From the IMG/VR virus record IMGVR_UViG_3300037153_000557, positions 1-55,007 of that record: 55,007 bases of DNA, one strand, 5' to 3'. Shown here piece after piece: positions 1 through 55,007 of this stretch (the stretch's first letter is position 1; every line of letters begins with the position of its first letter). Position numbers and translations under genes: made by a program. The notes beneath the pieces were generated by a model. The model ran no database searches, was not told where the DNA came from, and was given only the letters and a program-made list of their open reading frames with translations. The stretch is from a virus.

Positions 1-77
1 ACTTGGCTCTCTTTTGGGAATATCAGGACCATGTAACGAAGCTACCAGTTGAAACACCACTATGGCGTGCTCCTGAT
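1..77. other. Non-matching left end of the contig
   Basis: These 77 bases lie directly left of the terminal-inverted-repeat element at 78, but the same element boundary at 54907 is preceded by the end of the decoration gene. The two left flanks differ completely. I infer that 1-77 comes from another copy of the element (host or other phage) or from an assembly branch, and is not part of the phage circle. No gene is recognisable in it. Confidence 0.6.
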
Positions 78-178
78 AGAGGTACCCCTAAGATCCTTGT
101 AAAAATGTGCATTAGTGTACCTTTGTTCTAAAAGTGCCAACTTTGCGGCCAAAAAGATGTCAATTTGTGAATGGAGAT
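78..178. repeat. 101-bp direct repeat shared with the right end of the window
   Basis: Bases 78-178 are identical to 54907-55007 with a constant offset of 54829. This shows that the contig is circular or circularly permuted across the inverted-repeat element. The repeat starts exactly at the element boundary, so it could also be explained by a multi-copy element at which assembly stopped. Confidence 0.9.
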
Positions 179-347
179 TGCGGCTAAAAGCGTTTAGTTG
201 CAGTGCATAAAGCGACTTTAGCAGAGATTTCATGCACACCATCAAGCACCAACATCTTGCTCGGAGACTTTTCAGGACGCCGCCAAGCTCGGCAATATAA
301 CAAATTGTTTTACTGCACAATTTCGCACGGATCTTAGGGGTACCTCT
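78..347. mobile_element. 270-bp MITE-like element with terminal inverted repeats
   Basis: The ends are perfect 19-bp inverted repeats (78-96 and 329-347, starting AGAGGTACCCC), and weaker complementarity continues to about 40 bp. There is no convincing ORF inside; a minus-strand ORF has no ribosome site. In the circle the element sits between the decoration gene stop (54905) and the capsid gene ribosome site. The flanks share AGG (up to CTAGG, 54902-54906 and 346-350), which reads as a short target-site duplication. Removing element plus one repeat leaves stop, AGGAGGG and the capsid ATG in a compact normal junction. The transposase family is not identified. Confidence 0.7.
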
Positions 348-362
348 AGGAGGGATTAGATT

Positions 363-1421
363 ATGGGATTTGGGACAAATACCTCATTTGATACTCTGGC
401 CTATGCCAGAAATACCACCGTAGCCAAGTTCGGTGAGGATCGTGCATTCGATGCTATCGAAGTCGCTTTTGAAGCGCACAATGAGCAAATGCAAGAGATG
501 ATGGCAGATCTTGCGGATACGACAACTGATCAGCTTCGAGCATTCGGCGGACCCGATAACATGACTATGGAAGAGTTGGACGAGTTCGGTACTCCAGATG
601 CTCAGAAAATCACGGCGGGTCAAAATGTTGGCTTCCCGTGTAAGTACTATGGCATCGGTCTCCAGTGGACTCGCCAGTACTTTCAAGGCGCTATGGCTTC
701 GGAGCTAGCAGCGCAGGCTACTGCAGCGATGGATGCTGATGTGAAGATGATCAAGCGGGATCTGGCAAGAGCTCTCTTCTACCCGACGAACTACAACTTT
801 GTGGATAGACTTGCTCCAAAGAAGCTCACGCTGCCCGTTAAGGCTCTTATCAATGCTGATAGCTCAGCTATACCGATTGCACCTGATGGCACAACCTTTA
901 ACGGTGCTAGCCATACTCACTACCTTGGTACATCCTCCTTTGCTAATACAGATCTCACGGCTGGTATCAGCACCGTCAATGAGCATTTCTTGAGTGGTTC
1001 AGTTACCATCATGATCAATATTGCCCAGGAAAGCACAGTGAGAGGCTTCACAGGCTTTACTGCTAGACTTCCTGTATCGGTCATCGGTGCTATTACTTCT
1101 CAGCAGACACGTGACAATCTTGACGTGTACAACGTGACAAATCGCTGTATCGGTGATTTTAACGGCGTGGAAGTATGGGTGAAGCCTTGGATACCAAGTG
1201 GTTATGTTCTGTTCTTGCATGGCGGCAATGGTGATAAGGTACTGGTAAGACGCAACCTTGAAGGTGACTCCGGTGACCTGCAGCTTCTGTTCGACTTGGA
1301 AGAGTATCCACTCCGGTCAAAAGCAATGGGTCGAAAGTTTGGCTTTGGTGTGTGGAATAGGTTAGCTGCCGCTGTCCTAGACACAGCTCACAGCTCGTAT
1401 AACCAACCTACTATCAACTGA
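363..1421 (+). CDS. Major capsid protein (HK97-fold type)
   Basis: The 352-residue protein begins MGFGTNTSFD and has the size and composition of siphovirus major capsid proteins. It has an alpha-helical acidic N-terminal region (about residues 20-60) and a beta-rich C-terminal half. Position supports the call: in the circle it follows portal, scaffold-like and decoration genes and precedes connector genes. The start has a near-perfect ribosome site (AGGAGGG, 348-354). There is no visible fused protease or long delta domain, which agrees with a separate scaffold gene. The family is inferred from order and size, not from a signature motif. Confidence 0.75.
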   Translation: MGFGTNTSFDTLAYARNTTVAKFGEDRAFDAIEVAFEAHNEQMQEMMADLADTTTDQLRAFGGPDNMTMEELDEFGTPDAQKITAGQNVGFPCKYYGIGLQWTRQYFQGAMASELAAQATAAMDADVKMIKRDLARALFYPTNYNFVDRLAPKKLTLPVKALINADSSAIPIAPDGTTFNGASHTHYLGTSSFANTDLTAGISTVNEHFLSGSVTIMINIAQESTVRGFTGFTARLPVSVIGAITSQQTRDNLDVYNVTNRCIGDFNGVEVWVKPWIPSGYVLFLHGGNGDKVLVRRNLEGDSGDLQLLFDLEEYPLRSKAMGRKFGFGVWNRLAAAVLDTAHSSYNQPTIN

Positions 1422-1433
1422 TGAGGTGAAATT

Positions 1434-1727
1434 ATGGCAGATCCTAAAGGACAGACACAACAACCTGAGGGCACTGATCAGAATGTCCCTCAACAGGCCC
1501 CACAAGGGCAAGAGCAGGTAAGCCTCACTCAAGCCATTCGAGAGGCTTTTAGCAGCATTGCACGTGAACAGAAGAATCCGGCGCTTGCCTTACAAGGGGA
1601 AATACCACAGCTTGATTATGCTCCTGAAGGGGGGCGCTATGTGGTACGTGGTCAGGTGGTAGATGCTGAAGGCAAGCCTTTGAAGGATTATAGAGCAACT
1701 GCTGATGGCGCAATTGTAAAGGCCTAA
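1434..1727 (+). CDS. Small hydrophilic structural-module protein, unknown
   Basis: 97 residues, lying 12 bp after the capsid gene with a GAGGTGAAATT-type ribosome site. The first 30 residues are low complexity, rich in Gln, Pro and Gly. Residues 30-97 look like a small folded domain ending in a VVDAEGKPLKDYR-type segment. The Gln/Pro-rich start resembles the N terminus of the scaffold-like protein at 53825, which may reflect composition only. It lies in the head-gene cluster, so a virion or assembly role is likely, but I do not recognise a family. Confidence 0.6.
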   Translation: MADPKGQTQQPEGTDQNVPQQAPQGQEQVSLTQAIREAFSSIAREQKNPALALQGEIPQLDYAPEGGRYVVRGQVVDAEGKPLKDYRATADGAIVKA

Positions 1728-1729
1728 CC

Positions 1730-2167
1730 ATGAACAGGACCGACGCTACAAACTTGCTCACACAGCAGTATAGAGAGCTTGCAGCTGACGCCGAGTTCAC
1801 ATCTCAGAATACAACAGATGCATATAATGCAGCTATTGACATGAGTTTGCGTCAACTCGGCTATCAGGAGAGTGACCTTGCGACGGCAGATGTCGATCAA
1901 CCGAACGTGCTCAAATACATCGCTCTCTTGAATTACTACACACTGAAACGCTTCTCAACGCTGTATTCGATCAAGTTTGATGTGGAAGCTGGTCAAAAGG
2001 CAATAATGGCAAGCTTGTCACAATCGTTCAAAATGATCACGGTCTTGCTAGAACAAGCTGCTCAGGAACTAACTCAGTATGGCATCTTCGTAGGCAGTGC
2101 GCAAGGCTTCCAAATGGGGCGTATGACTCTAGACTATCTTGAGCCTAGCACGCTATCGGAGTTCTAG
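1730..2167 (+). CDS. Head-tail connector protein (gp6-like adaptor candidate)
   Basis: 145 residues, predicted mostly helical, starting 2 bp after the previous stop. It is the first gene of a run of four ~120-170-residue proteins between capsid and tail tube, where siphoviruses encode adaptor, stopper, neck and tail-terminator proteins. The N-terminal helices (AATNLLTQQYRELA-like) and length fit DNA-packaging adaptor proteins of the HK97 gp6 type. The assignment rests on gene order and helical character only. Confidence 0.55.
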   Translation: MNRTDATNLLTQQYRELAADAEFTSQNTTDAYNAAIDMSLRQLGYQESDLATADVDQPNVLKYIALLNYYTLKRFSTLYSIKFDVEAGQKAIMASLSQSFKMITVLLEQAAQELTQYGIFVGSAQGFQMGRMTLDYLEPSTLSEF

Positions 2168-2169
2168 TC

Positions 2170-2520
2170 ATGCCATTTATTAGCACTTCCACGCTTACTA
2201 AGCTGGCAACCATCGCTAGCAAAGCTCTGATAGATGATTGCACGATTGAGCGTAATTCTGTACAAAATGGGCAAGTCACCCCAGCACCTATTGAGACGGT
2301 GAAATGCTTAGTCAAGCCGCTCAACTGGCAAAATTCGACTATTGAGGACTACTCAGCTAACAATATTATGCTTTGGCGCGTGTCTTTTCCGCTCAACACC
2401 AACCCGCAAGAGGGGGATGTGCTCACGATCAACGGGCAAAAAATGACCGTGCAAAAGGTGTACACACCTGAGTCGTACTCGGTTTTTGATCAAGTTGACG
2501 CAAGTGGGGTGAAATCGTGA
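2170..2520 (+). CDS. Head closure / stopper protein
   Basis: 116 residues, beta-rich in its second half (LWRVSFPLNTNPQEGDVLTI, then a MTVQKVY segment). This is the usual pattern of SPP1 gp16-like head-completion (stopper) proteins, where a small beta-barrel describes a value-entry loop. It follows the adaptor candidate and overlaps the next gene by 4 bp, indicating translational coupling. The role is inferred from fold pattern and position. Confidence 0.55.
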   Translation: MPFISTSTLTKLATIASKALIDDCTIERNSVQNGQVTPAPIETVKCLVKPLNWQNSTIEDYSANNIMLWRVSFPLNTNPQEGDVLTINGQKMTVQKVYTPESYSVFDQVDASGVKS

Positions 2521-2996
2521 TTTTGAGCAGTAATTCGGCAGGGCTGGATGCACTGATAGCCAAGGCTAAGCAAGCGCAATCTGAGTTGCCGCGTGCAACT
2601 AGGGATGCTGCTCAGCGCATAGGTGACACGGTTGCAAAGCAACTCTCTGATGTCGCTCCGAAAGGCAAGAATGGAGGTCCACCACCACCCGGTGACGCTC
2701 AGGGAAAGCTTTCGAACTCGTTCTCTGCTAAAGCTGAGCAAAGAGATGTAGGGGCTCGCATGACGCTCTCAACGAGCCAACCACTCAAGCTCAAAATCAT
2801 CACAGGAGGGCGTAAAGTTGTGGTACCGACCACGAAAAAGGCTTTGTTCTGGCCCGGATTATCTCACCCAGTCAAGCGTTCGAATGCTGTGAAGGCAAAC
2901 GACTTTGTTTCACCGGTCATGAGCCGTAGGAATGATGTGGTGAAAGCTGAGATGCAAAAAGCTATTCAAGAGCTGAAAGGTATTCTAGGTAGGTAA
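2517..2996 (+). CDS. HK97 gp10-like head-tail / neck protein
   Basis: 159 residues overlapping the previous gene by 4 bp (GTGA). The sequence LDALIAKAKQAQSELPRATRDAAQ followed by VAPKGKNGGPPPPG and a basic beta region matches the general layout of HK97 gp10 / neck-one proteins: helical N terminus, a Pro/Gly-rich loop, then beta strands with Val-Val-Pro. In these phages the protein seats at the head-tail joint. I see the pattern and gene order, not a diagnostic catalytic motif. Confidence 0.6.
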   Translation: MILSSNSAGLDALIAKAKQAQSELPRATRDAAQRIGDTVAKQLSDVAPKGKNGGPPPPGDAQGKLSNSFSAKAEQRDVGARMTLSTSQPLKLKIITGGRKVVVPTTKKALFWPGLSHPVKRSNAVKANDFVSPVMSRRNDVVKAEMQKAIQELKGILGR

Positions 2997-3521
2997 ATGC
3001 CTTTAAGAGAGATCAATAATCCTAATCCTGATATTGCCATCATGACTCTTCTCAAGAGCATTTTGCCTACGGGTACACAGCTAGCCGCAACTAGCCAATC
3101 AGGGACAGGCGATGAGCTCATCTTTGTCCAAGAAAAGTACAAAATGTCGCTCGTTTTGAGGCAAGATGAGTCTACATCAGCAGTAAACATTTCGGCAAGT
3201 ACACCACAAGAGTATGCACTTGAAGCACAAAGGTCATACTCAGGATTGCTAACAATAGATGTATCTTACTATACCAAATGGACAGGGAATAATGAGGATA
3301 TAGAGACGCAATGGGCAGATATCAGTGCTGATTTGGAGCGTATGAAAGCGAATATTGAGGAACAAGACGCAACTGAGTATCAAGGTACAAATCATACGAT
3401 TAGTTTAGAAAAGATTGCTCTGAGTCCCTATAACGAACAATTTGACGACTCTGTACCAGGAATTACGCCTATCAAGCGTGTGATGACTGTCACCTATAAC
3501 ATTCTTCCATATGGCATTTAG
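2997..3521 (+). CDS. Tail terminator-like protein
   Basis: 174 residues, starting at the base after the previous stop. It sits fourth after the capsid and before the tail tube, the standard place for the tail terminator that caps the growing tube and sets the interface with the neck. The protein has an early helix containing IMTLLKSILP followed by beta segments with EYALEAQRSYSG, the usual helix-then-sheet layout of that family. The call rests mainly on order and size. Confidence 0.5.
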   Translation: MPLREINNPNPDIAIMTLLKSILPTGTQLAATSQSGTGDELIFVQEKYKMSLVLRQDESTSAVNISASTPQEYALEAQRSYSGLLTIDVSYYTKWTGNNEDIETQWADISADLERMKANIEEQDATEYQGTNHTISLEKIALSPYNEQFDDSVPGITPIKRVMTVTYNILPYGI

Positions 3522-3530
3522 GAGGTGAAC

Positions 3531-4010
3531 ATGCCAGATATACCAGAAGGCTTAGTACCAGCTCGCTACAAAGGGCATGGCGGCATAAGCCTACAGCCAG
3601 GCGCGAAATACTACAACATTGATGGGTCCCGCCGCAAGGATACAGAGAACAAAAGTGCTCTCTCACTCGAACCTGGTGATGAGATGCTCTGGCGGGATGA
3701 GGATGTGTACGGGAAAACCTTGCTCCATGATCCGAATGGCAACAAACCATCCAAATATCTTGGCCTTGGGAAGGTTGTTCTCCCTGAGCATGCCGATCTC
3801 ACCGACCAGGAGCGCTATGACTTGGGATACGAACATCACATGCCTAGACGCGACTTGGAAGCTATAGTACCTCTTGAGGAATTTCTGAAGCAAAGAGAAA
3901 AGGCTACCAAGAAGCCAAAGAAGTCCAGGGAAGTCTCGCAAACAATCACCATAGAGCAGCCTCTTGACGCTCCTGTTGAGGATGGACAGGAAGAAAGTGA
4001 GCAAGGCTAA
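3531..4010 (+). CDS. Unknown virion-module protein
   Basis: 159 residues from the ATG at 3531, chosen because AGGAGGTG lies 3-10 bases upstream; an in-frame GTG at 3525 is inside that ribosome site. The N-terminal half is rich in Gly, Tyr and charged residues (GGISLQPGAKYYNIDG). The C-terminal third is a Lys/Glu-rich, probably disordered tail (KKPKKSRE). The stop overlaps the tail-tube start by one base. Position between terminator and tube genes suggests a tail or neck accessory protein; no family is recognised. Confidence 0.55.
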   Translation: MPDIPEGLVPARYKGHGGISLQPGAKYYNIDGSRRKDTENKSALSLEPGDEMLWRDEDVYGKTLLHDPNGNKPSKYLGLGKVVLPEHADLTDQERYDLGYEHHMPRRDLEAIVPLEEFLKQREKATKKPKKSREVSQTITIEQPLDAPVEDGQEESEQG

Positions 4011-5275
4011 TGGCAATACTCACGCCTTTTAGGGGTTCAAATTTTTACATAGGCTTTGCTGAGCAGAGTGACCCTAACACGCCTCAAGCACCTACTGTCT
4101 TTCCACGATGGAGAAATAGTACCAAGGTTGAGATTAATCCCACCTTCTCTGAAGAGGAAGAAGGAGACGGCTCAAGACGTACTACCCTGCTCCTCAAAAA
4201 CGGGCAAGAGGTGAAAATCACACTTGTCAGCTCTCTACGCCCAAATGAGAGAGGCTATTTTGAGAAGTGGGCACATGGGGCAAGTGCCGATACCTACACA
4301 GCGCCTGCCGTGGCTACAACGCTTGCAGGTGCCACGCTTGCAAATGCCACCTCGATCACTGTTCATTCTAATACTGGACTGACAAGCTCGGGGACAATCG
4401 CTCTTGTTCTAGAGCCGGGAACGGCGACTGAAGAGATAGCAATCTTCTCCGTACCTGCTACCGGATCAAGCGATCCGTACACTCTCACAGTGGATAGTAG
4501 TTACAATGGAGGCCATCTCAAGCTTGCTCATGCAAACAGTGGTGTGGTGAAATCCAAAGCCTCTCATGTACTCACAGACCAGAGCGATGGGCCATATATC
4601 ACGGTTGAGGCTGGCTGGGGAATTCTCTACAGTGGTGGTGGAACGGCTATCAGGATCAAAGCGTGCAAAATCGATAAGTTCACTACAGCATGCGAAAAAG
4701 GCAAGATGCTCATGGATACTATCGAGATGACAGGTATCGTGAGCACGGTCCAAGGTTCGGCTGCTACTGTCACACTCGATCAGCATGCTCCATTCATCTT
4801 CTATGAGGGTGCGTACACCATTGATGGCAACTCGACTGCTCAGGCTCTGCGCAAATTCAGCATAGAGCGAACCAACAACCTTGACGCGGATACTCAGGGT
4901 GAAGGCCTCAATCCTACCTGCTTGATCTTTGGGAAATTGGATGTAAAGGTCAAGGCCACGCTCATTCTCACTGCATTTTCACCGATCTACCAGACCTTTT
5001 ACGGAAGCAAGACAGGCACTACTGACTCAACGCAAGTTGGCTTAGGGAGCTTTAATGCTTTATTCACGCAACCGGACACGCTCAACACGCTTGCTTACAA
5101 CATTCTCACGCTTGGCTATACCAATACCCCTTGGCCAGAACCGAAAGAGGACGGCAAGCACTGGGATCTCGATATTGAGGGCACAAGCGTGGTAACACCG
5201 CTTAGTGGGAGTGGGCCAAATAACGCGTATAAGCTGCAAACAACCCTTACCAACACACAGTACGGAGCTTACTAA
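4010..5275 (+). CDS. Major tail protein (tail tube)
   Basis: 421 residues, about twice the size of a minimal tube protein. It lies immediately upstream of the frameshifting tail chaperones, the most conserved neighbour relationship of the tube gene. The protein is Thr/Ser/Ala-rich with repeated beta patterns. Residues about 100-190 (TLAGATLANATSITVHSNTGL onward) look like an inserted Ig-like or glycine-serine domain, which would explain the extra length. The N terminus LTPFRGSNFYIGFAEQ is typical of tube proteins. Structural role in the tail shaft. Confidence 0.7.
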   Translation: MAILTPFRGSNFYIGFAEQSDPNTPQAPTVFPRWRNSTKVEINPTFSEEEEGDGSRRTTLLLKNGQEVKITLVSSLRPNERGYFEKWAHGASADTYTAPAVATTLAGATLANATSITVHSNTGLTSSGTIALVLEPGTATEEIAIFSVPATGSSDPYTLTVDSSYNGGHLKLAHANSGVVKSKASHVLTDQSDGPYITVEAGWGILYSGGGTAIRIKACKIDKFTTACEKGKMLMDTIEMTGIVSTVQGSAATVTLDQHAPFIFYEGAYTIDGNSTAQALRKFSIERTNNLDADTQGEGLNPTCLIFGKLDVKVKATLILTAFSPIYQTFYGSKTGTTDSTQVGLGSFNALFTQPDTLNTLAYNILTLGYTNTPWPEPKEDGKHWDLDIEGTSVVTPLSGSGPNNAYKLQTTLTNTQYGAY

Positions 5276-5277
5276 CT

Positions 5278-5727
5278 ATGGACAACGCAACAATTGAAGC
5301 AACACTTGAGCAGATGAAACAGGCTCCACGTGTGCAAGCAGTAAACATGGATGAGGTCAATCGAGAAACTATTCATGTAAAACTGCACATCTACAAGGAT
5401 ATCCCTCTTGTAGATGATGATGGTAATCCCTTTTGTGATGAGCAGGGAAACCAATATATGGGGCGTGAAGTTGTCGGCACTCGAACAGCCAAGATCAAGA
5501 ATATTGTGCCTGTAGATGCTTACCACGAGGCTATAGAGGTCTCGAAAGGCTTTGTACAAGGACAAATGCCTAACGAAGAGCAGTTAGACCAGATGGCAGA
5601 AATGGTACTCAAATGCTGGCAGATATCAGAGCCATTCATGACCAAGAAAGCACTGAGGGAAGGTGTGAATGGTGATCGGATCATGGCCTTATTCACGCGT
5701 TTTTTCAATCAGGAGAGCCCCCTCTAG
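5278..5727 (+). CDS. Tail assembly chaperone, short form (gpG-like)
   Basis: 149 residues between tail-tube and tape-measure genes, the canonical place for tail assembly chaperones that coat the tape measure before tube polymerisation. It is acidic and largely helical. Its 3' end carries the slippery heptamer TTTTTTC at 5700-5706 in the correct phase (T TTT TTC). Terminating normally, the protein ends at TAG 5725-5727; a fraction of ribosomes should shift to make the longer form. Confidence 0.8.
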   Translation: MDNATIEATLEQMKQAPRVQAVNMDEVNRETIHVKLHIYKDIPLVDDDGNPFCDEQGNQYMGREVVGTRTAKIKNIVPVDAYHEAIEVSKGFVQGQMPNEEQLDQMAEMVLKCWQISEPFMTKKALREGVNGDRIMALFTRFFNQESPL

Positions 5728-6218
5728 AGCTGCAATCCCTCTCAAGAAGGGAATACAACGCGAAACGATCAGGGGAAAGCTCTCCTATCTCTGATGATAT
5801 CCCTGTCAATCCTGATTGCGATTGGGATGCTGAAGCCATCCAGAATGCACTAGACCAAGCACGCGAATGTGAGGAGGAAGGTGACTACGATACAGCCAAT
5901 CTCTTGAGAGCACAGGCGCAATCTGCTAAAGCTAGGTTGGATGGCACTGAGAAGGCTAACACAGCCCTTGAGCCATATGACCCAATGCGGACAAAGGCTC
6001 GATTGCTTTACCACTATCCCGGCCTCACGTGGCACGCACTCGAGGAGATGGACTATCGAGAATACTTTGGCTATATCCGAGAATTGACTTTTATCTTGCA
6101 AGAGAAAGCACCCAAGGAAGAGAAGCCAAAACAGCAGTCGCAAGGCGAGATACAGGCAATGCTCAACCAATTCCCGCAACCCGAACAATACACAGGTGAA
6201 ACAATACAGTTGATTTGA
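5278..6218 (+). CDS. Tail assembly chaperone, -1 frameshift form (gpGT-like)
   Basis: After a -1 shift at TTTTTTC (5700-5706) the reading frame stays open to TGA at 6216-6218, giving a fusion of about 313 residues. I read the downstream frame codon by codon from the slip site (CAA TCA GGA GAG CCC CCT) through the TTG at 5904, which an ordinary gene finder would take as a start. No ribosome site exists for a separate downstream gene. The T part ends in a Gln/Pro-rich tail. Frameshifted G/GT pairs are standard in lambda-like and many other siphophages. Confidence 0.85.
5700..5706 (+). promoter_or_regulatory. Programmed -1 ribosomal frameshift site
   Basis: TTTTTTC fits the X XXY YYZ slippery consensus, with zero-frame codons TTT TTC. 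It lies 18 bases before the zero-frame stop codon and at the only point where the -1 frame is open through to 6218. No strong downstream hairpin is obvious by eye. Confidence 0.85.
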
Positions 6219-6225
6219 GGCATAA

Positions 6226-9200
6226 ATGGCAGATAGCACCGTTTGGCAACTTGATATTCAACCAGGCAACTCACAAGCTACACTTGACGCCTTTGTGAAC
6301 AGCCTAAGCGTGGTCAAAGAGCAAATTGCTCAAGTTGGTGCCGCCGGTGAGAACTTTGACAAACTCCAAAGCTTCCAAGTCAAAGCTGCCGAAGCTGCTA
6401 AGAAGCTAGAAGTTGCACAAGCTCAAGCGGCTCTTGCCATGAAGAAAGCCCAAGATGCTGCATCAGGTGGCACGGCTTCAGCAGAACAAATAGCTCTTGC
6501 ACAGGCAAAGGCTGGTCTTGCTGCTCAGAAGGTGGAAACAGCACAAAATAACCTAAGTGTGGCTATGGGGAAGGTCCAAGCGGAGGGTGCTCGGCTAGCA
6601 ACAGCCATGCAAGAGGATGCTGAAGCGGCTCTGAACACGAGCACAGCTATGGATACTATCCGTAGTGCTGCTAGTGCCGTGCAAGAAGGTTTGAGCAGTG
6701 CTATCACGTGGATGGGTGACTTTGCCTCACAAGCCATGTCCTCAGCAAGTGAGTTCATCTCGAGCTTCCAAGGCGTTGATGAGGAGATGACCGTGGTCGA
6801 GGATAAGGCACAAGAGTCCTCTGGTGGGTTTCTCTCTAGCTTCAAGGGTGCCATTGGTGGAGTCATGCATTCTTTTGGCGAGTTCGGACTTGCCATGAAT
6901 GGTGTCCAGATGGGCATTCAGATGGTTGGGCAGGCTGTGGATGCGGTGATTGGTCCGGCAATGCAGTATCAAGAGATCTTGCATCAAACGGATGAGGTGC
7001 TCAAATCTACTGGTGATGCGAGTGGGATGACTGCCAAGTCTCTTCAGGACCTTGCAACCTCGCTTGGACAAACGACCTATTTTTCCCGTGACACGGTTCA
7101 GCAAGGGGAAAACCTGCTCCTCACCTTTACCGACATAGGAAAAGACGTCTTCCCCCAAGCCACAAAGACTATGCTTGACATGAGTAAAGCCATGGGGCAA
7201 GACATCAAGTCAAGCGCTATCCAGCTTGGTAAAGCCCTGAATGATCCCGCGCAGGGTCTGACAGCTCTCACCAGAGTAGGCGTGACGTTCACCGAGCAGC
7301 AAAAGAATATGATCAAGCAGATGGTGGCCGCTGGTAACACGGCGGGTGCTCAAAAGATCATGCTAGCTGAATTGCAGCGCGAGTTTGGAGGGAGTGCCGA
7401 TGCGACACAGACGCTGGCTGGTAAATGGCAAATCTTGCAGAACCGCTTTAATGACTTCAGAGAAAACATCGTCATGGCCGTTATGCCTGCTCTGACTGAA
7501 CTCGTTGGGTGGGTAACTGATCATGTCATGCCTGTCCTGGACGGTTTTGCAGCCTTTATTCAGAATGATGTCAACCCTGTTATAGGGGCCTTTGGTGGCT
7601 TTGTCCAAAATAAGATCTTCCCCGTGTTGCAAACATGGGCAGGCTATGTCAATGGAGCCGTTCTCGGAGCCTTCAACGTACTCAAGACCTTCTTTGAGAC
7701 GCATATCATGCCCAAACTCAGCGAATTTTGGGGATTTATTCAGAACAAGATCCTTCCAGTTCTCGAACGATGGGGAGCGGCTATCCAAACGCACGTTCTC
7801 AACAAATTTGCTGAAGTTCGGTCATTCATCGATACGCACATCATGCCTAGGTTGCAAGGTTTTTGGGCATACCTACAAAATAACATTCTCCCCATTCTAG
7901 AGGCTTGGGGACATAACATCCAGGTATGGGTGATAGACAAGCTCCATGACTTAAAAGCCTTTATTGAGAACCACATTGCGCCTACGCTCCAAGCATGGGG
8001 TCACAATATCCAAGTTTATGTTCTAGACAAACTCAGCGATCTCAAGCGTTTTCTTGAAAATAATGTTATACCTGTTTTGCAGTCCTGGGGCCATAACATT
8101 CAAATATGGGTATTGGACAAATTCAACGATCTGAAAACCTTTATTGAACAGCATGTGATGCCTAAATTGCAGGGTTTTTGGAACTATATCCAGACGCAAA
8201 TCGTTCCGGTGCTTCAGAAGTGGGGAAACAATATCAAGTTATGGGTACTGGACAAGCTTGACGAGCTAAAAACTTTTATCGAGACAAAAGTCCAGCCGAA
8301 GCTACAAGAGTTCTGGAATTACATTCAAACATACATAATCCCTGTTCTGGTGACATGGGGGAACAATATTAAAACGTGGGTGATAGACAAACTTGAAGCA
8401 CTAAAGTCCTATATTGAGACAGTCATTATTCCTAAATTAGAGAATTTTAAGGCCTATATTGAAATGCAGCTAGCAAATGCATTTAGCAATTGGGGAGATA
8501 AGATAAAAGGTGTACAAACAAATTTAGATAATTTCAAGACGTTTATTGAAACAAAAGTGATGCCTCCCCTGATGATCATTTGGAGCTTTATTCAAACCTA
8601 TGTCCTTTCTGTTTTCCAGTCTCTGGGCGAGCTCCTCTCCAATCATGTCAGTCCCGATATGGGGAAGCTTGGGGACAGTATTAATAAGGTTATTGGGGCT
8701 TTAGGTCATCTTTGGAACGTTGTTGCACCGGTAATTATGCCTCTTTTAGGAGGTCTTGCCTTTCTTATCTATGGACCACTCGTTTCTGGATTTGGCAAAT
8801 TAAAAGATGTTATTCATGAATTAGGCCCATTTCTTGACACGCTCGCAGAAGGTATATCGCGCATTGCGGACGATTGGTCCGTATGGATCAACGATATAGC
8901 AAATGCAATCGATTGGATCAAGAGGTTTGGCGCTGAGATTAACAAACTCCCAAGCCAAGCGGTCAGCTTTGTGGCTTCTCACTTGCCAAGTTTTGATACT
9001 GGCGTCGAGAACTTCGGTGGTGGTCTGGCCTATGTCCATGCAAAAGAGATGTTGGTCAATCTTCCCAAAGGTGTCTCGGTGTGGAACCCTGCAAAGACCG
9101 CACAATTCATGCAAACCGTCAAACTTCCGCCTCCTGTACCAGGTAATACCGCCATCTCTTCACAGACTACGTCACAACCCAATTCCGCAACCAATGACCA

Positions 9201-9378
9201 GATTGCTGGCTTACTGGCGGGTATCCTTGCTGAATTGCAAAAGCAAGGCAAAAATGCGGCCAGCATTGTCATGAATGCAAACGTCTCTTCTGGCTCATTC
9301 AATGCTCAAAGGATCAATCAGATTATTCAGAGCTTGGGAGGCAAAGAGATCGAAGCGATGCAAAGGGGGGCTTGGTAG
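6226..9378 (+). CDS. Tail tape measure protein with amphipathic helical repeats
   Basis: 1050 residues, the largest gene, directly after the chaperones. Residues 40-150 are coiled coil (Ala/Gln/Lys-rich). Residues about 230-430 match the conserved tape-measure core (DLATSLGQTTYFSRDTVQQG, then a GKWQILQNRFNDFREN-type segment). Residues about 430-800 are a run of near-repeats of roughly 27-33 residues with the pattern P-hydrophobic-LQ-x-WG-x-x-IQ-x-WV-x-DKL-x-x-LK-x-FIE. A hydrophobic stretch (residues about 820-870) may be the membrane-inserting segment. It sets tail length and is ejected during infection. Confidence 0.9.
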   Translation: MADSTVWQLDIQPGNSQATLDAFVNSLSVVKEQIAQVGAAGENFDKLQSFQVKAAEAAKKLEVAQAQAALAMKKAQDAASGGTASAEQIALAQAKAGLAAQKVETAQNNLSVAMGKVQAEGARLATAMQEDAEAALNTSTAMDTIRSAASAVQEGLSSAITWMGDFASQAMSSASEFISSFQGVDEEMTVVEDKAQESSGGFLSSFKGAIGGVMHSFGEFGLAMNGVQMGIQMVGQAVDAVIGPAMQYQEILHQTDEVLKSTGDASGMTAKSLQDLATSLGQTTYFSRDTVQQGENLLLTFTDIGKDVFPQATKTMLDMSKAMGQDIKSSAIQLGKALNDPAQGLTALTRVGVTFTEQQKNMIKQMVAAGNTAGAQKIMLAELQREFGGSADATQTLAGKWQILQNRFNDFRENIVMAVMPALTELVGWVTDHVMPVLDGFAAFIQNDVNPVIGAFGGFVQNKIFPVLQTWAGYVNGAVLGAFNVLKTFFETHIMPKLSEFWGFIQNKILPVLERWGAAIQTHVLNKFAEVRSFIDTHIMPRLQGFWAYLQNNILPILEAWGHNIQVWVIDKLHDLKAFIENHIAPTLQAWGHNIQVYVLDKLSDLKRFLENNVIPVLQSWGHNIQIWVLDKFNDLKTFIEQHVMPKLQGFWNYIQTQIVPVLQKWGNNIKLWVLDKLDELKTFIETKVQPKLQEFWNYIQTYIIPVLVTWGNNIKTWVIDKLEALKSYIETVIIPKLENFKAYIEMQLANAFSNWGDKIKGVQTNLDNFKTFIETKVMPPLMIIWSFIQTYVLSVFQSLGELLSNHVSPDMGKLGDSINKVIGALGHLWNVVAPVIMPLLGGLAFLIYGPLVSGFGKLKDVIHELGPFLDTLAEGISRIADDWSVWINDIANAIDWIKRFGAEINKLPSQAVSFVASHLPSFDTGVENFGGGLAYVHAKEMLVNLPKGVSVWNPAKTAQFMQTVKLPPPVPGNTAISSQTTSQPNSATNDQIAGLLAGILAELQKQGKNAASIVMNANVSSGSFNAQRINQIIQSLGGKEIEAMQRGAW

Positions 9379-10440
9379 ATGGGATATGCATCATTTGGCT
9401 CGTATTCACTAGATAGCTTCTCTTCAGGATTGGGAAATATCTTGCGTGCAAAGGATGTGAGTGCTCCTGAAGTGGCTGCGATCACCTCTCCAATTGCACG
9501 CGGCTATGGGGTAGTAAAGAACGGAGAGCAAATCCTCTATCGTGACATTGATGTCATAATTAAGATTGTAGGCTCATCACGATCTGACCTTGTATCACGC
9601 TTGGATGCACTCAAGAAGGCATTGCGACTACGAGGCCAGCAATTAGTCATTTACGAGGATCTGAGGTACTTTGCAAACACAGACTGCATTTCTGCTCCTG
9701 CTACCCTGTCCGGTGCTGCAAATATCTCAGCGGCTCTAGTGACAATGAAATTTCGCTCATACGATCCAATGGCCTATGCAGCCTCGTCTAGTTCATATGA
9801 TACGGGCGTTGCTGTACTAACTTTATCTGGTGGCACATGGAACTTTGTAGCTATCTCTCTTGCTGGTGGCGGGACAATTGAAACTTATCCACTTATTCAC
9901 ATTATTAACAAAACCAGTACTGGATCGACGACTACCACAACAGCCAGAAATAGTGGCACGGCCTATACAACCCTTCCTGTGTCTGCTACAAGCTTTAGCG
10001 CCTCGGTCGGGGATCGACTTATCTTAAGCAACGGCACAAATACGCAAACAGTCGCCGTTGCTACGGCATTCTCATCAGGCGCTACCACCATTACCGTTAA
10101 TTCATTTACAGCAAATGCAACCTATGCCTCTGGTGCAACTGTAACGAAGGATACCCAATGGTCGGCTATCACTGTATCGCAAACTCAGGACTCGCAGACG
10201 CTTACCACGTACTCGACCAGTGGCACGCCGCTTCCCTCTGCCAATAACGATTATGTCGATATCCAGTGTGACCCAATTGTTGGCATGTCAATTATCACGA
10301 ACGGGTCCGGTGAAGTGAGTGATCCAGTGGGCGTTTTTCCCACGCTCAATCCTGACTCGACAACGTTCAATATTGCTATTACCAGTAATTCGGCTGTGAG
10401 TGCGGAAGCAGTGTTCTCATGGTCAAGTCGATATCTATGA
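9379..10440 (+). CDS. Distal tail protein (Dit-like)
   Basis: 353 residues, starting at the base after the tape-measure stop. The N-terminal half (residues 30-140: promoter-like ITSPIARGYGVVKNGEQILYRDIDV, then SRSDLVSRLDALKKALR and a YEDLRYFANTDCI segment) has the pattern of siphovirus Dit proteins, which form a hexameric hub at the tail tip. Residues about 175-270 are Thr/Ser-rich beta sequence, suggesting an inserted carbohydrate-binding-like or galectin-like domain. It is the first of the tail-tip genes. Confidence 0.7.
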   Translation: MGYASFGSYSLDSFSSGLGNILRAKDVSAPEVAAITSPIARGYGVVKNGEQILYRDIDVIIKIVGSSRSDLVSRLDALKKALRLRGQQLVIYEDLRYFANTDCISAPATLSGAANISAALVTMKFRSYDPMAYAASSSSYDTGVAVLTLSGGTWNFVAISLAGGGTIETYPLIHIINKTSTGSTTTTTARNSGTAYTTLPVSATSFSASVGDRLILSNGTNTQTVAVATAFSSGATTITVNSFTANATYASGATVTKDTQWSAITVSQTQDSQTLTTYSTSGTPLPSANNDYVDIQCDPIVGMSIITNGSGEVSDPVGVFPTLNPDSTTFNIAITSNSAVSAEAVFSWSSRYL

Positions 10441-10453
10441 AAGGAGGTGTATA

Positions 10454-11809
10454 ATGCCAAATACACCTTTTGATATGTCTGTTAATAAAATACAAGTGGT
10501 GAAAGTGTATGATCCAAATATGAATTTTATTGATGTTATACGTGATGCTCCTTATCTCAAATGCAAAGAGAATATCAGTGCTGCCGCCGATACGGTAAAA
10601 ATCACTCTCCCAAGACCGATAGACGCTTTTGATGGAGCCGGTCAACCTGGTTCTATGAATACGATTGTCAAAGGCAATATTGTCCAGTGGTGGCTCTATG
10701 GAGCGGGACTCCCCACAACAGGATTGCTCAAATACCAAGGTATTATCGATGAGGTGGCCCCTACCTTGGATGAGGGCGGGGCGGAAAGTGTGGATGTTAC
10801 TGTTACCCCGTTCAGTCAAATCTTAGGTGACCATGGGGTAGACAGTACCGCTATCACATTTGGAACCTCAGGCAGTAGTGGCACCTATATCGATACAGGC
10901 GCAATTTTTCGGGCATTCTTTACCGGAAGCTACGTGGATCGGAGTGGGAATACTATTTCTGTTCTTGATCCAGTAACGAGCAAGCCCTATGGATACCCCT
11001 ATACGATGGACCCTGCTAGTCTGGTCAGCACTGGACAATTCGTACAATTCTCTTCCCAAAGTCAAAAACTTATTTCTATATTTAATGCTCTATTAGCTCT
11101 ATCTACATCTGTCTATTTTTATCGGATGAATCAGAATAAAACAGCCTTTTTAGGAGCTGTTCCGTCTAAACCAACTCACACACTCTTGCTCGGCCAGCAC
11201 ATTTCATCTATTCAATACAGTGAGAGCAATGTGCCGCGCAAGAATGTGATTAACATCATCGGCAACGGCGTGTCCGCAAAAGCTACGGGAACCTCAGCAG
11301 ATCCTGGCCAACTCGGACCACGGGTCTACTACAAGAGCGATAACCGCATTACCGATCAGAACACAGCCAATAATCTGGCCGCTGGTATCCTCTCCATTCT
11401 TGATCAAGAGACGATCCGAGCAAAAATCACCGTGCCTGACTATCGAGGAAGTCCTCAATCAGGTCGTGGCTACGATATCGAAACATTCAAGGTCGGAGAC
11501 ACGCTGAAGATCGTTGATGCGCGAGCACCTGGCACCTCTTCAGTAGGCGCAGGCTCGAAATGGGGAAAAATGGTTTGGGGATCAGGCAAATGGGGAGCAC
11601 CGACGACTCAGACCATCTGGGGAGGCTTCTTATGGGGGCAAGCATTATGGTCAGCAAGCGTGGGAAGCATTTTCAATACAGTTGTGACTATTGTGTCCAT
11701 TCAATATGACTACTTTAGTGTAACGCTAGAGTTAGGAGCAAGACAGCCAAGTTTGAGTAGAGCCTTATTCGATATTGAATTACGTATGCAAGATGCAACA
11801 TTAGTTTGA
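10454..11809 (+). CDS. Tail hub / tail-associated protein (Tal or gp27-like)
   Basis: 451 residues from the ATG at 10454, which has a strong AAAGGAGGTG ribosome site 5 bases upstream; an in-frame upstream start overlapping the Dit gene is less likely. The sequence resembles baseplate-hub proteins: an N-terminal beta barrel, YKSDNRITDQNTANNLAAGIL and TVPDYRGSPQSG segments common in Tal N-terminal domains, then a Trp-Gly rich segment (residues about 370-400) before the last 40 residues. It lies in the expected position after Dit. Confidence 0.65.
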   Translation: MPNTPFDMSVNKIQVVKVYDPNMNFIDVIRDAPYLKCKENISAAADTVKITLPRPIDAFDGAGQPGSMNTIVKGNIVQWWLYGAGLPTTGLLKYQGIIDEVAPTLDEGGAESVDVTVTPFSQILGDHGVDSTAITFGTSGSSGTYIDTGAIFRAFFTGSYVDRSGNTISVLDPVTSKPYGYPYTMDPASLVSTGQFVQFSSQSQKLISIFNALLALSTSVYFYRMNQNKTAFLGAVPSKPTHTLLLGQHISSIQYSESNVPRKNVINIIGNGVSAKATGTSADPGQLGPRVYYKSDNRITDQNTANNLAAGILSILDQETIRAKITVPDYRGSPQSGRGYDIETFKVGDTLKIVDARAPGTSSVGAGSKWGKMVWGSGKWGAPTTQTIWGGFLWGQALWSASVGSIFNTVVTIVSIQYDYFSVTLELGARQPSLSRALFDIELRMQDATLV

Positions 11810-11821
11810 AAAGGAGTAGAT

Positions 11822-12601
11822 ATGCCTAGTGGTATTTTTGGAGCAACGGTTACTACGCTGACGAACGGAACGACAGCAAATGCCTTAACAATCTGGGGCC
11901 TTTAGGGAGTAATCCCTATCGAACAACCTCTCTGGAGTCGGTAAACCTCCCAACTGGAATAAGTGGACAATACCGAGCGAAGCTACACAAAGATGTGAAC
12001 GGCACGTGTAACGACTGAGCGAGAGGCTCCTATCAGAGACGATGGGATGGATCTACAGTCTGAGCTCAGCAGGAATGTTGAGAGAGTAACAGAAATGTCT
12101 ACTCCTGCATGTGATACATGTAAGTAACAAAATATTGCAGATGTAATGGCTAGCTTGAATAGCTTGAAAAGTAATGGTGTCAATAATGACGGCGCACTTA
12201 TTCAAACCGATGGGAGCGGAAACATTATCACTCCAGTTGGGAGATTACGCGGTTTCTTTTTCACCACACCTTTTGCGCATTCTAGCAACGGTACACTCAA
12301 TAGCGGAAATACCGTCAATTTCACAGCCTGGGGAAACGGCGGCGTCCCATCGGGTGCCATTGGCATTTTTGTCAACGCATTCTTTACGCCAAGTGCGGCA
12401 GGAACGTTTGCCACATTCACGCCACACGGGACCGTGTGGAGCAATGGCAACTATCCTGCTGTGGGGACCGCATTTAACAGTACAAATATCTGCATGGGAT
12501 CATTCATTTTACCATTAGATGCATCGGGAAAATTTGACGTGAAAGCAAACAGTGGCAACTGTGTCGGTTTTTACATCCAAATGTATGGGTATGTCCTGTA
12601 G
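11822..12601 (+). CDS. Tail-tip/fibre protein gene interrupted by a group I intron
   Basis: Exon 1 is 11822-11885 (ribosome site AAAAGGAG) and exon 2 is 12138-12601. Spliced, they give a continuous 175-residue protein: MPSGIFGATVTTLTNG, TTANA, a junction Ser (T+CA), then DVMASLNSLKSNG. The phrase around the joint (TANA-S-DVMASLN) is the conserved N-terminal motif of many small phage tail proteins, which supports the joint. Unspliced, translation of exon 1 would stop after 27 residues. The C-terminal half is a beta-rich domain with a jellyroll or fibre-tip flavour (Gly/Phe/Thr-rich). Likely a virion tip or fibre component. Confidence 0.8.
11886..12137 (+). ncRNA. Group I self-splicing intron (252 nt, no ORF)
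   Basis: The internal guide 11891-11899 (ATCTGGGGC) pairs with exon 1 end GCCT (P1, with the required U.G at the splice site) and with exon 2 start CAGAT (P10); all nine pairs form. Core helices are visible: P2 AGGGA-GTAA-TCCCT (11904-11917), P3 CCTCTC/GAGAGG (11927-11932, 12021-12026), P4 CGGTA/TACCG (11939-11943, 11971-11975), P6 AGC-GAA-GCT (11976-11984), P7 GACT/AGTC (12013-12016, 12057-12060), P8 TCCTATC/GATGGGA (12028-12034, 12041-12047). P9 hairpins follow. The intron ends in G (12137). No homing endonuclease is encoded. Confidence 0.92.
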
Positions 12602-12788
12602 CTTACCATGTGTGAATTTGCGCATACTCTGACTCATTGTCCAGTGTTTCAGGTGACAAACGAATTACTTTAAGGAGAGCAGATAAAATGTAACGAACGA
12701 CCTTCATAATAGGATTCCTTTCCAAAGGAAATACATCTTTCATATCAGAACGAGCATATAAAGCAATAGTAACAGAAGGAGGAATGAA
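12602..12788 (+). other. Non-coding interval with a start-stop codon pair
   Basis: A good ribosome site (TTTAAGGAGAG) is followed by ATG TAA at 12688-12693, so ribosomes would start and stop at once. A 7-bp hairpin TTCCTTT/AAAGGAA follows at about 12714-12729. A second ribosome site then serves the TTG start at 12789. I see no gene in it. It may be an eroded tail gene or a translational control leader. Confidence 0.4.
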
Positions 12789-13292
12789 TTGAGCGGCTTT
12801 GGTAGTACGCCAACGACAACGACAGAATCGCCTTTATCTGCTAATCAGGTTTTTATTGGCAGTGTGGCTACTCCTGACACGCCTAATGGGGACTTGACAG
12901 CATTAGAAGGTGGTCCTATATCTACTGACTCTAATGGCAACAAGACCGCACCTGCTTCGCTGTATATCAAGGATGGCAACGATGTCACACAAGGCGCAAA
13001 AGCTGATACAGCTAGCACAGATGCGACAACAGCTAACACCAAGATGTCCTTTCTCAAAGGGCTCGTTAAAATTTTTGCTGACATCTGGGATAGCACCAAC
13101 CATCGAATACATGTGGATGGATCGGGAGTCACACAGCCTGTAAGCGGCTCGGTATCAGTCAACACGATCTCGAATTATGCTACTCAGTCAGCAAATCCAG
13201 GCACAGCTATCTTTGATGTATGTGTCGAGATCACCATAGGATCGGAGGTGTATGATCCACAACCAAGCCGAATACAAATTAGGAAGATTTAA
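12789..13292 (+). CDS. Unknown tail-tip/virion protein
   Basis: 167 residues from a TTG start at 12789 with AGGAGGA 6 bases upstream; no in-frame ATG fits. It is Thr/Ser/Asp-rich and low in Cys, and contains TPDTPNGDLTALEGGPISTDSNGN and DATTANTKMSFLKGLVK. This resembles phage fibre-associated or structural proteins that carry a repeated collagen-free beta fold. It lies between the intron-containing tail gene and the endolysin. Structural role is inferred only from context. Confidence 0.6.
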   Translation: MSGFGSTPTTTTESPLSANQVFIGSVATPDTPNGDLTALEGGPISTDSNGNKTAPASLYIKDGNDVTQGAKADTASTDATTANTKMSFLKGLVKIFADIWDSTNHRIHVDGSGVTQPVSGSVSVNTISNYATQSANPGTAIFDVCVEITIGSEVYDPQPSRIQIRKI

Positions 13293-13302
13293 GGAGGTTT
13301 CA

Positions 13303-14256
13303 ATGGCCCAATTCCCGGGAGCAAAAGACAAATTTGTTGACAGGGATCGTGTCTGGATCAACCAGAATGACCAGGCAACGATCGTCATTCACGGAACGGG
13401 GGGCAATCCCAATCAAACAGCCGATCAACTCGGGGACTACTTTGAGACAACGCCTCTCATGACTTCAGTCCACTACGGAATTGATCGGGCAGGCAATATT
13501 GATCAATATGTCCTTGAGCAAGATGGGTGCGCAGGAGAAGGCATCCTTGACCCTGGCCACGATCCGTTCTGGGATCAATACGCGCCGAATCCCAACTGGC
13601 ACAGTCTTGGAGTCGAAACAGAGAACGACCAGACAAACAGTCTTCCACTCACCGATCCGCAAAAGCAGACGCTGTTCAGATTGGTCAAGCACTGGGTCGA
13701 CAAATACGGCATTCCACTTTCGCACATTAAAGGACATTTTAGCTTAGAACCCGTAGAACGACACAATTGTCCAGGACCTAACTTTCCCTGGCAAGAACTC
13801 TTTGCTTACTTGAATGGAGGAACTATGCAAATACCAACCGGATGGACCGACGATGGAACGACACTCAAAGGACCCAACGGGATACCTGTCGTTCTTGGTT
13901 TCAGAGACCACGTCCTCAACTCAAATTGGGACCCAGCTAACTGGCCTTTGGAACCTGAGAAGCACCTGACTGGCCTAGAGATGAGCAATCCCACACTTGG
14001 TGATGGGCAATCTCAAATCTTCCGATGGAAGCGACTCGAATACACGCCCAAGATGGGCGTCTTTGAGGGCTGGTTAGGGCAGGAATTGCTCTGGTATCAG
14101 CAGGAAGTCAAGCAGCTTGAGACTGAAATAGCTACGCTCACACAACCAGCCCAGCTCTTAGAGCAGCTTAACGGCCTGATCGCGCAAGCTAGTACAGCCA
14201 ATGCTCAAATCGGCTCGGTGCTTACACAGGCTGCTAAGCTTACCACACTGCAATAA
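13303..14256 (+). CDS. N-acetylmuramoyl-L-alanine amidase endolysin
   Basis: 317 residues, with start at ATG 13303 and AAGGAGG upstream. Residues 25-180 form an Amidase_2 (zinc amidase) domain: VIHGTGG with the first His ligand, VHYGIDRAG, an ETENDQTN loop with the glutamate, GHFSLEP, and RHNCPGPNFPW with the second His. It cleaves the amide bond between MurNAc and L-alanine in peptidoglycan to release progeny. The C-terminal 130 residues are helical (coiled coil about 270-315) and may bind the wall or oligomerise. It is followed directly by holin-like genes. Confidence 0.93.
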   Translation: MAQFPGAKDKFVDRDRVWINQNDQATIVIHGTGGNPNQTADQLGDYFETTPLMTSVHYGIDRAGNIDQYVLEQDGCAGEGILDPGHDPFWDQYAPNPNWHSLGVETENDQTNSLPLTDPQKQTLFRLVKHWVDKYGIPLSHIKGHFSLEPVERHNCPGPNFPWQELFAYLNGGTMQIPTGWTDDGTTLKGPNGIPVVLGFRDHVLNSNWDPANWPLEPEKHLTGLEMSNPTLGDGQSQIFRWKRLEYTPKMGVFEGWLGQELLWYQQEVKQLETEIATLTQPAQLLEQLNGLIAQASTANAQIGSVLTQAAKLTTLQ

Positions 14257-14262
14257 AAAAGA

Positions 14263-14577
14263 TTGGATGTATCTAATGTGGAAAGAGATCCGCGTGTAGA
14301 TAAACATGACGTGCTGCTTGACAAGCTTGTTGAGCAGCAAATTAGACTTGAGGAAATGTTGAAGGTTCAAATCCGACGTGCTGATATCCAAGATGAAGCA
14401 CTCAAGAAGAAGAGCGAAACTGATGCTCAAAAGGAGATTGAAGCAGCAAAGAAGGAAATTGAGCTTGCAAAAACACTGGCGACCATTGGGCAATCCATGA
14501 CCATGATCAAATGGGCGGCAGGACTGATCGGCACAACGCTGCTTTTAAACTTTCTCGAACACTTTTTGCCAAAATGA
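14263..14577 (+). CDS. XhlA-like coiled-coil membrane protein (lysis)
   Basis: 104 residues from a TTG start at 14263, only 6 bp after the amidase stop and without a clear ribosome site, so probably translated by coupling. Residues 15-75 form a charged coiled coil. Residues 80-97 (MIKWAAGLIGTTLLLNFLEH) form one membrane helix near the C terminus. This layout matches haemolysin XhlA-type proteins that cooperate with holins in Bacillus phages. It lies in the lysis cassette. Confidence 0.65.
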   Translation: MDVSNVERDPRVDKHDVLLDKLVEQQIRLEEMLKVQIRRADIQDEALKKKSETDAQKEIEAAKKEIELAKTLATIGQSMTMIKWAAGLIGTTLLLNFLEHFLPK

Positions 14578-14587
14578 AGGAGGTGAG

Positions 14588-14896
14588 ATGCTGACCATTT
14601 CCTACATCGATATTCTGCAAATCATATTTTGCCTAGCTGGTATTATACTACCTCAATTCTCAGCTAAATCAAAATATGCAGGTGCTATAGTTATCGCAAC
14701 CATGTTTCTCGTCTCGTTTGCCGGCGCATGGGTTGTTCATGCACTTGATCCTAAGCAAACCTTTAGTGCAGTGAACGCTCGTTTGTTCTCACTTATAGGC
14801 ATATCGCACATTGTTTTCATCTCAGTACAGTCATCCATGTATTGGAAGCTCATATTCCAAAGAGTCGGCTTTTACAAGAAAGAAGAGGAGCCATGA
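14588..14896 (+). CDS. Three-TM membrane protein, putative holin
   Basis: 102 residues with a strong AGGAGGTGAG ribosome site. Three hydrophobic helices are visible (residues about 8-24, 30-52 and 64-85) with a basic C terminus (FYKKEEEP). Size, topology and place between amidase and LLH-type holin suggest a holin or antiholin. The last four bases overlap the next start (ATGA), so the two are translated together. Confidence 0.6.
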   Translation: MLTISYIDILQIIFCLAGIILPQFSAKSKYAGAIVIATMFLVSFAGAWVVHALDPKQTFSAVNARLFSLIGISHIVFISVQSSMYWKLIFQRVGFYKKEEEP

Positions 14897-15270
14897 ACGA
14901 ACAAATCACTCTTGCACTCATTCCCTATGTCGTTCCATCCGTCCTGGGACTGATCGTCTACATCTATCATCAGGTCTGGCAGCGCACGCCCGAGAAGCAA
15001 CGCCATGCCCTTGAGCAACTTGCCACTCCCATTGTGCAGATGGTCGAGCAGCAGTACAAAGATGCCACTCCACAGCAAAAGAAAGAGGCGGCGCTGCATG
15101 CCATCTCGCTCGCATTTACCGCGTTCAATTTGCCAGAGCCAGATGACGCGGTCATTAACGCTTTCATCGAGTCGGCTGTCTTTGAGATGAATCGACTTCG
15201 ATCAGCTAATCCGGTCACACAACCTTTACCCCAAATTACACGTACATCTCAACTCAAGAAAGGTAATTAA
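14893..15270 (+). CDS. LLH-type phage holin
   Basis: 125 residues from ATG 14893 with a GAGGAG site. One N-terminal membrane helix (residues about 8-26, LIPYVVPSVLGLIVYIYHQV) is followed by a long amphipathic helical domain containing the PIVQMVEQQYKDATPQQKK segment. The single-TM plus soluble-domain layout is that of holins of the Lactobacillus phage LL-H family. Overlaps the previous gene by 4 bp. Expected to permeabilise the membrane for the amidase. Confidence 0.7.
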   Translation: MNEQITLALIPYVVPSVLGLIVYIYHQVWQRTPEKQRHALEQLATPIVQMVEQQYKDATPQQKKEAALHAISLAFTAFNLPEPDDAVINAFIESAVFEMNRLRSANPVTQPLPQITRTSQLKKGN

Positions 15271-15273
15271 AGC

Positions 15274-16005
15274 ATGAAGCTTGGAAAATTAGCACCCAAA
15301 CACGACCCACGTACTTTGCACTTAGCCAACTACCTCAACATAGGCAAACTGCCACCCGTCCCAGCGCAAAAGGATTGGAGTGGCAAGGTACTCGCGTGGG
15401 GGATGCTACGCAATGATACGCTAGGTGACTGCACCTGCGCCGCTGCCGGCCATATGATCATGGAATGGACAGCCAATGCCAGTACTGAGATTTATCCCTC
15501 TGATACTGCTATCGTGGCCGCTTATAGTGCGGTATCGGGCTATGATCCACTGACAGGAGACAATGACAACGGGGCGGTTGAAGTTGACGTCTTGAATTAC
15601 TGGCGCAAGACCGGGATAGCCAATCATAAGATAGACGCCTACGTTGCCTGTGAGCCACGAAATCACAGCCATGTCAAAGCCGCCGTGTATCTCTTTGGGG
15701 GATGCTATATCGGGCTCGCCTTGCCTCTCTCAGCGCGAAACCAGGATATCTGGAGCGTGGTCGGAGGGCCAAACTCACGGCCCAATTCATGGGGAGGTCA
15801 CGCTGTAAACATTTGTGCGTTTGATGAGCACTATTTGACTTGTGTCACATGGGGCGCATTAAAGAAGATGAGTTGGGCCTTTTGGGATAAATACTGCGAC
15901 GAATCGTATGCCCTTCTTTCTCAAGATTTCATCTCAAATGGCATAGCACCAAACTCAATTGATTGGAAGTCCTTACAACAGGATTTGAGCAAGGTAGCAC
16001 GTTGA
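15274..16005 (+). CDS. Papain-like (C1/C39-type) cysteine peptidase
   Basis: 243 residues. LGDCTCAAAGHM (Cys near residue 52) and SWGGHAVNICAFDE (His near 175) give the catalytic Cys-His order of papain-type peptidases; a later VTWGALKKMSWAFW segment fits the end of the fold. There is no signal peptide or transmembrane segment. Placed last in the lysis cassette, 3 bp after the holin, it may cut peptidoglycan cross-bridges or host surface protein, or act inside the cell. Function beyond the fold is inference. Confidence 0.7.
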   Translation: MKLGKLAPKHDPRTLHLANYLNIGKLPPVPAQKDWSGKVLAWGMLRNDTLGDCTCAAAGHMIMEWTANASTEIYPSDTAIVAAYSAVSGYDPLTGDNDNGAVEVDVLNYWRKTGIANHKIDAYVACEPRNHSHVKAAVYLFGGCYIGLALPLSARNQDIWSVVGGPNSRPNSWGGHAVNICAFDEHYLTCVTWGALKKMSWAFWDKYCDESYALLSQDFISNGIAPNSIDWKSLQQDLSKVAR

Positions 16006-16037
16006 CTTGAGTAGTCTTGTAGCTTAGAATTGAGATA

Positions 16038-16127
16038 TGCCAACCCGCTGTAGACATGAAATGGGAGTAGTGTCTATTGCCAAGCGTAATTTAATCGCGG
16101 GTTGGCACTCCACTTTTGAGGTGCCCT
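16038..16127 (+). promoter_or_regulatory. Structured 5' leader with mutually exclusive hairpins
   Basis: An 11-bp stem TGCCAACCCGC / GCGGGTTGGCA (16038-16048, 16097-16107) encloses an inner hairpin TAGACA/TGTCTA (16051-16056, 16071-16076). An alternative stem GGCACT/GGTGCC (16104-16109, 16120-16125) uses the same GGCA and would cover the GAGG ribosome site of the gene starting at 16128. The layout suggests a translation switch, but no ligand class is recognised. Confidence 0.5.
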
Positions 16128-16445
16128 ATGCTACTCAGAAATCCGCAACCAGATCCTGATCTTCGGCGCAAATTCAACGAAACAGAAACGATCAAAGAAC
16201 TACCAGCCGCGCCCAAATCCACAAGTCTTCACCCGAGCTGGTATCAACAGTCTGTGGCGCCTCCACCCGCAAACAATTGGCATGAAAGCTTACCTAAGCC
16301 TCAACAGCTACCAATATTCAGAGAGCCGATAGACCTAGAAAAGTGGGCGGCACGACTCACGTGGGCATGCTTCATTCTGTTTGGGGTTCTGCTCACAGTG
16401 ATATTTATGGGGAAGATGTTGGCAATGGCCTGGGCCCTGAAATGA
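16128..16445 (+). CDS. Single-TM protein of unknown function, end of late operon
   Basis: 105 residues from ATG 16128 with GAGG 7 bases upstream; the upstream in-frame TTG at 16116 lies in the structured leader. Residues 1-75 are Pro/Gln-rich and probably disordered, and residues 78-102 (LTWACFILFGVLLTVIFMGKMLA) form one membrane helix, so the bulk faces the cytoplasm or outside as a stalk. It is the last rightward late gene, just before a bidirectional terminator. Possibly spanin-like, lysis-linked or a superinfection factor; nothing decides this. Confidence 0.6.
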   Translation: MLLRNPQPDPDLRRKFNETETIKELPAAPKSTSLHPSWYQQSVAPPPANNWHESLPKPQQLPIFREPIDLEKWAARLTWACFILFGVLLTVIFMGKMLAMAWALK

Positions 16446-16470
16446 AAAACCCCGAGATGGTTACTCGGGG
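16445..16470. terminator. Bidirectional terminator between convergent operons
   Basis: Hairpin CCCCGAG / CTCGGGG (16450-16456, 16464-16470). Five As precede it on the plus strand, giving a T-run for leftward transcripts. It separates the late rightward operon from the leftward block. Confidence 0.85.
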
Positions 16471-16476
16471 CCTAGG

Positions 16477-16776
16477 CTACTCTTTGGCTTTCTTTTTGGC
16501 TCTCTTCTTGCTCTTGATATATCGATGAATGCTGTCAATGAGGACGAGATCAGCCAGACGCATGTAATCCTCTTCTTGTGGCTCTTTATTTGGAGGATAA
16601 GCAATACTGTGATTGTGGACAAGAGCATCCCGTGATGCATCTTTGAACTCTTGCCACATGCTTTCTGGCATATGGAAAAGAAACCACTTTGCATCAGGTA
16701 CATCAGGGGCCTTGACGACTTTGAGACGGGGACGCCCGGCACCAGGCCGAGCACCACCACGATTGCTATTGCTCAT
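16477..16776 (-). CDS. Small basic protein with GARPGAGRP motif, unknown
   Basis: 99 residues beginning MSNSNRGGARPGAGRP, a Gly/Arg/Pro N-terminal motif often seen at the start of small phage DNA-binding or terminase-small-subunit-like proteins. The middle is helical, and the C terminus is a Lys-rich tail (KSKKRAKKKAKE). A nucleic-acid-binding role is possible. It overlaps the upstream gene by 11 bp and ends just before the terminator, so it is the last gene of the leftward block. Confidence 0.65.
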   Translation of the reverse strand: MSNSNRGGARPGAGRPRLKVVKAPDVPDAKWFLFHMPESMWQEFKDASRDALVHNHSIAYPPNKEPQEEDYMRLADLVLIDSIHRYIKSKKRAKKKAKE

Positions 16777-17014
16777 TGCATTCTATCCCACTTGGACTAT
16801 GAATCACACGCTCGTATCCAACGGTTTTGATTTCCGTTTTAATTGAGCATTCCTTGCCTTGCTTGGCATAGTACTCTACGTTCCTCTGTGCTATATCGAT
16901 ACTGGAGACAGCCCATTTCTTGCCATCCATGACATTATAGATAATTTCTTCCTGCTGAGACTCCATGATAGGCATATCTATTCCACTAAAGGTATGACCA
17001 ACATTCCAACTCAT
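16766..17014 (-). CDS. Unknown 82-residue protein
   Basis: 82 residues beginning MSWNVGHTFSGID with a weak GCGAG ribosome site. It has mixed alpha/beta composition, no membrane segment and no recognised motif. It lies 15 bp after one leftward gene and overlaps the next, so it is co-transcribed from the promoter at 17709-17737. Confidence 0.55.
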   Translation of the reverse strand: MSWNVGHTFSGIDMPIMESQQEEIIYNVMDGKKWAVSSIDIAQRNVEYYAKQGKECSIKTEIKTVGYERVIHSPSGIECNEQ

Positions 17015-17029
17015 TTTGAAACTCGCTTT

Positions 17030-17662
17030 CTATGCTACTAACTCGACTTTTGTATACCATCCTGATTTCATATTTGGAGCAAGATCATCAAGCTCATTGA
17101 CTTCTTTCTGAGAAACATAGTTTGGCTTTTCGGCTACTCGATACTGGAGACTACCACTCCAGACAATCTCTCCAATCTCGTGCTTTTCATCGAGAATGAA
17201 TATCGTCTTCTTCTTAGCATTGGCACGCTCTCTGACCTCTCTCTCAGCACCTAGCTGATCAAGATATTCACTTTTGCCGCCTTGACGACGGATATCTACC
17301 TCATCCTCAAAAGATCCAAAGAGATCATCATCGTCTTCCACGACTCTATTAATTTTCTCTATTGCGCCATTTCGCTTCATACATGCCTTTGCATCCTCTA
17401 AGCTTGCATGAATGCATGGAACAAAAGCTCCGGAGACTTTTTGAAGCATGGCCTTACCACGCATCTTGCAATGGAATTTACTGGACTCCTCTACAATTTC
17501 ATAACCATTTTGATATACAGGTACCATCGTTTTCTCCTTCGCAATGGCAGCTTTCCGCTGTCTAGCAGGAACTACCTTGAGGACTCCTTTCACCTTGCGG
17601 ACTGTAAGGCCTTCTTTGATTTGTAGTTCCGCTACCAGCGGATTAACTTTGCGTACTGCCAT
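17030..17662 (-). CDS. Unknown charged protein
   Basis: 210 residues from the ATG at 17662 (CAAGGAGAAAGACA precedes it; an upstream in-frame start lacks a site). The first 60 residues are basic with repeated VRKV motifs. The middle has one Cys pair (FHCKMRG, CIHASLEDAKACM) and an acidic run DDDDLFGSFEDE. The C-terminal 50 residues contain ILDEKHEIGEIVWSGSLQYRV, probably a small beta domain. Single-gene promoter directly upstream. Function unknown. Confidence 0.65.
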   Translation of the reverse strand: MAVRKVNPLVAELQIKEGLTVRKVKGVLKVVPARQRKAAIAKEKTMVPVYQNGYEIVEESSKFHCKMRGKAMLQKVSGAFVPCIHASLEDAKACMKRNGAIEKINRVVEDDDDLFGSFEDEVDIRRQGGKSEYLDQLGAEREVRERANAKKKTIFILDEKHEIGEIVWSGSLQYRVAEKPNYVSQKEVNELDDLAPNMKSGWYTKVELVA

Positions 17663-17708
17663 TGTCTTTCTCCTTGTTTTCCTTTCGAGATCTCCTCTCG
17701 ACATTTGA

Positions 17709-17737
17709 ATTATGCCATATTTTCAAACGGATGTCAA
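17709..17737 (-). promoter_or_regulatory. Leftward promoter
   Basis: TTGACA (17737-17732), a 17-bp spacer, and CATAAT (17714-17709), reading leftward, about 45 bp before the ATG at 17662. Confidence 0.75.
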
Positions 17738-17783
17738 GCTTATTTGCAATGAATTTTAGCAGTTTTTCAAAGTTGGTCTAATC

Positions 17784-17809
17784 AAAAAAAGAAGGTCGTT
17801 CAGACCTTC
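17784..17809 (-). terminator. Leftward terminator
   Basis: Stem GAAGGTC / GACCTTC (17791-17797, 17803-17809). Leftward transcripts run into a T7 tract (17790-17784). It lies just beyond the gene ending at 17828. Confidence 0.85.
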
Positions 17810-17827
17810 GTGCTCTCTCGCTCGTTC

Positions 17828-18310
17828 TTACCTGATCCACGCATCTTTTGCTATGCCCCGTGCCATGATGCAGTAGTCAGGAAAGCGTATAGTAGCATCA
17901 TAGGAATACGGGATGTACATATCGCCATTAAACGTGCAATAGCCACCAAACCTTCGACTCACCGGATCAAGCGTAAGGTACCGGAAAGCCGAAAGGACCA
18001 GCTCAGCAGGAAACTCACCAGATAAAAATCGATACTCGCGAATGGCCTCGTCGCATAAGTCGAGCAGGCCTCGGTCCTTGGCTGCTTTCTTGAGGTATGG
18101 CCTGCCTTGCTTATCCAGTAGCAAAAGGCGTTCTGTGACCTTGGAGACGCGAATAGGGACCGTTGGCATGTCGTCAATGGATATCTCATCAGTGGTTCGC
18201 TCCAGTCGTACAGGCTGCCACGGCTTTCTCACGCTTCTCAGCTTGCCGGTATTGCGACGGTTCCACGCGCGCACGTACATACCTGGAACATATCTCTCTT
18301 GCTGCATCAT
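17828..18310 (-). CDS. Unknown protein
   Basis: 160 residues with a GCAGGAAGG ribosome site. The N terminus MMQQERYVPGMYVRAWNRRN is basic. Residues 60-110 contain a helical segment (CDEAIREYRFLSGEF). The end is aromatic and beta-rich. No motif recognised. It is flanked by its own extended -10 promoter and a terminator, so it is a monocistronic unit. Confidence 0.6.
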   Translation of the reverse strand: MMQQERYVPGMYVRAWNRRNTGKLRSVRKPWQPVRLERTTDEISIDDMPTVPIRVSKVTERLLLLDKQGRPYLKKAAKDRGLLDLCDEAIREYRFLSGEFPAELVLSAFRYLTLDPVSRRFGGYCTFNGDMYIPYSYDATIRFPDYCIMARGIAKDAWIR

Positions 18311-18555
18311 TGCATCCTTCCTGCTTTTTAAGCATGAATTACAAATTAGACAGAATTGTTGAAAAGATTATAGCACAGGAAAGAGCAATTTTGTTGAGCT
18401 TGATCTCATCCGACACAATAAATACAGAGTCAATGAACCAAGACTCTTTGGAGAAAATCTCACGTGACTGGCAGCGGCACGTAAAATCGCTGCTTCTTTA
18501 TGTTTGCAGGCAACAAAAAAGACCTCCGAAGAGGCCTTGGTGGGATGAGATGGGA
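18311..18555. other. Intergenic spacer with promoter and terminator
   Basis: It holds the terminator of the next leftward gene (18515-18536) and an extended -10 promoter reading leftward (TGC TATAAT, -10 at 18372-18367) for the gene at 18310. A plus-strand 77-residue ORF (18334-18564) has no ribosome site and runs through the terminator, so I do not call it a gene. Confidence 0.6.
18515..18536 (-). terminator. Leftward terminator with UUCG loop
   Basis: On the minus strand GGCCTC-TTCG-GAGGTC followed by T6 (18520-18515). It ends the gene at 18556. Confidence 0.85.
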
Positions 18556-18765
18556 TTAATCTAGATCATACGACTCCAGATAGCACCCTGGCAGTTTCCT
18601 TTCCTGCCAGAGGCGGTATAGATCGCCCGCCTTCCTTTGAGGATCTTCACCTTCGTACTCCACATAGGTGTTTTCGCGTGTCTCGGCTGTTAGACCGAGA
18701 CTTTTAAAGCGAGACTTTAACATCTGGACCTTCTGCTTATCTTCGCAACTAAAACAGATATACAT
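18556..18765 (-). CDS. Small unknown protein
   Basis: 69 residues from the ATG at 18765 (MYICFSCEDKQ), preceded by AAGAAGGG; longer in-frame starts lack a site. It begins with a beta strand plus CxxC-like FSCED, then a helix KVQMLKSRFKSLGL and a strand, an alpha/beta pattern seen in small ferredoxin-like or NrdH-like folds, but with a single Cys it is not a redoxin. Unknown function. Confidence 0.6.
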   Translation of the reverse strand: MYICFSCEDKQKVQMLKSRFKSLGLTAETRENTYVEYEGEDPQRKAGDLYRLWQERKLPGCYLESYDLD

Positions 18766-18788
18766 TTTTCCCTTCTTTCTCTTTCTAA

Positions 18789-19190
18789 TTAAACTAACTC
18801 TACATGCCGACGTACGATAGTATCGACCCATACTTTATTTAATGCAGGATGGCCGTGGCGACCATCTGGGCAAAAGCCACAGTCTTTCCCTGTAGTATGA
18901 AAATCCATTCCAAACAGGATTTCCATAGCTTGATATGCTTGTGTGACCTCTGGGGAACCAAGCACTTGTACTAGCAGATGCTTGACGCCTCTTGCTCGTT
19001 GAGAAGCAAAGGGAGCAGTATCCATATCCAGCTTCTCAACATTGACATTCAAGTACCAATCTGGTACCGCCTCATCTAGCAACTCTGCTCCACGTGATAC
19101 TTTTGCGTGGAGATCAAGTCGGTCTCGAACACAACTATCACATTTGCACTTGTTCTCGTAATATGGACCTGCCAGAAAATTATGCCCCAT
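18789..19190 (-). CDS. Cys/His-rich protein, probable zinc binder
   Basis: 133 residues starting MGHNFLAGPYYENKCKCDSC. CKCDSC near the N terminus and CGFCPDGRHGHP near residue 105 could together bind zinc. The middle is helical (LLVQVLGSPEVTQAYQAMEILFGMDF). Ribosome site GAAAGGAATAA is 6 bases upstream. Translated with the 19430 gene from the strong promoter at 19460-19489. Confidence 0.65.
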   Translation of the reverse strand: MGHNFLAGPYYENKCKCDSCVRDRLDLHAKVSRGAELLDEAVPDWYLNVNVEKLDMDTAPFASQRARGVKHLLVQVLGSPEVTQAYQAMEILFGMDFHTTGKDCGFCPDGRHGHPALNKVWVDTIVRRHVELV

Positions 19191-19202
19191 GTTTTATTCC
19201 TT

Positions 19203-19430
19203 TCAAAGAAAGATTGCATTATCAAAATTGATTTTGTGCTTAATCCGCTCATCAATAGCAGATTGTGCAATGTCACGCGCTACAGCTCTGATTTGATCTA
19301 AATCAGGTTCTTGGCCAGTCTGGAGACAAATCATCTCTCGAAACCACCTCAACCGATCATCGGAAAGCGTGAAACTAATCACAACACGCCTCTCTTCATC
19401 CTTTTTCTTAGGATATGGACGCTTACTCAC
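19203..19430 (-). CDS. Small helical protein, possible regulator
   Basis: 75 residues from GTG 19430, 6 bases after AAGGAGG; the TTG three bases earlier is too close. A basic N terminus (KRPYPKKKDEERR) leads to a short strand VVISFTLSDDRL and two helices. A strand followed by two helices suggests ribbon-helix-helix type DNA binding, but this is tentative. It is the first gene behind a TTGACA/TATAAT promoter. Confidence 0.55.
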   Translation of the reverse strand: MSKRPYPKKKDEERRVVISFTLSDDRLRWFREMICLQTGQEPDLDQIRAVARDIAQSAIDERIKHKINFDNAIFL

Positions 19431-19459
19431 CAATCACCTCCTTCATTCGATCTAGTCAG

Positions 19460-19489
19460 ATTATACTGCATTGCAATATTGAATGTCAA
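19460..19489 (-). promoter_or_regulatory. Strong leftward promoter
   Basis: TTGACA (19489-19484), an 18-bp spacer, TATAAT (19465-19460). Perfect consensus hexamers, 30 bp before the gene at 19430. Confidence 0.88.
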
Positions 19490-19565
19490 TGATTTTGAGA
19501 CCAATTTCCGCAAACCCATGATCTCGCTCATGCCTGTATTGCAGCTTTGTGGTGAGCAAAAGAAA

Positions 19566-19587
19566 AGCCCTCCTGAGTGAGAGGGCT
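19566..19587 (-). terminator. Leftward terminator of the partition operon
   Basis: Stem AGCCCTC / GAGGGCT (19566-19572, 19581-19587), followed leftward by a TTTTCTTTT tract. Lies after the J-domain gene. Confidence 0.85.
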
Positions 19588-19604
19588 GGTTGGTGGACGC
19601 GCTA

Positions 19605-20057
19605 CTAGGCTTTATAAATGTGTCTGCCAAGCACTTGGCTAGCAACCTCATAGGCCTTGTTGATCTTGGCCATCTTCTCATTATTACCGCCCGCGTCTGG
19701 ATGATGCATCTTGGCAAGTTTGCGGTAAGCCTCTTTGAGCTTCTCATTTGTCAGACCGTGAGCAGACAAGCCAAGCACCTGCAAGGCCTCTTGCTCGCGC
19801 AATGGTGTGCAGGCAGGCGAGACACCTGCCTGTTGAAAATTCTGCAGTCTCTCTTCGATCTGTTTTAGTCGCTCTTGCGCCCTAGCTATTTCATCCTCGG
19901 TTGCTGCCATGTCCCGTGTCCGATTAATCGGCCTTTGGAGAATTCTGGTGAGGACCTGAGCCTGTTTCTTTTGGTTTTCATAGCGTTCTTGAAGATATTC
20001 AATCTTGTCAAGAGTGCGACGCTTTTCATTGATCGTGAATTGCAACAGTGCTTCCAT
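19605..20057 (-). CDS. J-domain (DnaJ-like) protein with coiled coil
   Basis: 150 residues from ATG 20057 with AAAGGAGGTGATC upstream. Residues 1-85 are coiled coil (KRRTLDKIEYLQERYENQKK). Residues 95-145 form a J domain with the HPD signature (LAKMHHPDAGGNNEKM), which would stimulate a host DnaK. No zinc or substrate domain. It follows parM/parR in the same operon, so the client may be the partition filament or a replication complex, as lambda P uses DnaJ/DnaK. That link is inference. Confidence 0.85.
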   Translation of the reverse strand: MEALLQFTINEKRRTLDKIEYLQERYENQKKQAQVLTRILQRPINRTRDMAATEDEIARAQERLKQIEERLQNFQQAGVSPACTPLREQEALQVLGLSAHGLTNEKLKEAYRKLAKMHHPDAGGNNEKMAKINKAYEVASQVLGRHIYKA

Positions 20058-20088
20058 AGGATCACCTCCTTTCGTTTGTTCGCTGGTT

Positions 20089-20400
20089 TTAGTCGTCGTA
20101 AAAATCGAGATCATCGTCACTTATCCCACTAGAGATGAGGACTTCATTTTGCTGATTGGATGCGGATATTTTTGCCATTGGTAACGTGTTTTGCGTGGGA
20201 GATTGGCTTATCTCACCATTAAGAAAGAGCCGTATATACTCATCCGCATAGAAAGCAAGAAGATGACTTTTCGGTACGCCTTTCTGCCTTTCATCCTCTT
20301 GCAATTGCCTCATCAAGCGGCTATCACGATTGATAGCCACTGTGAGGTAAACCCGCTTATCTGTATCCCTTGGCATATTAAGAAACCTGCTCTTTTGCAT
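20089..20400 (-). CDS. ParR-like partition adaptor
   Basis: 103 residues from ATG 20400, overlapping the parM end by 23 bp; ATG 20376, two bases after the parM stop, is an alternative. The segment VYLTVAINRDSRLMRQLQEDERQKG followed by HLLAFYADEYIRLFLNG looks like a ribbon-helix-helix DNA-binding domain: one strand then two helices. The C terminus is acidic (GISDDDLDFYDD). ParR proteins bind parC through such a domain and contact ParM filament ends through a C-terminal tail. Call rests on fold pattern plus being directly after parM. Confidence 0.68.
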   Translation of the reverse strand: MQKSRFLNMPRDTDKRVYLTVAINRDSRLMRQLQEDERQKGVPKSHLLAFYADEYIRLFLNGEISQSPTQNTLPMAKISASNQQNEVLISSGISDDDLDFYDD

Positions 20401-21481
20401 CCCGATTAAAGAAGTGTAAAGCGAGTCTTGCATAGCCAGCGGCATTGGCGCATTCCGGTCTTATTGGCACCGATAAACGATTAGCAAAAAGTGCTCTTAC
20501 ACTGTCCTCAAAGTAGTAGGCACCCCCGCCGACTAAGAGGACATATTCAGCATCAGAAGCCACGACATCGCTTCTCAAAGAGCTAGCCCAGGACCGTTTA
20601 ATAAAGCCTGAAATTCGTTTGCCAACTTCGCCTAAAGACTTGCTTAAAAGAGCATCGACTCTCATGTGATGAGCCCCAGCATTCCTGACGGTTGCAACAC
20701 TGTTATAATCCTTGGTATCCACAAAACAATTCTGGAGTTTGGCAGCATCGCTCGCAGATAAAGGATAGCGAAACTCTTTCTCAAAAGACTCGGTTAAACT
20801 ATCGATTGCAGACTCAACCCCAATGTCATGAGACTTGCATTGATCTTTAATTGGTGTTTGACCATTCACCATATAGATATCAGTTGTCCGCCCTCCAATA
20901 TCGATAATACCCGCCTTGACTTTCCCTATGGCCCCATGTGCAATATTGGCACCGGAGCCCTCCATGATGACCTTCCTGATGGCGATGTGGGCTATACGCC
21001 TCTCACCATCTAAGACAAACTCGTGATCGCCTTCGAGCGCGTTTTTAATCGCCTCAATATTCTCCTCATTGTGCGTGAGGATAGGTAGACCAGTGACCAC
21101 GATCAACCCATACTCGCGATCTTTGATCAAAGTACCAGACGTTGCCAGTAGCATAGCCAGACTACGAACACTCCAGTAACGAGTGATGTCCCCACGGCTG
21201 GTCAATGTCATAGCATCGGATGATGGGGCCTGTTCGATTGCCAGATCCCCCACGTAAAACTCATTGCCATTGACGGCTATGATGTGAGCAGTGTCGTGGA
21301 CCGCTCCGATTTGACGCAGGTCCCCATTGGTTGACATGGCCTCCAACTCCTCACGTGAGCCCTCATAGAGCGTACTAGGCATGGTGAGCTCACGAAGATT
21401 ACCTGCAATGTAGGTAATTCCACACGTTTTACTATTGCCATAATCATGGCCGTATGGGTAGGTGTTGTAATGGTAATTCAT
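20378..21481 (-). CDS. parM: Actin-like plasmid segregation ATPase (ParM family)
   Basis: 367 residues. Actin-fold motifs: GHDYGNSKTCG (phosphate 1, residues 11-21), GKVKAGIIDIGGRTTDIYMV (phosphate 2, near 190) and YVLLVGGGAYYFED (adenosine motif, near 330). The closest pattern is the ParM/Alp/Ta0583 group that segregates low-copy plasmids. The promoter and parC-like repeats lie immediately upstream, and a ParR-like gene overlaps the 3' end. It would push plasmid copies of the phage genome apart. Ribosome site AAAGGAAAT. Confidence 0.9.
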   Translation of the reverse strand: MNYHYNTYPYGHDYGNSKTCGITYIAGNLRELTMPSTLYEGSREELEAMSTNGDLRQIGAVHDTAHIIAVNGNEFYVGDLAIEQAPSSDAMTLTSRGDITRYWSVRSLAMLLATSGTLIKDREYGLIVVTGLPILTHNEENIEAIKNALEGDHEFVLDGERRIAHIAIRKVIMEGSGANIAHGAIGKVKAGIIDIGGRTTDIYMVNGQTPIKDQCKSHDIGVESAIDSLTESFEKEFRYPLSASDAAKLQNCFVDTKDYNSVATVRNAGAHHMRVDALLSKSLGEVGKRISGFIKRSWASSLRSDVVASDAEYVLLVGGGAYYFEDSVRALFANRLSVPIRPECANAAGYARLALHFFNRDAKEQVS

Positions 21482-21637
21482 TTAGGTGATTTCCTTTCAC
21501 TACTTCTGTACAGTACGAAATTTAACTGTATTGTACAGTTTACTTTCTTACCAACCGCTTGTCAAGTAAAAAGCTACTTTTTTGCTCTCCTTTTGCAAAA
21601 TTGACGGTACAGGTAAGTACTGTATGGTACGGAATTG
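21482..21637 (-). promoter_or_regulatory. parM promoter with repeat cluster (parC candidate)
   Basis: Leftward TTGACA (in CTTGTCAAG near 21560-21568), a 17-bp spacer and TAAACT. The interval repeats a TGTACAGTAC / ACTGTA-type word: near 21508, 21525-21537 and 21605-21633 (GGTACAGG, GTACTGTATGGTACGG). Repeats overlapping a partition promoter are what ParR binds both for segregation and autorepression. No gene lies here. Confidence 0.6.
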
Positions 21638-22159
21638 CTACTTTTCATCTCTACGCAATACGCGTGTAAATTTCCAGTAATCAACCTCTATGTGCTCTAC
21701 ACTACCTATGATGTGACTGCTGATCGTCTCTACAGGGTAGTATCCCCAGTTGTAGGGCTTCGCTCGCTTGAGATAAGCAAGAGTAGCATCGTCAATCTTT
21801 GCCTCTACCAAAGCGTCAAATCTTTCCTTGCTAACTCTTGCTTGGAGAAGTGGAACCTCTGTATGCTTAATCAGAGCAAGGACAGTCTCAAGCCCTGCGC
21901 CTCCCTCGCCTCCATGCGTTCCAAATCCATCAGGGATGATAGTGAGCTGAATACGGCTTATCCATCCCCATGCTACAAACAGAACTCCATCATGGTCAGC
22001 TTCAGGATATTCTTGGCAGCATACCAATGTCATCCATTCTGGTTTAAATTGCCCAAGAAGGATAGTCGCCATAGCCTCAACGCAGCTTCTTGTGATTCCA
22101 GGTTCCCCTAGATACTGGGGTAATTGTCCACCATAGTATTCATAATCAAAAAAAGTCAT
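21638..22159 (-). CDS. Unknown protein preceding the FtsK-like gene product operon end
   Basis: 173 residues, one base after the FtsK-like stop. Mixed alpha/beta, aromatic-rich (MTFFDYEYYGGQL), Gly-rich loop GFGTHGGEGGAG near residue 80. No transmembrane segment. The last gene transcribed before the parM promoter. Not recognised; neighbours suggest a role with the membrane ATPase or DNA handling. Confidence 0.6.
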   Translation of the reverse strand: MTFFDYEYYGGQLPQYLGEPGITRSCVEAMATILLGQFKPEWMTLVCCQEYPEADHDGVLFVAWGWISRIQLTIIPDGFGTHGGEGGAGLETVLALIKHTEVPLLQARVSKERFDALVEAKIDDATLAYLKRAKPYNWGYYPVETISSHIIGSVEHIEVDYWKFTRVLRRDEK

Positions 22160-22160
22160 T

Positions 22161-23786
22161 TTAAGCCTCCTCTAATTCCATACCCTTACGAGCCATGTTG
22201 CTAATTGATCTCATCACCTGCTCATACTCAAAACCAGCCTCTTGATAGCCTTGTCCCTTGCCTTTCTTGACTCTCCAGACACGCTCTATGATCCCATCTT
22301 TCGTGTTTATCCCAGAGGCCATCGCTTCTAGGACTTGGGATACTCGTAGATTGGCCTGAGAAGCCTCTTCAGGCTGTTCTTCCATCTCCGTTCTATCCAC
22401 ATTCCATCCACGTGGAGAGACCTCTTTGACGGTTACTTTGGAAGGCTCGTTTTTTGCCTTGAGTAAAGCCTTGACATCGTAGTCAGGGGCCTCCACCAAG
22501 TCGGTACATCCCGTAGCCTCTACCACACATTGCCCTTTTTGCTTGCTTTCCCAGTTCGAGTTAAGCAGTTCTGAGCAAACAAAACCAGCAGCCCTGGCCG
22601 CCGTGGGCTTGACTGCAAAGCTCACATTGATCCCAAAGTTGTTGTTAAACGCTTTCAGGTCCTCATCTGCATAATCCACCTGAGCACAAGCCATAAGATG
22701 GATGAATACTTTGAGCCCGCGAATAGCCAGCTCGTTTAAGTCATCGAGCAGCGTTGATCGTGTAGCCCCGTCAAGGTCCCTGTGTTTCTTCAAGCTCAGG
22801 AACTCCTCAATGTAGACCAGGATATGAGGCTGTTGGGCTTGCTCCGATTCTGGTAGGCTATAGCGCCTATCCATCTCATTGCGGATATAGTGCAGATATT
22901 CAGCTACCTGTCTTGGGTTGCGAGCGTGTAACTCAACTTCTTTCCTGCCTACATTCAAGACTGCCAAGTGCTCCATATCCTCAAAGAGTTTGCTCGTTTT
23001 GTTCTCTAGATCAAGCAAAGCAATCACCATCGTGTCGGGATCATGCGTCTTGGTCACCAGATCTATGAGAGCAGCCGCAAAGCAACTCTTGCCCTTCTGA
23101 CTTGATCCGATAATGAGAATATGCGAGCTATCAATATCGACAATCGGGACCCCATTTTGTCTGAGTGAGTTCCCAAAAGGCAACTGAAAACTATTGCGCT
23201 CTACTAGCTTCACCAAGTCCTCTATCTTTGGCTTGCCAGTTTGTCCAGGAGGGAGCAGCCCCATCGTCTCGCTATTGCTCTCGCTCTTCACGCTGTAATG
23301 CATGCTGTGCAAAGCCGGGTGCTCACGCATATTCCCCCTAATGAGTTGCCAACGCCCGGTCAATCCATCCCTTACGACTAAGTTCCCCTGCTCATCCAGA
23401 TGAGAGATATCACTGAGCCGCTTTGCCTCTGCCAACATCCTTTGTGCCTCAGCTTGCTTGATGGCGTTCTCAGCAGCCTTGGATGAGATCTCAACCAGTG
23501 CCGTCTTGTAGTAGGTCCAAGTCGAAAGGCCATATTTCACGCCAGCGCCAATACCAGCAAGAACAACTGCTGGTATGAGTAGTTGAGCTCCGAACCGAAT
23601 CAGTGAGCCCGATGCTGCTACCCAAATTCCCCAATTAGCAAACATGGCAGTCAGGAAGCCAATGAACAGGATCACCGAGATAGATGAGGCAATCACAAAC
23701 GTCACTAGTGATTTCAGGCCGTCTGCTGGTGAAATCTCTCTATCCATTTCAGCTATTTGCACTTCTTGGTTAAATTTTCTTTTCAC
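22161..23786 (-). CDS. Membrane-anchored FtsK/HerA-type DNA translocase
   Basis: 541 residues. Two membrane helices (residues about 28-58 and 62-85), a coiled linker, then a RecA-like ATPase: Walker A GSSQKGKS (near 230), Walker B VIALLDLENK and ILVYIEEFLSL with the acidic pair, and GLKVFIHLMACAQ (sensor). Residues 480-541 look like a winged helix (ASGINTKDGIIERVW). Such proteins are FtsK/SpoIIIE- or Tra-type coupling ATPases of plasmids and actinomycete conjugative elements. Here it may move or segregate the extrachromosomal genome. Confidence 0.85.
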   Translation of the reverse strand: MKRKFNQEVQIAEMDREISPADGLKSLVTFVIASSISVILFIGFLTAMFANWGIWVAASGSLIRFGAQLLIPAVVLAGIGAGVKYGLSTWTYYKTALVEISSKAAENAIKQAEAQRMLAEAKRLSDISHLDEQGNLVVRDGLTGRWQLIRGNMREHPALHSMHYSVKSESNSETMGLLPPGQTGKPKIEDLVKLVERNSFQLPFGNSLRQNGVPIVDIDSSHILIIGSSQKGKSCFAAALIDLVTKTHDPDTMVIALLDLENKTSKLFEDMEHLAVLNVGRKEVELHARNPRQVAEYLHYIRNEMDRRYSLPESEQAQQPHILVYIEEFLSLKKHRDLDGATRSTLLDDLNELAIRGLKVFIHLMACAQVDYADEDLKAFNNNFGINVSFAVKPTAARAAGFVCSELLNSNWESKQKGQCVVEATGCTDLVEAPDYDVKALLKAKNEPSKVTVKEVSPRGWNVDRTEMEEQPEEASQANLRVSQVLEAMASGINTKDGIIERVWRVKKGKGQGYQEAGFEYEQVMRSISNMARKGMELEEA

Positions 23787-24012
23787 GCTGAAGATACCTC
23801 CTTCCTGCGCAGAATAGGCCTATTCCAATGAGACACATGAAGAACATCTGATTTGATGAGGTGTGTGTGAGGATCATCTCAAGCTCATACGAGAGCCCCC
23901 ATACGAGACCGAGAAACGCTGCTACAGCGATTCCCACCGCAAACGCGATCACGAGGAACTCTTGGATGAGCGGGATGTTGAGGGCTTTATCCCCTGTTGA
24001 TGGTAGTTGCAT
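23770..24012 (-). CDS. Two-TM small membrane protein
   Basis: 80 residues with two hydrophobic helices (residues 14-42 and 56-72) and a basic C terminus (RRYLQREKKI). It overlaps the start of the FtsK-like gene by 17 bp, so the two are probably translated together and may form one membrane complex. A hairpin GTCTGG/CCAGAC (24014-24049) surrounds the ribosome site. Confidence 0.65.
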   Translation of the reverse strand: MQLPSTGDKALNIPLIQEFLVIAFAVGIAVAAFLGLVWGLSYELEMILTHTSSNQMFFMCLIGIGLFCAGRRYLQREKKI

Positions 24013-24069
24013 TGTCTGGTTTCCTTTGCTTCTTGCAAGGCCCCCAGACTGCTGTTATGATGCTAGGAG

Positions 24070-24130
24070 CCCTAATTTATCCTTAGGGTGAGCTCAGCTC
24101 GCTACTGGTTTGCGGCCTAGCGAGCTGAGC
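24070..24130. repeat. Tandem hairpins in leftward operon
   Basis: A 12-bp perfect stem GCTCAGCTCGCT / AGCGAGCTGAGC (24092-24103, 24119-24130) and a 6-bp stem CCCTAA/TTAGGG (24070-24088). No T-tract follows on either strand, so they look like mRNA processing or stabilising structures between the 24137 and 24012 genes, not a simple terminator. Confidence 0.55.
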
Positions 24131-24136
24131 GTCTCA

Positions 24137-24331
24137 CTACTTGTATTTACTGGTGTCGACTTTCCACACATCGCGAGGCGCGACATTTGGGAGTCTGTCT
24201 CTCCAGTACTGATCTCGTGGGTTCAGCTCATAGTAGAGCTGACATTGCTCGGTGTACAACTCGTGATTGTACTCAGCACCCTCTGCTTCAGTAATGCTAC
24301 GTAGATACTCATACCGTTCTTGCTTGTTCAT
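24137..24331 (-). CDS. Small tyrosine-rich protein, unknown
   Basis: 64 residues, MNKQERYEYLRSITEAEG start, 12 Tyr/Trp in a short helical protein. Ribosome site AAGAAAGG, preceded by a 10-bp hairpin GCCTGTTGCT / AGCAACAGGC (24347-24380). No recognised family; co-transcribed with neighbours. Confidence 0.6.
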   Translation of the reverse strand: MNKQERYEYLRSITEAEGAEYNHELYTEQCQLYYELNPRDQYWRDRLPNVAPRDVWKVDTSKYK

Positions 24332-24383
24332 GGTTTTTCCTTTCTTGCCTGTTGCTATGGTTCCTAGGCCAGCAACAGGCGAC

Positions 24384-24683
24384 TTACATTATTTGTCTAA
24401 CTTCTGCGTCTTTCAAAATACGAACATCGCACAAACGCTCAGCCTTCTCATCAGGCCTTGCACCGCGACCATATGTGCTTATTGTATACAGTGTCGGTAC
24501 AGCCTGTATCATCACCGAGTCGCCTTCTCTCAACTCAACATCTTCCATATCCACACATACCACCTGTGCAACACTTCCACCTGCTGCATCTCTCACAGTA
24601 TGGAGATAAGCAACAGGCGTCTCTTCCCCACTGCTAGAGGAAGCAGTGGCAAGACGCGCAACACGAGCTGTAAAGTTCATCAT
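24384..24683 (-). CDS. Unknown beta-rich small protein
   Basis: 99 residues; the start overlaps the stop of the coiled-coil gene by 4 bp (ATGA), so translation is coupled. Residues 35-75 (VAQVVCVDMEDVELREGDSVMI) resemble a small barrel. A tail of charged residues follows. Function unknown. Confidence 0.55.
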   Translation of the reverse strand: MMNFTARVARLATASSSSGEETPVAYLHTVRDAAGGSVAQVVCVDMEDVELREGDSVMIQAVPTLYTISTYGRGARPDEKAERLCDVRILKDAEVRQIM

Positions 24684-25036
24684 TCCCCTTTCTCTGGCAA
24701 CCTTGCCAAAATCAACTGCTGAACTTGGGCGATAGCGTCGAATCGCTTTTGCATGTCTGTTCTGATTGCCGCGACATCCTGCTTTAGCGTGTTCACGTCG
24801 CCTTTGAGCGTCTCAACATCACGTTGGATACGATCCGTTTTGACTTCAAGCTGCCCAACCTTGGGATTGATCCGTGCGACTTCATCAAAGGTGCGCTGGA
24901 GCAAATACTCGCTTGCGACGTCTCGCCGTTCGACTTTGACGTTGATCGGTTCGGTTACCTGCTCCCTCAATTGCCGTACTTCCTCTTTGACCTCAGCCTT
25001 AAATGCTTCGAATTCTTCACGCGTTGGTTGGTTCAT
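24680..25036 (-). CDS. Coiled-coil protein
   Basis: 118 residues from ATG 25036 (GGTGAGG just upstream). Nearly all heptad repeats, with LKGDVNTLKQDVAAIRTDM as the clearest run. The start lies inside the end of the preceding gene (20 bp overlap). Such proteins often act as scaffolds or spacers; no specific role is visible. A similar coiled-coil layout occurs in phage and plasmid DUF-type proteins of unknown function. Confidence 0.65.
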   Translation of the reverse strand: MNQPTREEFEAFKAEVKEEVRQLREQVTEPINVKVERRDVASEYLLQRTFDEVARINPKVGQLEVKTDRIQRDVETLKGDVNTLKQDVAAIRTDMQKRFDAIAQVQQLILARLPEKGE

Positions 25037-25295
25037 CCTCACCTGCTTCCTGTTCTCTCTGTGCACTCTCAATACGTGCTAAGATACCCCACTTCTCGAA
25101 AAGCTCTTTATGCTCGTTGCAATAGAACCCCATACGCCCTGAGTTGAACTTCAACCAGTGCGTGATGGGCTTGTCACAGCCCTCCTCGTCACACAAGCTT
25201 GCACTTTTCTCCTTGCGCTTGTATGGGCTCTGCTGTCCAATCCCCACGTGGCCGAGCGTCCAGGCTTTGCGCGGTTTTTGGTCTGTTGTTGTCAT
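25017..25295 (-). CDS. Small zinc-binding protein
   Basis: 92 residues from ATG 25295. CDEEGCDKPITHWL and FYCNEHKELF supply Cys/Cys and Cys/His pairs for one zinc site (residues 36-66). The acidic C terminus overlaps the following gene. Probably nucleic-acid or protein binding; second gene of the leftward operon. Confidence 0.65.
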   Translation of the reverse strand: MTTTDQKPRKAWTLGHVGIGQQSPYKRKEKSASLCDEEGCDKPITHWLKFNSGRMGFYCNEHKELFEKWGILARIESAQREQEAGEDEPTNA

Positions 25296-25417
25296 CCTAC
25301 AAAATCCTTTGAACATCCGTCTCTTGTGTTTGTAGAGACGTTTCAACTATACTTTCATTTAAGTAGTCTGTGGGTCTGTGGCTGTCTGTTACCCACTGCT
25401 CAATCACAGACCTAGGG

Positions 25418-25780
25418 CTATGCCGCCGAACTTTCATCACTCTTCTGCTCAGAACTTTTCCTCTTTGGCTTGCTGATAAAACGTATCTTTAGCAATGCTT
25501 CCACTTGATATGTGTATGCACTGCCTACTGACCTGTAAGGATACAAACGCCGTTTGTGATCCTTATCCTCTCTTGTGAGTTGTCCTAGGTAGCGATGTGA
25601 TATATCCCTACCAGCTATGACACTCAGTAAATACGCTGCTTCCTCATGCGTTACCTCAAGGTTCCGTTCATCTTGCGTCAGAGTGTTTCCAGTTCGGTCC
25701 TCCTGTAACTTACTATGTATCACCTTCACCTTCTCTGAAAGCAGAGGCTCTACAATTCGCTTTGGCTTTTGCTTTGGCAT
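25418..25780 (-). CDS. MerR/Xis-like DNA-binding protein, candidate operator-binding regulator
   Basis: 120 residues, first gene of the leftward operon, ribosome site GGAGGGG. Residues 44-100 (VTHEEAAYLLSVIAGRDISHRYLGQL, then RRLYPYRSVGSAY and a YQVEALLKIR helix) have the helix-turn-helix plus wing pattern of excisionase/MerR-type domains. Both termini are basic and disordered. Its own promoter holds the 18-bp palindrome also found at two other promoters, so autoregulation is plausible. Confidence 0.6.
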   Translation of the reverse strand: MPKQKPKRIVEPLLSEKVKVIHSKLQEDRTGNTLTQDERNLEVTHEEAAYLLSVIAGRDISHRYLGQLTREDKDHKRRLYPYRSVGSAYTYQVEALLKIRFISKPKRKSSEQKSDESSAA

Positions 25781-25818
25781 AGCCCCTCCGATATGTCAAT
25801 CAAACTTGGTATAGATGA

Positions 25819-25847
25819 ATAATACAACAGTTGTTGTAACTTGTCAA
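25819..25847 (-). promoter_or_regulatory. Leftward promoter with operator O1
   Basis: TTGACA (25847-25842), 17-bp spacer, TATTAT (25824-25819). The palindrome ATACAACAGTTGTTGTAA (25822-25839) fills the spacer; one base departs from perfect TTACAACA/TGTTGTAA symmetry. Confidence 0.85.
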
Positions 25848-25912
25848 GAGAAAAAGCTGTGAATTTTTAGCTGTTGAGAAAATTGGTTAACCTAGAAAGT
25901 TACATCAGTTGC

Positions 25913-25941
25913 TTGACAAGTTACAGCAGATATTGTAAAAT
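25913..25941 (+). promoter_or_regulatory. Rightward initiator promoter with operator O2
   Basis: TTGACA (25913-25918), 17-bp spacer, TAAAAT (25936-25941). Operator TTACAGCAGATATTGTAA (25921-25938) has two changes from the palindrome. A weaker related word (TTACATCAGTTGCTTGAC, 25900-25917) overlaps the -35. It drives the initiator gene at 26030. Confidence 0.85.
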
Positions 25942-26029
25942 AGAAGAGTCCAGTTGAGGACAGAGGCTGGCTGGCAATCGCTGGTTAGCCCTTTTTATTC
26001 TCCCTTTAAATAGTATTTTGAGGCGTGTC

Positions 26030-26869
26030 ATGGATGAAGAAAATGTATTCCCTGGATTTATTTACCCAGCCCCAAAAGGACATACGCAAATTCCCAACTT
26101 ATGGTATGACGAGATTGTTTCACGGATAGACAATGTAGCAGAGCTGAAAGTGGTACTTTACATTCTTCGCCATACATGCGGCTTCCAAAGAGCAGAGGAA
26201 GCCCAAAGACTAACTGTAGATGAATTTATGAATGGCCGCATATTCAATGGAAGAAGAATTGACAGAGGTACAGGACTTAGTGAGATGTCAGTTCGCAATG
26301 GACTCAAAAACGCGGTGAAACACGGCTATATTGTTTGTGAGTCGGACAATAGCGATAAAGGCAATATCAAGAAGTGCTACAAACTCAGATTTTTAGAGGT
26401 ACAAACTTTAGACCCCAAACAAGAATTAGAGGTACAAACTTTAGACCCCACAGGTACAAACTCTATACCTGTACAGGTACAAAATTTAGGGGAAAAGGGT
26501 ACAAACTTTAGACCTCAATCCCCCAGTGGGGAGAAAGAAAGAGAAAGAAAAGAAAAAGAAAGAATGAAAGAAAGCGACTCATCCATCCATTCATTCGACC
26601 AATCTTCTTCTCAAAGGGCAGATGCAACAGCTTTTATCAGAATGTTTATGAGAAAATTTCTTCTGGAGATGGGTGCAACTGGCAAATTAATGGATGACCA
26701 TTTGAGATACCTACAAGATCTCTATCATTTTTCTGGGCTGGACAAAGAGGCATTCCGGTCTAAAGCTGAATTTGATATGGACAAAACAAGGCAGTTGGAA
26801 GGTGATCTAGGTGAATTTTATCAGTATTTCCATAAGTCAATAGGATGGCAACAGAGTAGAGAGCAGTAA
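26030..26869 (+). CDS. Lambda-O-like replication initiator 1
   Basis: 279 residues from ATG 26030 (GAGG site). Residues 20-125 form a winged-helix domain: AELKVVLYILRHTCGFQ, then RLTVDEFMNGR, RGTGLSEMSVRNGLKNAVKHGYIVC. This pattern is that of phage replisome organisers (O-type). Residues 125-165 are encoded by five iterons. A charged linker follows, and a C-terminal helical domain (residues 200-279) could contact the helicase loader or helicase. It is paralogous to the gene at 31931. Confidence 0.8.
   Translation: MDEENVFPGFIYPAPKGHTQIPNLWYDEIVSRIDNVAELKVVLYILRHTCGFQRAEEAQRLTVDEFMNGRIFNGRRIDRGTGLSEMSVRNGLKNAVKHGYIVCESDNSDKGNIKKCYKLRFLEVQTLDPKQELEVQTLDPTGTNSIPVQVQNLGEKGTNFRPQSPSGEKERERKEKERMKESDSSIHSFDQSSSQRADATAFIRMFMRKFLLEMGATGKLMDDHLRYLQDLYHFSGLDKEAFRSKAEFDMDKTRQLEGDLGEFYQYFHKSIGWQQSREQ
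26396..26574 (+). repeat. Iteron origin inside initiator 1 gene
   Basis: Five copies of GGTACAAACTTTAGACC-type iterons start at 26398, 26431, 26453, 26476 and 26498, spacings 33, 22, 23 and 22, i.e. whole helical turns. A purine-only AT-rich run (26529-26574, GAAA repeats) follows, like the unwinding region next to lambda O sites. I infer the replication origin lies here. Confidence 0.8.
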
Positions 26870-26882
26870 ACCCTCTACTCTG
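26852..26882. terminator. Convergent hairpin at end of initiator 1
   Basis: Perfect 10-bp stem CAGAGTAGAG / CTCTACTCTG (26852-26861, 26873-26882) between the converging initiator and surface-protein genes. No long T-run, so it is a probable but weaker terminator. Confidence 0.6.
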
Positions 26883-26897
26883 GATAAAGTGCTTGGG

Positions 26898-27497
26898 CTA
26901 CTCCAGCTCTTGTATCGTGATAGTCCAGTCGATGCCACTATAGATTTTTAGATAAACGCTACCGCCTTTGTGCTCAAAGCTCTCACCTTTTGGTGAAGCG
27001 CTCTCACACGTGGTATCCACAGCATCAAAATCTGCCATATCGTTGGTATTAGCATCATAGACTTGGGCAATGAGAGCAGCGCCGTTAACTTGACAGTTCC
27101 ATTGGATTTTCCAATTATCCACAACGGTAATCGTCTCTGTCTGCTTATCGCCATTACCTGTGTAGGTATGAGTCGTTTGCCACGTCTTTTGTACAGGTTT
27201 GGGCGTAGGTGTAGGCGTTGGGGCGGTATTACTGCTCTCGGTGATTGAGCTAGACGTACTGATTGTCGTTGTGGTAGTGGCAGTTTGCTCTTTGTTTTTG
27301 TCGACAACCGATCCAATAGCCCCAAGTACCAAGACAATGCCAATGGCAATGCCAGCTACAAGCAAACCTTTATTCTTCTTTGGCTGCGGTGGAGGTGGAT
27401 AGCCAGGGTGTGGAGGTGGCATATATCCGCCTGATGGTGGATAGTTGGTATAAGGCCCTTGCCCTGGTGGCATAGGTCCATTAGGGTAATTATTCAA
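26898..27497 (-). CDS. Membrane-anchored surface protein with proline-rich N terminus
   Basis: 199 residues from a TTG at 27497 with AAAGGA 8 bases upstream; longer starts lack a site. Residues 1-40 are Pro/Gly/Tyr-rich, 41-64 (KNKGLLVAGIAIGIVLVLGAIGSVV) a single membrane helix, 65-100 a Thr/Ser/Pro linker, and 100-199 an exterior domain with two Cys (WNCQVNGAAL, DTTCESAS) probably disulfide bonded. It stands alone in the lysogeny region, facing the initiator gene, as morons and superinfection-exclusion genes do. Confidence 0.7.
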   Translation of the reverse strand: MNNYPNGPMPPGQGPYTNYPPSGGYMPPPHPGYPPPPQPKKNKGLLVAGIAIGIVLVLGAIGSVVDKNKEQTATTTTTISTSSSITESSNTAPTPTPTPKPVQKTWQTTHTYTGNGDKQTETITVVDNWKIQWNCQVNGAALIAQVYDANTNDMADFDAVDTTCESASPKGESFEHKGGSVYLKIYSGIDWTITIQELE

Positions 27498-27616
27498 GTA
27501 GAACGTCCTTTCAAGTAAATAGATACATGTAATTCCATATGCATACACCAAAACGAGTACAAGATGGAAGGATAACAACTCAATTTTTCAGTTTCCTAAA
27601 TCTCATCTAAAAAAGC

Positions 27617-27646
27617 TTGACAAAGTTACAACAGTTGTTGTAATAT
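27617..27646 (+). promoter_or_regulatory. Rightward promoter with operator O3
   Basis: TTGACA (27617-27622), 18-bp spacer, TAATAT (27641-27646). Operator TTACAACAGTTGTTGTAA (27626-27643) is a perfect 8-2-8 palindrome. It serves the small-gene operon from 27759. Confidence 0.85.
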
Positions 27647-27665
27647 AAGGATGTGCCAATTGAGA

Positions 27666-27758
27666 GCACAAAAAAATCTCTCTAAGTGCTTAGGACCACC
27701 TAGAGAGATCGTCAGAAGCCAAGAGCTTCTTAGTCAAAAAACCGAGGTTAATTTTAGC
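27666..27758 (+). promoter_or_regulatory. Structured leader of the rightward small-gene operon
   Basis: Hairpin ATCTCTCTA / TAGAGAGAT (about 27676-27709, 9 bp) followed by AGAAGC/GCTTCT (about 27715-27731), between promoter O3 and the first ATG at 27759. No T-tract, so probably transcript stabilisation or processing. Confidence 0.5.
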
Positions 27759-27932
27759 ATGAATACAACTATCGAAGCAACCCAAACCAACGAGACCCAA
27801 GCACCGGAGCCTATCCGCGTGATTCGCAAAGTTAACGGGCGGTACCAGTGGGTCACACTCAACAGTGTGGATGAGCTTACCGAGGACGAATGCCGCCAAA
27901 TTTATTGCGCAGCATTCGGGATTTACGCGTAG
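27759..27932 (+). CDS. Small unknown protein, first gene of operon
   Basis: 57 residues from ATG 27759 (MNTTIEATQTNETQ). Acidic N-terminal tail, then VIRKVNGRYQWVTLNSVDELTEDECRQIYCAAFG, a beta hairpin plus helix. A GAGG lies 14 bases upstream, which is far, so translation may be weak. Function unknown. Confidence 0.55.
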   Translation: MNTTIEATQTNETQAPEPIRVIRKVNGRYQWVTLNSVDELTEDECRQIYCAAFGIYA

Positions 27933-27971
27933 TTCGTGAAAGGAGCTGGGGAGTGCTTCGGTGCTCTCCAG

Positions 27972-28223
27972 ATGGACATGGAAGAACAAAACCAAAGCGA
28001 AGTACGACGGCTCTTGGAGACCATCGACCGAGAATACCAAGCTGCACAGTTTGGGCTCTCAGGCCTTGCACAAGGCACGTCACAGCACGAATTTATCAAC
28101 GCCCGAATGGAGAAGATTGAGGACATCCGCGAGAAGCTGGTGGACTTGGTAGGCGAAGAGCAAGCAGGGCGGCTCGTTGTCCAACAAATGGAAAGGAGCA
28201 AGGACGCTCATGGCAAGGAATGA
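27972..28223 (+). CDS. Small coiled-coil protein
   Basis: 83 residues from ATG 27972 (MDMEEQNQSEV); GTG 27936 in frame is an alternative and the start is uncertain because neither has a good site. Almost wholly helical with heptad-like spacing (RRLLETIDREYQ, MEKIEDIREKLVDLV). Overlaps the next gene by 14 bp. Unknown role. Confidence 0.55.
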   Translation: MDMEEQNQSEVRRLLETIDREYQAAQFGLSGLAQGTSQHEFINARMEKIEDIREKLVDLVGEEQAGRLVVQQMERSKDAHGKE

Positions 28224-28437
28224 GTTGCCTGTGATGACCGACGAGAGCGGCATAGCCTGTAGTTGGTGTCCATCCACCGAGGAATATACCGATGAACAAG
28301 AGCAAGGCCAATTGTCGCATGGTGTGTGTCATGGACATGCCACTATCATGAGGATGCGTCGACAAGTTGGCAAGGTGCCGTCATATGTCGATCAAAGAGA
28401 GCAATTCGAGAAATATAGAAGAGAGAGGTTTTCGTGA
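28210..28437 (+). CDS. Small Cys/His protein
   Basis: 75 residues from ATG 28210 with AAGGA 6 bases upstream. ACSWCPS and GVCHGH give a CxxC...CHxH set for one zinc (residues 17-45). Basic C terminus (YRRERFS). Overlaps the next start by 4 bp. Confidence 0.65.
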   Translation: MARNELPVMTDESGIACSWCPSTEEYTDEQEQGQLSHGVCHGHATIMRMRRQVGKVPSYVDQREQFEKYRRERFS

Positions 28438-28643
28438 ACAAACACGATGTGAGAGCGTTCCTCACCACCAACAAAGAATATGAGAAGAATGAGCACAAGG
28501 GGTTCGATTTCGTTGGCGTTGGCAGGTGGAACAGGAATAAAACATACAGGGAGTACGGACAGACGGTGGAAGATGCTATCTTGGCTGTGTGCACAGGGCA
28601 TCGTTTGTCGCCAAGGGATATTGAGCTAGTGGTCAGAAGGTAA
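28434..28643 (+). CDS. Small unknown protein
   Basis: 69 residues from GTG 28434 (GAGAGG upstream), translationally coupled to the gene before. KGFDFVGVGRWNRNKTYREYGQTVEDAIL suggests a strand-strand-helix fold. No Cys pairs and no family recognised. Confidence 0.6.
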   Translation: MNKHDVRAFLTTNKEYEKNEHKGFDFVGVGRWNRNKTYREYGQTVEDAILAVCTGHRLSPRDIELVVRR

Positions 28644-28655
28644 GGAGAACCATAC

Positions 28656-28856
28656 ATGGCTAAACCATTCGATTGGAAAGTAGTGAGCTATACCGATGAA
28701 GAAGCAGAGCAGGTTTGTGTTGAGCATCGACAATCATCTTGTGTGTTAGATGCGCATCCTGTAACCTTTGGAGGTAAGACACATGTACATCTTGATTTAG
28801 ATGATGGTGACATTGTAGTCGTAAGCAAAGAAGTTTGCTTACATATTGAGTGGTAG
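28656..28856 (+). CDS. Small unknown protein
   Basis: 66 residues with AAGGAGAA upstream. DWKVVSYTDEEAEQVCVEHRQ then two-strand segments ending in VCLHIEW. Acidic centre DLDDGDIVVV. Unrecognised; followed by the structured leader motif at 28860. Confidence 0.6.
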   Translation: MAKPFDWKVVSYTDEEAEQVCVEHRQSSCVLDAHPVTFGGKTHVHLDLDDGDIVVVSKEVCLHIEW

Positions 28857-28859
28857 TAC

Positions 28860-28941
28860 GTTTGTCAGGGCCTGTGCATCTCGCAAGGGGTGCATAGGAA
28901 CAGGCAAAAGTGCCTGAGTAGTGCCACATGGCAAGAAAGGA
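28860..28941 (+). ncRNA. Repeated structured leader motif, copy A
   Basis: GTTTGTCAG (28860-28868), stem GCCTGT/ACAGGC (28870-28905), hairpin AGGCA/TGCCT (28902-28915), GAGTAGT (28916-28922), hairpin GCCACATGGC (28923-28932), then ribosome site AAGAAAGGA. The same order of elements occurs at 29179. Stem sequences differ between copies while pairing is kept, which argues for function. Gene starts at 28947. Confidence 0.6.
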
Positions 28942-28946
28942 TATCT

Positions 28947-29162
28947 ATGGGTATCAGAAAAACAATCAATGAAAGTCCACACGGGGCCGCACAAGTTGGA
29001 GACTCCATTTACAAGCAAAGTAGGGACTACGAGGGAATGTATGAGCAGAAAGATGGTGATGGTACTCATTACCTTGTTAGTTCACAACAGATGATTGTTG
29101 AAGAAGTAAAGGCGTGGGCTAGCAGATCTAGCATCAATCCCATAGGGAGAGTTAAGGAGTAA
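28947..29162 (+). CDS. Small unknown protein downstream of leader motif A
   Basis: 71 residues from ATG 28947 with AAGAAAGG 6 bases upstream. MGIRKTINESPHGAAQVGDSIY, then GTHYLVSSQQMIVEEVKAW: beta-rich, then an amphipathic helix. Small and without Cys. Its only marked feature is the structured leader shared with the next gene. Confidence 0.6.
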   Translation: MGIRKTINESPHGAAQVGDSIYKQSRDYEGMYEQKDGDGTHYLVSSQQMIVEEVKAWASRSSINPIGRVKE

Positions 29163-29178
29163 GCAGTCTGCATAGCGC

Positions 29179-29260
29179 GTTTGTCAGTCGTTGCCAGTTC
29201 TACGGACTGGTAACCGCAGGCAAGATGTGCCTGAGTAGTCCTGTAGAACAGGAGAAAGGA
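29179..29260 (+). ncRNA. Repeated structured leader motif, copy B
   Basis: GTTTGTCAG (29179-29187), stem GTTGCCAGT/ACTGGTAAC (29190-29198, 29206-29214, one G.U), hairpin AGGCA/TGCCT (29218-29232), GAGTAGT (29233-29239), hairpin CCTGT/ACAGG (29240-29252), AGAAAGGA. The first and third stems have different sequence from copy A but equal pairing. Confidence 0.6.
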
Positions 29261-29267
29261 AAAAGTC

Positions 29268-29486
29268 TTGAGTTTCTTAGACAAAGTGGCGCTCGGTGGC
29301 TATTCGCTCATAGCTCGTTTTAGATCTGATGAGGAATTACGACAGATGAAAAGCGATGCTGAGAGAGAAATCCAGAACGAGCTTGACGGCGTGTATGGCG
29401 ATCTTGATCAGGAAAGCGTGGATGATTGGAAGATAGATTTGAGCGTTGCTGAAAAAGAGTTACAGCGCAGAACTCGTAGGAAGTAG
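29268..29486 (+). CDS. Small charged helical protein
   Basis: 72 residues from TTG 29268 (GAAAGGAAA upstream). SDEELRQMKSDAEREIQNELDGVYGDLDQESVDDWKIDLSVAEKELQRRTRRK is helical with a basic end. Preceded by leader motif B. No family recognised. Confidence 0.6.
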   Translation: MSFLDKVALGGYSLIARFRSDEELRQMKSDAEREIQNELDGVYGDLDQESVDDWKIDLSVAEKELQRRTRRK

Positions 29487-29527
29487 CATAGTGGCACGGG
29501 CTGGCCGTACAGCCCCATTTGAACAAT

Positions 29528-29719
29528 ATGAACCATTGCAGAGACGAGCAGAACAAGCCTATTTGCCTAGATTGTGCCAACAAAAGCAAATTTAGGGACA
29601 AATTGGCGAATGCCACGAATGCGAGCGGAAAGAGCATATTTTGTGCTGAATGTGGCAAGGGAATCTTGAGCGTTCAGCAAGAAGTAGCTGTACGAAAAGC
29701 AGAAAGAAGGAACACATGA
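29528..29719 (+). CDS. Small zinc-ribbon protein
   Basis: 63 residues from ATG 29528 (TTG 29519 in frame is an alternative). PICLDCANKS and FCAECGKG give two CxxC knuckles for one zinc. A hairpin GGGCTG/CAGCCC (29500-29516) sits where a ribosome site would be expected; there is no clear site. Overlaps the next gene by 4 bp. Confidence 0.6.
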   Translation: MNHCRDEQNKPICLDCANKSKFRDKLANATNASGKSIFCAECGKGILSVQQEVAVRKAERRNT

Positions 29720-29907
29720 AGAGAATACAGAGACAAGATCTTGGCTATTGGGGCAACATCGAAAAGCGTTTTCGAGAGCTCTATCCCAACGGCATGACAC
29801 AAGAGGAGATCGACGCGGCTAATGCTGAGATGTGGCGCAATGCCTACCCAACGCTAGAAATGTCTCTAGAGGACGAGCAAGAGCAACAGGACTACTTGCA
29901 TCCCTAG
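29716..29907 (+). CDS. Small acidic protein
   Basis: 63 residues from ATG 29716 (AGAAGGAAC upstream), coupled ATGA to the zinc-ribbon gene. MKRIQRQDLGYWGNIEKRFRELYPNG then an acidic helix ending DEQEQQDYLHP. Unknown; possibly regulatory or an inhibitor of a host protein, but nothing shows this. Confidence 0.55.
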   Translation: MKRIQRQDLGYWGNIEKRFRELYPNGMTQEEIDAANAEMWRNAYPTLEMSLEDEQEQQDYLHP

Positions 29908-29974
29908 TGTCCGTATGGTAGGATGAGAGTATATCTTGTAGTTAAGCCTATAAAGGCACAAGAAGGAGAGAGTT

Positions 29975-30169
29975 ATGCCGGAAAACAAAGAATTATTAAC
30001 AGTTTCAGAGGTAGCACAGGCATTGCGAGTAGATAATACGACAGTGAGGCGTTGGCTGAAAAACGGTGCAATGCAAGCCGTCTCGTTACCACATGTCGGC
30101 AAGCGAATGGCGTATCGCATCAAGCGAGCCACGTTAGACGGGCTACTTGCAACTACAACACAAGCTTAG
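29975..30169 (+). CDS. Excisionase-family (MerR-like) HTH protein
   Basis: 64 residues: LLTVSEVAQALRVDNTTVRRWLKNGAMQAVSLPHVGKRMAYRIKRATLDGLL is a complete HTH_17-type domain (helix-turn-helix plus wing). It is the last gene before a strong terminator. A small hairpin GCC-TATAAA-GGC precedes the AAGGAGAG site. It may act as a transcription regulator or as a recombination-directionality factor; an Xis candidate next to integrase exists at 47291, so regulation is likelier. Confidence 0.75.
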   Translation: MPENKELLTVSEVAQALRVDNTTVRRWLKNGAMQAVSLPHVGKRMAYRIKRATLDGLLATTTQA

Positions 30170-30194
30170 TCATCCATCCGTCCATCCATTCATT

Positions 30195-30220
30195 GCCAGG
30201 ACTTCGGTTCTGGCTTTTTT
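30195..30220 (+). terminator. Strong rightward terminator
   Basis: Stem GCCAGGAC-TTCG-GTTCTGGC followed by T6. Closes the small-gene operon started at O3. Confidence 0.92.
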
Positions 30221-30225
30221 GTGCA

Positions 30226-30263
30226 AGAAAAAGACCTGCACCAGCCTCACTCATGCAGGTCTT
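30226..30263 (-). terminator. Leftward terminator
   Basis: 10-bp stem AAGACCTGCA / TGCAGGTCTT (30231-30240, 30254-30263) with TTTTTCTT on the leftward side. It closes the leftward operon of initiator 2. The rest of 30221-30436 shows no gene. Confidence 0.75.
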
Positions 30264-30436
30264 CTCTGGAGTCGAAGCTCCTCGTTACTCGGATAGCTCA
30301 GTATAGCACATCCGTCACGCTACACGGTCTTTCTCGCACGACACATCCATTCTCTCGTCTCTCACGGACAAAGGGCATTCTCGGCCTTCTCAGTGCGATT
30401 TAGGGGCATTTTGGCTCGATTAGGTAAGCTAGAAGC

Positions 30437-30625
30437 ATGGATACTACCAATCAAGAATACTTGCTCACTTACCTAGAGCAATGCAAGCTCAAAGCTCTCG
30501 GTGCCTACGAATACGCACAAAAGCTGCAAGATGAGAGTGTGAAGGAAAAACTTGAGACGATTGTCTCGGATGTGATAGGGTTGACAGAATACGCAAAAGG
30601 CAAAAGAAAAGAGGCTAGCGACTAG
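30437..30625 (+). CDS. Small helical protein
   Basis: 62 residues: MDTTNQEYLLTYLEQCKLKALGAYEYAQKLQDESVKEKLETIV, helical throughout with a basic tail. Poor ribosome site (TAAGCTAGAAGC). It is the only rightward gene between two leftward operons, stops 4 bp into the end of the gene at 30622, and is called with moderate confidence. Confidence 0.5.
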   Translation: MDTTNQEYLLTYLEQCKLKALGAYEYAQKLQDESVKEKLETIVSDVIGLTEYAKGKRKEASD

Positions 30626-30804
30626 GCCAACCTCTCCACAAGACCGCTCTTTTCCACTTCTTGGCACCAGTTCTCAATAGCTTCAGCCAGTGTGTGACCA
30701 AAACCGAAGAAGTTTCCTAGAGCGACAAATATTCTATTGGGACCTACCTGAATATACATCCTATGCTCTTGGCATAGCTGCAACAGATCATCCGTCTTGT
30801 TCAT
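30622..30804 (-). CDS. Small unknown protein
   Basis: 60 residues from ATG 30804 with GAGGAAAG upstream, overlapping the preceding stop (ATGA). DDLLQLCQEHRMYIQVGPNRIFVALGNFFGFGHTLAEAIENW: strand-strand-helix, like small HicB-type or viral accessory folds. Last gene of the leftward initiator-2 operon. Confidence 0.6.
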   Translation of the reverse strand: MNKTDDLLQLCQEHRMYIQVGPNRIFVALGNFFGFGHTLAEAIENWCQEVEKSGLVERLA

Positions 30805-31076
30805 ACTTTCCTCACTAGCCTCTTTCGGTAGACCTTGGCTCGCTTGGTGCTCACACATCTGGTGATAACACCAAGCTTAGCACCGAACTGGTAATGCCTA
30901 TTCGCTCTACACCATCTGCGCATAGGCTTGATATAATTCTCTCTTATCCACGTATGCAGCTCACGCTTTCTTTGCAATATTCTAGGCAAGGCACGTTTAT
31001 GAGCATCTTGGAAAGAGATGTCATGCTCAGCACAGCTAGGAGCTTGCATGAGAGCCTCAAGGTAGGTTTTGTCCAT
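30801..31076 (-). CDS. Small basic protein
   Basis: 91 residues from ATG 31076, coupled TAATG to the small membrane gene upstream. DAHKRALPRILQRKRELHTWIRENYIKPMRRWCRANRHYQFGAKLGV and a strongly basic C terminus (TKRAKVYRKRLVRKV) suggest nucleic-acid binding. No known motif. Confidence 0.55.
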   Translation of the reverse strand: MDKTYLEALMQAPSCAEHDISFQDAHKRALPRILQRKRELHTWIRENYIKPMRRWCRANRHYQFGAKLGVITRCVSTKRAKVYRKRLVRKV

Positions 31077-31168
31077 TATTTCTTGCCCCTATGATACCAG
31101 CGATAGAGCCAACCAGCCACAATGAGAGCAACGGCTATCGTGGTACAGACGTACCAAAGCCAGTTCAT
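31076..31168 (-). CDS. 30-residue single-TM protein
   Basis: ATG at 31168 with an AGAGAGGA ribosome site 6 bases upstream. The peptide is MNWLWYVCTTIAVALI, then VAGWLYRWYHRGKK: one membrane helix and a basic cytoplasmic end. The stop TAA overlaps the next ATG (TAATG), typical of real coupled genes. Too small for automated calls; probably a membrane modulator or toxin-like peptide. Confidence 0.65.
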   Translation of the reverse strand: MNWLWYVCTTIAVALIVAGWLYRWYHRGKK

Positions 31169-31268
31169 ATGTCTATCCTCTCTTTACAGGCCTAGTATAC
31201 TCATTTTTGAGCAGGGAGTCACTACTTGCTTTGGAGGCTGGTGATTGGTTCCCTGCTCAACCCACGAA

Positions 31269-31445
31269 CTAATCTTCCTGCTCTTGCTCCATGCTTCTTT
31301 TCAATTGCCTGATAGGACGTACAATACAGTCTTCCTCATGACTATAGCCATGACAGTACTCGCATAGCGAAATTCCATCTAATGTAAAAAAGGTGTCTAA
31401 TTTCGACAAAATCTCAAGTGTAAGTTTTTCTTGTTCTGGTGTCAT
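31269..31445 (-). CDS. Small zinc-binding-like protein
   Basis: 58 residues from ATG 31445 (AGAAAGGATAAGACT upstream). LTLEILSKLDTFFTLDGISLCEYCHGYSHEEDC has CxxCHxxxHxxxxC for one zinc. Acidic Gln-rich end. Upstream 31509-31638 holds no gene. Confidence 0.6.
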   Translation of the reverse strand: MTPEQEKLTLEILSKLDTFFTLDGISLCEYCHGYSHEEDCIVRPIRQLKRSMEQEQED

Positions 31446-31638
31446 AGTCTTATCCTTTCTAACTGTGCTATAATTGAGCTGAGCAGAGCAACCTACTACT
31501 ATCTGCAACTACTGCCTCACTGCCAAACACGCTCTGCTCGACCCAAACCTCAGTAGTATACTGTACATGAGAGCAGTGCGCCCCCATCAGGTTTACTTAT
31601 GCCCTAACGAAGAGCACCGCTCTCTTTTGCTTCTCTCG

Positions 31639-31929
31639 TTACTTTCTTCTCACTAATGTATTTATTTGCTGAAGCGCAGCCCTTCTCTCAGCAACCACAA
31701 TCGCACGTTCGACATTCTCGAAATGCTTACTCAAACGTTTCAAAAAGAGCAGTCTTACAATCCACCCACCATTGCCATGAAATGCGCTCTCATCCCAATA
31801 TGCGCTTGTCTTATCTTGTCGTGTGAGATAGGCGTCCATGATGTTTAACGATGACTTCGTACCACTAAAACGGATAGCATAGGTGGTTGTATTGATTTGC
31901 GTGATGTCTTGAATAATCAGCTTGTGCAT
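31639..31929 (-). CDS. Small unknown protein coupled to initiator 2
   Basis: 96 residues starting one base after the initiator-2 stop. A beta-rich start (IIQDITQINTTTYAIRFSGTKSS) leads to a basic helix (LLFLKRLSKHFENVERAIVVAERRAALQQ). It may assist initiation, given position; this is inference. Confidence 0.6.
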   Translation of the reverse strand: MHKLIIQDITQINTTTYAIRFSGTKSSLNIMDAYLTRQDKTSAYWDESAFHGNGGWIVRLLFLKRLSKHFENVERAIVVAERRAALQQINTLVRRK

Positions 31930-31930
31930 G

Positions 31931-32995
31931 TTACGCTTTGGCTCCTTCCTGCTGTTGTGCTGCTCTTGCTGCGTTCCTCGCTCGCATCTTGGCTAACTGC
32001 TCTTGGTTGCTTCTCTTGATGGCTGCCAATTCGCTCTCTGTTGGCTGTTGTGCAATGTGTGGGCCTGTGGGCTTGCCACGGGATGACGACGCTGGTGTGG
32101 GCTTTGCTTCCAGTGACTGTAACCAGCCATTCAGCTCATTCACTAAATTTTTGAGATGGATTTGTCCTTGAATATACGGTAACGCTCGTACAAAGTGGAC
32201 TAAGCTAATAAAATTCTCTACTGTTTGTACGTATTTTGCAATTTCGGCGCACTCTCCTTTGAGCTTGGCGGTTTTGCGTGGTGGCTTGGCTTTGAAGATC
32301 GTTTGGCAGGCGTAGTCGTAGATGACTTGTTCTGTTTCAGTTGACGAAACTTCCTCTTCCTGCTTTGTCTCCTGAAAAGCAGTTTTAAATTGAGAGTGAG
32401 AAGCATGAATGGATGAATGCGTAGCCTCTTGGGTTGCAGAGACGTTGGGCGTGCCATTCTTTCTTTCTACAGTATCTTTCTTAGAGTTTCTTTCTTTAGT
32501 TTCTTTCTCTGATCGATGTAAACTTTCTTTACCTCCGATGTCAAGATTCTTTACCTCTGGGGTAAAGATGTTTGACCTCTGGGGTAAAGATCCTTTACCT
32601 CTAGTTTGGGGGTAAAGATCCTTTACCTCTGAGTCAGAAGCAAACATCTTGAGAGCATAAGCTTTGACTATTCTAGCCCTGTCTCTATTATCAACATTAC
32701 AGATGAGATAGCCGTGTTCAATGGCATATTTGAGCCCTTGGATTACGCTTGGTTTGCTCAAACCTGTTCCATCATCAATTCGACTTCCATCGGCACGTTT
32801 TCTGCCATGCATAAACTCATCAACAGTGATAGGCTTCGGCTTTCCATCGTATTCCTGAAAGCCCCACGTATGTCTCAAGACGTATTCCACGACCTTTAAC
32901 TCCGCAAGATTATTGATCTTTGCAGAGATATTCACCCATTCGATAGGCATGCGAAAGTAGTTGCTTACAGGAGGGTTGAAACCATTGAATGTCAT
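31931..32995 (-). CDS. Lambda-O-like replication initiator 2 (paralogue)
   Basis: 354 residues, GGGAGGTAG site. The winged-helix part (NLAELKVVEYVLRHTWGFQ, PITVDEFMHGRKRADGSRIDDGTGLSKPSVIQGLKYAIEHGYLIC) closely parallels initiator 1. The centre is encoded by a different iteron array, followed by a Lys/Glu/Ser/Thr-rich linker and a helical C-terminal domain (residues 230-330) ending in an Arg/Ala/Gln-rich tail. It would bind its own origin, giving the element two initiation systems. Confidence 0.8.
   Translation of the reverse strand: MTFNGFNPPVSNYFRMPIEWVNISAKINNLAELKVVEYVLRHTWGFQEYDGKPKPITVDEFMHGRKRADGSRIDDGTGLSKPSVIQGLKYAIEHGYLICNVDNRDRARIVKAYALKMFASDSEVKDLYPQTRGKGSLPQRSNIFTPEVKNLDIGGKESLHRSEKETKERNSKKDTVERKNGTPNVSATQEATHSSIHASHSQFKTAFQETKQEEEVSSTETEQVIYDYACQTIFKAKPPRKTAKLKGECAEIAKYVQTVENFISLVHFVRALPYIQGQIHLKNLVNELNGWLQSLEAKPTPASSSRGKPTGPHIAQQPTESELAAIKRSNQEQLAKMRARNAARAAQQQEGAKA
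32456..32629 (-). repeat. Second iteron origin inside initiator 2 gene
   Basis: On the plus strand TTTACCTC-type units start at 32528, 32550, 32572 (variant TTTGACCTC), 32594 and 32622, with 22-bp period (last 28). Between units GGGGTAAAGATC repeats. On the coding strand a purine-rich run (32517-32456) follows, the same arrangement as in initiator 1 but with a different word. Confidence 0.78.
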
Positions 32996-33181
32996 CTCAC
33001 TACCTCCCAGGGGACTTGATTCGAGGTGGGATTATATGATAATGTGTATAGTATAGACATCAGGTCTACCTTTCTAGTAATAACATACACCTTGTAGTTT
33101 GTTTGGTCACATACTGCTCGGTGTTTTTTGTTAGCTTAGACATCGCATGTATTGCACATGTTCTGTCATCTGTGAAGGTTT

Positions 33182-33219
33182 GAGCTGACGGGCGTTCGGG
33201 TAAAATGGCCGTCAGCTCG
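33182..33219. terminator. Hairpin after the leftward repressor gene
   Basis: Perfect 10-bp stem GAGCTGACGG / CCGTCAGCTC with a 17-base loop, 4 bases beyond the repressor stop. No T-run on the leftward side, so efficiency is uncertain. The rest of 33000-33222 contains only the promoter of initiator 2 (TATAAT near 33035). Confidence 0.6.
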
Positions 33220-33222
33220 GGC

Positions 33223-33498
33223 CTAGGCTGCCTCCGATACCGAGTCTTGCTCGGTTTCTTTTTTGGCCTCACCTCTAATACTGATCCCGTGAACATTTTG
33301 TAGCGTAAATCTTTTGTCATAAGCAGACGAAAGCGCTATAAGCAGCTTGTTAATGGTACTTCGTATTGCGGGCTTTCCGTCCCTAATTCGTGCGACGGTA
33401 ACTTCGCTGATATTGTGATCCTTGCCAAATTGCCTTAGTGAATAGGGCAAGTTTTCAATCAGCTCTCTTAGTGTATAAATCTCTTTGTCTTCAAGCAT
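33223..33498 (-). CDS. HTH repressor (Cro/C1-like), autoregulated
   Basis: 91 residues, AAGAGAGGAG site. LRELIENLPYSLRQFGKDHNISEVTVARIRDGKPAIRSTINKLLIALSSAY (residues 9-60) is a lambda-repressor-like HTH with the recognition helix at SEVTVARIRDG. The C-terminal 30 residues are strand plus acidic tail. It faces the rightward early operon across a divergent promoter with a 16-bp inverted repeat, so it is the likely switch for that operon. Confidence 0.8.
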   Translation of the reverse strand: MLEDKEIYTLRELIENLPYSLRQFGKDHNISEVTVARIRDGKPAIRSTINKLLIALSSAYDKRFTLQNVHGISIRGEAKKETEQDSVSEAA

Positions 33499-33529
33499 TT
33501 GAGTCTCCTCTCTTTCTTAAGATATTTCA

Positions 33530-33625
33530 ATTCTACATAAAGATAAGCCATCTGTCAACTGATTTCTGCATTTTTAAAAACTCATATAAAAATGTGTTGA
33601 CAGATGGCTTAAGATGTGATATCTT
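33530..33625. promoter_or_regulatory. Divergent promoters with inverted-repeat operators
   Basis: Leftward TTGACA (33558-33553), 17 bp, TAGAAT (33535-33530). Rightward TTGACA (33597-33602), 17 bp, TATCTT (33620-33625). The words TAAGCCATCTGTCAAC and GTTGACAGATGGCTTA (33544-33559, 33596-33611) are exact inverted copies, so both spacers carry the same CAGATGGCTTA operator. Confidence 0.85.
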
Positions 33626-33672
33626 ATAAGTGTCCCAAGGACGAAGAAACAAAACCAAAGGAGACCACACCA

Positions 33673-33966
33673 ATGACTCGCATCCTGGACTTCGGCAAGA
33701 ACAAAGGCAAAGCCCTTCACGACTGTGAAGAGAAATATCTCAAGTGGCTCGTTTCACACGAAAAGGTGCTCGCCAAACGCAATCGCTGGGCTAGCCGAGA
33801 TGCTCGGTTCATCTTAGAGCGCAGAGCAGCACAAGCCGTTGTCACCACAACCGGGAATGCGACATGGAATGAGTGGGAAAAGGTTCTCATCGCGAAACCG
33901 ATCTCCAATGATCTGGGCATGCGTGGTCAATTGAATGGAACAAGAGCGTTTAGCTTAATGCGTTGA
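33673..33966 (+). CDS. DUF3820-like protein with C-terminal RAFSLMR tag
   Basis: 97 residues from ATG 33673 (AAAGGAGACC). Residues 1-35 (ILDFGKNKGKALHDCEEKYLKWLVSHE) match the short DUF3820 / exonuclease-X-C-like motif, FGKxKGKxL...YLxWL. The end, LNGTRAFSLMR, is shared with the SWIM protein at 34260. First gene of the rightward early operon and strongly regulated by the divergent promoter. Confidence 0.7.
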   Translation: MTRILDFGKNKGKALHDCEEKYLKWLVSHEKVLAKRNRWASRDARFILERRAAQAVVTTTGNATWNEWEKVLIAKPISNDLGMRGQLNGTRAFSLMR

Positions 33967-33986
33967 ACAAAAGAAAGGATAGTAAA

Positions 33987-34223
33987 ATGAGTCAAATGAA
34001 GAATTGTCGAGAGTGTGGGAATACGTGTGTCGGAGATGAAAATCTCTGTAATATCTGTCTTCAAGAGTTCGAAGATGAGTACGAAGATTGGTATGATGGC
34101 TGGCATGAAGAGTGTTGCCAAGACTTCACTCAGAATCGGAAAGAGGAAGAAACAGAAGCAAAGAGAAACAATCCACGGTACTTCGGAAATGCAATTAATC
34201 CCATTCAATGGAATTGGTGGTAA
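33987..34223 (+). CDS. Small acidic zinc-ribbon protein
   Basis: 78 residues from ATG 33987 (AAAGGATAG). KNCRECGNTCVGDENLCNICLQEF supplies four Cys in two CxxC knuckles. An acidic run EFEDEYEDWYDGWHEECCQDF follows, then NPIQWNWW at the C terminus. The acid-rich surface could mimic DNA or contact RNA polymerase, but this is speculation. Lies between the two tagged proteins. Confidence 0.65.
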   Translation: MSQMKNCRECGNTCVGDENLCNICLQEFEDEYEDWYDGWHEECCQDFTQNRKEEETEAKRNNPRYFGNAINPIQWNWW

Positions 34224-34259
34224 GACGAGAAGAAAGTAAGCAAGGAAGGAGAGACACTT

Positions 34260-34793
34260 ATGAAAAGGCAGACAGCGACACACCACATACAAGCGGCACC
34301 AAAGGTGATCAAAGAGCGTGAGATCCTCGTCTTGAGACGCTACTACATCAAACAGGACTACGCTCCCAAAGGGCTGCACAAAGGTGATGTGGTGTTAGTC
34401 ATTCGCAGCGACAAGGGTGCTGAGTACACGGTGACGTTGCGTAGGAACAAAGCACACTCTTGTACCTGCCCTTCCGTCAAGCCGTGTTACCACATCAAAA
34501 CCATGGTGGGAAAAGAGAATGCGCGGTATGCTACTGAGAAAGCTGTCAAGATGCCTGCTCAAGAAGTTGTCTCTCCAAAGGGTGAAGAAATGGCAGAGGC
34601 CGCCGTCAAAGAGGCTGAAAAGATCGTCACTCCTCAGTTCACCAACCTGTTCAAGAGGCCTAGCAGATGGCTCTCAGAGCAAATTGAGAAGCAAGAGAGC
34701 TATCGTGAGATCAAAGCGCAAGCCCGCGAGATCCGCGAACGTCGTGAATATGCTCCATTGAATGGAAATCGGGCTTTTTCTCTCATGAGATGA
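34260..34793 (+). CDS. SWIM zinc-finger protein with C-terminal RAFSLMR tag
   Basis: 177 residues, AAGGAAGGAGAG site. Residues 55-85 contain SCTCPSVKPCYHIK, the CxC...CxH pattern of SWIM domains, which bind DNA or protein. The remainder is helical and charged. It ends LNGNRAFSLMR, matching the end of the 33673 product although the codons differ (only short DNA identity), so the peptide itself seems selected. Confidence 0.8.
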   Translation: MKRQTATHHIQAAPKVIKEREILVLRRYYIKQDYAPKGLHKGDVVLVIRSDKGAEYTVTLRRNKAHSCTCPSVKPCYHIKTMVGKENARYATEKAVKMPAQEVVSPKGEEMAEAAVKEAEKIVTPQFTNLFKRPSRWLSEQIEKQESYREIKAQAREIRERREYAPLNGNRAFSLMR

Positions 34794-34820
34794 GAGCCCA
34801 AAGAGAAAGGGACAAACAAG

Positions 34821-34997
34821 ATGAAACAGCAAGCCGAACCAAAGATGCCGTGTGAACAGTGCAAAAAACTCATTAAAGTGAGTGAATTGGTCCATTGGCA
34901 CGGATACTATCAAAAGCAAGACCGGACGTATGTCTTGGTCCAAAAAGACGTGTGTTTGAGCTGTCGGAACCGCTTATCCATTCTGATGCCACTGTGA
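34821..34997 (+). CDS. Small zinc-ribbon protein
   Basis: 58 residues from ATG 34821 (AAAGGGAC site), absent from simple ORF lists because of its size. MPCEQCKKLI and VCLSCRNRL supply two CxxC pairs around a basic, aromatic middle (HWHGYYQKQDRTY). One zinc ribbon. Same operon. 34998-35182 holds no clear gene. Confidence 0.65.
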   Translation: MKQQAEPKMPCEQCKKLIKVSELVHWHGYYQKQDRTYVLVQKDVCLSCRNRLSILMPL

Positions 34998-35182
34998 AAA
35001 TGGAGAGGCTGAGAGTCGTCCCGTCCACGATGTGGTTTTTCGCACTCAGGAAAGCGCAAGAGACGGCCTTGCATGGATGAGAGAGACAAACTGCCATCTC
35101 AGAAATCAAAGCCTCAGAAATCGGTGGTAGGAGCTTTCTCGTAGGTTATAGCAATTCGTTATAAAGTGAAAGGACAAAACCG

Positions 35183-35464
35183 ATGGACATTCATGTCAGG
35201 CAATATTGGTATCCCGATGCAAACGGGGTGCCAGCACTCAAGGTGTACAAATTTTTTCGCAAGGTGGGGCCGCGAAAATACGAATTGATCCCCGAGTTGA
35301 TGAGCTACGGCTTTGCGAGCAAAGCACGCGCTGAGAAGCGTGCGAGAGAGGTGGAAGCTGAGTATGCGGCAAAGGAAGCGGCTGAAGCAGCAAAACAAGA
35401 GTTCGTGTGTAGTGGATGTCTCGATGGATGGTGCGATGGGTGCGTGCCGGAGACGGAAATGTAG
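35183..35464 (+). CDS. Helical protein with C-terminal Cys cluster
   Basis: 93 residues (AAAGGAC site). A beta-rich start (HVRQYWYPDANGVPALKVYKFF) leads to a long Ala/Glu/Lys helix (SKARAEKRAREVEAEYAAKEAAEAAKQ), then CSGCLDGWCDGC with four Cys. Directly before the Bet-type recombinase, so perhaps linked to ssDNA handling. No family recognised. Confidence 0.6.
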   Translation: MDIHVRQYWYPDANGVPALKVYKFFRKVGPRKYELIPELMSYGFASKARAEKRAREVEAEYAAKEAAEAAKQEFVCSGCLDGWCDGCVPETEM

Positions 35465-35582
35465 TGGGATGGGAAGGCTAGCAGTGAGGAAAGCCTTCCC
35501 AAAGAGCTGGGTGAGAGGCTGCTAGCATGAAACAGCCTCTCAAAAAGAAGTATACAATACTATGACAAGGAGTGTGAACATC

Positions 35583-36416
35583 ATGAGTACCGCATTAATC
35601 AGTTTTAATCAAGAAGAAATCCAGTTAGTCAAGAGTCAGATAGCCCCTGGCGCTAGCGACGGACAGCTAGCACTTTTTATCCAAGTATGCAAACAGACGG
35701 GCCTCAATCCGTTCGCGCGGCAGATCTACGCGGTCTTCAGAAATGAATGGGTGGATGGAAAGAACGAAAAGCGCATGACGATACAAACGAGCATAGACGG
35801 CTATAGATTACTCGCGCAAAGGTCTGGTGAATATGCAGGTCAAGAGGGTCCTTGGTGGTATGACGACCAAAAGAAAGAGTGGGTTGATTTGTGGTTAGAA
35901 GAATACCCACCAGCGGCAGCTAAGGTAGGCGTTATGCGTAAGGGTTTTACGCAACCCATTTATGCTGTAGCAAGTTTCAAGAGCTATGCTGCTCGCAAAA
36001 AAGATGGGACCCTTATGACCATGTGGCAAAAGTTGCCAGAGGTGATGATAGCCAAAGTTAGCGAAAGCTTGGCATTGCGTAGGGCCTTTCCTGCTGAACT
36101 GTCCGGTATCTATACCGATGCAGAGATGGAACAAGCCGACACTTCAGCGCAAACTGTTGCAGTCGCCACACAGGTACGCCCACAAACGGAAGAGGACAAG
36201 AAAAAGGCTCGTCTCAACAACCTCTTCAAAGTCGGCAAGGCCAAGGGCTTGTATGGCAACAAGACCGAGATGGCGGAATACATCTCAGATGCGCTTGAGA
36301 CGGTCATAGAGGCCGATGATCTGATGAGTCTAGAGGATGAACGCTTACTTGTAGTAGAGCAGGCTGTAGAGGCTTCTAGTGGCTTTGCATCGGCAGATCT
36401 GCAACAAGCTTCGTAG
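35583..36416 (+). CDS. bet: Single-strand annealing recombinase (lambda Bet / RecT superfamily)
   Basis: 277 residues from ATG 35583 (AAGGAG site; ATG 35562 is an upstream alternative). Residues 30-190 match phage Bet proteins: LALFIQVCKQTGLNPFARQIYAV, QTSIDGYRLLAQRSGEYAGQEGP, KSYAARK, WQKLPEVMIAKVSESLALRRAFP, ELSGIYTDAEM. It anneals complementary single strands during phage recombination and may help replication or circularise terminally redundant DNA. The C-terminal 80 residues resemble a variable helical tail that often contacts SSB. No exonuclease partner is adjacent; the nuclease at 43378 is the nearest. Confidence 0.92.
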   Translation: MSTALISFNQEEIQLVKSQIAPGASDGQLALFIQVCKQTGLNPFARQIYAVFRNEWVDGKNEKRMTIQTSIDGYRLLAQRSGEYAGQEGPWWYDDQKKEWVDLWLEEYPPAAAKVGVMRKGFTQPIYAVASFKSYAARKKDGTLMTMWQKLPEVMIAKVSESLALRRAFPAELSGIYTDAEMEQADTSAQTVAVATQVRPQTEEDKKKARLNNLFKVGKAKGLYGNKTEMAEYISDALETVIEADDLMSLEDERLLVVEQAVEASSGFASADLQQAS

Positions 36417-36423
36417 CGTGGTG

Positions 36424-36506
36424 GGGCTTCGGCCCAGAAAAGATGTTCAATCTCGACTCCCCCGCTCGTATCGGGGGAGTGAAACACAAACGGGGCTTCG
36501 GCCAGA
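36424..36506 (+). repeat. Three hairpins between bet and the next gene
   Basis: GGGC-TTCG-GCCC (36424-36435), ACTCCCCCG/CGGGGGAGT (about 36454-36481), GGGC-TTCG-GCC (36495-36506). The outer two are near-identical (GGGGCTTCGGCC CAGAAA). The last abuts the AGAAAGGA ribosome site. No T-tract, so not ordinary terminators; probably transcript stabilisers or attenuators. Confidence 0.6.
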
Positions 36507-36517
36507 AAGGATGAATT

Positions 36518-36679
36518 ATGCCAGCATCAACCAACAGCAAACTGCTCTTTGCTCCTCTTCCTCCGATTGATCCGGTCAAACGCGCTCAAGCCATTCGAGA
36601 GGCACTAGCCAAGAGACGGATCAAGCACACGAAAGAGCTAGACGAGATATTGGCACTGTTAGATCAACTTGTAGCATAA
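36518..36679 (+). CDS. Small helical protein
   Basis: 53 residues from ATG 36518 (AGAAAGGA site). MPASTNSKLLFAPLPP then a basic helix KRAQAIREALAKRRIKHTKELDEILALL. Another ATG at 36511 in a different frame gives only a short peptide. The long basic helix suggests nucleic-acid contact; otherwise unknown. Confidence 0.6.
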   Translation: MPASTNSKLLFAPLPPIDPVKRAQAIREALAKRRIKHTKELDEILALLDQLVA

Positions 36680-36701
36680 AAGAGTAGAAAGGGATTTACA
36701 C

Positions 36702-36884
36702 ATGGAATGCACACCAATAACTATCACATGGAAGCAGTTCAGACAGCTCAAAGCGGCTGTGCTCATTCAGCACTTCCAACTCGGATTTGAAGAGGTAGGA
36801 AAAGCAATGGTGGCATTGCAGTGTTGGCACTATCGCAAAGAGCGTATCAAGTTAAGAGTACTTACCACATGGTATAAGCGGTAG
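36702..36884 (+). CDS. Small helical protein
   Basis: 60 residues (GAAAGGGA site). PITITWKQFRQLKAAVLIQHFQLGFEEVGKAMVALQCWHYRKERIKL: helical, aromatic and basic C terminus. Last gene before the terminator at 36985. Function unknown. Confidence 0.6.
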   Translation: MECTPITITWKQFRQLKAAVLIQHFQLGFEEVGKAMVALQCWHYRKERIKLRVLTTWYKR

Positions 36885-36984
36885 AAGTGAGGAAACAGAG
36901 CAGTGAGCCAGTGCTGTACGAGCTAAAATCTGACCATTCAAATAGTTGCTCACTGCTCTTGTCCTCAATCATAGACGTACTGTC

Positions 36985-37016
36985 AACAGACGGGGTTTCA
37001 GCCTCATCTGTTTTTT
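36985..37016 (+). terminator. Rightward terminator of the bet operon
   Basis: AACAGA...GGGG-TTTCAG-CCTC...TCTGTT with a T6 run (37011-37016). Upstream in the same gap is a 10-bp inverted repeat GAGCAGTGAG/CTCACTGCTC (about 36897-36960). 36885-37100 has no gene. Confidence 0.75.
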
Positions 37017-37100
37017 GTTGTGCTAGGAAAGTAGCCAGATTGGCTACCTTGCGAGTCTCTTCTCGCTGCTATAGTAGGCCGAAACGAAATAAGGCCTGCT

Positions 37101-37322
37101 GTGTTAGAAGATCTCTTTCCAAGGCGATTGAAGCAGCTTCGTAAGAAAAAGAAGCTGACACAGCTCAAACTCTCAATCATTCTGGGCGTACACATTAGCA
37201 CCATCAAACGATGGGAAACAGGAAAGAGATTCCCTGATCCTACCGAGATACAGGCCATAGCACAGGCTTTAGGCGTACGAATGAAAGACCTCTTTGACTT
37301 CCCTGAACATCCTAAACTCTAA
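37101..37322 (+). CDS. XRE-family HTH regulator
   Basis: 73 residues from a GTG at 37101. RRLKQLRKKKKLTQLKLSIILGVHISTIKRWETGKRFPDPTEIQAIAQALGVRMKDLF is a complete Xre/Cro helix-turn-helix. No oligomerisation or protease domain. It stands alone between terminators, so it is separately expressed. Target unknown. Confidence 0.8.
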   Translation: MLEDLFPRRLKQLRKKKKLTQLKLSIILGVHISTIKRWETGKRFPDPTEIQAIAQALGVRMKDLFDFPEHPKL

Positions 37323-37950
37323 TTAAAAATCGTTATCACCGGGCTCGATCCACAGAAGGGGATCGAGATTTCGTCATGTCCCCAAAATGTCACCAAAAAG
37401 CACTGGTATTTTCTTCCTGTCTTGGGATATACTTGAGAGTGGACAAGAATGGTAATTCTTACACAAGAACTCGCTAGGTGCATTTCTTCACAAGCGCAAG
37501 GCTTGGTTTCCGTTGCAGAGCGATGCAACATACACAAAATGTACGAAGGAGTACAGTCCGATGGACATACATCAACGCTACTAGGCGAATACAGTATTTT
37601 TCGCGTTCCACGCGCAGACAGGCGCTTCTTCTCGATTTTTCTTCGGTTTTTCACGCACGGAGATTCTGTCCTTTTTGGTAGGTGTATAACATGCATAGAA
37701 AGATATGTGGATGTATACATATCAACACATTACCATGTTGGCACATAAGCGCAAAACGAATCGCATGTGTCATGGCGTTTCGAATGGATGTTCTCATCGC
37801 GTAGATTGGCCTGTAGAGCTGGTTTATTGCCACCATGCTATTTAGCACGTACTAATTAGCAGGATTGTGAAATACTCGACAATTGGGCATAATTGTTGGT
37901 ACCGCCGTTGTTTCGACAACGTCTTCCCACTTTTTACAGAGGTAAAAGAT
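37323..37950. other. 628-bp non-coding interval
   Basis: Contains a terminator-like stem CTCGATCC/GGATCGAG (37344-37367), a palindrome GTTGCA-GAGCGA-TGCAAC (near 37516), and a CGTTGT-TTCG-ACAACG hairpin (about 37908-37923) 28 bases before the LuxR-HTH gene. A 99-residue ORF at 37449 has no ribosome site and unlike composition, so I do not call it. Promoter elements are likely but I could not fix them. Confidence 0.5.
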
Positions 37951-38253
37951 ATGAACATAAACAATATCACTCTTTCTACGAAAGAGACCGAAGTGATGGA
38001 TTTATTAGCACGATGGTATGTAAAAGACGAAGAAATAGCACAAGCCTTACAAATTAGCAAGGGAAGTGCACACAATCACGTAATCAGAATTATGCGTTTA
38101 ACAGGCATTCACAACCGTACAATGCTCATATGGTATGCGCAAGAATGCGGCTTTGGGAAAAACAAGAGCCCCCGTCGGATAACAGAGGCTCTCAACCCCA
38201 GCATGGTAAACACAACAAAAACCGAAGTCGGACATAGCGTAGCAGAATTCTAG
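37951..38253 (+). CDS. Single-domain LuxR-type HTH protein 1
   Basis: 100 residues from ATG 37951 (CAGAGGTAAAAG site). Residues 4-62 (LSTKETEVMDLLARWYVKDEEIAQALQISKGSAHNHVIRIMRLTGIHNRTMLIWYA) form a GerE/LuxR HTH without a receiver or ligand domain. The C-terminal tail is Lys/Pro/Thr-rich. One of three such genes (also 39688, 46605). Likely middle/late transcription regulators. Confidence 0.8.
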   Translation: MNINNITLSTKETEVMDLLARWYVKDEEIAQALQISKGSAHNHVIRIMRLTGIHNRTMLIWYAQECGFGKNKSPRRITEALNPSMVNTTKTEVGHSVAEF

Positions 38254-38320
38254 CCAAAAGTGATGGTTCTTTAGAACGATTTCTCGTCCAGCATTGAATT
38301 CCACAAAAGAGGTAATAGTT

Positions 38321-38581
38321 ATGCACGAACACCGTATCTCAGAAACAGACCATCTTGACCAGACAAGCTTTTGTGAGAGAGAGAAGAAGAAACAAGGGCT
38401 CGCAACTCTTTCCCCTGAACGAATTCGTGAAATTGCAAGCATGGGGGGAAAAGCCTGCCATGCTCAAGGAAAAGGGCATCAGTGGACCTCAGAGGAAGCG
38501 CGCGAGGCAGGCCGTAAAGGGGGGCTTATCGGAGGCCGTGCCCCCCGACGAAAGACCGCAGAGAAAAGAGGTGTGGCATGA
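38321..38581 (+). CDS. KGG-motif stress-type small protein
   Basis: 86 residues from ATG 38321 (AGAGGTAA). LSPERIREIASMGGKACHAQGKGHQWTSEEAREAGRKGG has two GG-K/A units typical of the KGG (Em/GsiB-like) family, small hydrophilic proteins of dormancy or stress. Followed by a basic end. Its stop overlaps the next ATG. Role in the phage is unknown; KGG proteins are occasionally phage-encoded. Confidence 0.65.
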   Translation: MHEHRISETDHLDQTSFCEREKKKQGLATLSPERIREIASMGGKACHAQGKGHQWTSEEAREAGRKGGLIGGRAPRRKTAEKRGVA

Positions 38582-39027
38582 TTCGCTGTTTTAAATGCGG
38601 CACGCCCGCCACGCAAGACGCTGAAGGCACGATCCATCGTGCTTGTCAGTGCTACCAGCCCAGTCTTATCCAGACGCCGGAGTTGCCTGCTCTCAGACGT
38701 CATGAAAGCGCAACAGGCGTGCCCATCAACCAGTGCCCCATGTGTGGGGAGCCTGTCATCTCCCTGATGTCTCACCGGTGTCGTGGTTTTGGCTCCGTGC
38801 CACCATCTCAAAGCCACGATGTATTGCCAAAAGTCCTACCAGAAGAACCCGAAGTCTTGCCCGAGCAGGCCCATCGCATGTGTCTCTACCTGGAGAACGC
38901 CCTGATCGAACATCTGTCCACATGTGAGAGCTGCCACTTTCTTGCTCGACAAGGCTTGTCTTGCTTCGACTGCATCACTCTTCATTTGCTGCATGCGAAG
39001 TGGGAAAAGAAAGCAGGCACACCATGA
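38578..39027 (+). CDS. Multi-zinc-ribbon protein
   Basis: 149 residues, ATGA-coupled. MIRCFKCGTPATQDAEGTIHRACQC (zinc ribbon 1), NQCPMCGEPVISLMSHRCRG (ribbon 2) and CESCHFLARQGLSCFDC (ribbon 3) give three CxxC-rich sites joined by Pro/Glu-rich linkers. Such proteins bind nucleic acid or protein. No catalytic residues seen. Confidence 0.7.
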   Translation: MIRCFKCGTPATQDAEGTIHRACQCYQPSLIQTPELPALRRHESATGVPINQCPMCGEPVISLMSHRCRGFGSVPPSQSHDVLPKVLPEEPEVLPEQAHRMCLYLENALIEHLSTCESCHFLARQGLSCFDCITLHLLHAKWEKKAGTP

Positions 39028-39209
39028 CCGAACTACACACCCTGGTATCACTTGCCAATGTCCAGACACTGGTGCTCGGTCACCATATTTTTGAGCACGA
39101 ACTGCATCCACATAGTGGTGACGATGTGATGTTATTGAGTGATATTCAGCAATTAAAGCGTACAGTTTGCAAAATAGAGCAAGAACTAGAGAAAGAAGAA
39201 CAAGAATGA
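39024..39209 (+). CDS. Small unknown protein
   Basis: 61 residues, start overlaps the previous stop (ATGA). LHTLVSLANVQTLVLGHHIFEHELHPH then an acidic coiled helix SDIQQLKRTVCKIEQELEKEEQE. Contains several His in the middle. Unknown. Confidence 0.55.
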   Translation: MTELHTLVSLANVQTLVLGHHIFEHELHPHSGDDVMLLSDIQQLKRTVCKIEQELEKEEQE

Positions 39210-39415
39210 AAAATATTCATCCGATCTTACGACAAAAGAAGCTATGCATCTATAGTAAGCGTGAAGAGCATATTCTAGCAGAGGCGCTAGGACGTCGTAT
39301 TCTTGCGCTTCAACGATTAGGCACACCAAAGGAGCAAGAGGAGATAGACATCTTGACGGACATCATGAAGCGCTTTGGCTATCGTCCCGCAACAGAAGAG
39401 GAGCGATATTTGTGA
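39206..39415 (+). CDS. Small helical protein
   Basis: 69 residues, coupled ATGA. KKLCIYSKREEHILAEALGRRILALQRLGTPKEQEEIDILTDIMKRFGYRPATEEERYL: helical, charged. Unknown. Confidence 0.55.
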   Translation: MKNIHPILRQKKLCIYSKREEHILAEALGRRILALQRLGTPKEQEEIDILTDIMKRFGYRPATEEERYL

Positions 39416-39498
39416 TCACTTTACGAACAGGATGCATCTCAGGTTCAGCTAGCATGGTCGTCTATGTGCTTCTTTTGCGAAAGGATAGGCAAGCATGA
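39412..39498 (+). CDS. 28-residue hydrophobic peptide
   Basis: GTG 39412 overlaps the previous stop (GTGA), a GAGGAG site lies 9 bases upstream, and its own stop overlaps the next ATG (ATGA). Peptide VITLRTGCISGSASMVV, then YVLLLRKDRQA. The double coupling is the evidence for it. Possibly a membrane-active peptide. Confidence 0.5.
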   Translation: MITLRTGCISGSASMVVYVLLLRKDRQA

Positions 39499-39680
39499 GC
39501 ACACTCCTCAATACGATCATCATGGCTATCCTGCAAATCCCGGACAATGTGAAAGCTGCTGGTGTCATCCTGTCTTACCTGCTCATGCTTGCCTGTCTCA
39601 CCGCCATCGAGAGCCTTGTCCTTCGAATGCAAAAGCGGCTTGACAAGTACAAAGGTAAAGATTGGCGCTATGACGGATAG
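39495..39680 (+). CDS. Small single-TM protein
   Basis: 61 residues: MSTLLNTIIMAILQIPDNVKAAGVILSYLLMLACLTAIESLVLRMQKRLDKYK; one or two hydrophobic helices then a basic cytoplasmic end. Translated with neighbours. Could be a small membrane effector; no family recognised. Confidence 0.6.
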   Translation: MSTLLNTIIMAILQIPDNVKAAGVILSYLLMLACLTAIESLVLRMQKRLDKYKGKDWRYDG

Positions 39681-39687
39681 GAGGCAC

Positions 39688-39942
39688 ATGATGAAAGAGA
39701 AGCAACTTGCTCCACAACAAATGCGCATTGTCTCGCTTATCGCAAGAGGATACGGAAGCGAAGAAATACTCAAAATACTCTCTATACGAAGAAGCACGTA
39801 CTATAACCACATGAAAGCGATAAGAGCTAAGACAGGTATCAGGAGCTATGTTCTTCTGGCGTTCTACGCGCTTGGGAAAGGCATTGTCACGCAAGAGGAG
39901 ATTAAGAAGGCAATAAGGAGACACAAGCATGAGCACGTCTGA
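39688..39942 (+). CDS. Single-domain LuxR-type HTH protein 2
   Basis: 84 residues from ATG 39688 (GATAGGAGG site). LAPQQMRIVSLIARGYGSEEILKILSIRRSTYYNHMKAIRAKTGIRSYVLLAFYALGKGIV is a LuxR/GerE HTH with no other domain. Basic C terminus (KKAIRRHKHEHV). Paralogous in layout to 37951 and 46605. Confidence 0.78.
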   Translation: MMKEKQLAPQQMRIVSLIARGYGSEEILKILSIRRSTYYNHMKAIRAKTGIRSYVLLAFYALGKGIVTQEEIKKAIRRHKHEHV

Positions 39943-40090
39943 ATTCCTCCTCTTCATTGCGCAGAACCTGTGTCCATCATGCCTTGTACCCTTGGTGCTT
40001 TGGCTCGTGGTGTGCATCCCGTTGGCATGGCGGCTAGGGAAGAGGCAACATGTAACGTTAGAGGATATGTTAGGAGAAAGAGAACAATGA
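39929..40090 (+). CDS. Small single-TM protein
   Basis: 53 residues from ATG 39929 (AAGGAG site), overlapping the LuxR-HTH gene by 14 bp. MSTSEFLLFIAQNL, CPSCLVPLVLWLVVCIPLAW (membrane helix), basic then acidic tail LEDMLGEREQ. CPSC could bind metal or form a disulfide. Absent from ORF lists because of its size. Confidence 0.6.
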   Translation: MSTSEFLLFIAQNLCPSCLVPLVLWLVVCIPLAWRLGKRQHVTLEDMLGEREQ

Positions 40091-40133
40091 ATATTTGTTC
40101 TAGAAAAGTTATACAAGAAAAGAGGCACGAAAA

Positions 40134-40158
40134 TAGGGACAGGAAAGCCCCGTCCCTA
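40134..40158. terminator. Terminator between convergent genes
   Basis: Stem TAGGGAC/GTCCCTA (40134-40140, 40152-40158) between the rightward membrane gene and the leftward XRE gene, whose last codons lie within it. Confidence 0.6.
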
Positions 40159-40404
40159 TACTGCAATTGCGACGCGATCCTGGGGAGGCTCTTCAGAGGC
40201 ATCTATAACCAACTCTTCAAGTGTGACATCCAACGTTTCAGTCAATCGCTTCAGAACATCCGGACGTGGCATACGGTTCTCTTTTTCAATCTTCTGGATA
40301 GTGATGGTGGAAACCTTCGCGTCCTTTGCCAGTTTTTCTATCGAGTAGCCACGCCGTTTACGCCAGTATTTCAGTACTACCCTCAAATTCTTCTCATCAG
40401 GCAT
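40156..40404 (-). CDS. XRE-family repressor
   Basis: 82 residues from ATG 40404 (GAAAGGGTGAAAG site). LRVVLKYWRKRRGYSIEKLAKDAKVSTITIQKIEKENRMPRPDVLKRLTETLDVTLEELV is a full Xre HTH. Divergent to the replication operon and adjacent to TAGTAA-type operators, so it probably represses helicase/primase expression. Confidence 0.82.
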   Translation of the reverse strand: MPDEKNLRVVLKYWRKRRGYSIEKLAKDAKVSTITIQKIEKENRMPRPDVLKRLTETLDVTLEELVIDASEEPPQDRVAIAV

Positions 40405-40615
40405 AACTTTCACCCTTTCTCTAGGACTCTGGATAACAAGACTCCTTTCTTTAATAGTAAAACCTTACTACAAGAAAGTCAACACAAAACTAAAACCATT
40501 CTAACATATTTTACTAACCTGTTACTAGTCTATTGAAAATCTTTTACTTTCATGTTACAATACTGTTAGCAAAAGGAAAGTAAAAGCACCTCGTAAAGCA
40601 GAAAGTGAGCCAGAA
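40405..40615. promoter_or_regulatory. Divergent promoters and TAGTAA operators of the replication operon
   Basis: Leftward TTGACT, 17 bp, TACTAT (about 40480-40455). Rightward TTGAAA, 17 bp, TACAAT (about 40533-40561). Palindrome TAGTAA-AACC-TTACTA covers the leftward -10, and a related TTACTAACCTGTTACTA (about 40510-40526) lies just upstream of the rightward -35. No gene here. Confidence 0.8.
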
Positions 40616-41953
40616 ATGGTAGTGAAAATAGATGACTACAGGCACAAAAAACAGCCTCCCAACGAGCGTCAACTGGCTTTTATCGAAATGGCGAGAAGGA
40701 TACTAGCCGCTCAACCTATGCCGTCTATCGAAGAAATCAATATGCTCTCTGGGAATTATCCACGTCTCGCAAAAGCCCTTAGAGAAGCCCGCATGGATGG
40801 AACCGAGGACGACTTCAGAACAGCTTATGATGCCTTATCTAACGAGCATACCAATCTCAAAGATTGGCGTTTGCTAATCGGTATGCCAGGGACTGAAGAG
40901 GAAACGGATAAGCGTTTCAAGACAGGCAAAACTGGGAAAAAAGTCATTATCCGCTTCACCGAGGACGATATAGAGGCACTGCCTGATAAAGAGGACCTGA
41001 TCAAGGATATTTTAGAAAAAGGCACGGTTAGTATGATCTATGGTCCTGCTGGTACTGGCAAGACTTTTAATGCCCTCCATATCGCCTACTGTGTAGCACA
41101 TGGCACTCCTTGGTTTAGTCACCAGACAGTACAGGGAAAAGTCTGGTACATCAACACTGAGGGTGGACGAGGGCTCAAACCACGTATAGCGGCATGGCGC
41201 AAAGAGTATCGACGTGGCAAGACCTCCAATATCGAATTCATCACATGGTCCGTCCATCTCAAAGAGCATAGCCAGGAGCTGCTTGACACGGTGGAAGAGG
41301 CGGATGAAAAACCAGCGCTCTTGGTGGTAGACAACTATAGCATGTGTGCTACTGGCACTAACCAGAATGACCAGATGGAAGTCACACGCACGCTTATGGT
41401 GCTGCATGAGATTGCGCAGACCTATGGCTGTCACTGCCTACTCGTCCATCATAGCAACTGGACCGGAAAAGTCAATGGCAGTGCTGCATTTAGAAATCAC
41501 GTAGATACCATGCTGGATCTCTCTCGACCTAGTAAAGAGTCCCCTATCATCCTCAGATGTGAAAAGCAAAGAGACGCCGAGCCCTTTGGTGACATCCACT
41601 TAGAGCTAAAAATTGTCTCTCCTTATGCCCACCCTGTCACGGGAGAGAATATTGTCTCTTGTGTTGTCGTCCTCTCCGATGCGCCTGTTTTAGACACACT
41701 TGGAAGTAAACAGCAGCAATGTCTGGATTTACTCTGTAATGGGATGACATTTACAGAATGGTACCAGATTGTGAAAGATAACGTTAGTGTATCTGAAAAG
41801 ACTCTCATGCGCTACAAAGACCTTCTCATCGAAAAGAAACTGGTAGAGAAACATGAAGGGCAAGGTAAGCATCCTACCTATCATCGTATATCATCTTTAA
41901 ATTTTTCTGGACATTCGGCAAATTACCCGTATTCTGATGAAATGAGTGAATAG
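40616..41953 (+). CDS. RepA-like / AAA_25 RecA-fold helicase
   Basis: 445 residues. Residues 110-330 form a RecA-like ATPase: Walker A YGPAGTGKT (near 142), ALLVVDNYSMC (Walker B, near 235), HHSNWTGKVNGSAAFRN loop. This is the hexameric plasmid/phage RepA-type helicase pattern. The N-terminal 100 residues may bind the primase or initiator. The C-terminal 100 residues look like winged helix (LDLLCNGMTFTEWYQIVKDN). Paired with the primase at 42097. Confidence 0.85.
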   Translation: MVVKIDDYRHKKQPPNERQLAFIEMARRILAAQPMPSIEEINMLSGNYPRLAKALREARMDGTEDDFRTAYDALSNEHTNLKDWRLLIGMPGTEEETDKRFKTGKTGKKVIIRFTEDDIEALPDKEDLIKDILEKGTVSMIYGPAGTGKTFNALHIAYCVAHGTPWFSHQTVQGKVWYINTEGGRGLKPRIAAWRKEYRRGKTSNIEFITWSVHLKEHSQELLDTVEEADEKPALLVVDNYSMCATGTNQNDQMEVTRTLMVLHEIAQTYGCHCLLVHHSNWTGKVNGSAAFRNHVDTMLDLSRPSKESPIILRCEKQRDAEPFGDIHLELKIVSPYAHPVTGENIVSCVVVLSDAPVLDTLGSKQQQCLDLLCNGMTFTEWYQIVKDNVSVSEKTLMRYKDLLIEKKLVEKHEGQGKHPTYHRISSLNFSGHSANYPYSDEMSE

Positions 41954-41956
41954 TTA

Positions 41957-42084
41957 TGCAAAACTTTTCGGACTTTTGGACATTTTCTGGACATTGTCCT
42001 AATGTCTGCGGATTAATTTTTCGGACATTTGGACACACCCTTATAGGGTGTCCAAATGTCCATAAAATCTGACCGAAAGTTTTG
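41957..42084. repeat. Nested inverted and direct repeats between helicase and primase
   Basis: GGACATT words recur at 41905, 41977, 41990, 42021 and (inverted) 42055. A 16-bp stem GGACATTTGGAC.../...GTCCAAATGTCC (about 42021-42061, two-base bulge) has a TTATA loop. An outer inverted repeat AAAACTTTTCGG / CCGAAAGTTTT flanks all of it. Comparable to primase-recognised ssi hairpins in RSF1010, though the link here is inference. Confidence 0.6.
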
Positions 42085-42096
42085 GGAGGGAGAAAA

Positions 42097-43365
42097 ATGC
42101 TAACGGTATTAGACCTGGCTGGTGAAGATACTCGCCTCAAAAAGAAGTCGGTGAAAGAGTATTGTGGACCATGCCCAAATCCCAATTGTGGATGTCAGAG
42201 GGATGGATTTAGTGTCAAGTACAATGGCAACTCCTGGGTATTCATGTGTAGAGGCTGTTGGGATTCTGGTGAAATGATTACCAACCGAGACAAGAAACGC
42301 GGATGGGGAGATGAGATCCATTACCTGACACACTACCGATCAATAACCCTGGGTGATGCCATTATTCAAGCAATGGACAACGGACTCCTTTCATTTGAAG
42401 ACGCCTATAAACGCTATGCCTACGAAAAACGCTGGCCATACGAGAGAGCACAGCAGCACTTACTTGACCTGGGTGCTGACAAAGATCAACAGCGCGTGAG
42501 AAAGGTGCGTTTTCAAAACACCTCTTCAGATTACCGCTCTCCACTCTGGCAAGAGCAAGTCCATCAGGCAGTAGAGCAGTATGCGCAGACTCTCTGGAGT
42601 CAAGAAGGTACCGAGGCACTCGAATATATCCTGAGTAGAGGTCTCCGGTACAAGACCATTGAAGCTGCAAAGCTTGGCCTTTCAAAACAAGGCGGTATCC
42701 CTCGTTTGATTATCCCGCTTCGCAATTTTCGCTTTCATGAGTATAGCGGAGGCTGGTACTTCACTATCTTTCGTCGCGACTTGCGCCCAGATTGTCCAAA
42801 GGGTGAGCGATGGAAGAATGCTAAAGGTAGCTCTACCGATGCGCTCTACATGGCAGATTGCTTGAAAGCAAAGCGGACAACGGTACTCACCGAGGGAGCT
42901 ATAGACGCGCTCTCAATAGCTCAGGAGTGTGGAGACTTGGTAAATGTGGTAGCAACGGCTGGTGTCACTTGTGGGCAGAATGTCGAAAACCTAGCGCGTC
43001 TATCGCTGATGCCACTGGTCCTCGTTGCTTTTGACGCTGATGAGGCAGGCGACAAAGAAGCGAAATGGTGGCTAGAGCGATTGCCAAATGCACGCCGTCT
43101 CCGACCACTCTTACATGATGTGAATGACATGCTGGTGGATAACTGGGATATGAGAGAGTGGATCAAACGTGAGCTGCCAATAGAAGAGACGCTAGAGGTT
43201 GAAGAGTCCATGTGTGCTGTCTGCCTAGATCTCGGCAGGGAAACAGTAGCGCAGCATGAAGTAGATGAATTTATGTATTGTGATGAACATAAGCCATTGG
43301 ACAATAATTCTAGATCCAATGACTATACATCCAATGACTATACGCAAGAATTAGTAGAAGCATAA
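42097..43365 (+). CDS. DNA primase (zinc finger plus TOPRIM)
   Basis: 422 residues from ATG 42097 (GGGAGGGA site). N terminus: CGPCPNPNCGC and MCRGCWDSG make a CHC2-like zinc finger (residues 22-60). Residues 255-345 contain VLTEGAIDALSIA and VLVAFDADEAGDKEA, the TOPRIM Glu and DxD motifs. A C-terminal CAVCLDLGRETV...CDEH may be a second zinc site. It lays primers for replication with the adjacent helicase. Confidence 0.9.
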   Translation: MLTVLDLAGEDTRLKKKSVKEYCGPCPNPNCGCQRDGFSVKYNGNSWVFMCRGCWDSGEMITNRDKKRGWGDEIHYLTHYRSITLGDAIIQAMDNGLLSFEDAYKRYAYEKRWPYERAQQHLLDLGADKDQQRVRKVRFQNTSSDYRSPLWQEQVHQAVEQYAQTLWSQEGTEALEYILSRGLRYKTIEAAKLGLSKQGGIPRLIIPLRNFRFHEYSGGWYFTIFRRDLRPDCPKGERWKNAKGSSTDALYMADCLKAKRTTVLTEGAIDALSIAQECGDLVNVVATAGVTCGQNVENLARLSLMPLVLVAFDADEAGDKEAKWWLERLPNARRLRPLLHDVNDMLVDNWDMREWIKRELPIEETLEVEESMCAVCLDLGRETVAQHEVDEFMYCDEHKPLDNNSRSNDYTSNDYTQELVEA

Positions 43366-43377
43366 GGAGAGAACAAG

Positions 43378-44061
43378 ATGTTAAAGTCAATTGAAACAGA
43401 GTACAATGGGTGTTTGTTTCGTAGCAGGTTAGAGGCACGATGGGCAGTGTTCTTTGATACATTAGGCATCAAGTATGAATACGAGAAAGAGGGTTTTGAT
43501 TTGGGTGAAGAAGAAATCAGAGCAGATGAGTACCGATATACTTTGAGTGAAACGTGGTACTTACCTGATTTCTGGCTCCCTAAACAGCAATGTTGGTTTG
43601 AGGTCAAAGGAGAGTGCCCAACACAGGAAGAATACGCAAAGGCAAGGCTATTAGCTCATCAAAGCGGGAAACATGTCTATATTGCCGCCGGTGAAATCAA
43701 AATTCCTCCCGTTGAATATCCTGAGGATGATGGTGGCGATCCACCTGCTCCGGTAGCCCCAATGGAATATTATACCAATCTATTGGAGTATGCTCCTTTT
43801 CAGATAGATTACTATATTTATCCTGATTGGTCGATAAGCAGCTGGAATGAGTGCGTAAAGTGTAAAAATATTGAAATAAATTCAGGATATACTACTATGT
43901 TTTTATCCTGTCCCTGTCTTGAAGACGAATGCAATGATACTTTCAACACGCCACGCCTTAGAAAAGCCTATAGAGCGGCTCGTCAAGCTCGTTTTGAGCA
44001 CCAAGATAGATGGATAAAGAAGGTCAATGACACGTTAGAGAAATTTCAACAGCTTCAGTAG
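43378..44061 (+). CDS. PD-(D/E)XK family nuclease
   Basis: 227 residues. LFRSRLEARWAVFFDTLGIKYEYE (first Glu helix), YLPDFWLP (Asp) and CWFEVKGE (E-x-K) give the catalytic order of the phage nuclease group related to recombination endonucleases. A C-terminal zinc-like part (CVKCKNIEI, CPCLEDEC) follows. It could process DNA ends for Bet or resolve junctions. Lies right after the primase. Confidence 0.82.
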   Translation: MLKSIETEYNGCLFRSRLEARWAVFFDTLGIKYEYEKEGFDLGEEEIRADEYRYTLSETWYLPDFWLPKQQCWFEVKGECPTQEEYAKARLLAHQSGKHVYIAAGEIKIPPVEYPEDDGGDPPAPVAPMEYYTNLLEYAPFQIDYYIYPDWSISSWNECVKCKNIEINSGYTTMFLSCPCLEDECNDTFNTPRLRKAYRAARQARFEHQDRWIKKVNDTLEKFQQLQ

Positions 44062-44080
44062 ACAGACAAAGGACAAAGTG

Positions 44081-44428
44081 ATGTTCAAAGAAGGAACTTT
44101 GGTACAACTCAAGACTGGCAAGCATCCCCCGTATCGAGTGCATATAGTCATAGGGTACACCGAATTTGGAGATGCGATGCCGCAAGAAGAGCGGCATGAG
44201 GGCTTCAATGTCTATGGCTTCTACGATGAGTATGGCCGACTCAAAGCGGTGTGTGAGCATGAGATTGAAACATGGACGCCACACGATGAGACAGAGGCAT
44301 GGTTATCGCAGTTCGGACCACGAACCTGGATCGAGTATCAGTGGTGTCTCAATGTTACTCGGTGGTTAGGAGGCGTGCCAGAGGACATGCTCATGCGACG
44401 CTTAGCCGAAAGGGAATCAGCATCCTGA
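44081..44428 (+). CDS. Unknown beta-rich protein
   Basis: 115 residues from ATG 44081 (AAAGGAC site). GTLVQLKTGKHPPYRVHIVIGYTEFGDAMPQEERHEGFNVYGFYDEYGRLKAV suggests an SH3-like barrel. The acidic/Trp C-terminal half is helical. No motif recognised. Confidence 0.6.
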   Translation: MFKEGTLVQLKTGKHPPYRVHIVIGYTEFGDAMPQEERHEGFNVYGFYDEYGRLKAVCEHEIETWTPHDETEAWLSQFGPRTWIEYQWCLNVTRWLGGVPEDMLMRRLAERESAS

Positions 44429-44478
44429 CTGGTAGTTATCCACAAGTGTGGACAAGAGAAAGAAAATGAGGAAAACTG

Positions 44479-44676
44479 ATGAGATATAACCCGTATTGCC
44501 TGTGTGCCCAGTGCCAAGCCTACACCCTCATCACGCTTGGCCAAAGCGCACTCGCACCACAAGAGTTCGTGAGACGCGCGAGACGGTACACACTGACAAA
44601 CGAGCAACAAAAGATAGTAGACGAGGTAAAGCTGAAGTTGTGGAATATGAGCGTGAAAGGGGAGCAAGCGTCGTGA
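44479..44676 (+). CDS. Small Cys-pair protein
   Basis: 65 residues (GAGGAAAAC site). YNPYCLCAQCQAYTLITLGQSALAPQEFVRRARRYTL: CxCAxC near the N terminus then a basic helix. A hairpin TCCAC/GTGGA sits just upstream at 44439-44452. Overlaps the next gene. Confidence 0.6.
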   Translation: MRYNPYCLCAQCQAYTLITLGQSALAPQEFVRRARRYTLTNEQQKIVDEVKLKLWNMSVKGEQAS

Positions 44677-44930
44677 ATAAACGTCAAGGCAAGAAAAACA
44701 AGAGAAGAGAGCTGGAGCGTCTAGAGGCCTATCTTGAGGATGCTCAGAAAGATCTGGTGCATTTCTGGTGTACCTCTCAGCCTCAAAACGAGCGGGAACG
44801 TGGAAATATTCAATACAATCTGCACAATTTCAATTATCTGAATGAGCAGGAAAGGCAAGAAAAGCTTGAGAAGAAGAGAATGCAAGCAAAAGGAAAAGCT
44901 TGGAAGCACAGGAGCAAGCATCATGATTGA
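44673..44930 (+). CDS. Small coiled-coil basic protein
   Basis: 85 residues from GTG 44673, overlapping the previous stop. VNKRQGKKNKRRELERLEAYLEDAQKDL then a Lys/Arg-rich tail (KRMQAKGKAWKHRSKHHD). Charged helix, no Cys motif. Possibly nucleic-acid binding. Confidence 0.55.
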   Translation: MNKRQGKKNKRRELERLEAYLEDAQKDLVHFWCTSQPQNERERGNIQYNLHNFNYLNEQERQEKLEKKRMQAKGKAWKHRSKHHD

Positions 44931-45102
44931 CTGTCAAACATGTATAAGGTGTCTCAAACGTATCGACACCTTTGAGTACGACAATGACGCAGTAGCCTTT
45001 GAAGATGAGCTACTTGGAGAAGGATTAGAAGTAGAGTTTGGTGACGTTGTGTGTGATGAATGTGCAAGAGAGCTGGTGGAGAGAGAGCAGGTGAGCAAGT
45101 GA
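44923..45102 (+). CDS. Small zinc-ribbon protein
   Basis: 59 residues from ATG 44923 (8-bp overlap with the gene before). DCQTCIRCLKRID and VVCDECARELV give CxxCxxC...CxxC. Acidic centre. Unknown role. Confidence 0.62.
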   Translation: MIDCQTCIRCLKRIDTFEYDNDAVAFEDELLGEGLEVEFGDVVCDECARELVEREQVSK

Positions 45103-45326
45103 GTATGGAAATTCTCAAGGGGGAAACACCTTATGGTCGCAAATGGGTTCGCTTTGGACATATTTGCGATATGGCAGAGATAGTCAAAGACCAGCGGATG
45201 CTACGCTTTTCAATAGGAGATGGAGCGTATCTCTTCACGCAAGAGGATATACAAGCCATGTTGCCATATCTGCAAAGCTTTGCTGAAACAGGCAAGCTTG
45301 AGGGAAGCAAGGGAGAGAGCAGGTGA
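45099..45326 (+). CDS. Small unknown protein
   Basis: 75 residues from GTG 45099 (or ATG 45105), overlapping the previous stop. EILKGETPYGRKWVRFGHICDMAEIVKDQRMLRFSIGDGAYLFTQEDIQAML: beta-rich then helix. No family. Confidence 0.55.
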   Translation: MSMEILKGETPYGRKWVRFGHICDMAEIVKDQRMLRFSIGDGAYLFTQEDIQAMLPYLQSFAETGKLEGSKGESR

Positions 45327-45330
45327 GAGG

Positions 45331-45642
45331 ATGATCACACAAGAAGCCCTCTTCACCGTTGACGTGCCACCACCGGAGCCGCCGACGCCCGTGGCACAAG
45401 CTGAACTCGGGACATGCTGCAAGAACGGCTGTATCGAGCCTGCCGTCCTCAAGAGTCCTGGTGGGAGTGTCTATTGCCAGAAGCACGGGTATTGTGCACG
45501 GCGGACGTGTCTCAAGAGCGTTGAGAAGTTTGTGTGGCATCCACGCTTAGGTATTTGGTGTTGTAGCTGTATCTTGAAGTTTGAGAAGAATGCGCTGCTT
45601 CTGGATGCTATTGCACTGAAGCAAAGCAGGGAACGGAGATAG
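45331..45642 (+). CDS. Cys-rich zinc protein
   Basis: 103 residues from ATG 45331 (GGTGAGAGG site). GTCCKNGCIEPAVL, VYCQKHGYCARRTCLK and IWCCSCILKFE provide at least eight Cys/His, probably two zinc sites. Pro-rich N terminus. Unrecognised. Confidence 0.65.
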   Translation: MITQEALFTVDVPPPEPPTPVAQAELGTCCKNGCIEPAVLKSPGGSVYCQKHGYCARRTCLKSVEKFVWHPRLGIWCCSCILKFEKNALLLDAIALKQSRERR

Positions 45643-45649
45643 AGCAGGG

Positions 45650-45970
45650 ATGACCATTGAAGAGTTCGAGCACTTGGTGACAGAGGCGGGGCTTATCCTG
45701 CTTCTGGCCTATCCACCTCGGTTCCTGGTGTCCTTGCACGTCGAGACAAAATTCGGAATAAGGATGCAATGTGGAAAGCTCTTGTTTTCGTCACGAGAGG
45801 CCTTTAGGATGGCCGAGAAGGAGGAAACCATATCTGCCATTGAAGAGTTGAGACAGAGGCTTTCTCGGGCTTCTCAGACGCAGCAGGGTGATGTCGCCAA
45901 GGGCGGTACCGTGGAGGTCAAGACAGCGAATGTGAGGAAGCAGGTAGCGATTGGCTATCCTGCACATTGA
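45650..45970 (+). CDS. Unknown protein
   Basis: 106 residues (GAGCAGGG site). TIEEFEHLVTEAGLILLLAYPPRFLVSLHVETKFGIRMQCGKLLFSSREAFRMAEKEETI: strand-strand-helix fold then a Gln/Thr tail. Not recognised. Confidence 0.55.
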   Translation: MTIEEFEHLVTEAGLILLLAYPPRFLVSLHVETKFGIRMQCGKLLFSSREAFRMAEKEETISAIEELRQRLSRASQTQQGDVAKGGTVEVKTANVRKQVAIGYPAH

Positions 45971-45982
45971 AAGGACAAAGAG

Positions 45983-46342
45983 ATGAGTTATGAGAATTGG
46001 TGTAAGTACTATAACGGTATCCCTAGTGAAACATGTAATGCGGGTGTAAGTTACAAAGACGTCAAAGGGCAAGAGAGACGCCCATTGAACTATCCATGCT
46101 TCAAGGATAGTGGATGTACAGTGGTATGCCATAAAGCTGAGTTTCGTACACCGGAGGAAGTTGCTGAAGAAGAGAGAAAAGCAAGTGAAGTAGTTCGGAA
46201 GTTTGTTGAAAACCTTAATAACGATATTTGTCCACATTGCGAGAATCCGATCAAAGAGAAGAGACAAGTAAGAAGATCTGTCTATGGCTATCCTTGCGGG
46301 CATAGGCTCTATCAAGGCAAGTTAAAGGAGCGAAAGGTATGA
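45983..46342 (+). CDS. Cys-rich protein
   Basis: 119 residues (AAAGGACAAAG site). WCKYYNGIPSETCNAGVSYKDVKGQERRPLNYPCFKDSGCTVVCHKAEF has several Cys with loop lengths unlike a simple ribbon. A C-terminal ICPHCENPIKEKRQ is a ribbon knuckle. Such layouts occur in phage proteins of unknown function. Confidence 0.62.
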   Translation: MSYENWCKYYNGIPSETCNAGVSYKDVKGQERRPLNYPCFKDSGCTVVCHKAEFRTPEEVAEEERKASEVVRKFVENLNNDICPHCENPIKEKRQVRRSVYGYPCGHRLYQGKLKERKV

Positions 46343-46608
46343 ACGACTCGAATCACGCCTGGAATGATGGCAAGCCGATCCGCACCAAGAAACAACCCTG
46401 TGGGTGCTATATCACGGCCAAGCACTTCACATTGTGCGCATGGGGAAAAGATCTCAAGCACTCGGCGGATGGCTGGTACAAAGCGTACCTCAACGAAAGG
46501 GAGCCACGTGGCACCTTCGACTACAAGGCTGCGCACTTTGGGAATTTTGAAACACACAAACAGGCGTATTTAAAGCATATTCGTACAGGGAAGGATTGGG
46601 TGTTATGA
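46339..46608 (+). CDS. Small unknown protein
   Basis: 89 residues, ATGA-coupled. PIRTKKQPCGCYITAKHFTLCAWGKDLKHSADGWYKAYLNEREPRGTFDYKAAHFGNFETHKQA: beta, Cys/Trp, then a Tyr/His-rich end. Unrecognised. Confidence 0.6.
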   Translation: MNDSNHAWNDGKPIRTKKQPCGCYITAKHFTLCAWGKDLKHSADGWYKAYLNEREPRGTFDYKAAHFGNFETHKQAYLKHIRTGKDWVL

Positions 46609-47054
46609 GCAAGGTGACGCTTACCAAACGACAAATGCAGGTATTGCGCATGCTGGTACGTGGATTCTCGGACGAGCAGATAGCCGAGCGACTCGAATTG
46701 GCAAGGGGGAGCGTTCAATATCATCTTCGCACTATCTACAAGCAATTCGGGCTTGATGCATATTATTCAAGCTCACGAGTGAAACTTACACTCTGGGCAA
46801 TTCGGCAAGGCTTGGTGAAGATTGAGCCAAAGCAAGCAAAACCTGTGTATATCGAGAAAATACAATACAAGTACAATGTAGGAAATAGAGTGTGTGTCAG
46901 AAATCACAGGTACTATGATGTTGAAGGAGAGATTGTGGCACTGATGCCCTACTCACTCGTAGCACCTGCTTATGATGTACAGATTGACGGCATGGTTGTT
47001 GCGGTATCGGAGCGAAGTTTAGAAAGGATAGAGCAGAAACAAGATGTCAAGTGA
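46605..47054 (+). CDS. LuxR-type HTH protein 3 with extra C-terminal domain
   Basis: 149 residues. Residues 1-65 (VTLTKRQMQVLRMLVRGFSDEQIAERLELARGSVQYHLRTIYKQFGLD) are a LuxR/GerE HTH with the usual SVQYHLRTIYKQF recognition helix. Residues 80-149 (NVGNRVCVRNHRYYDVEGEIVALMPYSLVAPAYDVQIDGMVVAVSE) look like a small KOW/SH3-like barrel. No receiver. Regulator of a later gene class is plausible. Confidence 0.82.
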   Translation: MSKVTLTKRQMQVLRMLVRGFSDEQIAERLELARGSVQYHLRTIYKQFGLDAYYSSSRVKLTLWAIRQGLVKIEPKQAKPVYIEKIQYKYNVGNRVCVRNHRYYDVEGEIVALMPYSLVAPAYDVQIDGMVVAVSERSLERIEQKQDVK

Positions 47055-47283
47055 AATTACCATGTATGCCAAGTTTGATGGCAAATGTACGGACTGTGGC
47101 TACAAAATTGACAAAGGTGCTGCGATTAAGTATAACACGGCGAGTCGAACTGCGAAACATGTGAAGTGCCCCGAGCCTGATTATAGCGGAGATAAGCAGA
47201 GAAACATCTTTGAGATGTGGATAGAGAGAGCAAAAGAGACAGAAGTTTTACAAGAAAAGATGAGAGAAAGAAGGAAAGCATGA
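47044..47283 (+). CDS. Small zinc protein
   Basis: 79 residues, overlapping the previous gene by 11 bp. KCTDCGYKIDKGAAIKYNTASRTAKHVKCPEPD: one zinc site CxxC...HxxC. Basic helical end. Last gene of the replication operon. Confidence 0.62.
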   Translation: MSSEITMYAKFDGKCTDCGYKIDKGAAIKYNTASRTAKHVKCPEPDYSGDKQRNIFEMWIERAKETEVLQEKMRERRKA

Positions 47284-47290
47284 GAGACGA

Positions 47291-47503
47291 CTACTCTTGC
47301 TTTGGTTGTCGCTTTTTGACGGTTGCTGCTTCTATATCCTGTTTATGGTAGAGTTTTGACGTGGCGTTGACGTGGTGGGTCCTCACGTTCTTGAGTTTGC
47401 GAATATAATCGGGACGGATCGGGCGGCCATATTTCTTACTCAGGATGGCCGCCGCGTCAGACGCACTAATATAGTTGGCTAATGGTTCGATTCTTTTGGT
47501 CAT
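47291..47503 (-). CDS. Excisionase-like HTH protein
   Basis: 70 residues; ISASDAAAILSKKYGRPIRPDYIRKLKNVRTHHVNATSKLYHKQDIEAA has the winged-helix pattern of Xis/AlpA proteins. It sits head-to-head with the integrase 150 bp away, the usual Xis-int arrangement, and probably sets recombination direction and/or represses int. Basic C-terminal tail (TVKKRQPKQE). Confidence 0.72.
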   Translation of the reverse strand: MTKRIEPLANYISASDAAAILSKKYGRPIRPDYIRKLKNVRTHHVNATSKLYHKQDIEAATVKKRQPKQE

Positions 47504-47570
47504 GAGTCACCTGTGGATAGCAATGATTTCTGTCTCTAGTATACCATAGTTAGGATGTCCGAATAGAGTC

Positions 47571-47599
47571 TTGACGGTATGGCGTAATTGGGCTAAAAT
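47571..47599 (+). promoter_or_regulatory. Integrase promoter
   Basis: TTGACG (47571-47576), 17-bp spacer, TAAAAT (47594-47599), 57 bases before the integrase ATG. An extended -10 word TGGTATACT on the opposite strand near 47543-47535 probably serves the excisionase. Confidence 0.75.
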
Positions 47600-47656
47600 A
47601 AGCTCAACGAATACCAGATAATTACCATTATCTTGCTTTCAGAAGGAGGTTTACAA

Positions 47657-48592
47657 ATGGAGCAAGAACTGATATCTGTCTCATCAATTGACTTAGCAGT
47701 AGTAGAAGATGCTACCACCATCAATCTCTGGTTACGCTCGAAAAGAAGTGAGCACACAAAAAAGGCTTATGCAAGGGATATTAAAAGCTTTTATGCCTTT
47801 ATCAAAGTAAAGAGAGAGAAAGAGATAATAGTAGAAAATGTCACCATTAGGAACGTTACTCTAGAGGACATACAGGACTATGCTGAGTACCTAAAAACTG
47901 AACATAAGGAAGTCTCAACACAAGCTCGTAAAATAGCTGCTGTCAAGTCTCTCCTAACTTTTGCTTCTAGGATAAAGTATACTGACTTTAATGTAGGAGC
48001 AGCTCAACAACTGCCAGAAGGAAAAGACAAGCTAGCCCAAAGAATACTCTCTACTAGCCAAGTGCAGAATATTATCTATGAAGCAAGAGATAATAAACGC
48101 AATCATGCCATGCTCTTACTCTTATATGGTAGCGGCATCCGATGTGCTGAGCTATGCGGCCTCCAGTGGGAAGATGTTCAGGAGACTGCTACTGGAGGAC
48201 AGATTACTGTCTTTGGAAAGAGGAGTAAGACGCGTTCTATTCCACTGCATAAAGTTGTTTGGGATGAACTGATTTCTATTCGTCCTCTAGATGCTAAATC
48301 TGAAGACTATGTGTTTCAGTCTCGCAAGCTCACATCACGAAATGAGCAAGAACCTACACGCAAACTTAATGAAGCTCAAGTGTGGAAAATTGTGAAGGGC
48401 TATGCTGAGAAGGCTGGTATCAAGAAAGCATCCACACACTGGTTTCGACATGCTCATGCTACTCATGCCATGGAAAAAGGCGCTCCGCTTCGACTTATTC
48501 AGGAAACGCTAGGACATGCTGATTTGCGTACACCGAGTAGATACCAACATGTCAGGCCTGAATCATCCAGTTCCACCTATCTTGACTTGTGA
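47657..48592 (+). CDS. int: Tyrosine recombinase (XerC/D-like integrase)
   Basis: 311 residues from ATG 47657 (GAAGGAGG site). SAM-like N-terminal domain (residues 15-110, NLWLRSKRSEHTKKAYARDIKSFYAF). Catalytic domain: LYGSGIRCAELCGLQW (Arg I), GKRSKTRSIPLH (Lys), THWFRHAHATH (His/Arg), ETLGHADLRTPSRYQHV (His and nucleophile Tyr). It integrates the phage genome or resolves multimers, which would also help a plasmid state. No attP core could be fixed by eye. Confidence 0.95.
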   Translation: MEQELISVSSIDLAVVEDATTINLWLRSKRSEHTKKAYARDIKSFYAFIKVKREKEIIVENVTIRNVTLEDIQDYAEYLKTEHKEVSTQARKIAAVKSLLTFASRIKYTDFNVGAAQQLPEGKDKLAQRILSTSQVQNIIYEARDNKRNHAMLLLLYGSGIRCAELCGLQWEDVQETATGGQITVFGKRSKTRSIPLHKVVWDELISIRPLDAKSEDYVFQSRKLTSRNEQEPTRKLNEAQVWKIVKGYAEKAGIKKASTHWFRHAHATHAMEKGAPLRLIQETLGHADLRTPSRYQHVRPESSSSTYLDL

Positions 48593-48683
48593 ACCGTCCG
48601 CAACTATCGGACACGTGTGGTATACTGGGCTTGCATCGCACAAAGATGTAGGTGGGTCGGCACCGTGATCAACGACGCAAATG

Positions 48684-48745
48684 GCCTCTCTCAACAAGTA
48701 GCTCTTGAAGTTTTACGCTTCGAGTGAATGTGAGAGAGGCTTTTT
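48684..48745 (+). terminator. Integrase terminator
   Basis: 10-bp stem GCCTCTCTCA / TGAGAGAGGC followed by T5 (48741-48745). The loop contains a second short stem. Confidence 0.85.
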
Positions 48746-48829
48746 GTTGTCACAAATATCTCACAAGGTTCCTAACATGTATTCTATTTGTTGTAATAAT
48801 GTGCTATCATTGTACTAACTTTGTTTCTC

Positions 48830-49283
48830 CAGTCAGGAACCCCATAGCTAAAGCTAGGGGCTTGTGAAGAGGGGGTGATTTCTGCCCATCCAATTTGCAA
48901 GCTCACCTGACCAGACCCAGCCACCAGGAGCAATCCTGACGGGGCTACGTTAGAGACGAATAGATAGGTACCATAGGGTGCGTCCGCCAGCCCGATGCTC
49001 TACGGTCAGTGGTTAAACAGGTGTACAAGGGTTAAGCCAGTGCTGCTGACAGACAAACCGTCTTCTAACTTCGTCGAGGCGAACATCACCTGGGAAACCA
49101 GTGTGGGTTTGTCCGTTCCCACCCAAAAACGGACTCCCCACAAGGGGACAAAGAAGAAAGGAGAGCAAGTGAGTGCTTATGCACAAGACAAGCTGGCTAA
49201 CCGCCCGCCACTTGTCTTCCCCACATCCCATGCATCTAGGGAGCAATTCCTCCCCATGTCTAAAGCCAGGGGTATCCTTGCAC
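48830..49283 (+). mobile_element. ORF-less IS200/IS605 or ISC-type element with structured RNA (omega-RNA-like)
   Basis: The left-end hairpin CCCCATAGC-TAAAGC-TAGGGG (48840-48860) and right-end hairpin CCCCATGTC-TAAAGC-CAGGGG (49252-49272) match in 18 of 21 bases. The right end also carries GGGAGCAATTCCTCCC (49239-49254) and TATCCTTGC, the arrangement of IS200/IS605 and IscB right ends. About 320 bases between are highly structured: GTCAG/CTGAC, CTGG-GAAA-CCAG (49090-49101), GTGGG/CCCAC, TCCCC/GGGGA. A strong GAAAGGAGAG site follows at 49156, but no IscB or TnpB ORF. No TnpA. Confidence 0.72.
48835..49155 (+). ncRNA. IscB-type omega RNA / HEARO-like candidate
   Basis: The structured span starts at the element left end, where IscB omega RNAs begin, and stops just before the ribosome site, where iscB would start. 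At least six stems, including a GAAA tetraloop helix, can be drawn. The guide would be the sequence just outside the left end (ending near 48829). I recognise the layout, not an exact match to the Rfam model. Confidence 0.6.
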
Positions 49284-49307
49284 AAATGTGAATGAGTGAG
49301 CAAAAGA

Positions 49308-49535
49308 ATGCATTTTATCGGTATTAAGTGCGAGACTTGCAATAAGTTAGCCAACACGAAGGACAGCATTGACGATCTACCGAATGGCTGGATCGCTCTG
49401 GTGCAACGAGCCACAAATTTCTTCAGCACAAGTCGTCAAGAGGCTTTGCACTTTTGTTCGATGGCGTGTCTACGGGCTTGGGTCAGAGAACAGGATGCAC
49501 AGCCCAAAGCGGTAGTGGAACGAGCGGGCGAGTGA
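49308..49535 (+). CDS. Small zinc protein
   Basis: 75 residues from ATG 49308 (GTG 49296 possible). KCETCNKLANTKDSIDDLPNGWIALVQR and HFCSMACLRAWV give a treble-clef or ribbon type zinc site. No strong ribosome site; the ISC-type element ends 25 bases upstream and may have split an earlier leader. It precedes the packaging genes. Confidence 0.6.
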   Translation: MHFIGIKCETCNKLANTKDSIDDLPNGWIALVQRATNFFSTSRQEALHFCSMACLRAWVREQDAQPKAVVERAGE

Positions 49536-49631
49536 ATGGACGTCTTGATTGCAATCGCCGTCGTCTTCTTCTGTATCGGCTGTTTTGCATTTGGCTATGC
49601 TGCAGCCCTGTGGCTGGAGAGTAGGCAATGA
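49536..49631 (+). CDS. 31-residue single-TM protein
   Basis: ATG 49536 one base after the previous stop; its stop overlaps the small-terminase ATG (ATGA). MDVLIAIAVVFFCIGCFAFG then YAAALWLESRQ: one membrane helix with a charged end. The GAGCGGGCGAG context is a moderate ribosome site. Tightly packed between genes, so probably real. Confidence 0.65.
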   Translation: MDVLIAIAVVFFCIGCFAFGYAAALWLESRQ

Positions 49632-50305
49632 GTGAAGAGCGTAAACCTTGGGAGCAAAATATTGAAGCTGGCGAACCGGACCTGTGGTATGGACGGTTCG
49701 TCAAATATTTGCGCCTAGGATCGAAACGCTCCGTTAATGCCTTGTATGCCAAAGAAGCCAAGGCCGCGAAAAACAGCGAAAAACAGCGAAATTTAGATGC
49801 TGGCGGGGATTGGTATGACATTGAAAAGGCGTGGAATTGGAAGGAAAGGGCAAGGGCTTATGATGAATGGCAGAGGAAAGAAGAAGATAGAATAATTGCA
49901 GAAGAGAAAGATAAGGTACTCAGGTCAGGATTTGCACTTATGCATAAGCGTATCAAAGAACTAGATAGACAGGCCCGTAAGCTTATACAGATGACTAATG
50001 ACGAGCAAAAGATCTGGGTACCGGAAGTGCGAACAGTTATTATGGGAGAAGATAAGTCACAAACTATTGAAAAGCTCACGTTTAATGCTCCGCTATTTAC
50101 AACTATAGACAAAATATTTGATAGCATTGCTAAGGAAACAGGCGAAAGAGTCAAGAAGAAAGATATCACTATAACTGAAATGCCTGCTAGCGTTTACCAA
50201 GGATTTAATCCTGATGAGGATGGAACTGTAACCGATGGTAACGAAGCCTTACCTAATTCAGAACCACAACAAAATACAGGTAACGAAGGACAACAGGCCG
50301 TATAG
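49628..50305 (+). CDS. Terminase small subunit-like protein
   Basis: 225 residues. An N-terminal segment with YLRLGSKRSVNALYAKEAK and AWNWKERARAYDEWQRKEE is the usual end of the small-terminase DNA-binding region (WxxRAxAYDxW). The middle is coiled coil; the C terminus is acidic and Gln-rich. It recognises phage DNA for packaging. Overlaps the large terminase by 71 bp. Confidence 0.75.
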   Translation: MSEERKPWEQNIEAGEPDLWYGRFVKYLRLGSKRSVNALYAKEAKAAKNSEKQRNLDAGGDWYDIEKAWNWKERARAYDEWQRKEEDRIIAEEKDKVLRSGFALMHKRIKELDRQARKLIQMTNDEQKIWVPEVRTVIMGEDKSQTIEKLTFNAPLFTTIDKIFDSIAKETGERVKKKDITITEMPASVYQGFNPDEDGTVTDGNEALPNSEPQQNTGNEGQQAV

Positions 50306-51623
50306 AGCCCTTGGCGGTGCTCTAGAAGCTTGGAAGTCAGGCCATAAAGAGACGCTTCTGTGTGGTCCGGCTGGCACTGGCAAGAGTCGTGCCATTCTTC
50401 AAAAGCTTCACTTCTGTGCGCAAAAATACCCCGGCATGCGCGGCCTCATCACCAGAAAAACACGACATAGCATCTCACAGACAGCTATGGTGACTTTTGA
50501 AAAGAAAGTCTTACCTGCTGGCTGGCTCGACAAATACGTGCATTTCAACACGACTGAGCAACAGTATGAGTATGTGAATGGCTCAATCATTGCTGTTGGT
50601 GGCATGGATAAACCCTCTAAGGTGATGAGTTCCGAGTGGGACATGATTTACCCGCAAGAGGCGACCGAACTGCTAGAAGAGGACTGGCAAGCTCTCACTA
50701 CCAGACTTAGAAATGGTGTGATGCCCTACCAGCAACTCATAGGTGACTGCAATCCCTCCTATCCTAATCACTGGCTCAAGATCCGTTGCGACAAGAAAAT
50801 TACCCGTCTCATCCACTCCAAGCACACAGATAACCCAAGTGTCACGAAAGCTTATCTCGACACGCTGAACAACCTCCAAGGTGTGATGAGGGACCGTCTC
50901 TTGCTTGGCATTTGGGCGGCTGCAGACGGCCTTGTCTACGATGAGTGGAACCCTGCTATCCACATCGTCACGAAAAAGCAACTCATTGACTGGAATATCT
51001 TCCATCCTGATGGGACATTCAACAAGTGGAAAATCAAACGGTTCGTCGCGGGCGTTGACTGGGGATACACAAACCCTGGAGTGATCAATGTGTTTGCGGT
51101 GGACAATGATGATCGGCTTTATCTGCTCAGGGAAGTCTACCGGACGAGGAAAAGGATTGATTGGTGGGTAGAGCAAGCCCAGGCGCTGGACAGGGAATTT
51201 GGGGGAATTGATGAGTGGATATGTGATCCGTCTGAGCCTGCTTATATTTCTGATTTCAGTTCTGTAGGGCTCAACGCCTTTGGAGCTGACAACGATATCA
51301 TACCCGGCGTTGATGCAATGAAAGAGCGGCTAGAGGTGATTGGTGACGGGCGTGCAAGGCTTTATGTCTATGAGTTCTCTTTGCCAGAACGAGACGCGCT
51401 ACGCGACAATGACCACAAACCCGTGTGCTTTGAGAACGAGATCAACGCCTATGTATGGCCTAAGCAGAAGGATGGACAGCCTGTAAAGGAGGTACCTGTG
51501 AAGCTAGAGGATCACAGCCTGGACAATACCCGGTATGTCTGTAAACAGCTCAAAAGTGATAGTAGCATTCATTCTATCGATGTTGATACCGTTAATGCAT
51601 TACAGAGTTACGTAGGATACTAA
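50235..51623 (+). CDS. Terminase large subunit
   Basis: 462 residues. ATPase: Walker A CGPAGTGKS (near residue 44), SEWDMIYPQEATEL (Walker B plus catalytic Glu, near 140). Nuclease: AGVDWGYTNPG (Asp), EWICDPSEP (Asp) and LDNTRYVCK (Asp) in RNase-H order. Packages DNA into the prohead through the portal. Terminase_6/PBSX-like type; compatible with headful packaging, which fits the circularly permuted assembly. Confidence 0.95.
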   Translation: MVTKPYLIQNHNKIQVTKDNRPYRALGGALEAWKSGHKETLLCGPAGTGKSRAILQKLHFCAQKYPGMRGLITRKTRHSISQTAMVTFEKKVLPAGWLDKYVHFNTTEQQYEYVNGSIIAVGGMDKPSKVMSSEWDMIYPQEATELLEEDWQALTTRLRNGVMPYQQLIGDCNPSYPNHWLKIRCDKKITRLIHSKHTDNPSVTKAYLDTLNNLQGVMRDRLLLGIWAAADGLVYDEWNPAIHIVTKKQLIDWNIFHPDGTFNKWKIKRFVAGVDWGYTNPGVINVFAVDNDDRLYLLREVYRTRKRIDWWVEQAQALDREFGGIDEWICDPSEPAYISDFSSVGLNAFGADNDIIPGVDAMKERLEVIGDGRARLYVYEFSLPERDALRDNDHKPVCFENEINAYVWPKQKDGQPVKEVPVKLEDHSLDNTRYVCKQLKSDSSIHSIDVDTVNALQSYVGY

Positions 51624-51624
51624 A

Positions 51625-53313
51625 ATGGGGATAGGAAGCTTTATGTCAAACGTTTTCAATGCTGCTCAAGTGGGCTGGCAAGCGGCTCGACGCGCCTATG
51701 ATGAGCCGAACATGGGCAATCAATACCGCTCGTTTTATCGCAGAATAAGTGAGTACGACTTGCTTTGGTCCTACTACAATAGCTCAGCTTTTGATCGTGC
51801 CGCTCGTTTCCTCAACAACCAGATAGCAGGCGGCTATTATGGCCCCTACCTCTGGGATCGCTACAAAGCGAATTACAACCTCTATCGCAATATTCGCTTG
51901 ATCTACAATCCTACCACCCGCTTAGTCAACTTCTATGCTGGCCAAGTCTATCCTGGTGTCCTCTCTGAAGATGGGAGCAAGCTACCTGACGGCGTGCCAC
52001 TGGCTATTCCATTCTCAGATGACACATCACCTGCTCTCAGAAGTGCTATAGCCCAGATTTGGCAGTGGTCAAACTGGCAACAAAAGAAAGCGGTTGAGGT
52101 TCGCTATTGCGCAGCCCTTGGGAGTGTGCTAGTAGAAGTTGAGGATGATCTTGACCGGGGGAAAGTCTGTTTGTCTGTGTGCTGGCCTGGAACTGTGGTA
52201 GATCTCGATCTAGACAATGCTGGCAACGTCAAATCATATACAATAGAGTATTACACGTATGAAGATGGAGTAGGCCAATACAGGTACAAGAAGACAGTTG
52301 ATCAGCAGTATTTCAGGTATTTTAAAGATGACGAGCCTTTTGACTATGGCTACGGAGCTGTAGTCGAAAATCCATATGGGTTTGTCCCTGCTGTGTGGAT
52401 CAAGCATTCAGATATGGGAGGTGATCATGGTGCTCCTGTCATCTCAGGGACAATGGGCAAGATAGATGAGCTGAACAATCTAGCTAGCCATGTGCATGAT
52501 CAAATTCACAAGGTGATCGGGGCTCCTTTGCTCATCTCTTCAAAGTCTAAAATCACCAATCTCTTCAGCACCCAGAAACGCGGCCCGACATCTGATTTCT
52601 TAGAACCTTCTACTGATCAGGAAAGCGTGCTTATGCTGGCCGGGCCTGAGGACGCAAAAGCGCAAACGCTGGCAGGTGACTTGAACTTAGCTGATGCTGC
52701 TCTCCACATGGATCGGATTATCACTGAGATTGAGAACGATCATCCTGAGCTGAGCTTCTACAAAGAGTTGAGAACGATGTCACAAGTCACTGGACCAGGC
52801 GCTCAACGCATGATGGGTGATGTAGAGCAGCTCGTGATAGAGGCTCAAGCTGGCTATGATCTGCAGAATATCAAGCTGTTTCAGATGGCAGTCGCTATGG
52901 CTGGCTTCAGAGCGAATAGTGGCAATTGGGGACCGCTCAACTCACAACAGCAGAAGTTTGCACCGTTCAACCTGGATAGTTATGAGGCTGGTGATTTAGA
53001 GATGGCTATCATGCCGAGGCCTTTGCTCAATTCCACAAAATTGGAGCGTGCCCAGGAGAATTTGGCAATATGGACAGGTGTCCAAGCGGCGGCTAATGCT
53101 GGTGTACCGCTCGAATTTGTGCTAGAGCAAGAGGGATGGACACCACAAGAGCTGAAAAAGCTTGCACAGGCGAAACAGAAGCAAGATCAGGCAGATCAAG
53201 CCAAATTTGAACAGCAGCAGAAGGTGATAGCACAAAACCAACCTTCTCAGGATGGCAACCAACAAGAGCAGAATGATCAGCAGAATAAGCAACCGATAGG
53301 CCAGAAAGGATAG
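51625..53313 (+). CDS. Portal protein
   Basis: 562 residues directly after the large terminase. It contains YRSFYRRISEYDLLWSYYNSSAFDRAARFLN and YGPYLWDRYKANYNLYRNIRLIYNPTTRLVNFYAGQVYPG in the N-terminal wing, a beta-rich stem, and a long C-terminal coiled coil and Gln/Asn-rich tail (EQQQKVIAQNQPSQDGNQQEQ). Dodecameric gate for DNA entry. Only AGGAT upstream; translation may be coupled to the terminase. Confidence 0.85.
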   Translation: MGIGSFMSNVFNAAQVGWQAARRAYDEPNMGNQYRSFYRRISEYDLLWSYYNSSAFDRAARFLNNQIAGGYYGPYLWDRYKANYNLYRNIRLIYNPTTRLVNFYAGQVYPGVLSEDGSKLPDGVPLAIPFSDDTSPALRSAIAQIWQWSNWQQKKAVEVRYCAALGSVLVEVEDDLDRGKVCLSVCWPGTVVDLDLDNAGNVKSYTIEYYTYEDGVGQYRYKKTVDQQYFRYFKDDEPFDYGYGAVVENPYGFVPAVWIKHSDMGGDHGAPVISGTMGKIDELNNLASHVHDQIHKVIGAPLLISSKSKITNLFSTQKRGPTSDFLEPSTDQESVLMLAGPEDAKAQTLAGDLNLADAALHMDRIITEIENDHPELSFYKELRTMSQVTGPGAQRMMGDVEQLVIEAQAGYDLQNIKLFQMAVAMAGFRANSGNWGPLNSQQQKFAPFNLDSYEAGDLEMAIMPRPLLNSTKLERAQENLAIWTGVQAAANAGVPLEFVLEQEGWTPQELKKLAQAKQKQDQADQAKFEQQQKVIAQNQPSQDGNQQEQNDQQNKQPIGQKG

Positions 53314-53316
53314 AGC

Positions 53317-53514
53317 GTGGCTAAAGAGCAACTCAAGTGGCAACCAGTGATGATTGTGACAAACAAGCGTCTTGAATGTGCGTGTGGCTCATTAGCTATA
53401 TTTGTCACTGGTAAAGTGCCTCTTCCTCTCAGACACGACGATGAGTACAACAGCCTGGAAGATGTGGATGTATGGTGTCAAGACTGTTTTCAGAAGTATC
53501 AGGAGCAAGAATAG
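53317..53514 (+). CDS. Small zinc-ribbon protein in head module
   Basis: 65 residues from GTG 53317. LECACGSLAIFVTGK and VWCQDCFQKY supply CxC...CxxC, a zinc ribbon. It is the base after the portal stop and the base before the next gene, so it is part of the head transcript. Unknown structural role. Confidence 0.6.
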   Translation: MAKEQLKWQPVMIVTNKRLECACGSLAIFVTGKVPLPLRHDDEYNSLEDVDVWCQDCFQKYQEQE

Positions 53515-53778
53515 ATGCACTACACAACCGTAACCGTAGGCCTTGTAGAAGGCCATGAAACAGAGGGTATCAACGGAGCTATAGCACAAGGTCTCAACGA
53601 GCTTTCGCAGGAGGTTAACGGCCCTATAGAGCTTGTGAACGTTGTCCCTGTGCCTATGCCAGATGGGAAGCTCTGTTTCATCATTATGGCAAGGCAGTAT
53701 GAGCCACCGATGCCAGTAGTGGCTGCGCAGGCGGTTATTAACGATGTTTTATTGAGAGAGAGTTTCAGAAAGCAATGA
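53515..53778 (+). CDS. Small unknown protein
   Basis: 87 residues starting at the base after the previous stop. LVEGHETEGINGAIAQGLNELSQEVNGPIELVNVVPVPMPDGKLCFIIMARQYEPP: alpha/beta, possibly a dimerising ferredoxin-like fold. Lies between portal and scaffold. Not recognised. Confidence 0.6.
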   Translation: MHYTTVTVGLVEGHETEGINGAIAQGLNELSQEVNGPIELVNVVPVPMPDGKLCFIIMARQYEPPMPVVAAQAVINDVLLRESFRKQ

Positions 53779-53824
53779 ACATTCTGTCATACTCTTGACA
53801 ACATGTAGAAAGGTAAGCTAAACT

Positions 53825-54445
53825 ATGAATGTAACACCACAGAACGCTGATCCCAACGGTCAGACACCTCCAGGATCAACTCCGGGCCAGACGCCCACGA
53901 CACCGAACGGTCAGACACCGAACGGACAACTACAGCAAAAGACCACTATGGACAGTTTGCCTCCTGATATACAGGACTATATCAGGGATTTGCGCAAAGA
54001 GTCTGAAGCCAGCAGGAAAGCACTTGAAGCTAAGCTAAAGGCAGATGAAGAAAAAGATCAGCAGGAGAAAATCAAGCAAGGCGAATGGCAGAAAGTAGCT
54101 GAACAGCGTGATTTACGTGTCAAGGAACTTGAGCCCGTCAAAGAACGCTATGACGCTCTCTCAACACTTCTAGCCGATCAAATCAAAGCCCAAGTCAAGG
54201 ACTGGCCAAAAGAGGTCAAAGACTTGCTCCCAAGCGATGATACTCCAATAGAAGTGCGCTATAGCCAAGTTCAAAAGCTTCAAGCTCTTGCCAAGCAATT
54301 GACCGATCAAGCACAAGCTCAGCAACGTGCAAATCTTCCAGGCAACACGCCCGGCCCGCGTCAAGTCAATCAAGAGCAGTCGAGAGACCAGCAAAAAGAA
54401 GAGTTTCGCTTGAGACGTGTGAGAAGTGGGCAGTACGGCCTCTAA
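53825..54445 (+). CDS. Scaffold-like protein
   Basis: 206 residues. Residues 1-45 are low-complexity NGQTPPG/TPG/NGQTP repeats. Residues 50-130 form coiled coil (DYIRDLRKESEASRKALEAKLKADEEKDQQ). The C terminus is basic (EEFRLRRVRSGQYGL). Position between portal and capsid-decoration genes and the coiled-coil layout are standard for scaffolds that guide procapsid assembly and are lost on maturation. Confidence 0.75.
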   Translation: MNVTPQNADPNGQTPPGSTPGQTPTTPNGQTPNGQLQQKTTMDSLPPDIQDYIRDLRKESEASRKALEAKLKADEEKDQQEKIKQGEWQKVAEQRDLRVKELEPVKERYDALSTLLADQIKAQVKDWPKEVKDLLPSDDTPIEVRYSQVQKLQALAKQLTDQAQAQQRANLPGNTPGPRQVNQEQSRDQQKEEFRLRRVRSGQYGL

Positions 54446-54471
54446 AAACTGAATTCAATAATCACCTTTTG

Positions 54472-54488
54472 ACCGCTCTTTACAAGCG
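54472..54488 (+). promoter_or_regulatory. Hairpin immediately upstream of ribosome site
   Basis: CCGCT-CTTTACA-AGCGG directly followed by GAAAGGAGAAT and the ATG at 54501. It is one of several hairpin-then-AGAAAGGA arrangements in this genome. Confidence 0.6.
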
Positions 54489-54500
54489 GGAAAGGAGAAT

Positions 54501-54905
54501 ATGGCAGCAATCGCAAAGAGCGGCACCCCGTCGCTCTCTTCAATGAATCTTGACCCGGGGGCGCAAAAGCTTCCTGCATTAATTGCCGGGGAGGATCTTC
54601 AGGCGGGGGACGCGTGCTACATCAAGGGCTCTGATGGCCTTGTCTACCGCTCGACAGGCGCAGCCGCCAATGCAGCGGCAAAAGTACGCGGTTTTGCACC
54701 AACAAAAATCCTCTCCGGTGAGCCTGTCTCTCTCATCTTCAACGTGTCCATGAACTATGGCTCCGGTCTGACGCCTGGTACTGATGCGTATCTTAGTGGT
54801 ACCACAGCAGGCGGATTAGATAGTGCCACAAGTACAGGTGGCACAGCTCCTATTGGCTTTGTAATTGATGCAACACGTATCTATTTGCATCAAAGCAGGT
54901 ACTAG
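54501..54905 (+). CDS. Capsid decoration / head fibre-like protein
   Basis: 134 residues, beta-rich with LIAGEDLQAGDACYIKGSDGLVYRSTGAAANAAAKVRGFAPTKILSGEPVSLIF. This is the typical pattern of DUF2190-like head decoration proteins, which trim and stabilise the expanded capsid. It precedes the capsid gene (on the circle), separated only by the 270-bp element. Stop TAG 54903-54905. Confidence 0.75.
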   Translation: MAAIAKSGTPSLSSMNLDPGAQKLPALIAGEDLQAGDACYIKGSDGLVYRSTGAAANAAAKVRGFAPTKILSGEPVSLIFNVSMNYGSGLTPGTDAYLSGTTAGGLDSATSTGGTAPIGFVIDATRIYLHQSRY

Positions 54906-54906
54906 G

Positions 54907-55007
54907 AGAGGTACCCCTAAGATCCTTGTAAAAATGTGCATTAGTGTACCTTTGTTCTAAAAGTGCCAACTTTGCGGCCAAAAAGATGTCAATTTGTGAA
55001 TGGAGAT
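54907..55007. repeat. Second copy of the 101-bp direct repeat (left part of the inverted-repeat element)
   Basis: Identical to 78-178. It shows the true left flank of the element in the phage genome: the decoration gene stop followed by AGG. It therefore links the right end of the window to the capsid region. Confidence 0.9.

Follow-up and report, generated by a model that had tools for sequence, protein, structure and literature searches.

A putative non-autonomous IS200/IS605-ISC-type element with an omega RNA and a conserved 3' domain in a phage genome

Sequence comparison provides good support for the presence, at positions 48832 to ~49287–49295 of an IMG/VR virus sequence, of a non-autonomous IS200/IS605-ISC element that consists of an omega RNA with a 3' extension and carries neither iscB nor tnpA. 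The whole 55,007-base record was analyzed and is referred to below as the window. IscB is the ancestor of Cas9, and the omega RNA is its guide RNA. Judging from a covariance model of the 3' extension, the element is a member of an iscB-less subfamily of omega RNAs that share this 3' domain and are found in large genomes of Chloroflexota (Ktedonobacteria-like). Phage genes flank it on both sides and, therefore, it sits inside the phage genome, a clear example from nature of a virus carrying a guide RNA without the cognate nuclease. The features of the locus are as follows.

47633–48592 (+): phage tyrosine integrase gene, the left neighbor (PF00589, E 3e-32; PHROG integrase)
48677–48747 (+): in the interval separating the element from the integrase gene, a terminator-like hairpin with T5 after it (-33.2 kcal/mol, z -5.8, 0 of 200 shuffles equally good)
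48772–48800 (+): weak promoter-like site CTAACA-17-AATAAT, with TG before the second hexamer (9 of 12 consensus positions)
48816–48831 (+): predicted 16-nt guide TAACTTTGTTTCTCCA, phage sequence directly left of the element (position by homology)
48832–49089 (+): HEARO/omega-RNA core, complete scaffold (RF02033, model positions 1–211 of 211)
48840–48860 (+): left-end hairpin CCCCATAGCTAAAGCTAGGGG, inside a 33-base stretch identical to IscB elements
49088–49147 (+): 3' domain of three hairpins, CTGG-GAAA-CCAG, GTCCGTT-loop-AACGGAC and CCCC-ACAA-GGGG (model R1)
49148–49238 (+): extra segment with the Shine-Dalgarno (SD)-like AGAAAGGAG, GTG at 49169, a GACAAG/CTTGTC stem and an ORF to 49291
49239–49287 (+): right end, GGGAGCAATTCCTCCC (49239–49254) plus hairpin CCCCATGTCTAAAGCCAGGGG (49252–49272)
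49288–49299 (+): right flank GTGAATGAGTGA, GTGA-ATGA-GTGA, with RTGR, the motif on the target/TAM side by comparison with host copies, three times in tandem
49296–49535 (+): 79-aa cysteine-containing ORF at the right junction, no family
49628–50305 (+): terminase small subunit gene (PHROG 6299)
50235–51623 (+): terminase large subunit gene (PF04466)

Omega-RNA core, element ends and the absent nuclease gene

Scanning the full window with Rfam yields a match to HEARO (RF02033) at 48832–49089(+), with a score of 122.4 bits against the gathering cutoff of 83 and an E-value of 6.9e-25, and no other family at the gathering threshold. The alignment covers the model from the first to the last position, that is, the scaffold is full-length; solo copies in the host group score 86–123 bits, so that the window copy ranks with the highest of them. 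The element thus passes the covariance-model test suggested in the initial annotation, which was made from the sequence alone. The dense RNA structure proposed there is borne out as well: folded as RNA, the element, taken as 456 bases, is more stable than its shuffled versions (z -2.9), with none of the 100 equally good.

Both ends are intact and tie the element to IscB elements of the Ktedonobacteria type, as previously proposed. The left end (48832–48864) is identical in 33 of 33 positions to two elements that encode complete IscB (L343 and L345), and the right end (49249–49274) in 25 of 26 positions to three full IscB elements (L240, L241 and L274). The end hairpins match as originally described, with TAAAGC common to both, and the right-end pattern GGGAGCAATTCCTCCC is where it had been reported. 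The same 33-base left end is found in one more locus (L344, G362:C1:5205565-5205597), where neither an omega RNA nor iscB is matched downstream. In host copies, the right end is immediately followed by ATGG, GTGA, ATGA or GTGG (RTGR). The subterminal hairpins common with IscB elements and the RTGR at the junction, both present here, place the element among the IS200/IS605-ISC derivatives.

The span originally assigned, 48830–49283, needs a small correction at its right end. The similarity between host copies breaks off exactly to the left of GTCAGG; the element accordingly begins at 48832, and the predicted guide occupies 48816–48831, the IscB guide being 16 nt long. The right boundary is at 49287, 49291 or 49295, an ambiguity of 8 bases that results from the three RTGR motifs in tandem.

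The claim that the nuclease gene was lost stands insofar as none is present: the tblastn search with IscB gives no match in the window (best E 0.24), and there is neither tnpA in the element nor a significant iscB remnant downstream of the omega RNA. The HNH-nuclease ORF that usually lies directly downstream of HEARO, a context that is not required for this RNA family, is absent. However, the loss probably preceded the entry into the phage because the closest relatives with the same 3' domain also lack iscB. A complete IscB OMEGA system, in which the protein is encoded together with the RNA, is not present here, so that any partner would have to act in trans. The ribosome-binding site reported as having no ORF behind it, AGAAAGGAG, is real (~49155–49163), but a 40-codon ORF does follow (GTG at 49169 to TGA at 49291) and reads through the right end of the element. 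This ORF was considered as an iscB remnant and rejected, given that 184 of 1000 shuffles aligned equally well with IscB N-termini. The segment of ~90 bases before the right end, to which the start of this ORF belongs, is unique to the window copy; in the host relatives, this segment is shorter.

The portal gene is located further to the right, beyond the terminases. Promoter-like sites are weak evidence, with three found against 1.0 expected; the one at 48772–48800 could be the start of an RNA just ahead of the guide. Alongside the integrase, the phage encodes actin-like ParM/ALP and FtsK-like proteins (20378–21481 (-) and 22161–23786 (-), respectively) and may be kept as a phage-plasmid.

The conserved 3' domain and the host-group copies

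The search of Chloroflexota genomes, which was centered on an Anaerolineaceae genome reached through a distant terminase, detected HEARO in 39 of the 400 genomes, the richest of which are very large (one of 13.7 Mb). In the class of the 13.7 Mb genome, 28 of 47 genomes have blastn matches to the window element and one encodes a related terminase (E 1e-117), suggesting that the phage host probably belongs to the same class of Ktedonobacteria-like soil bacteria. Most of the host HEAROs that were examined have iscB close behind; solo copies are common in this group.

Twelve solo host copies, distributed among five genomes (five in G165, two each in G285, G306 and G313, and one in G393), share with the window element a domain of ~60 bases after the omega-RNA core. 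Across the copies, the first hairpin of this domain is a GNRA-capped stem (CTGG-GAAA-CCAG or CCGC-GCAA-GCGG), the second is a seven-pair stem with the conserved loop CCCAYCAAA, and the third is CCCC-GCAA-GGGG. The covariance model R1, built from the 12 host copies with the window excluded, has a sole match in the window, at 49088–49147 (62.7 bits, E 1.7e-15). By formal count, 97% of the cells are paired and five pairs are changed on both sides; the covariation score is 0.261, compared with 0.118 in shuffles (0 of 500 as high), structures slid along the alignment score far lower, and compensatory changes are also apparent when the pairs are matched by hand. In the window, every pair of hairpins 1 and 2 is intact, including a T-A pair where most of the host copies have A-T. 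The Rfam scans that were made contain no family covering this domain.

When searched against the 47 genomes, R1 recovers the 12 copies along with weaker matches. All 13 strong matches lack iscB; for the 12 host copies, none was found downstream within up to 2.4 kb (less at contig ends). Two partial exceptions are a weak match (L365, 28.4 bits) that sits between an omega RNA and the start of iscB and a partial match ahead of iscB (L135). Because the former precedes an iscB, the domain may be ancestral and might have been retained upon iscB loss. Some of the weaker matches lie behind a HEARO, namely, L361, L372 and L376 (group II intron between core and domain). Others, among them L357 and a set of three near-identical loci that precede an rpmE-like gene, have no detectable omega-RNA core; hence, the domain is more than a mere portion of the core that binds the nuclease.

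L357 (G341, ~1270–1560) is a very small copy that consists of the left end, the 3' domain and the right end, with no omega-RNA middle, and adjoins a second 3' domain with a right end. The omega-RNA core and the 3' domain of a solo element in G387 (L161, 1567–2610) are separated by a group II intron (Rfam Intron_gpII, 2367–2460). The three loci before the rpmE-like gene (L356, L364 and L375, in G405, G387 and G399, respectively) contain, at about locus position 1500, an R1-like structure within a region of ~500–600 bases that is 94–98% identical among the three genomes; the region ends at ATGA, followed by an ORF reading MKQGIHPNVIEATVSCACG that, by eye, resembles ribosomal protein bL31, and may represent an ancient insertion that was retained as the leader of rpmE. 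Five orthologous loci (L359, L360, L362, L363 and L366, in G091, G189, G109, G100 and G173) have R1-like hairpins right after a promoter-like TTGACA..TATCAT, with neither an omega-RNA core nor an Rfam match, and are possibly an undescribed small RNA.

Potential partners in trans are encoded in the host group. Each of the five genomes with solo copies has a full-length iscB elsewhere (L234, L106, L097, L123 and L238). Y1 transposase matches were obtained in 10 of the 12 host-group genomes tested, and the genes are intact in G165, G306 and G393, with only partial or weak matches in G285 and G313. The right ends of two copies in G306, one solo (L116) and the other with iscB (L142), are nearly identical.

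Phage relatives, a possible mode of action and alternatives

The closest relatives of the terminase in viral contigs are 72–78% identical. None of the 40 records of related phages contains HEARO, and no uninterrupted (empty) site was found, the interval between the integrase and terminase genes in the closest phages being diverged or rearranged. The blastn search against phage records returned no match, and that against plasmids only distant HEAROs such as the one in Geoalkalibacter pGSUB1, the source of one of the IscB queries. The exact right-end pattern GGGAGCAATTCCTCCC..TAAAGCC has no match in the viral and genome collections because a single exact string cannot capture the diversity of this element family. 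Relatives of the element in viral contigs were sought with four patterns, and none was found, leaving one phage copy known. The 49 viral contigs with the core pattern TCGAGGCRMACATYACC were dismissed as phage HEAROs since their context indicates chance matches, and RF02033 is found in none of the 40 records scanned.

The comparison of the guide with host sequences next to the TAM, proposed in the initial annotation, came out negative: in the 47 genomes, there is no guide target followed by RTGR with fewer than two mismatches. Targets with two mismatches in two host-group genomes were discarded, their number being about that expected by chance and the reversed control pattern also giving one. 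Three exact matches to the guide in viral sequences were likewise rejected as targets because they come from a single unrelated family of coding sequences, in which blastn detects no similarity to this phage.

We consider it fairly probable that this is a miniature element moved by a host Y1 transposase, and that its RNA borrows the host IscB to cut phage loci that lack the insertion; we infer that both mobilization and guiding would occur in trans. The host transposase would move the element through its end hairpins. The RNA would be read from a promoter just upstream, begin with ~16 nt of flanking phage sequence, and load onto the host IscB. The resulting complex would then cut a phage locus without the insertion, where the guide sequence is followed by RTGR, that is, either the donor site once the element has excised or, during co-infection, the intact locus of a related phage. 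Repair templated by the occupied copy would keep or spread the element. Its own locus would be spared since, in the occupied state, the guide sequence is no longer adjacent to RTGR. Cutting followed by repair that retains and spreads the element has been reported for TnpB and IscB elements. If the phage copy is active, it would show that RNA-guided transposon retention can be left to the host machinery and can serve phages as a homing drive. A more far-reaching proposal, which we regard as unlikely, is that elements with the 3' domain form a lineage of their own, consisting of guide RNAs without a nuclease, that is selected as RNA and parasitizes the IscB of other elements, with phage-borne members serving as homing guides against the uninterrupted loci of rival phages.

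It is somewhat unlikely that the insertion is dead, i.e. a solo omega-RNA element that hopped from the host chromosome and is decaying, neither expressed nor used. The single phage copy, with none in the viral contigs by the four patterns or in the 40 related phages, agrees with this scenario, as does the weak promoter evidence, and the ~90-base segment unique to the window copy could mean decay. Decay is harder to reconcile with the complete scaffold, which scores 122 bits and so reaches the top of the host solo range, with the full pairing of hairpins 1 and 2 of the 3' domain, and with the intact state of both ends. These same intact transposon ends favor an ordinary mobile element over a guide RNA that was exapted by the phage and retained because it directs the host IscB to competing phages or elements, and not because it promotes the spread of the element itself. 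The location after a terminator and ahead of the packaging genes implies that such an RNA could be expressed in infection; however, the guide is mere flanking phage sequence, with no protospacer in the host-group genomes or relevant phages, and we view exaptation as the least probable of the readings.

Only slightly less improbable is a cis-acting leader, in which the structured RNA, chiefly the 3' domain, acts within the mRNA of the downstream gene, on readthrough, stability or translation, independently of IscB. The occurrence of the 3' domain without a detectable core elsewhere, before the rpmE-like gene (L356, L364 and L375) and in L357, points in this direction, and many solo right ends finish in an SD-like AGAAAGGA just ahead of RTGR. 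Against such a role, the right end in the window has no good Shine-Dalgarno sequence, and the RTGR sites of iscB-bearing copies are not clearly richer in starts of long ORFs, considering that ~37% of control RTGR sites reach 60 codons. In a separate multi-copy solo family (L153–L159, L163, L232 in G320, and others), the right end finishes in the SD-like AGAAAGGATTTCTT before ATGG, which is a gene start in several copies; the special start-codon preference hinted at by the G320 copies is unsupported beyond the RTGR motif itself.

Relation to known systems

HEARO/IscB omega RNAs, stand-alone omega RNAs and HEAROs in phages are already known. Stand-alone omega RNAs of Ktedonobacter genomes were reportedly described by Altae-Tran and colleagues in 2021, along with IscB; these resemble the window element in having no adjacent iscB and in coming from the same host group, whereas the window copy resides in a phage and is one of the subset with a distinct 3' domain. 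HEARO has also been annotated, by annotation only, in Staphylococcus Silviavirus phages (PMC13346280), likewise in a phage genome but from a different host phylum.

In its full-length match, location at the left end and guide on the 5' side, the window element is like the HEARO/IscB omega RNA (RF02033), from which it differs by the lack of iscB and by the additional 60-base covarying 3' domain and ~90 bases before the right end. With the ISC-group IS200/IS605 elements that bear IscB (L343, L345 and L240), it shares nearly identical ends and the RTGR at the right flank, but it lacks iscB and tnpA and is ~455 bases long compared with their ~1.6 kb. As far as could be checked, two points are new: the 3' domain conserved in the iscB-less subfamily, a concrete, testable feature that is absent from Rfam and almost confined to omega RNAs without a nuclease, and the occurrence of this subfamily in a phage of this host group.
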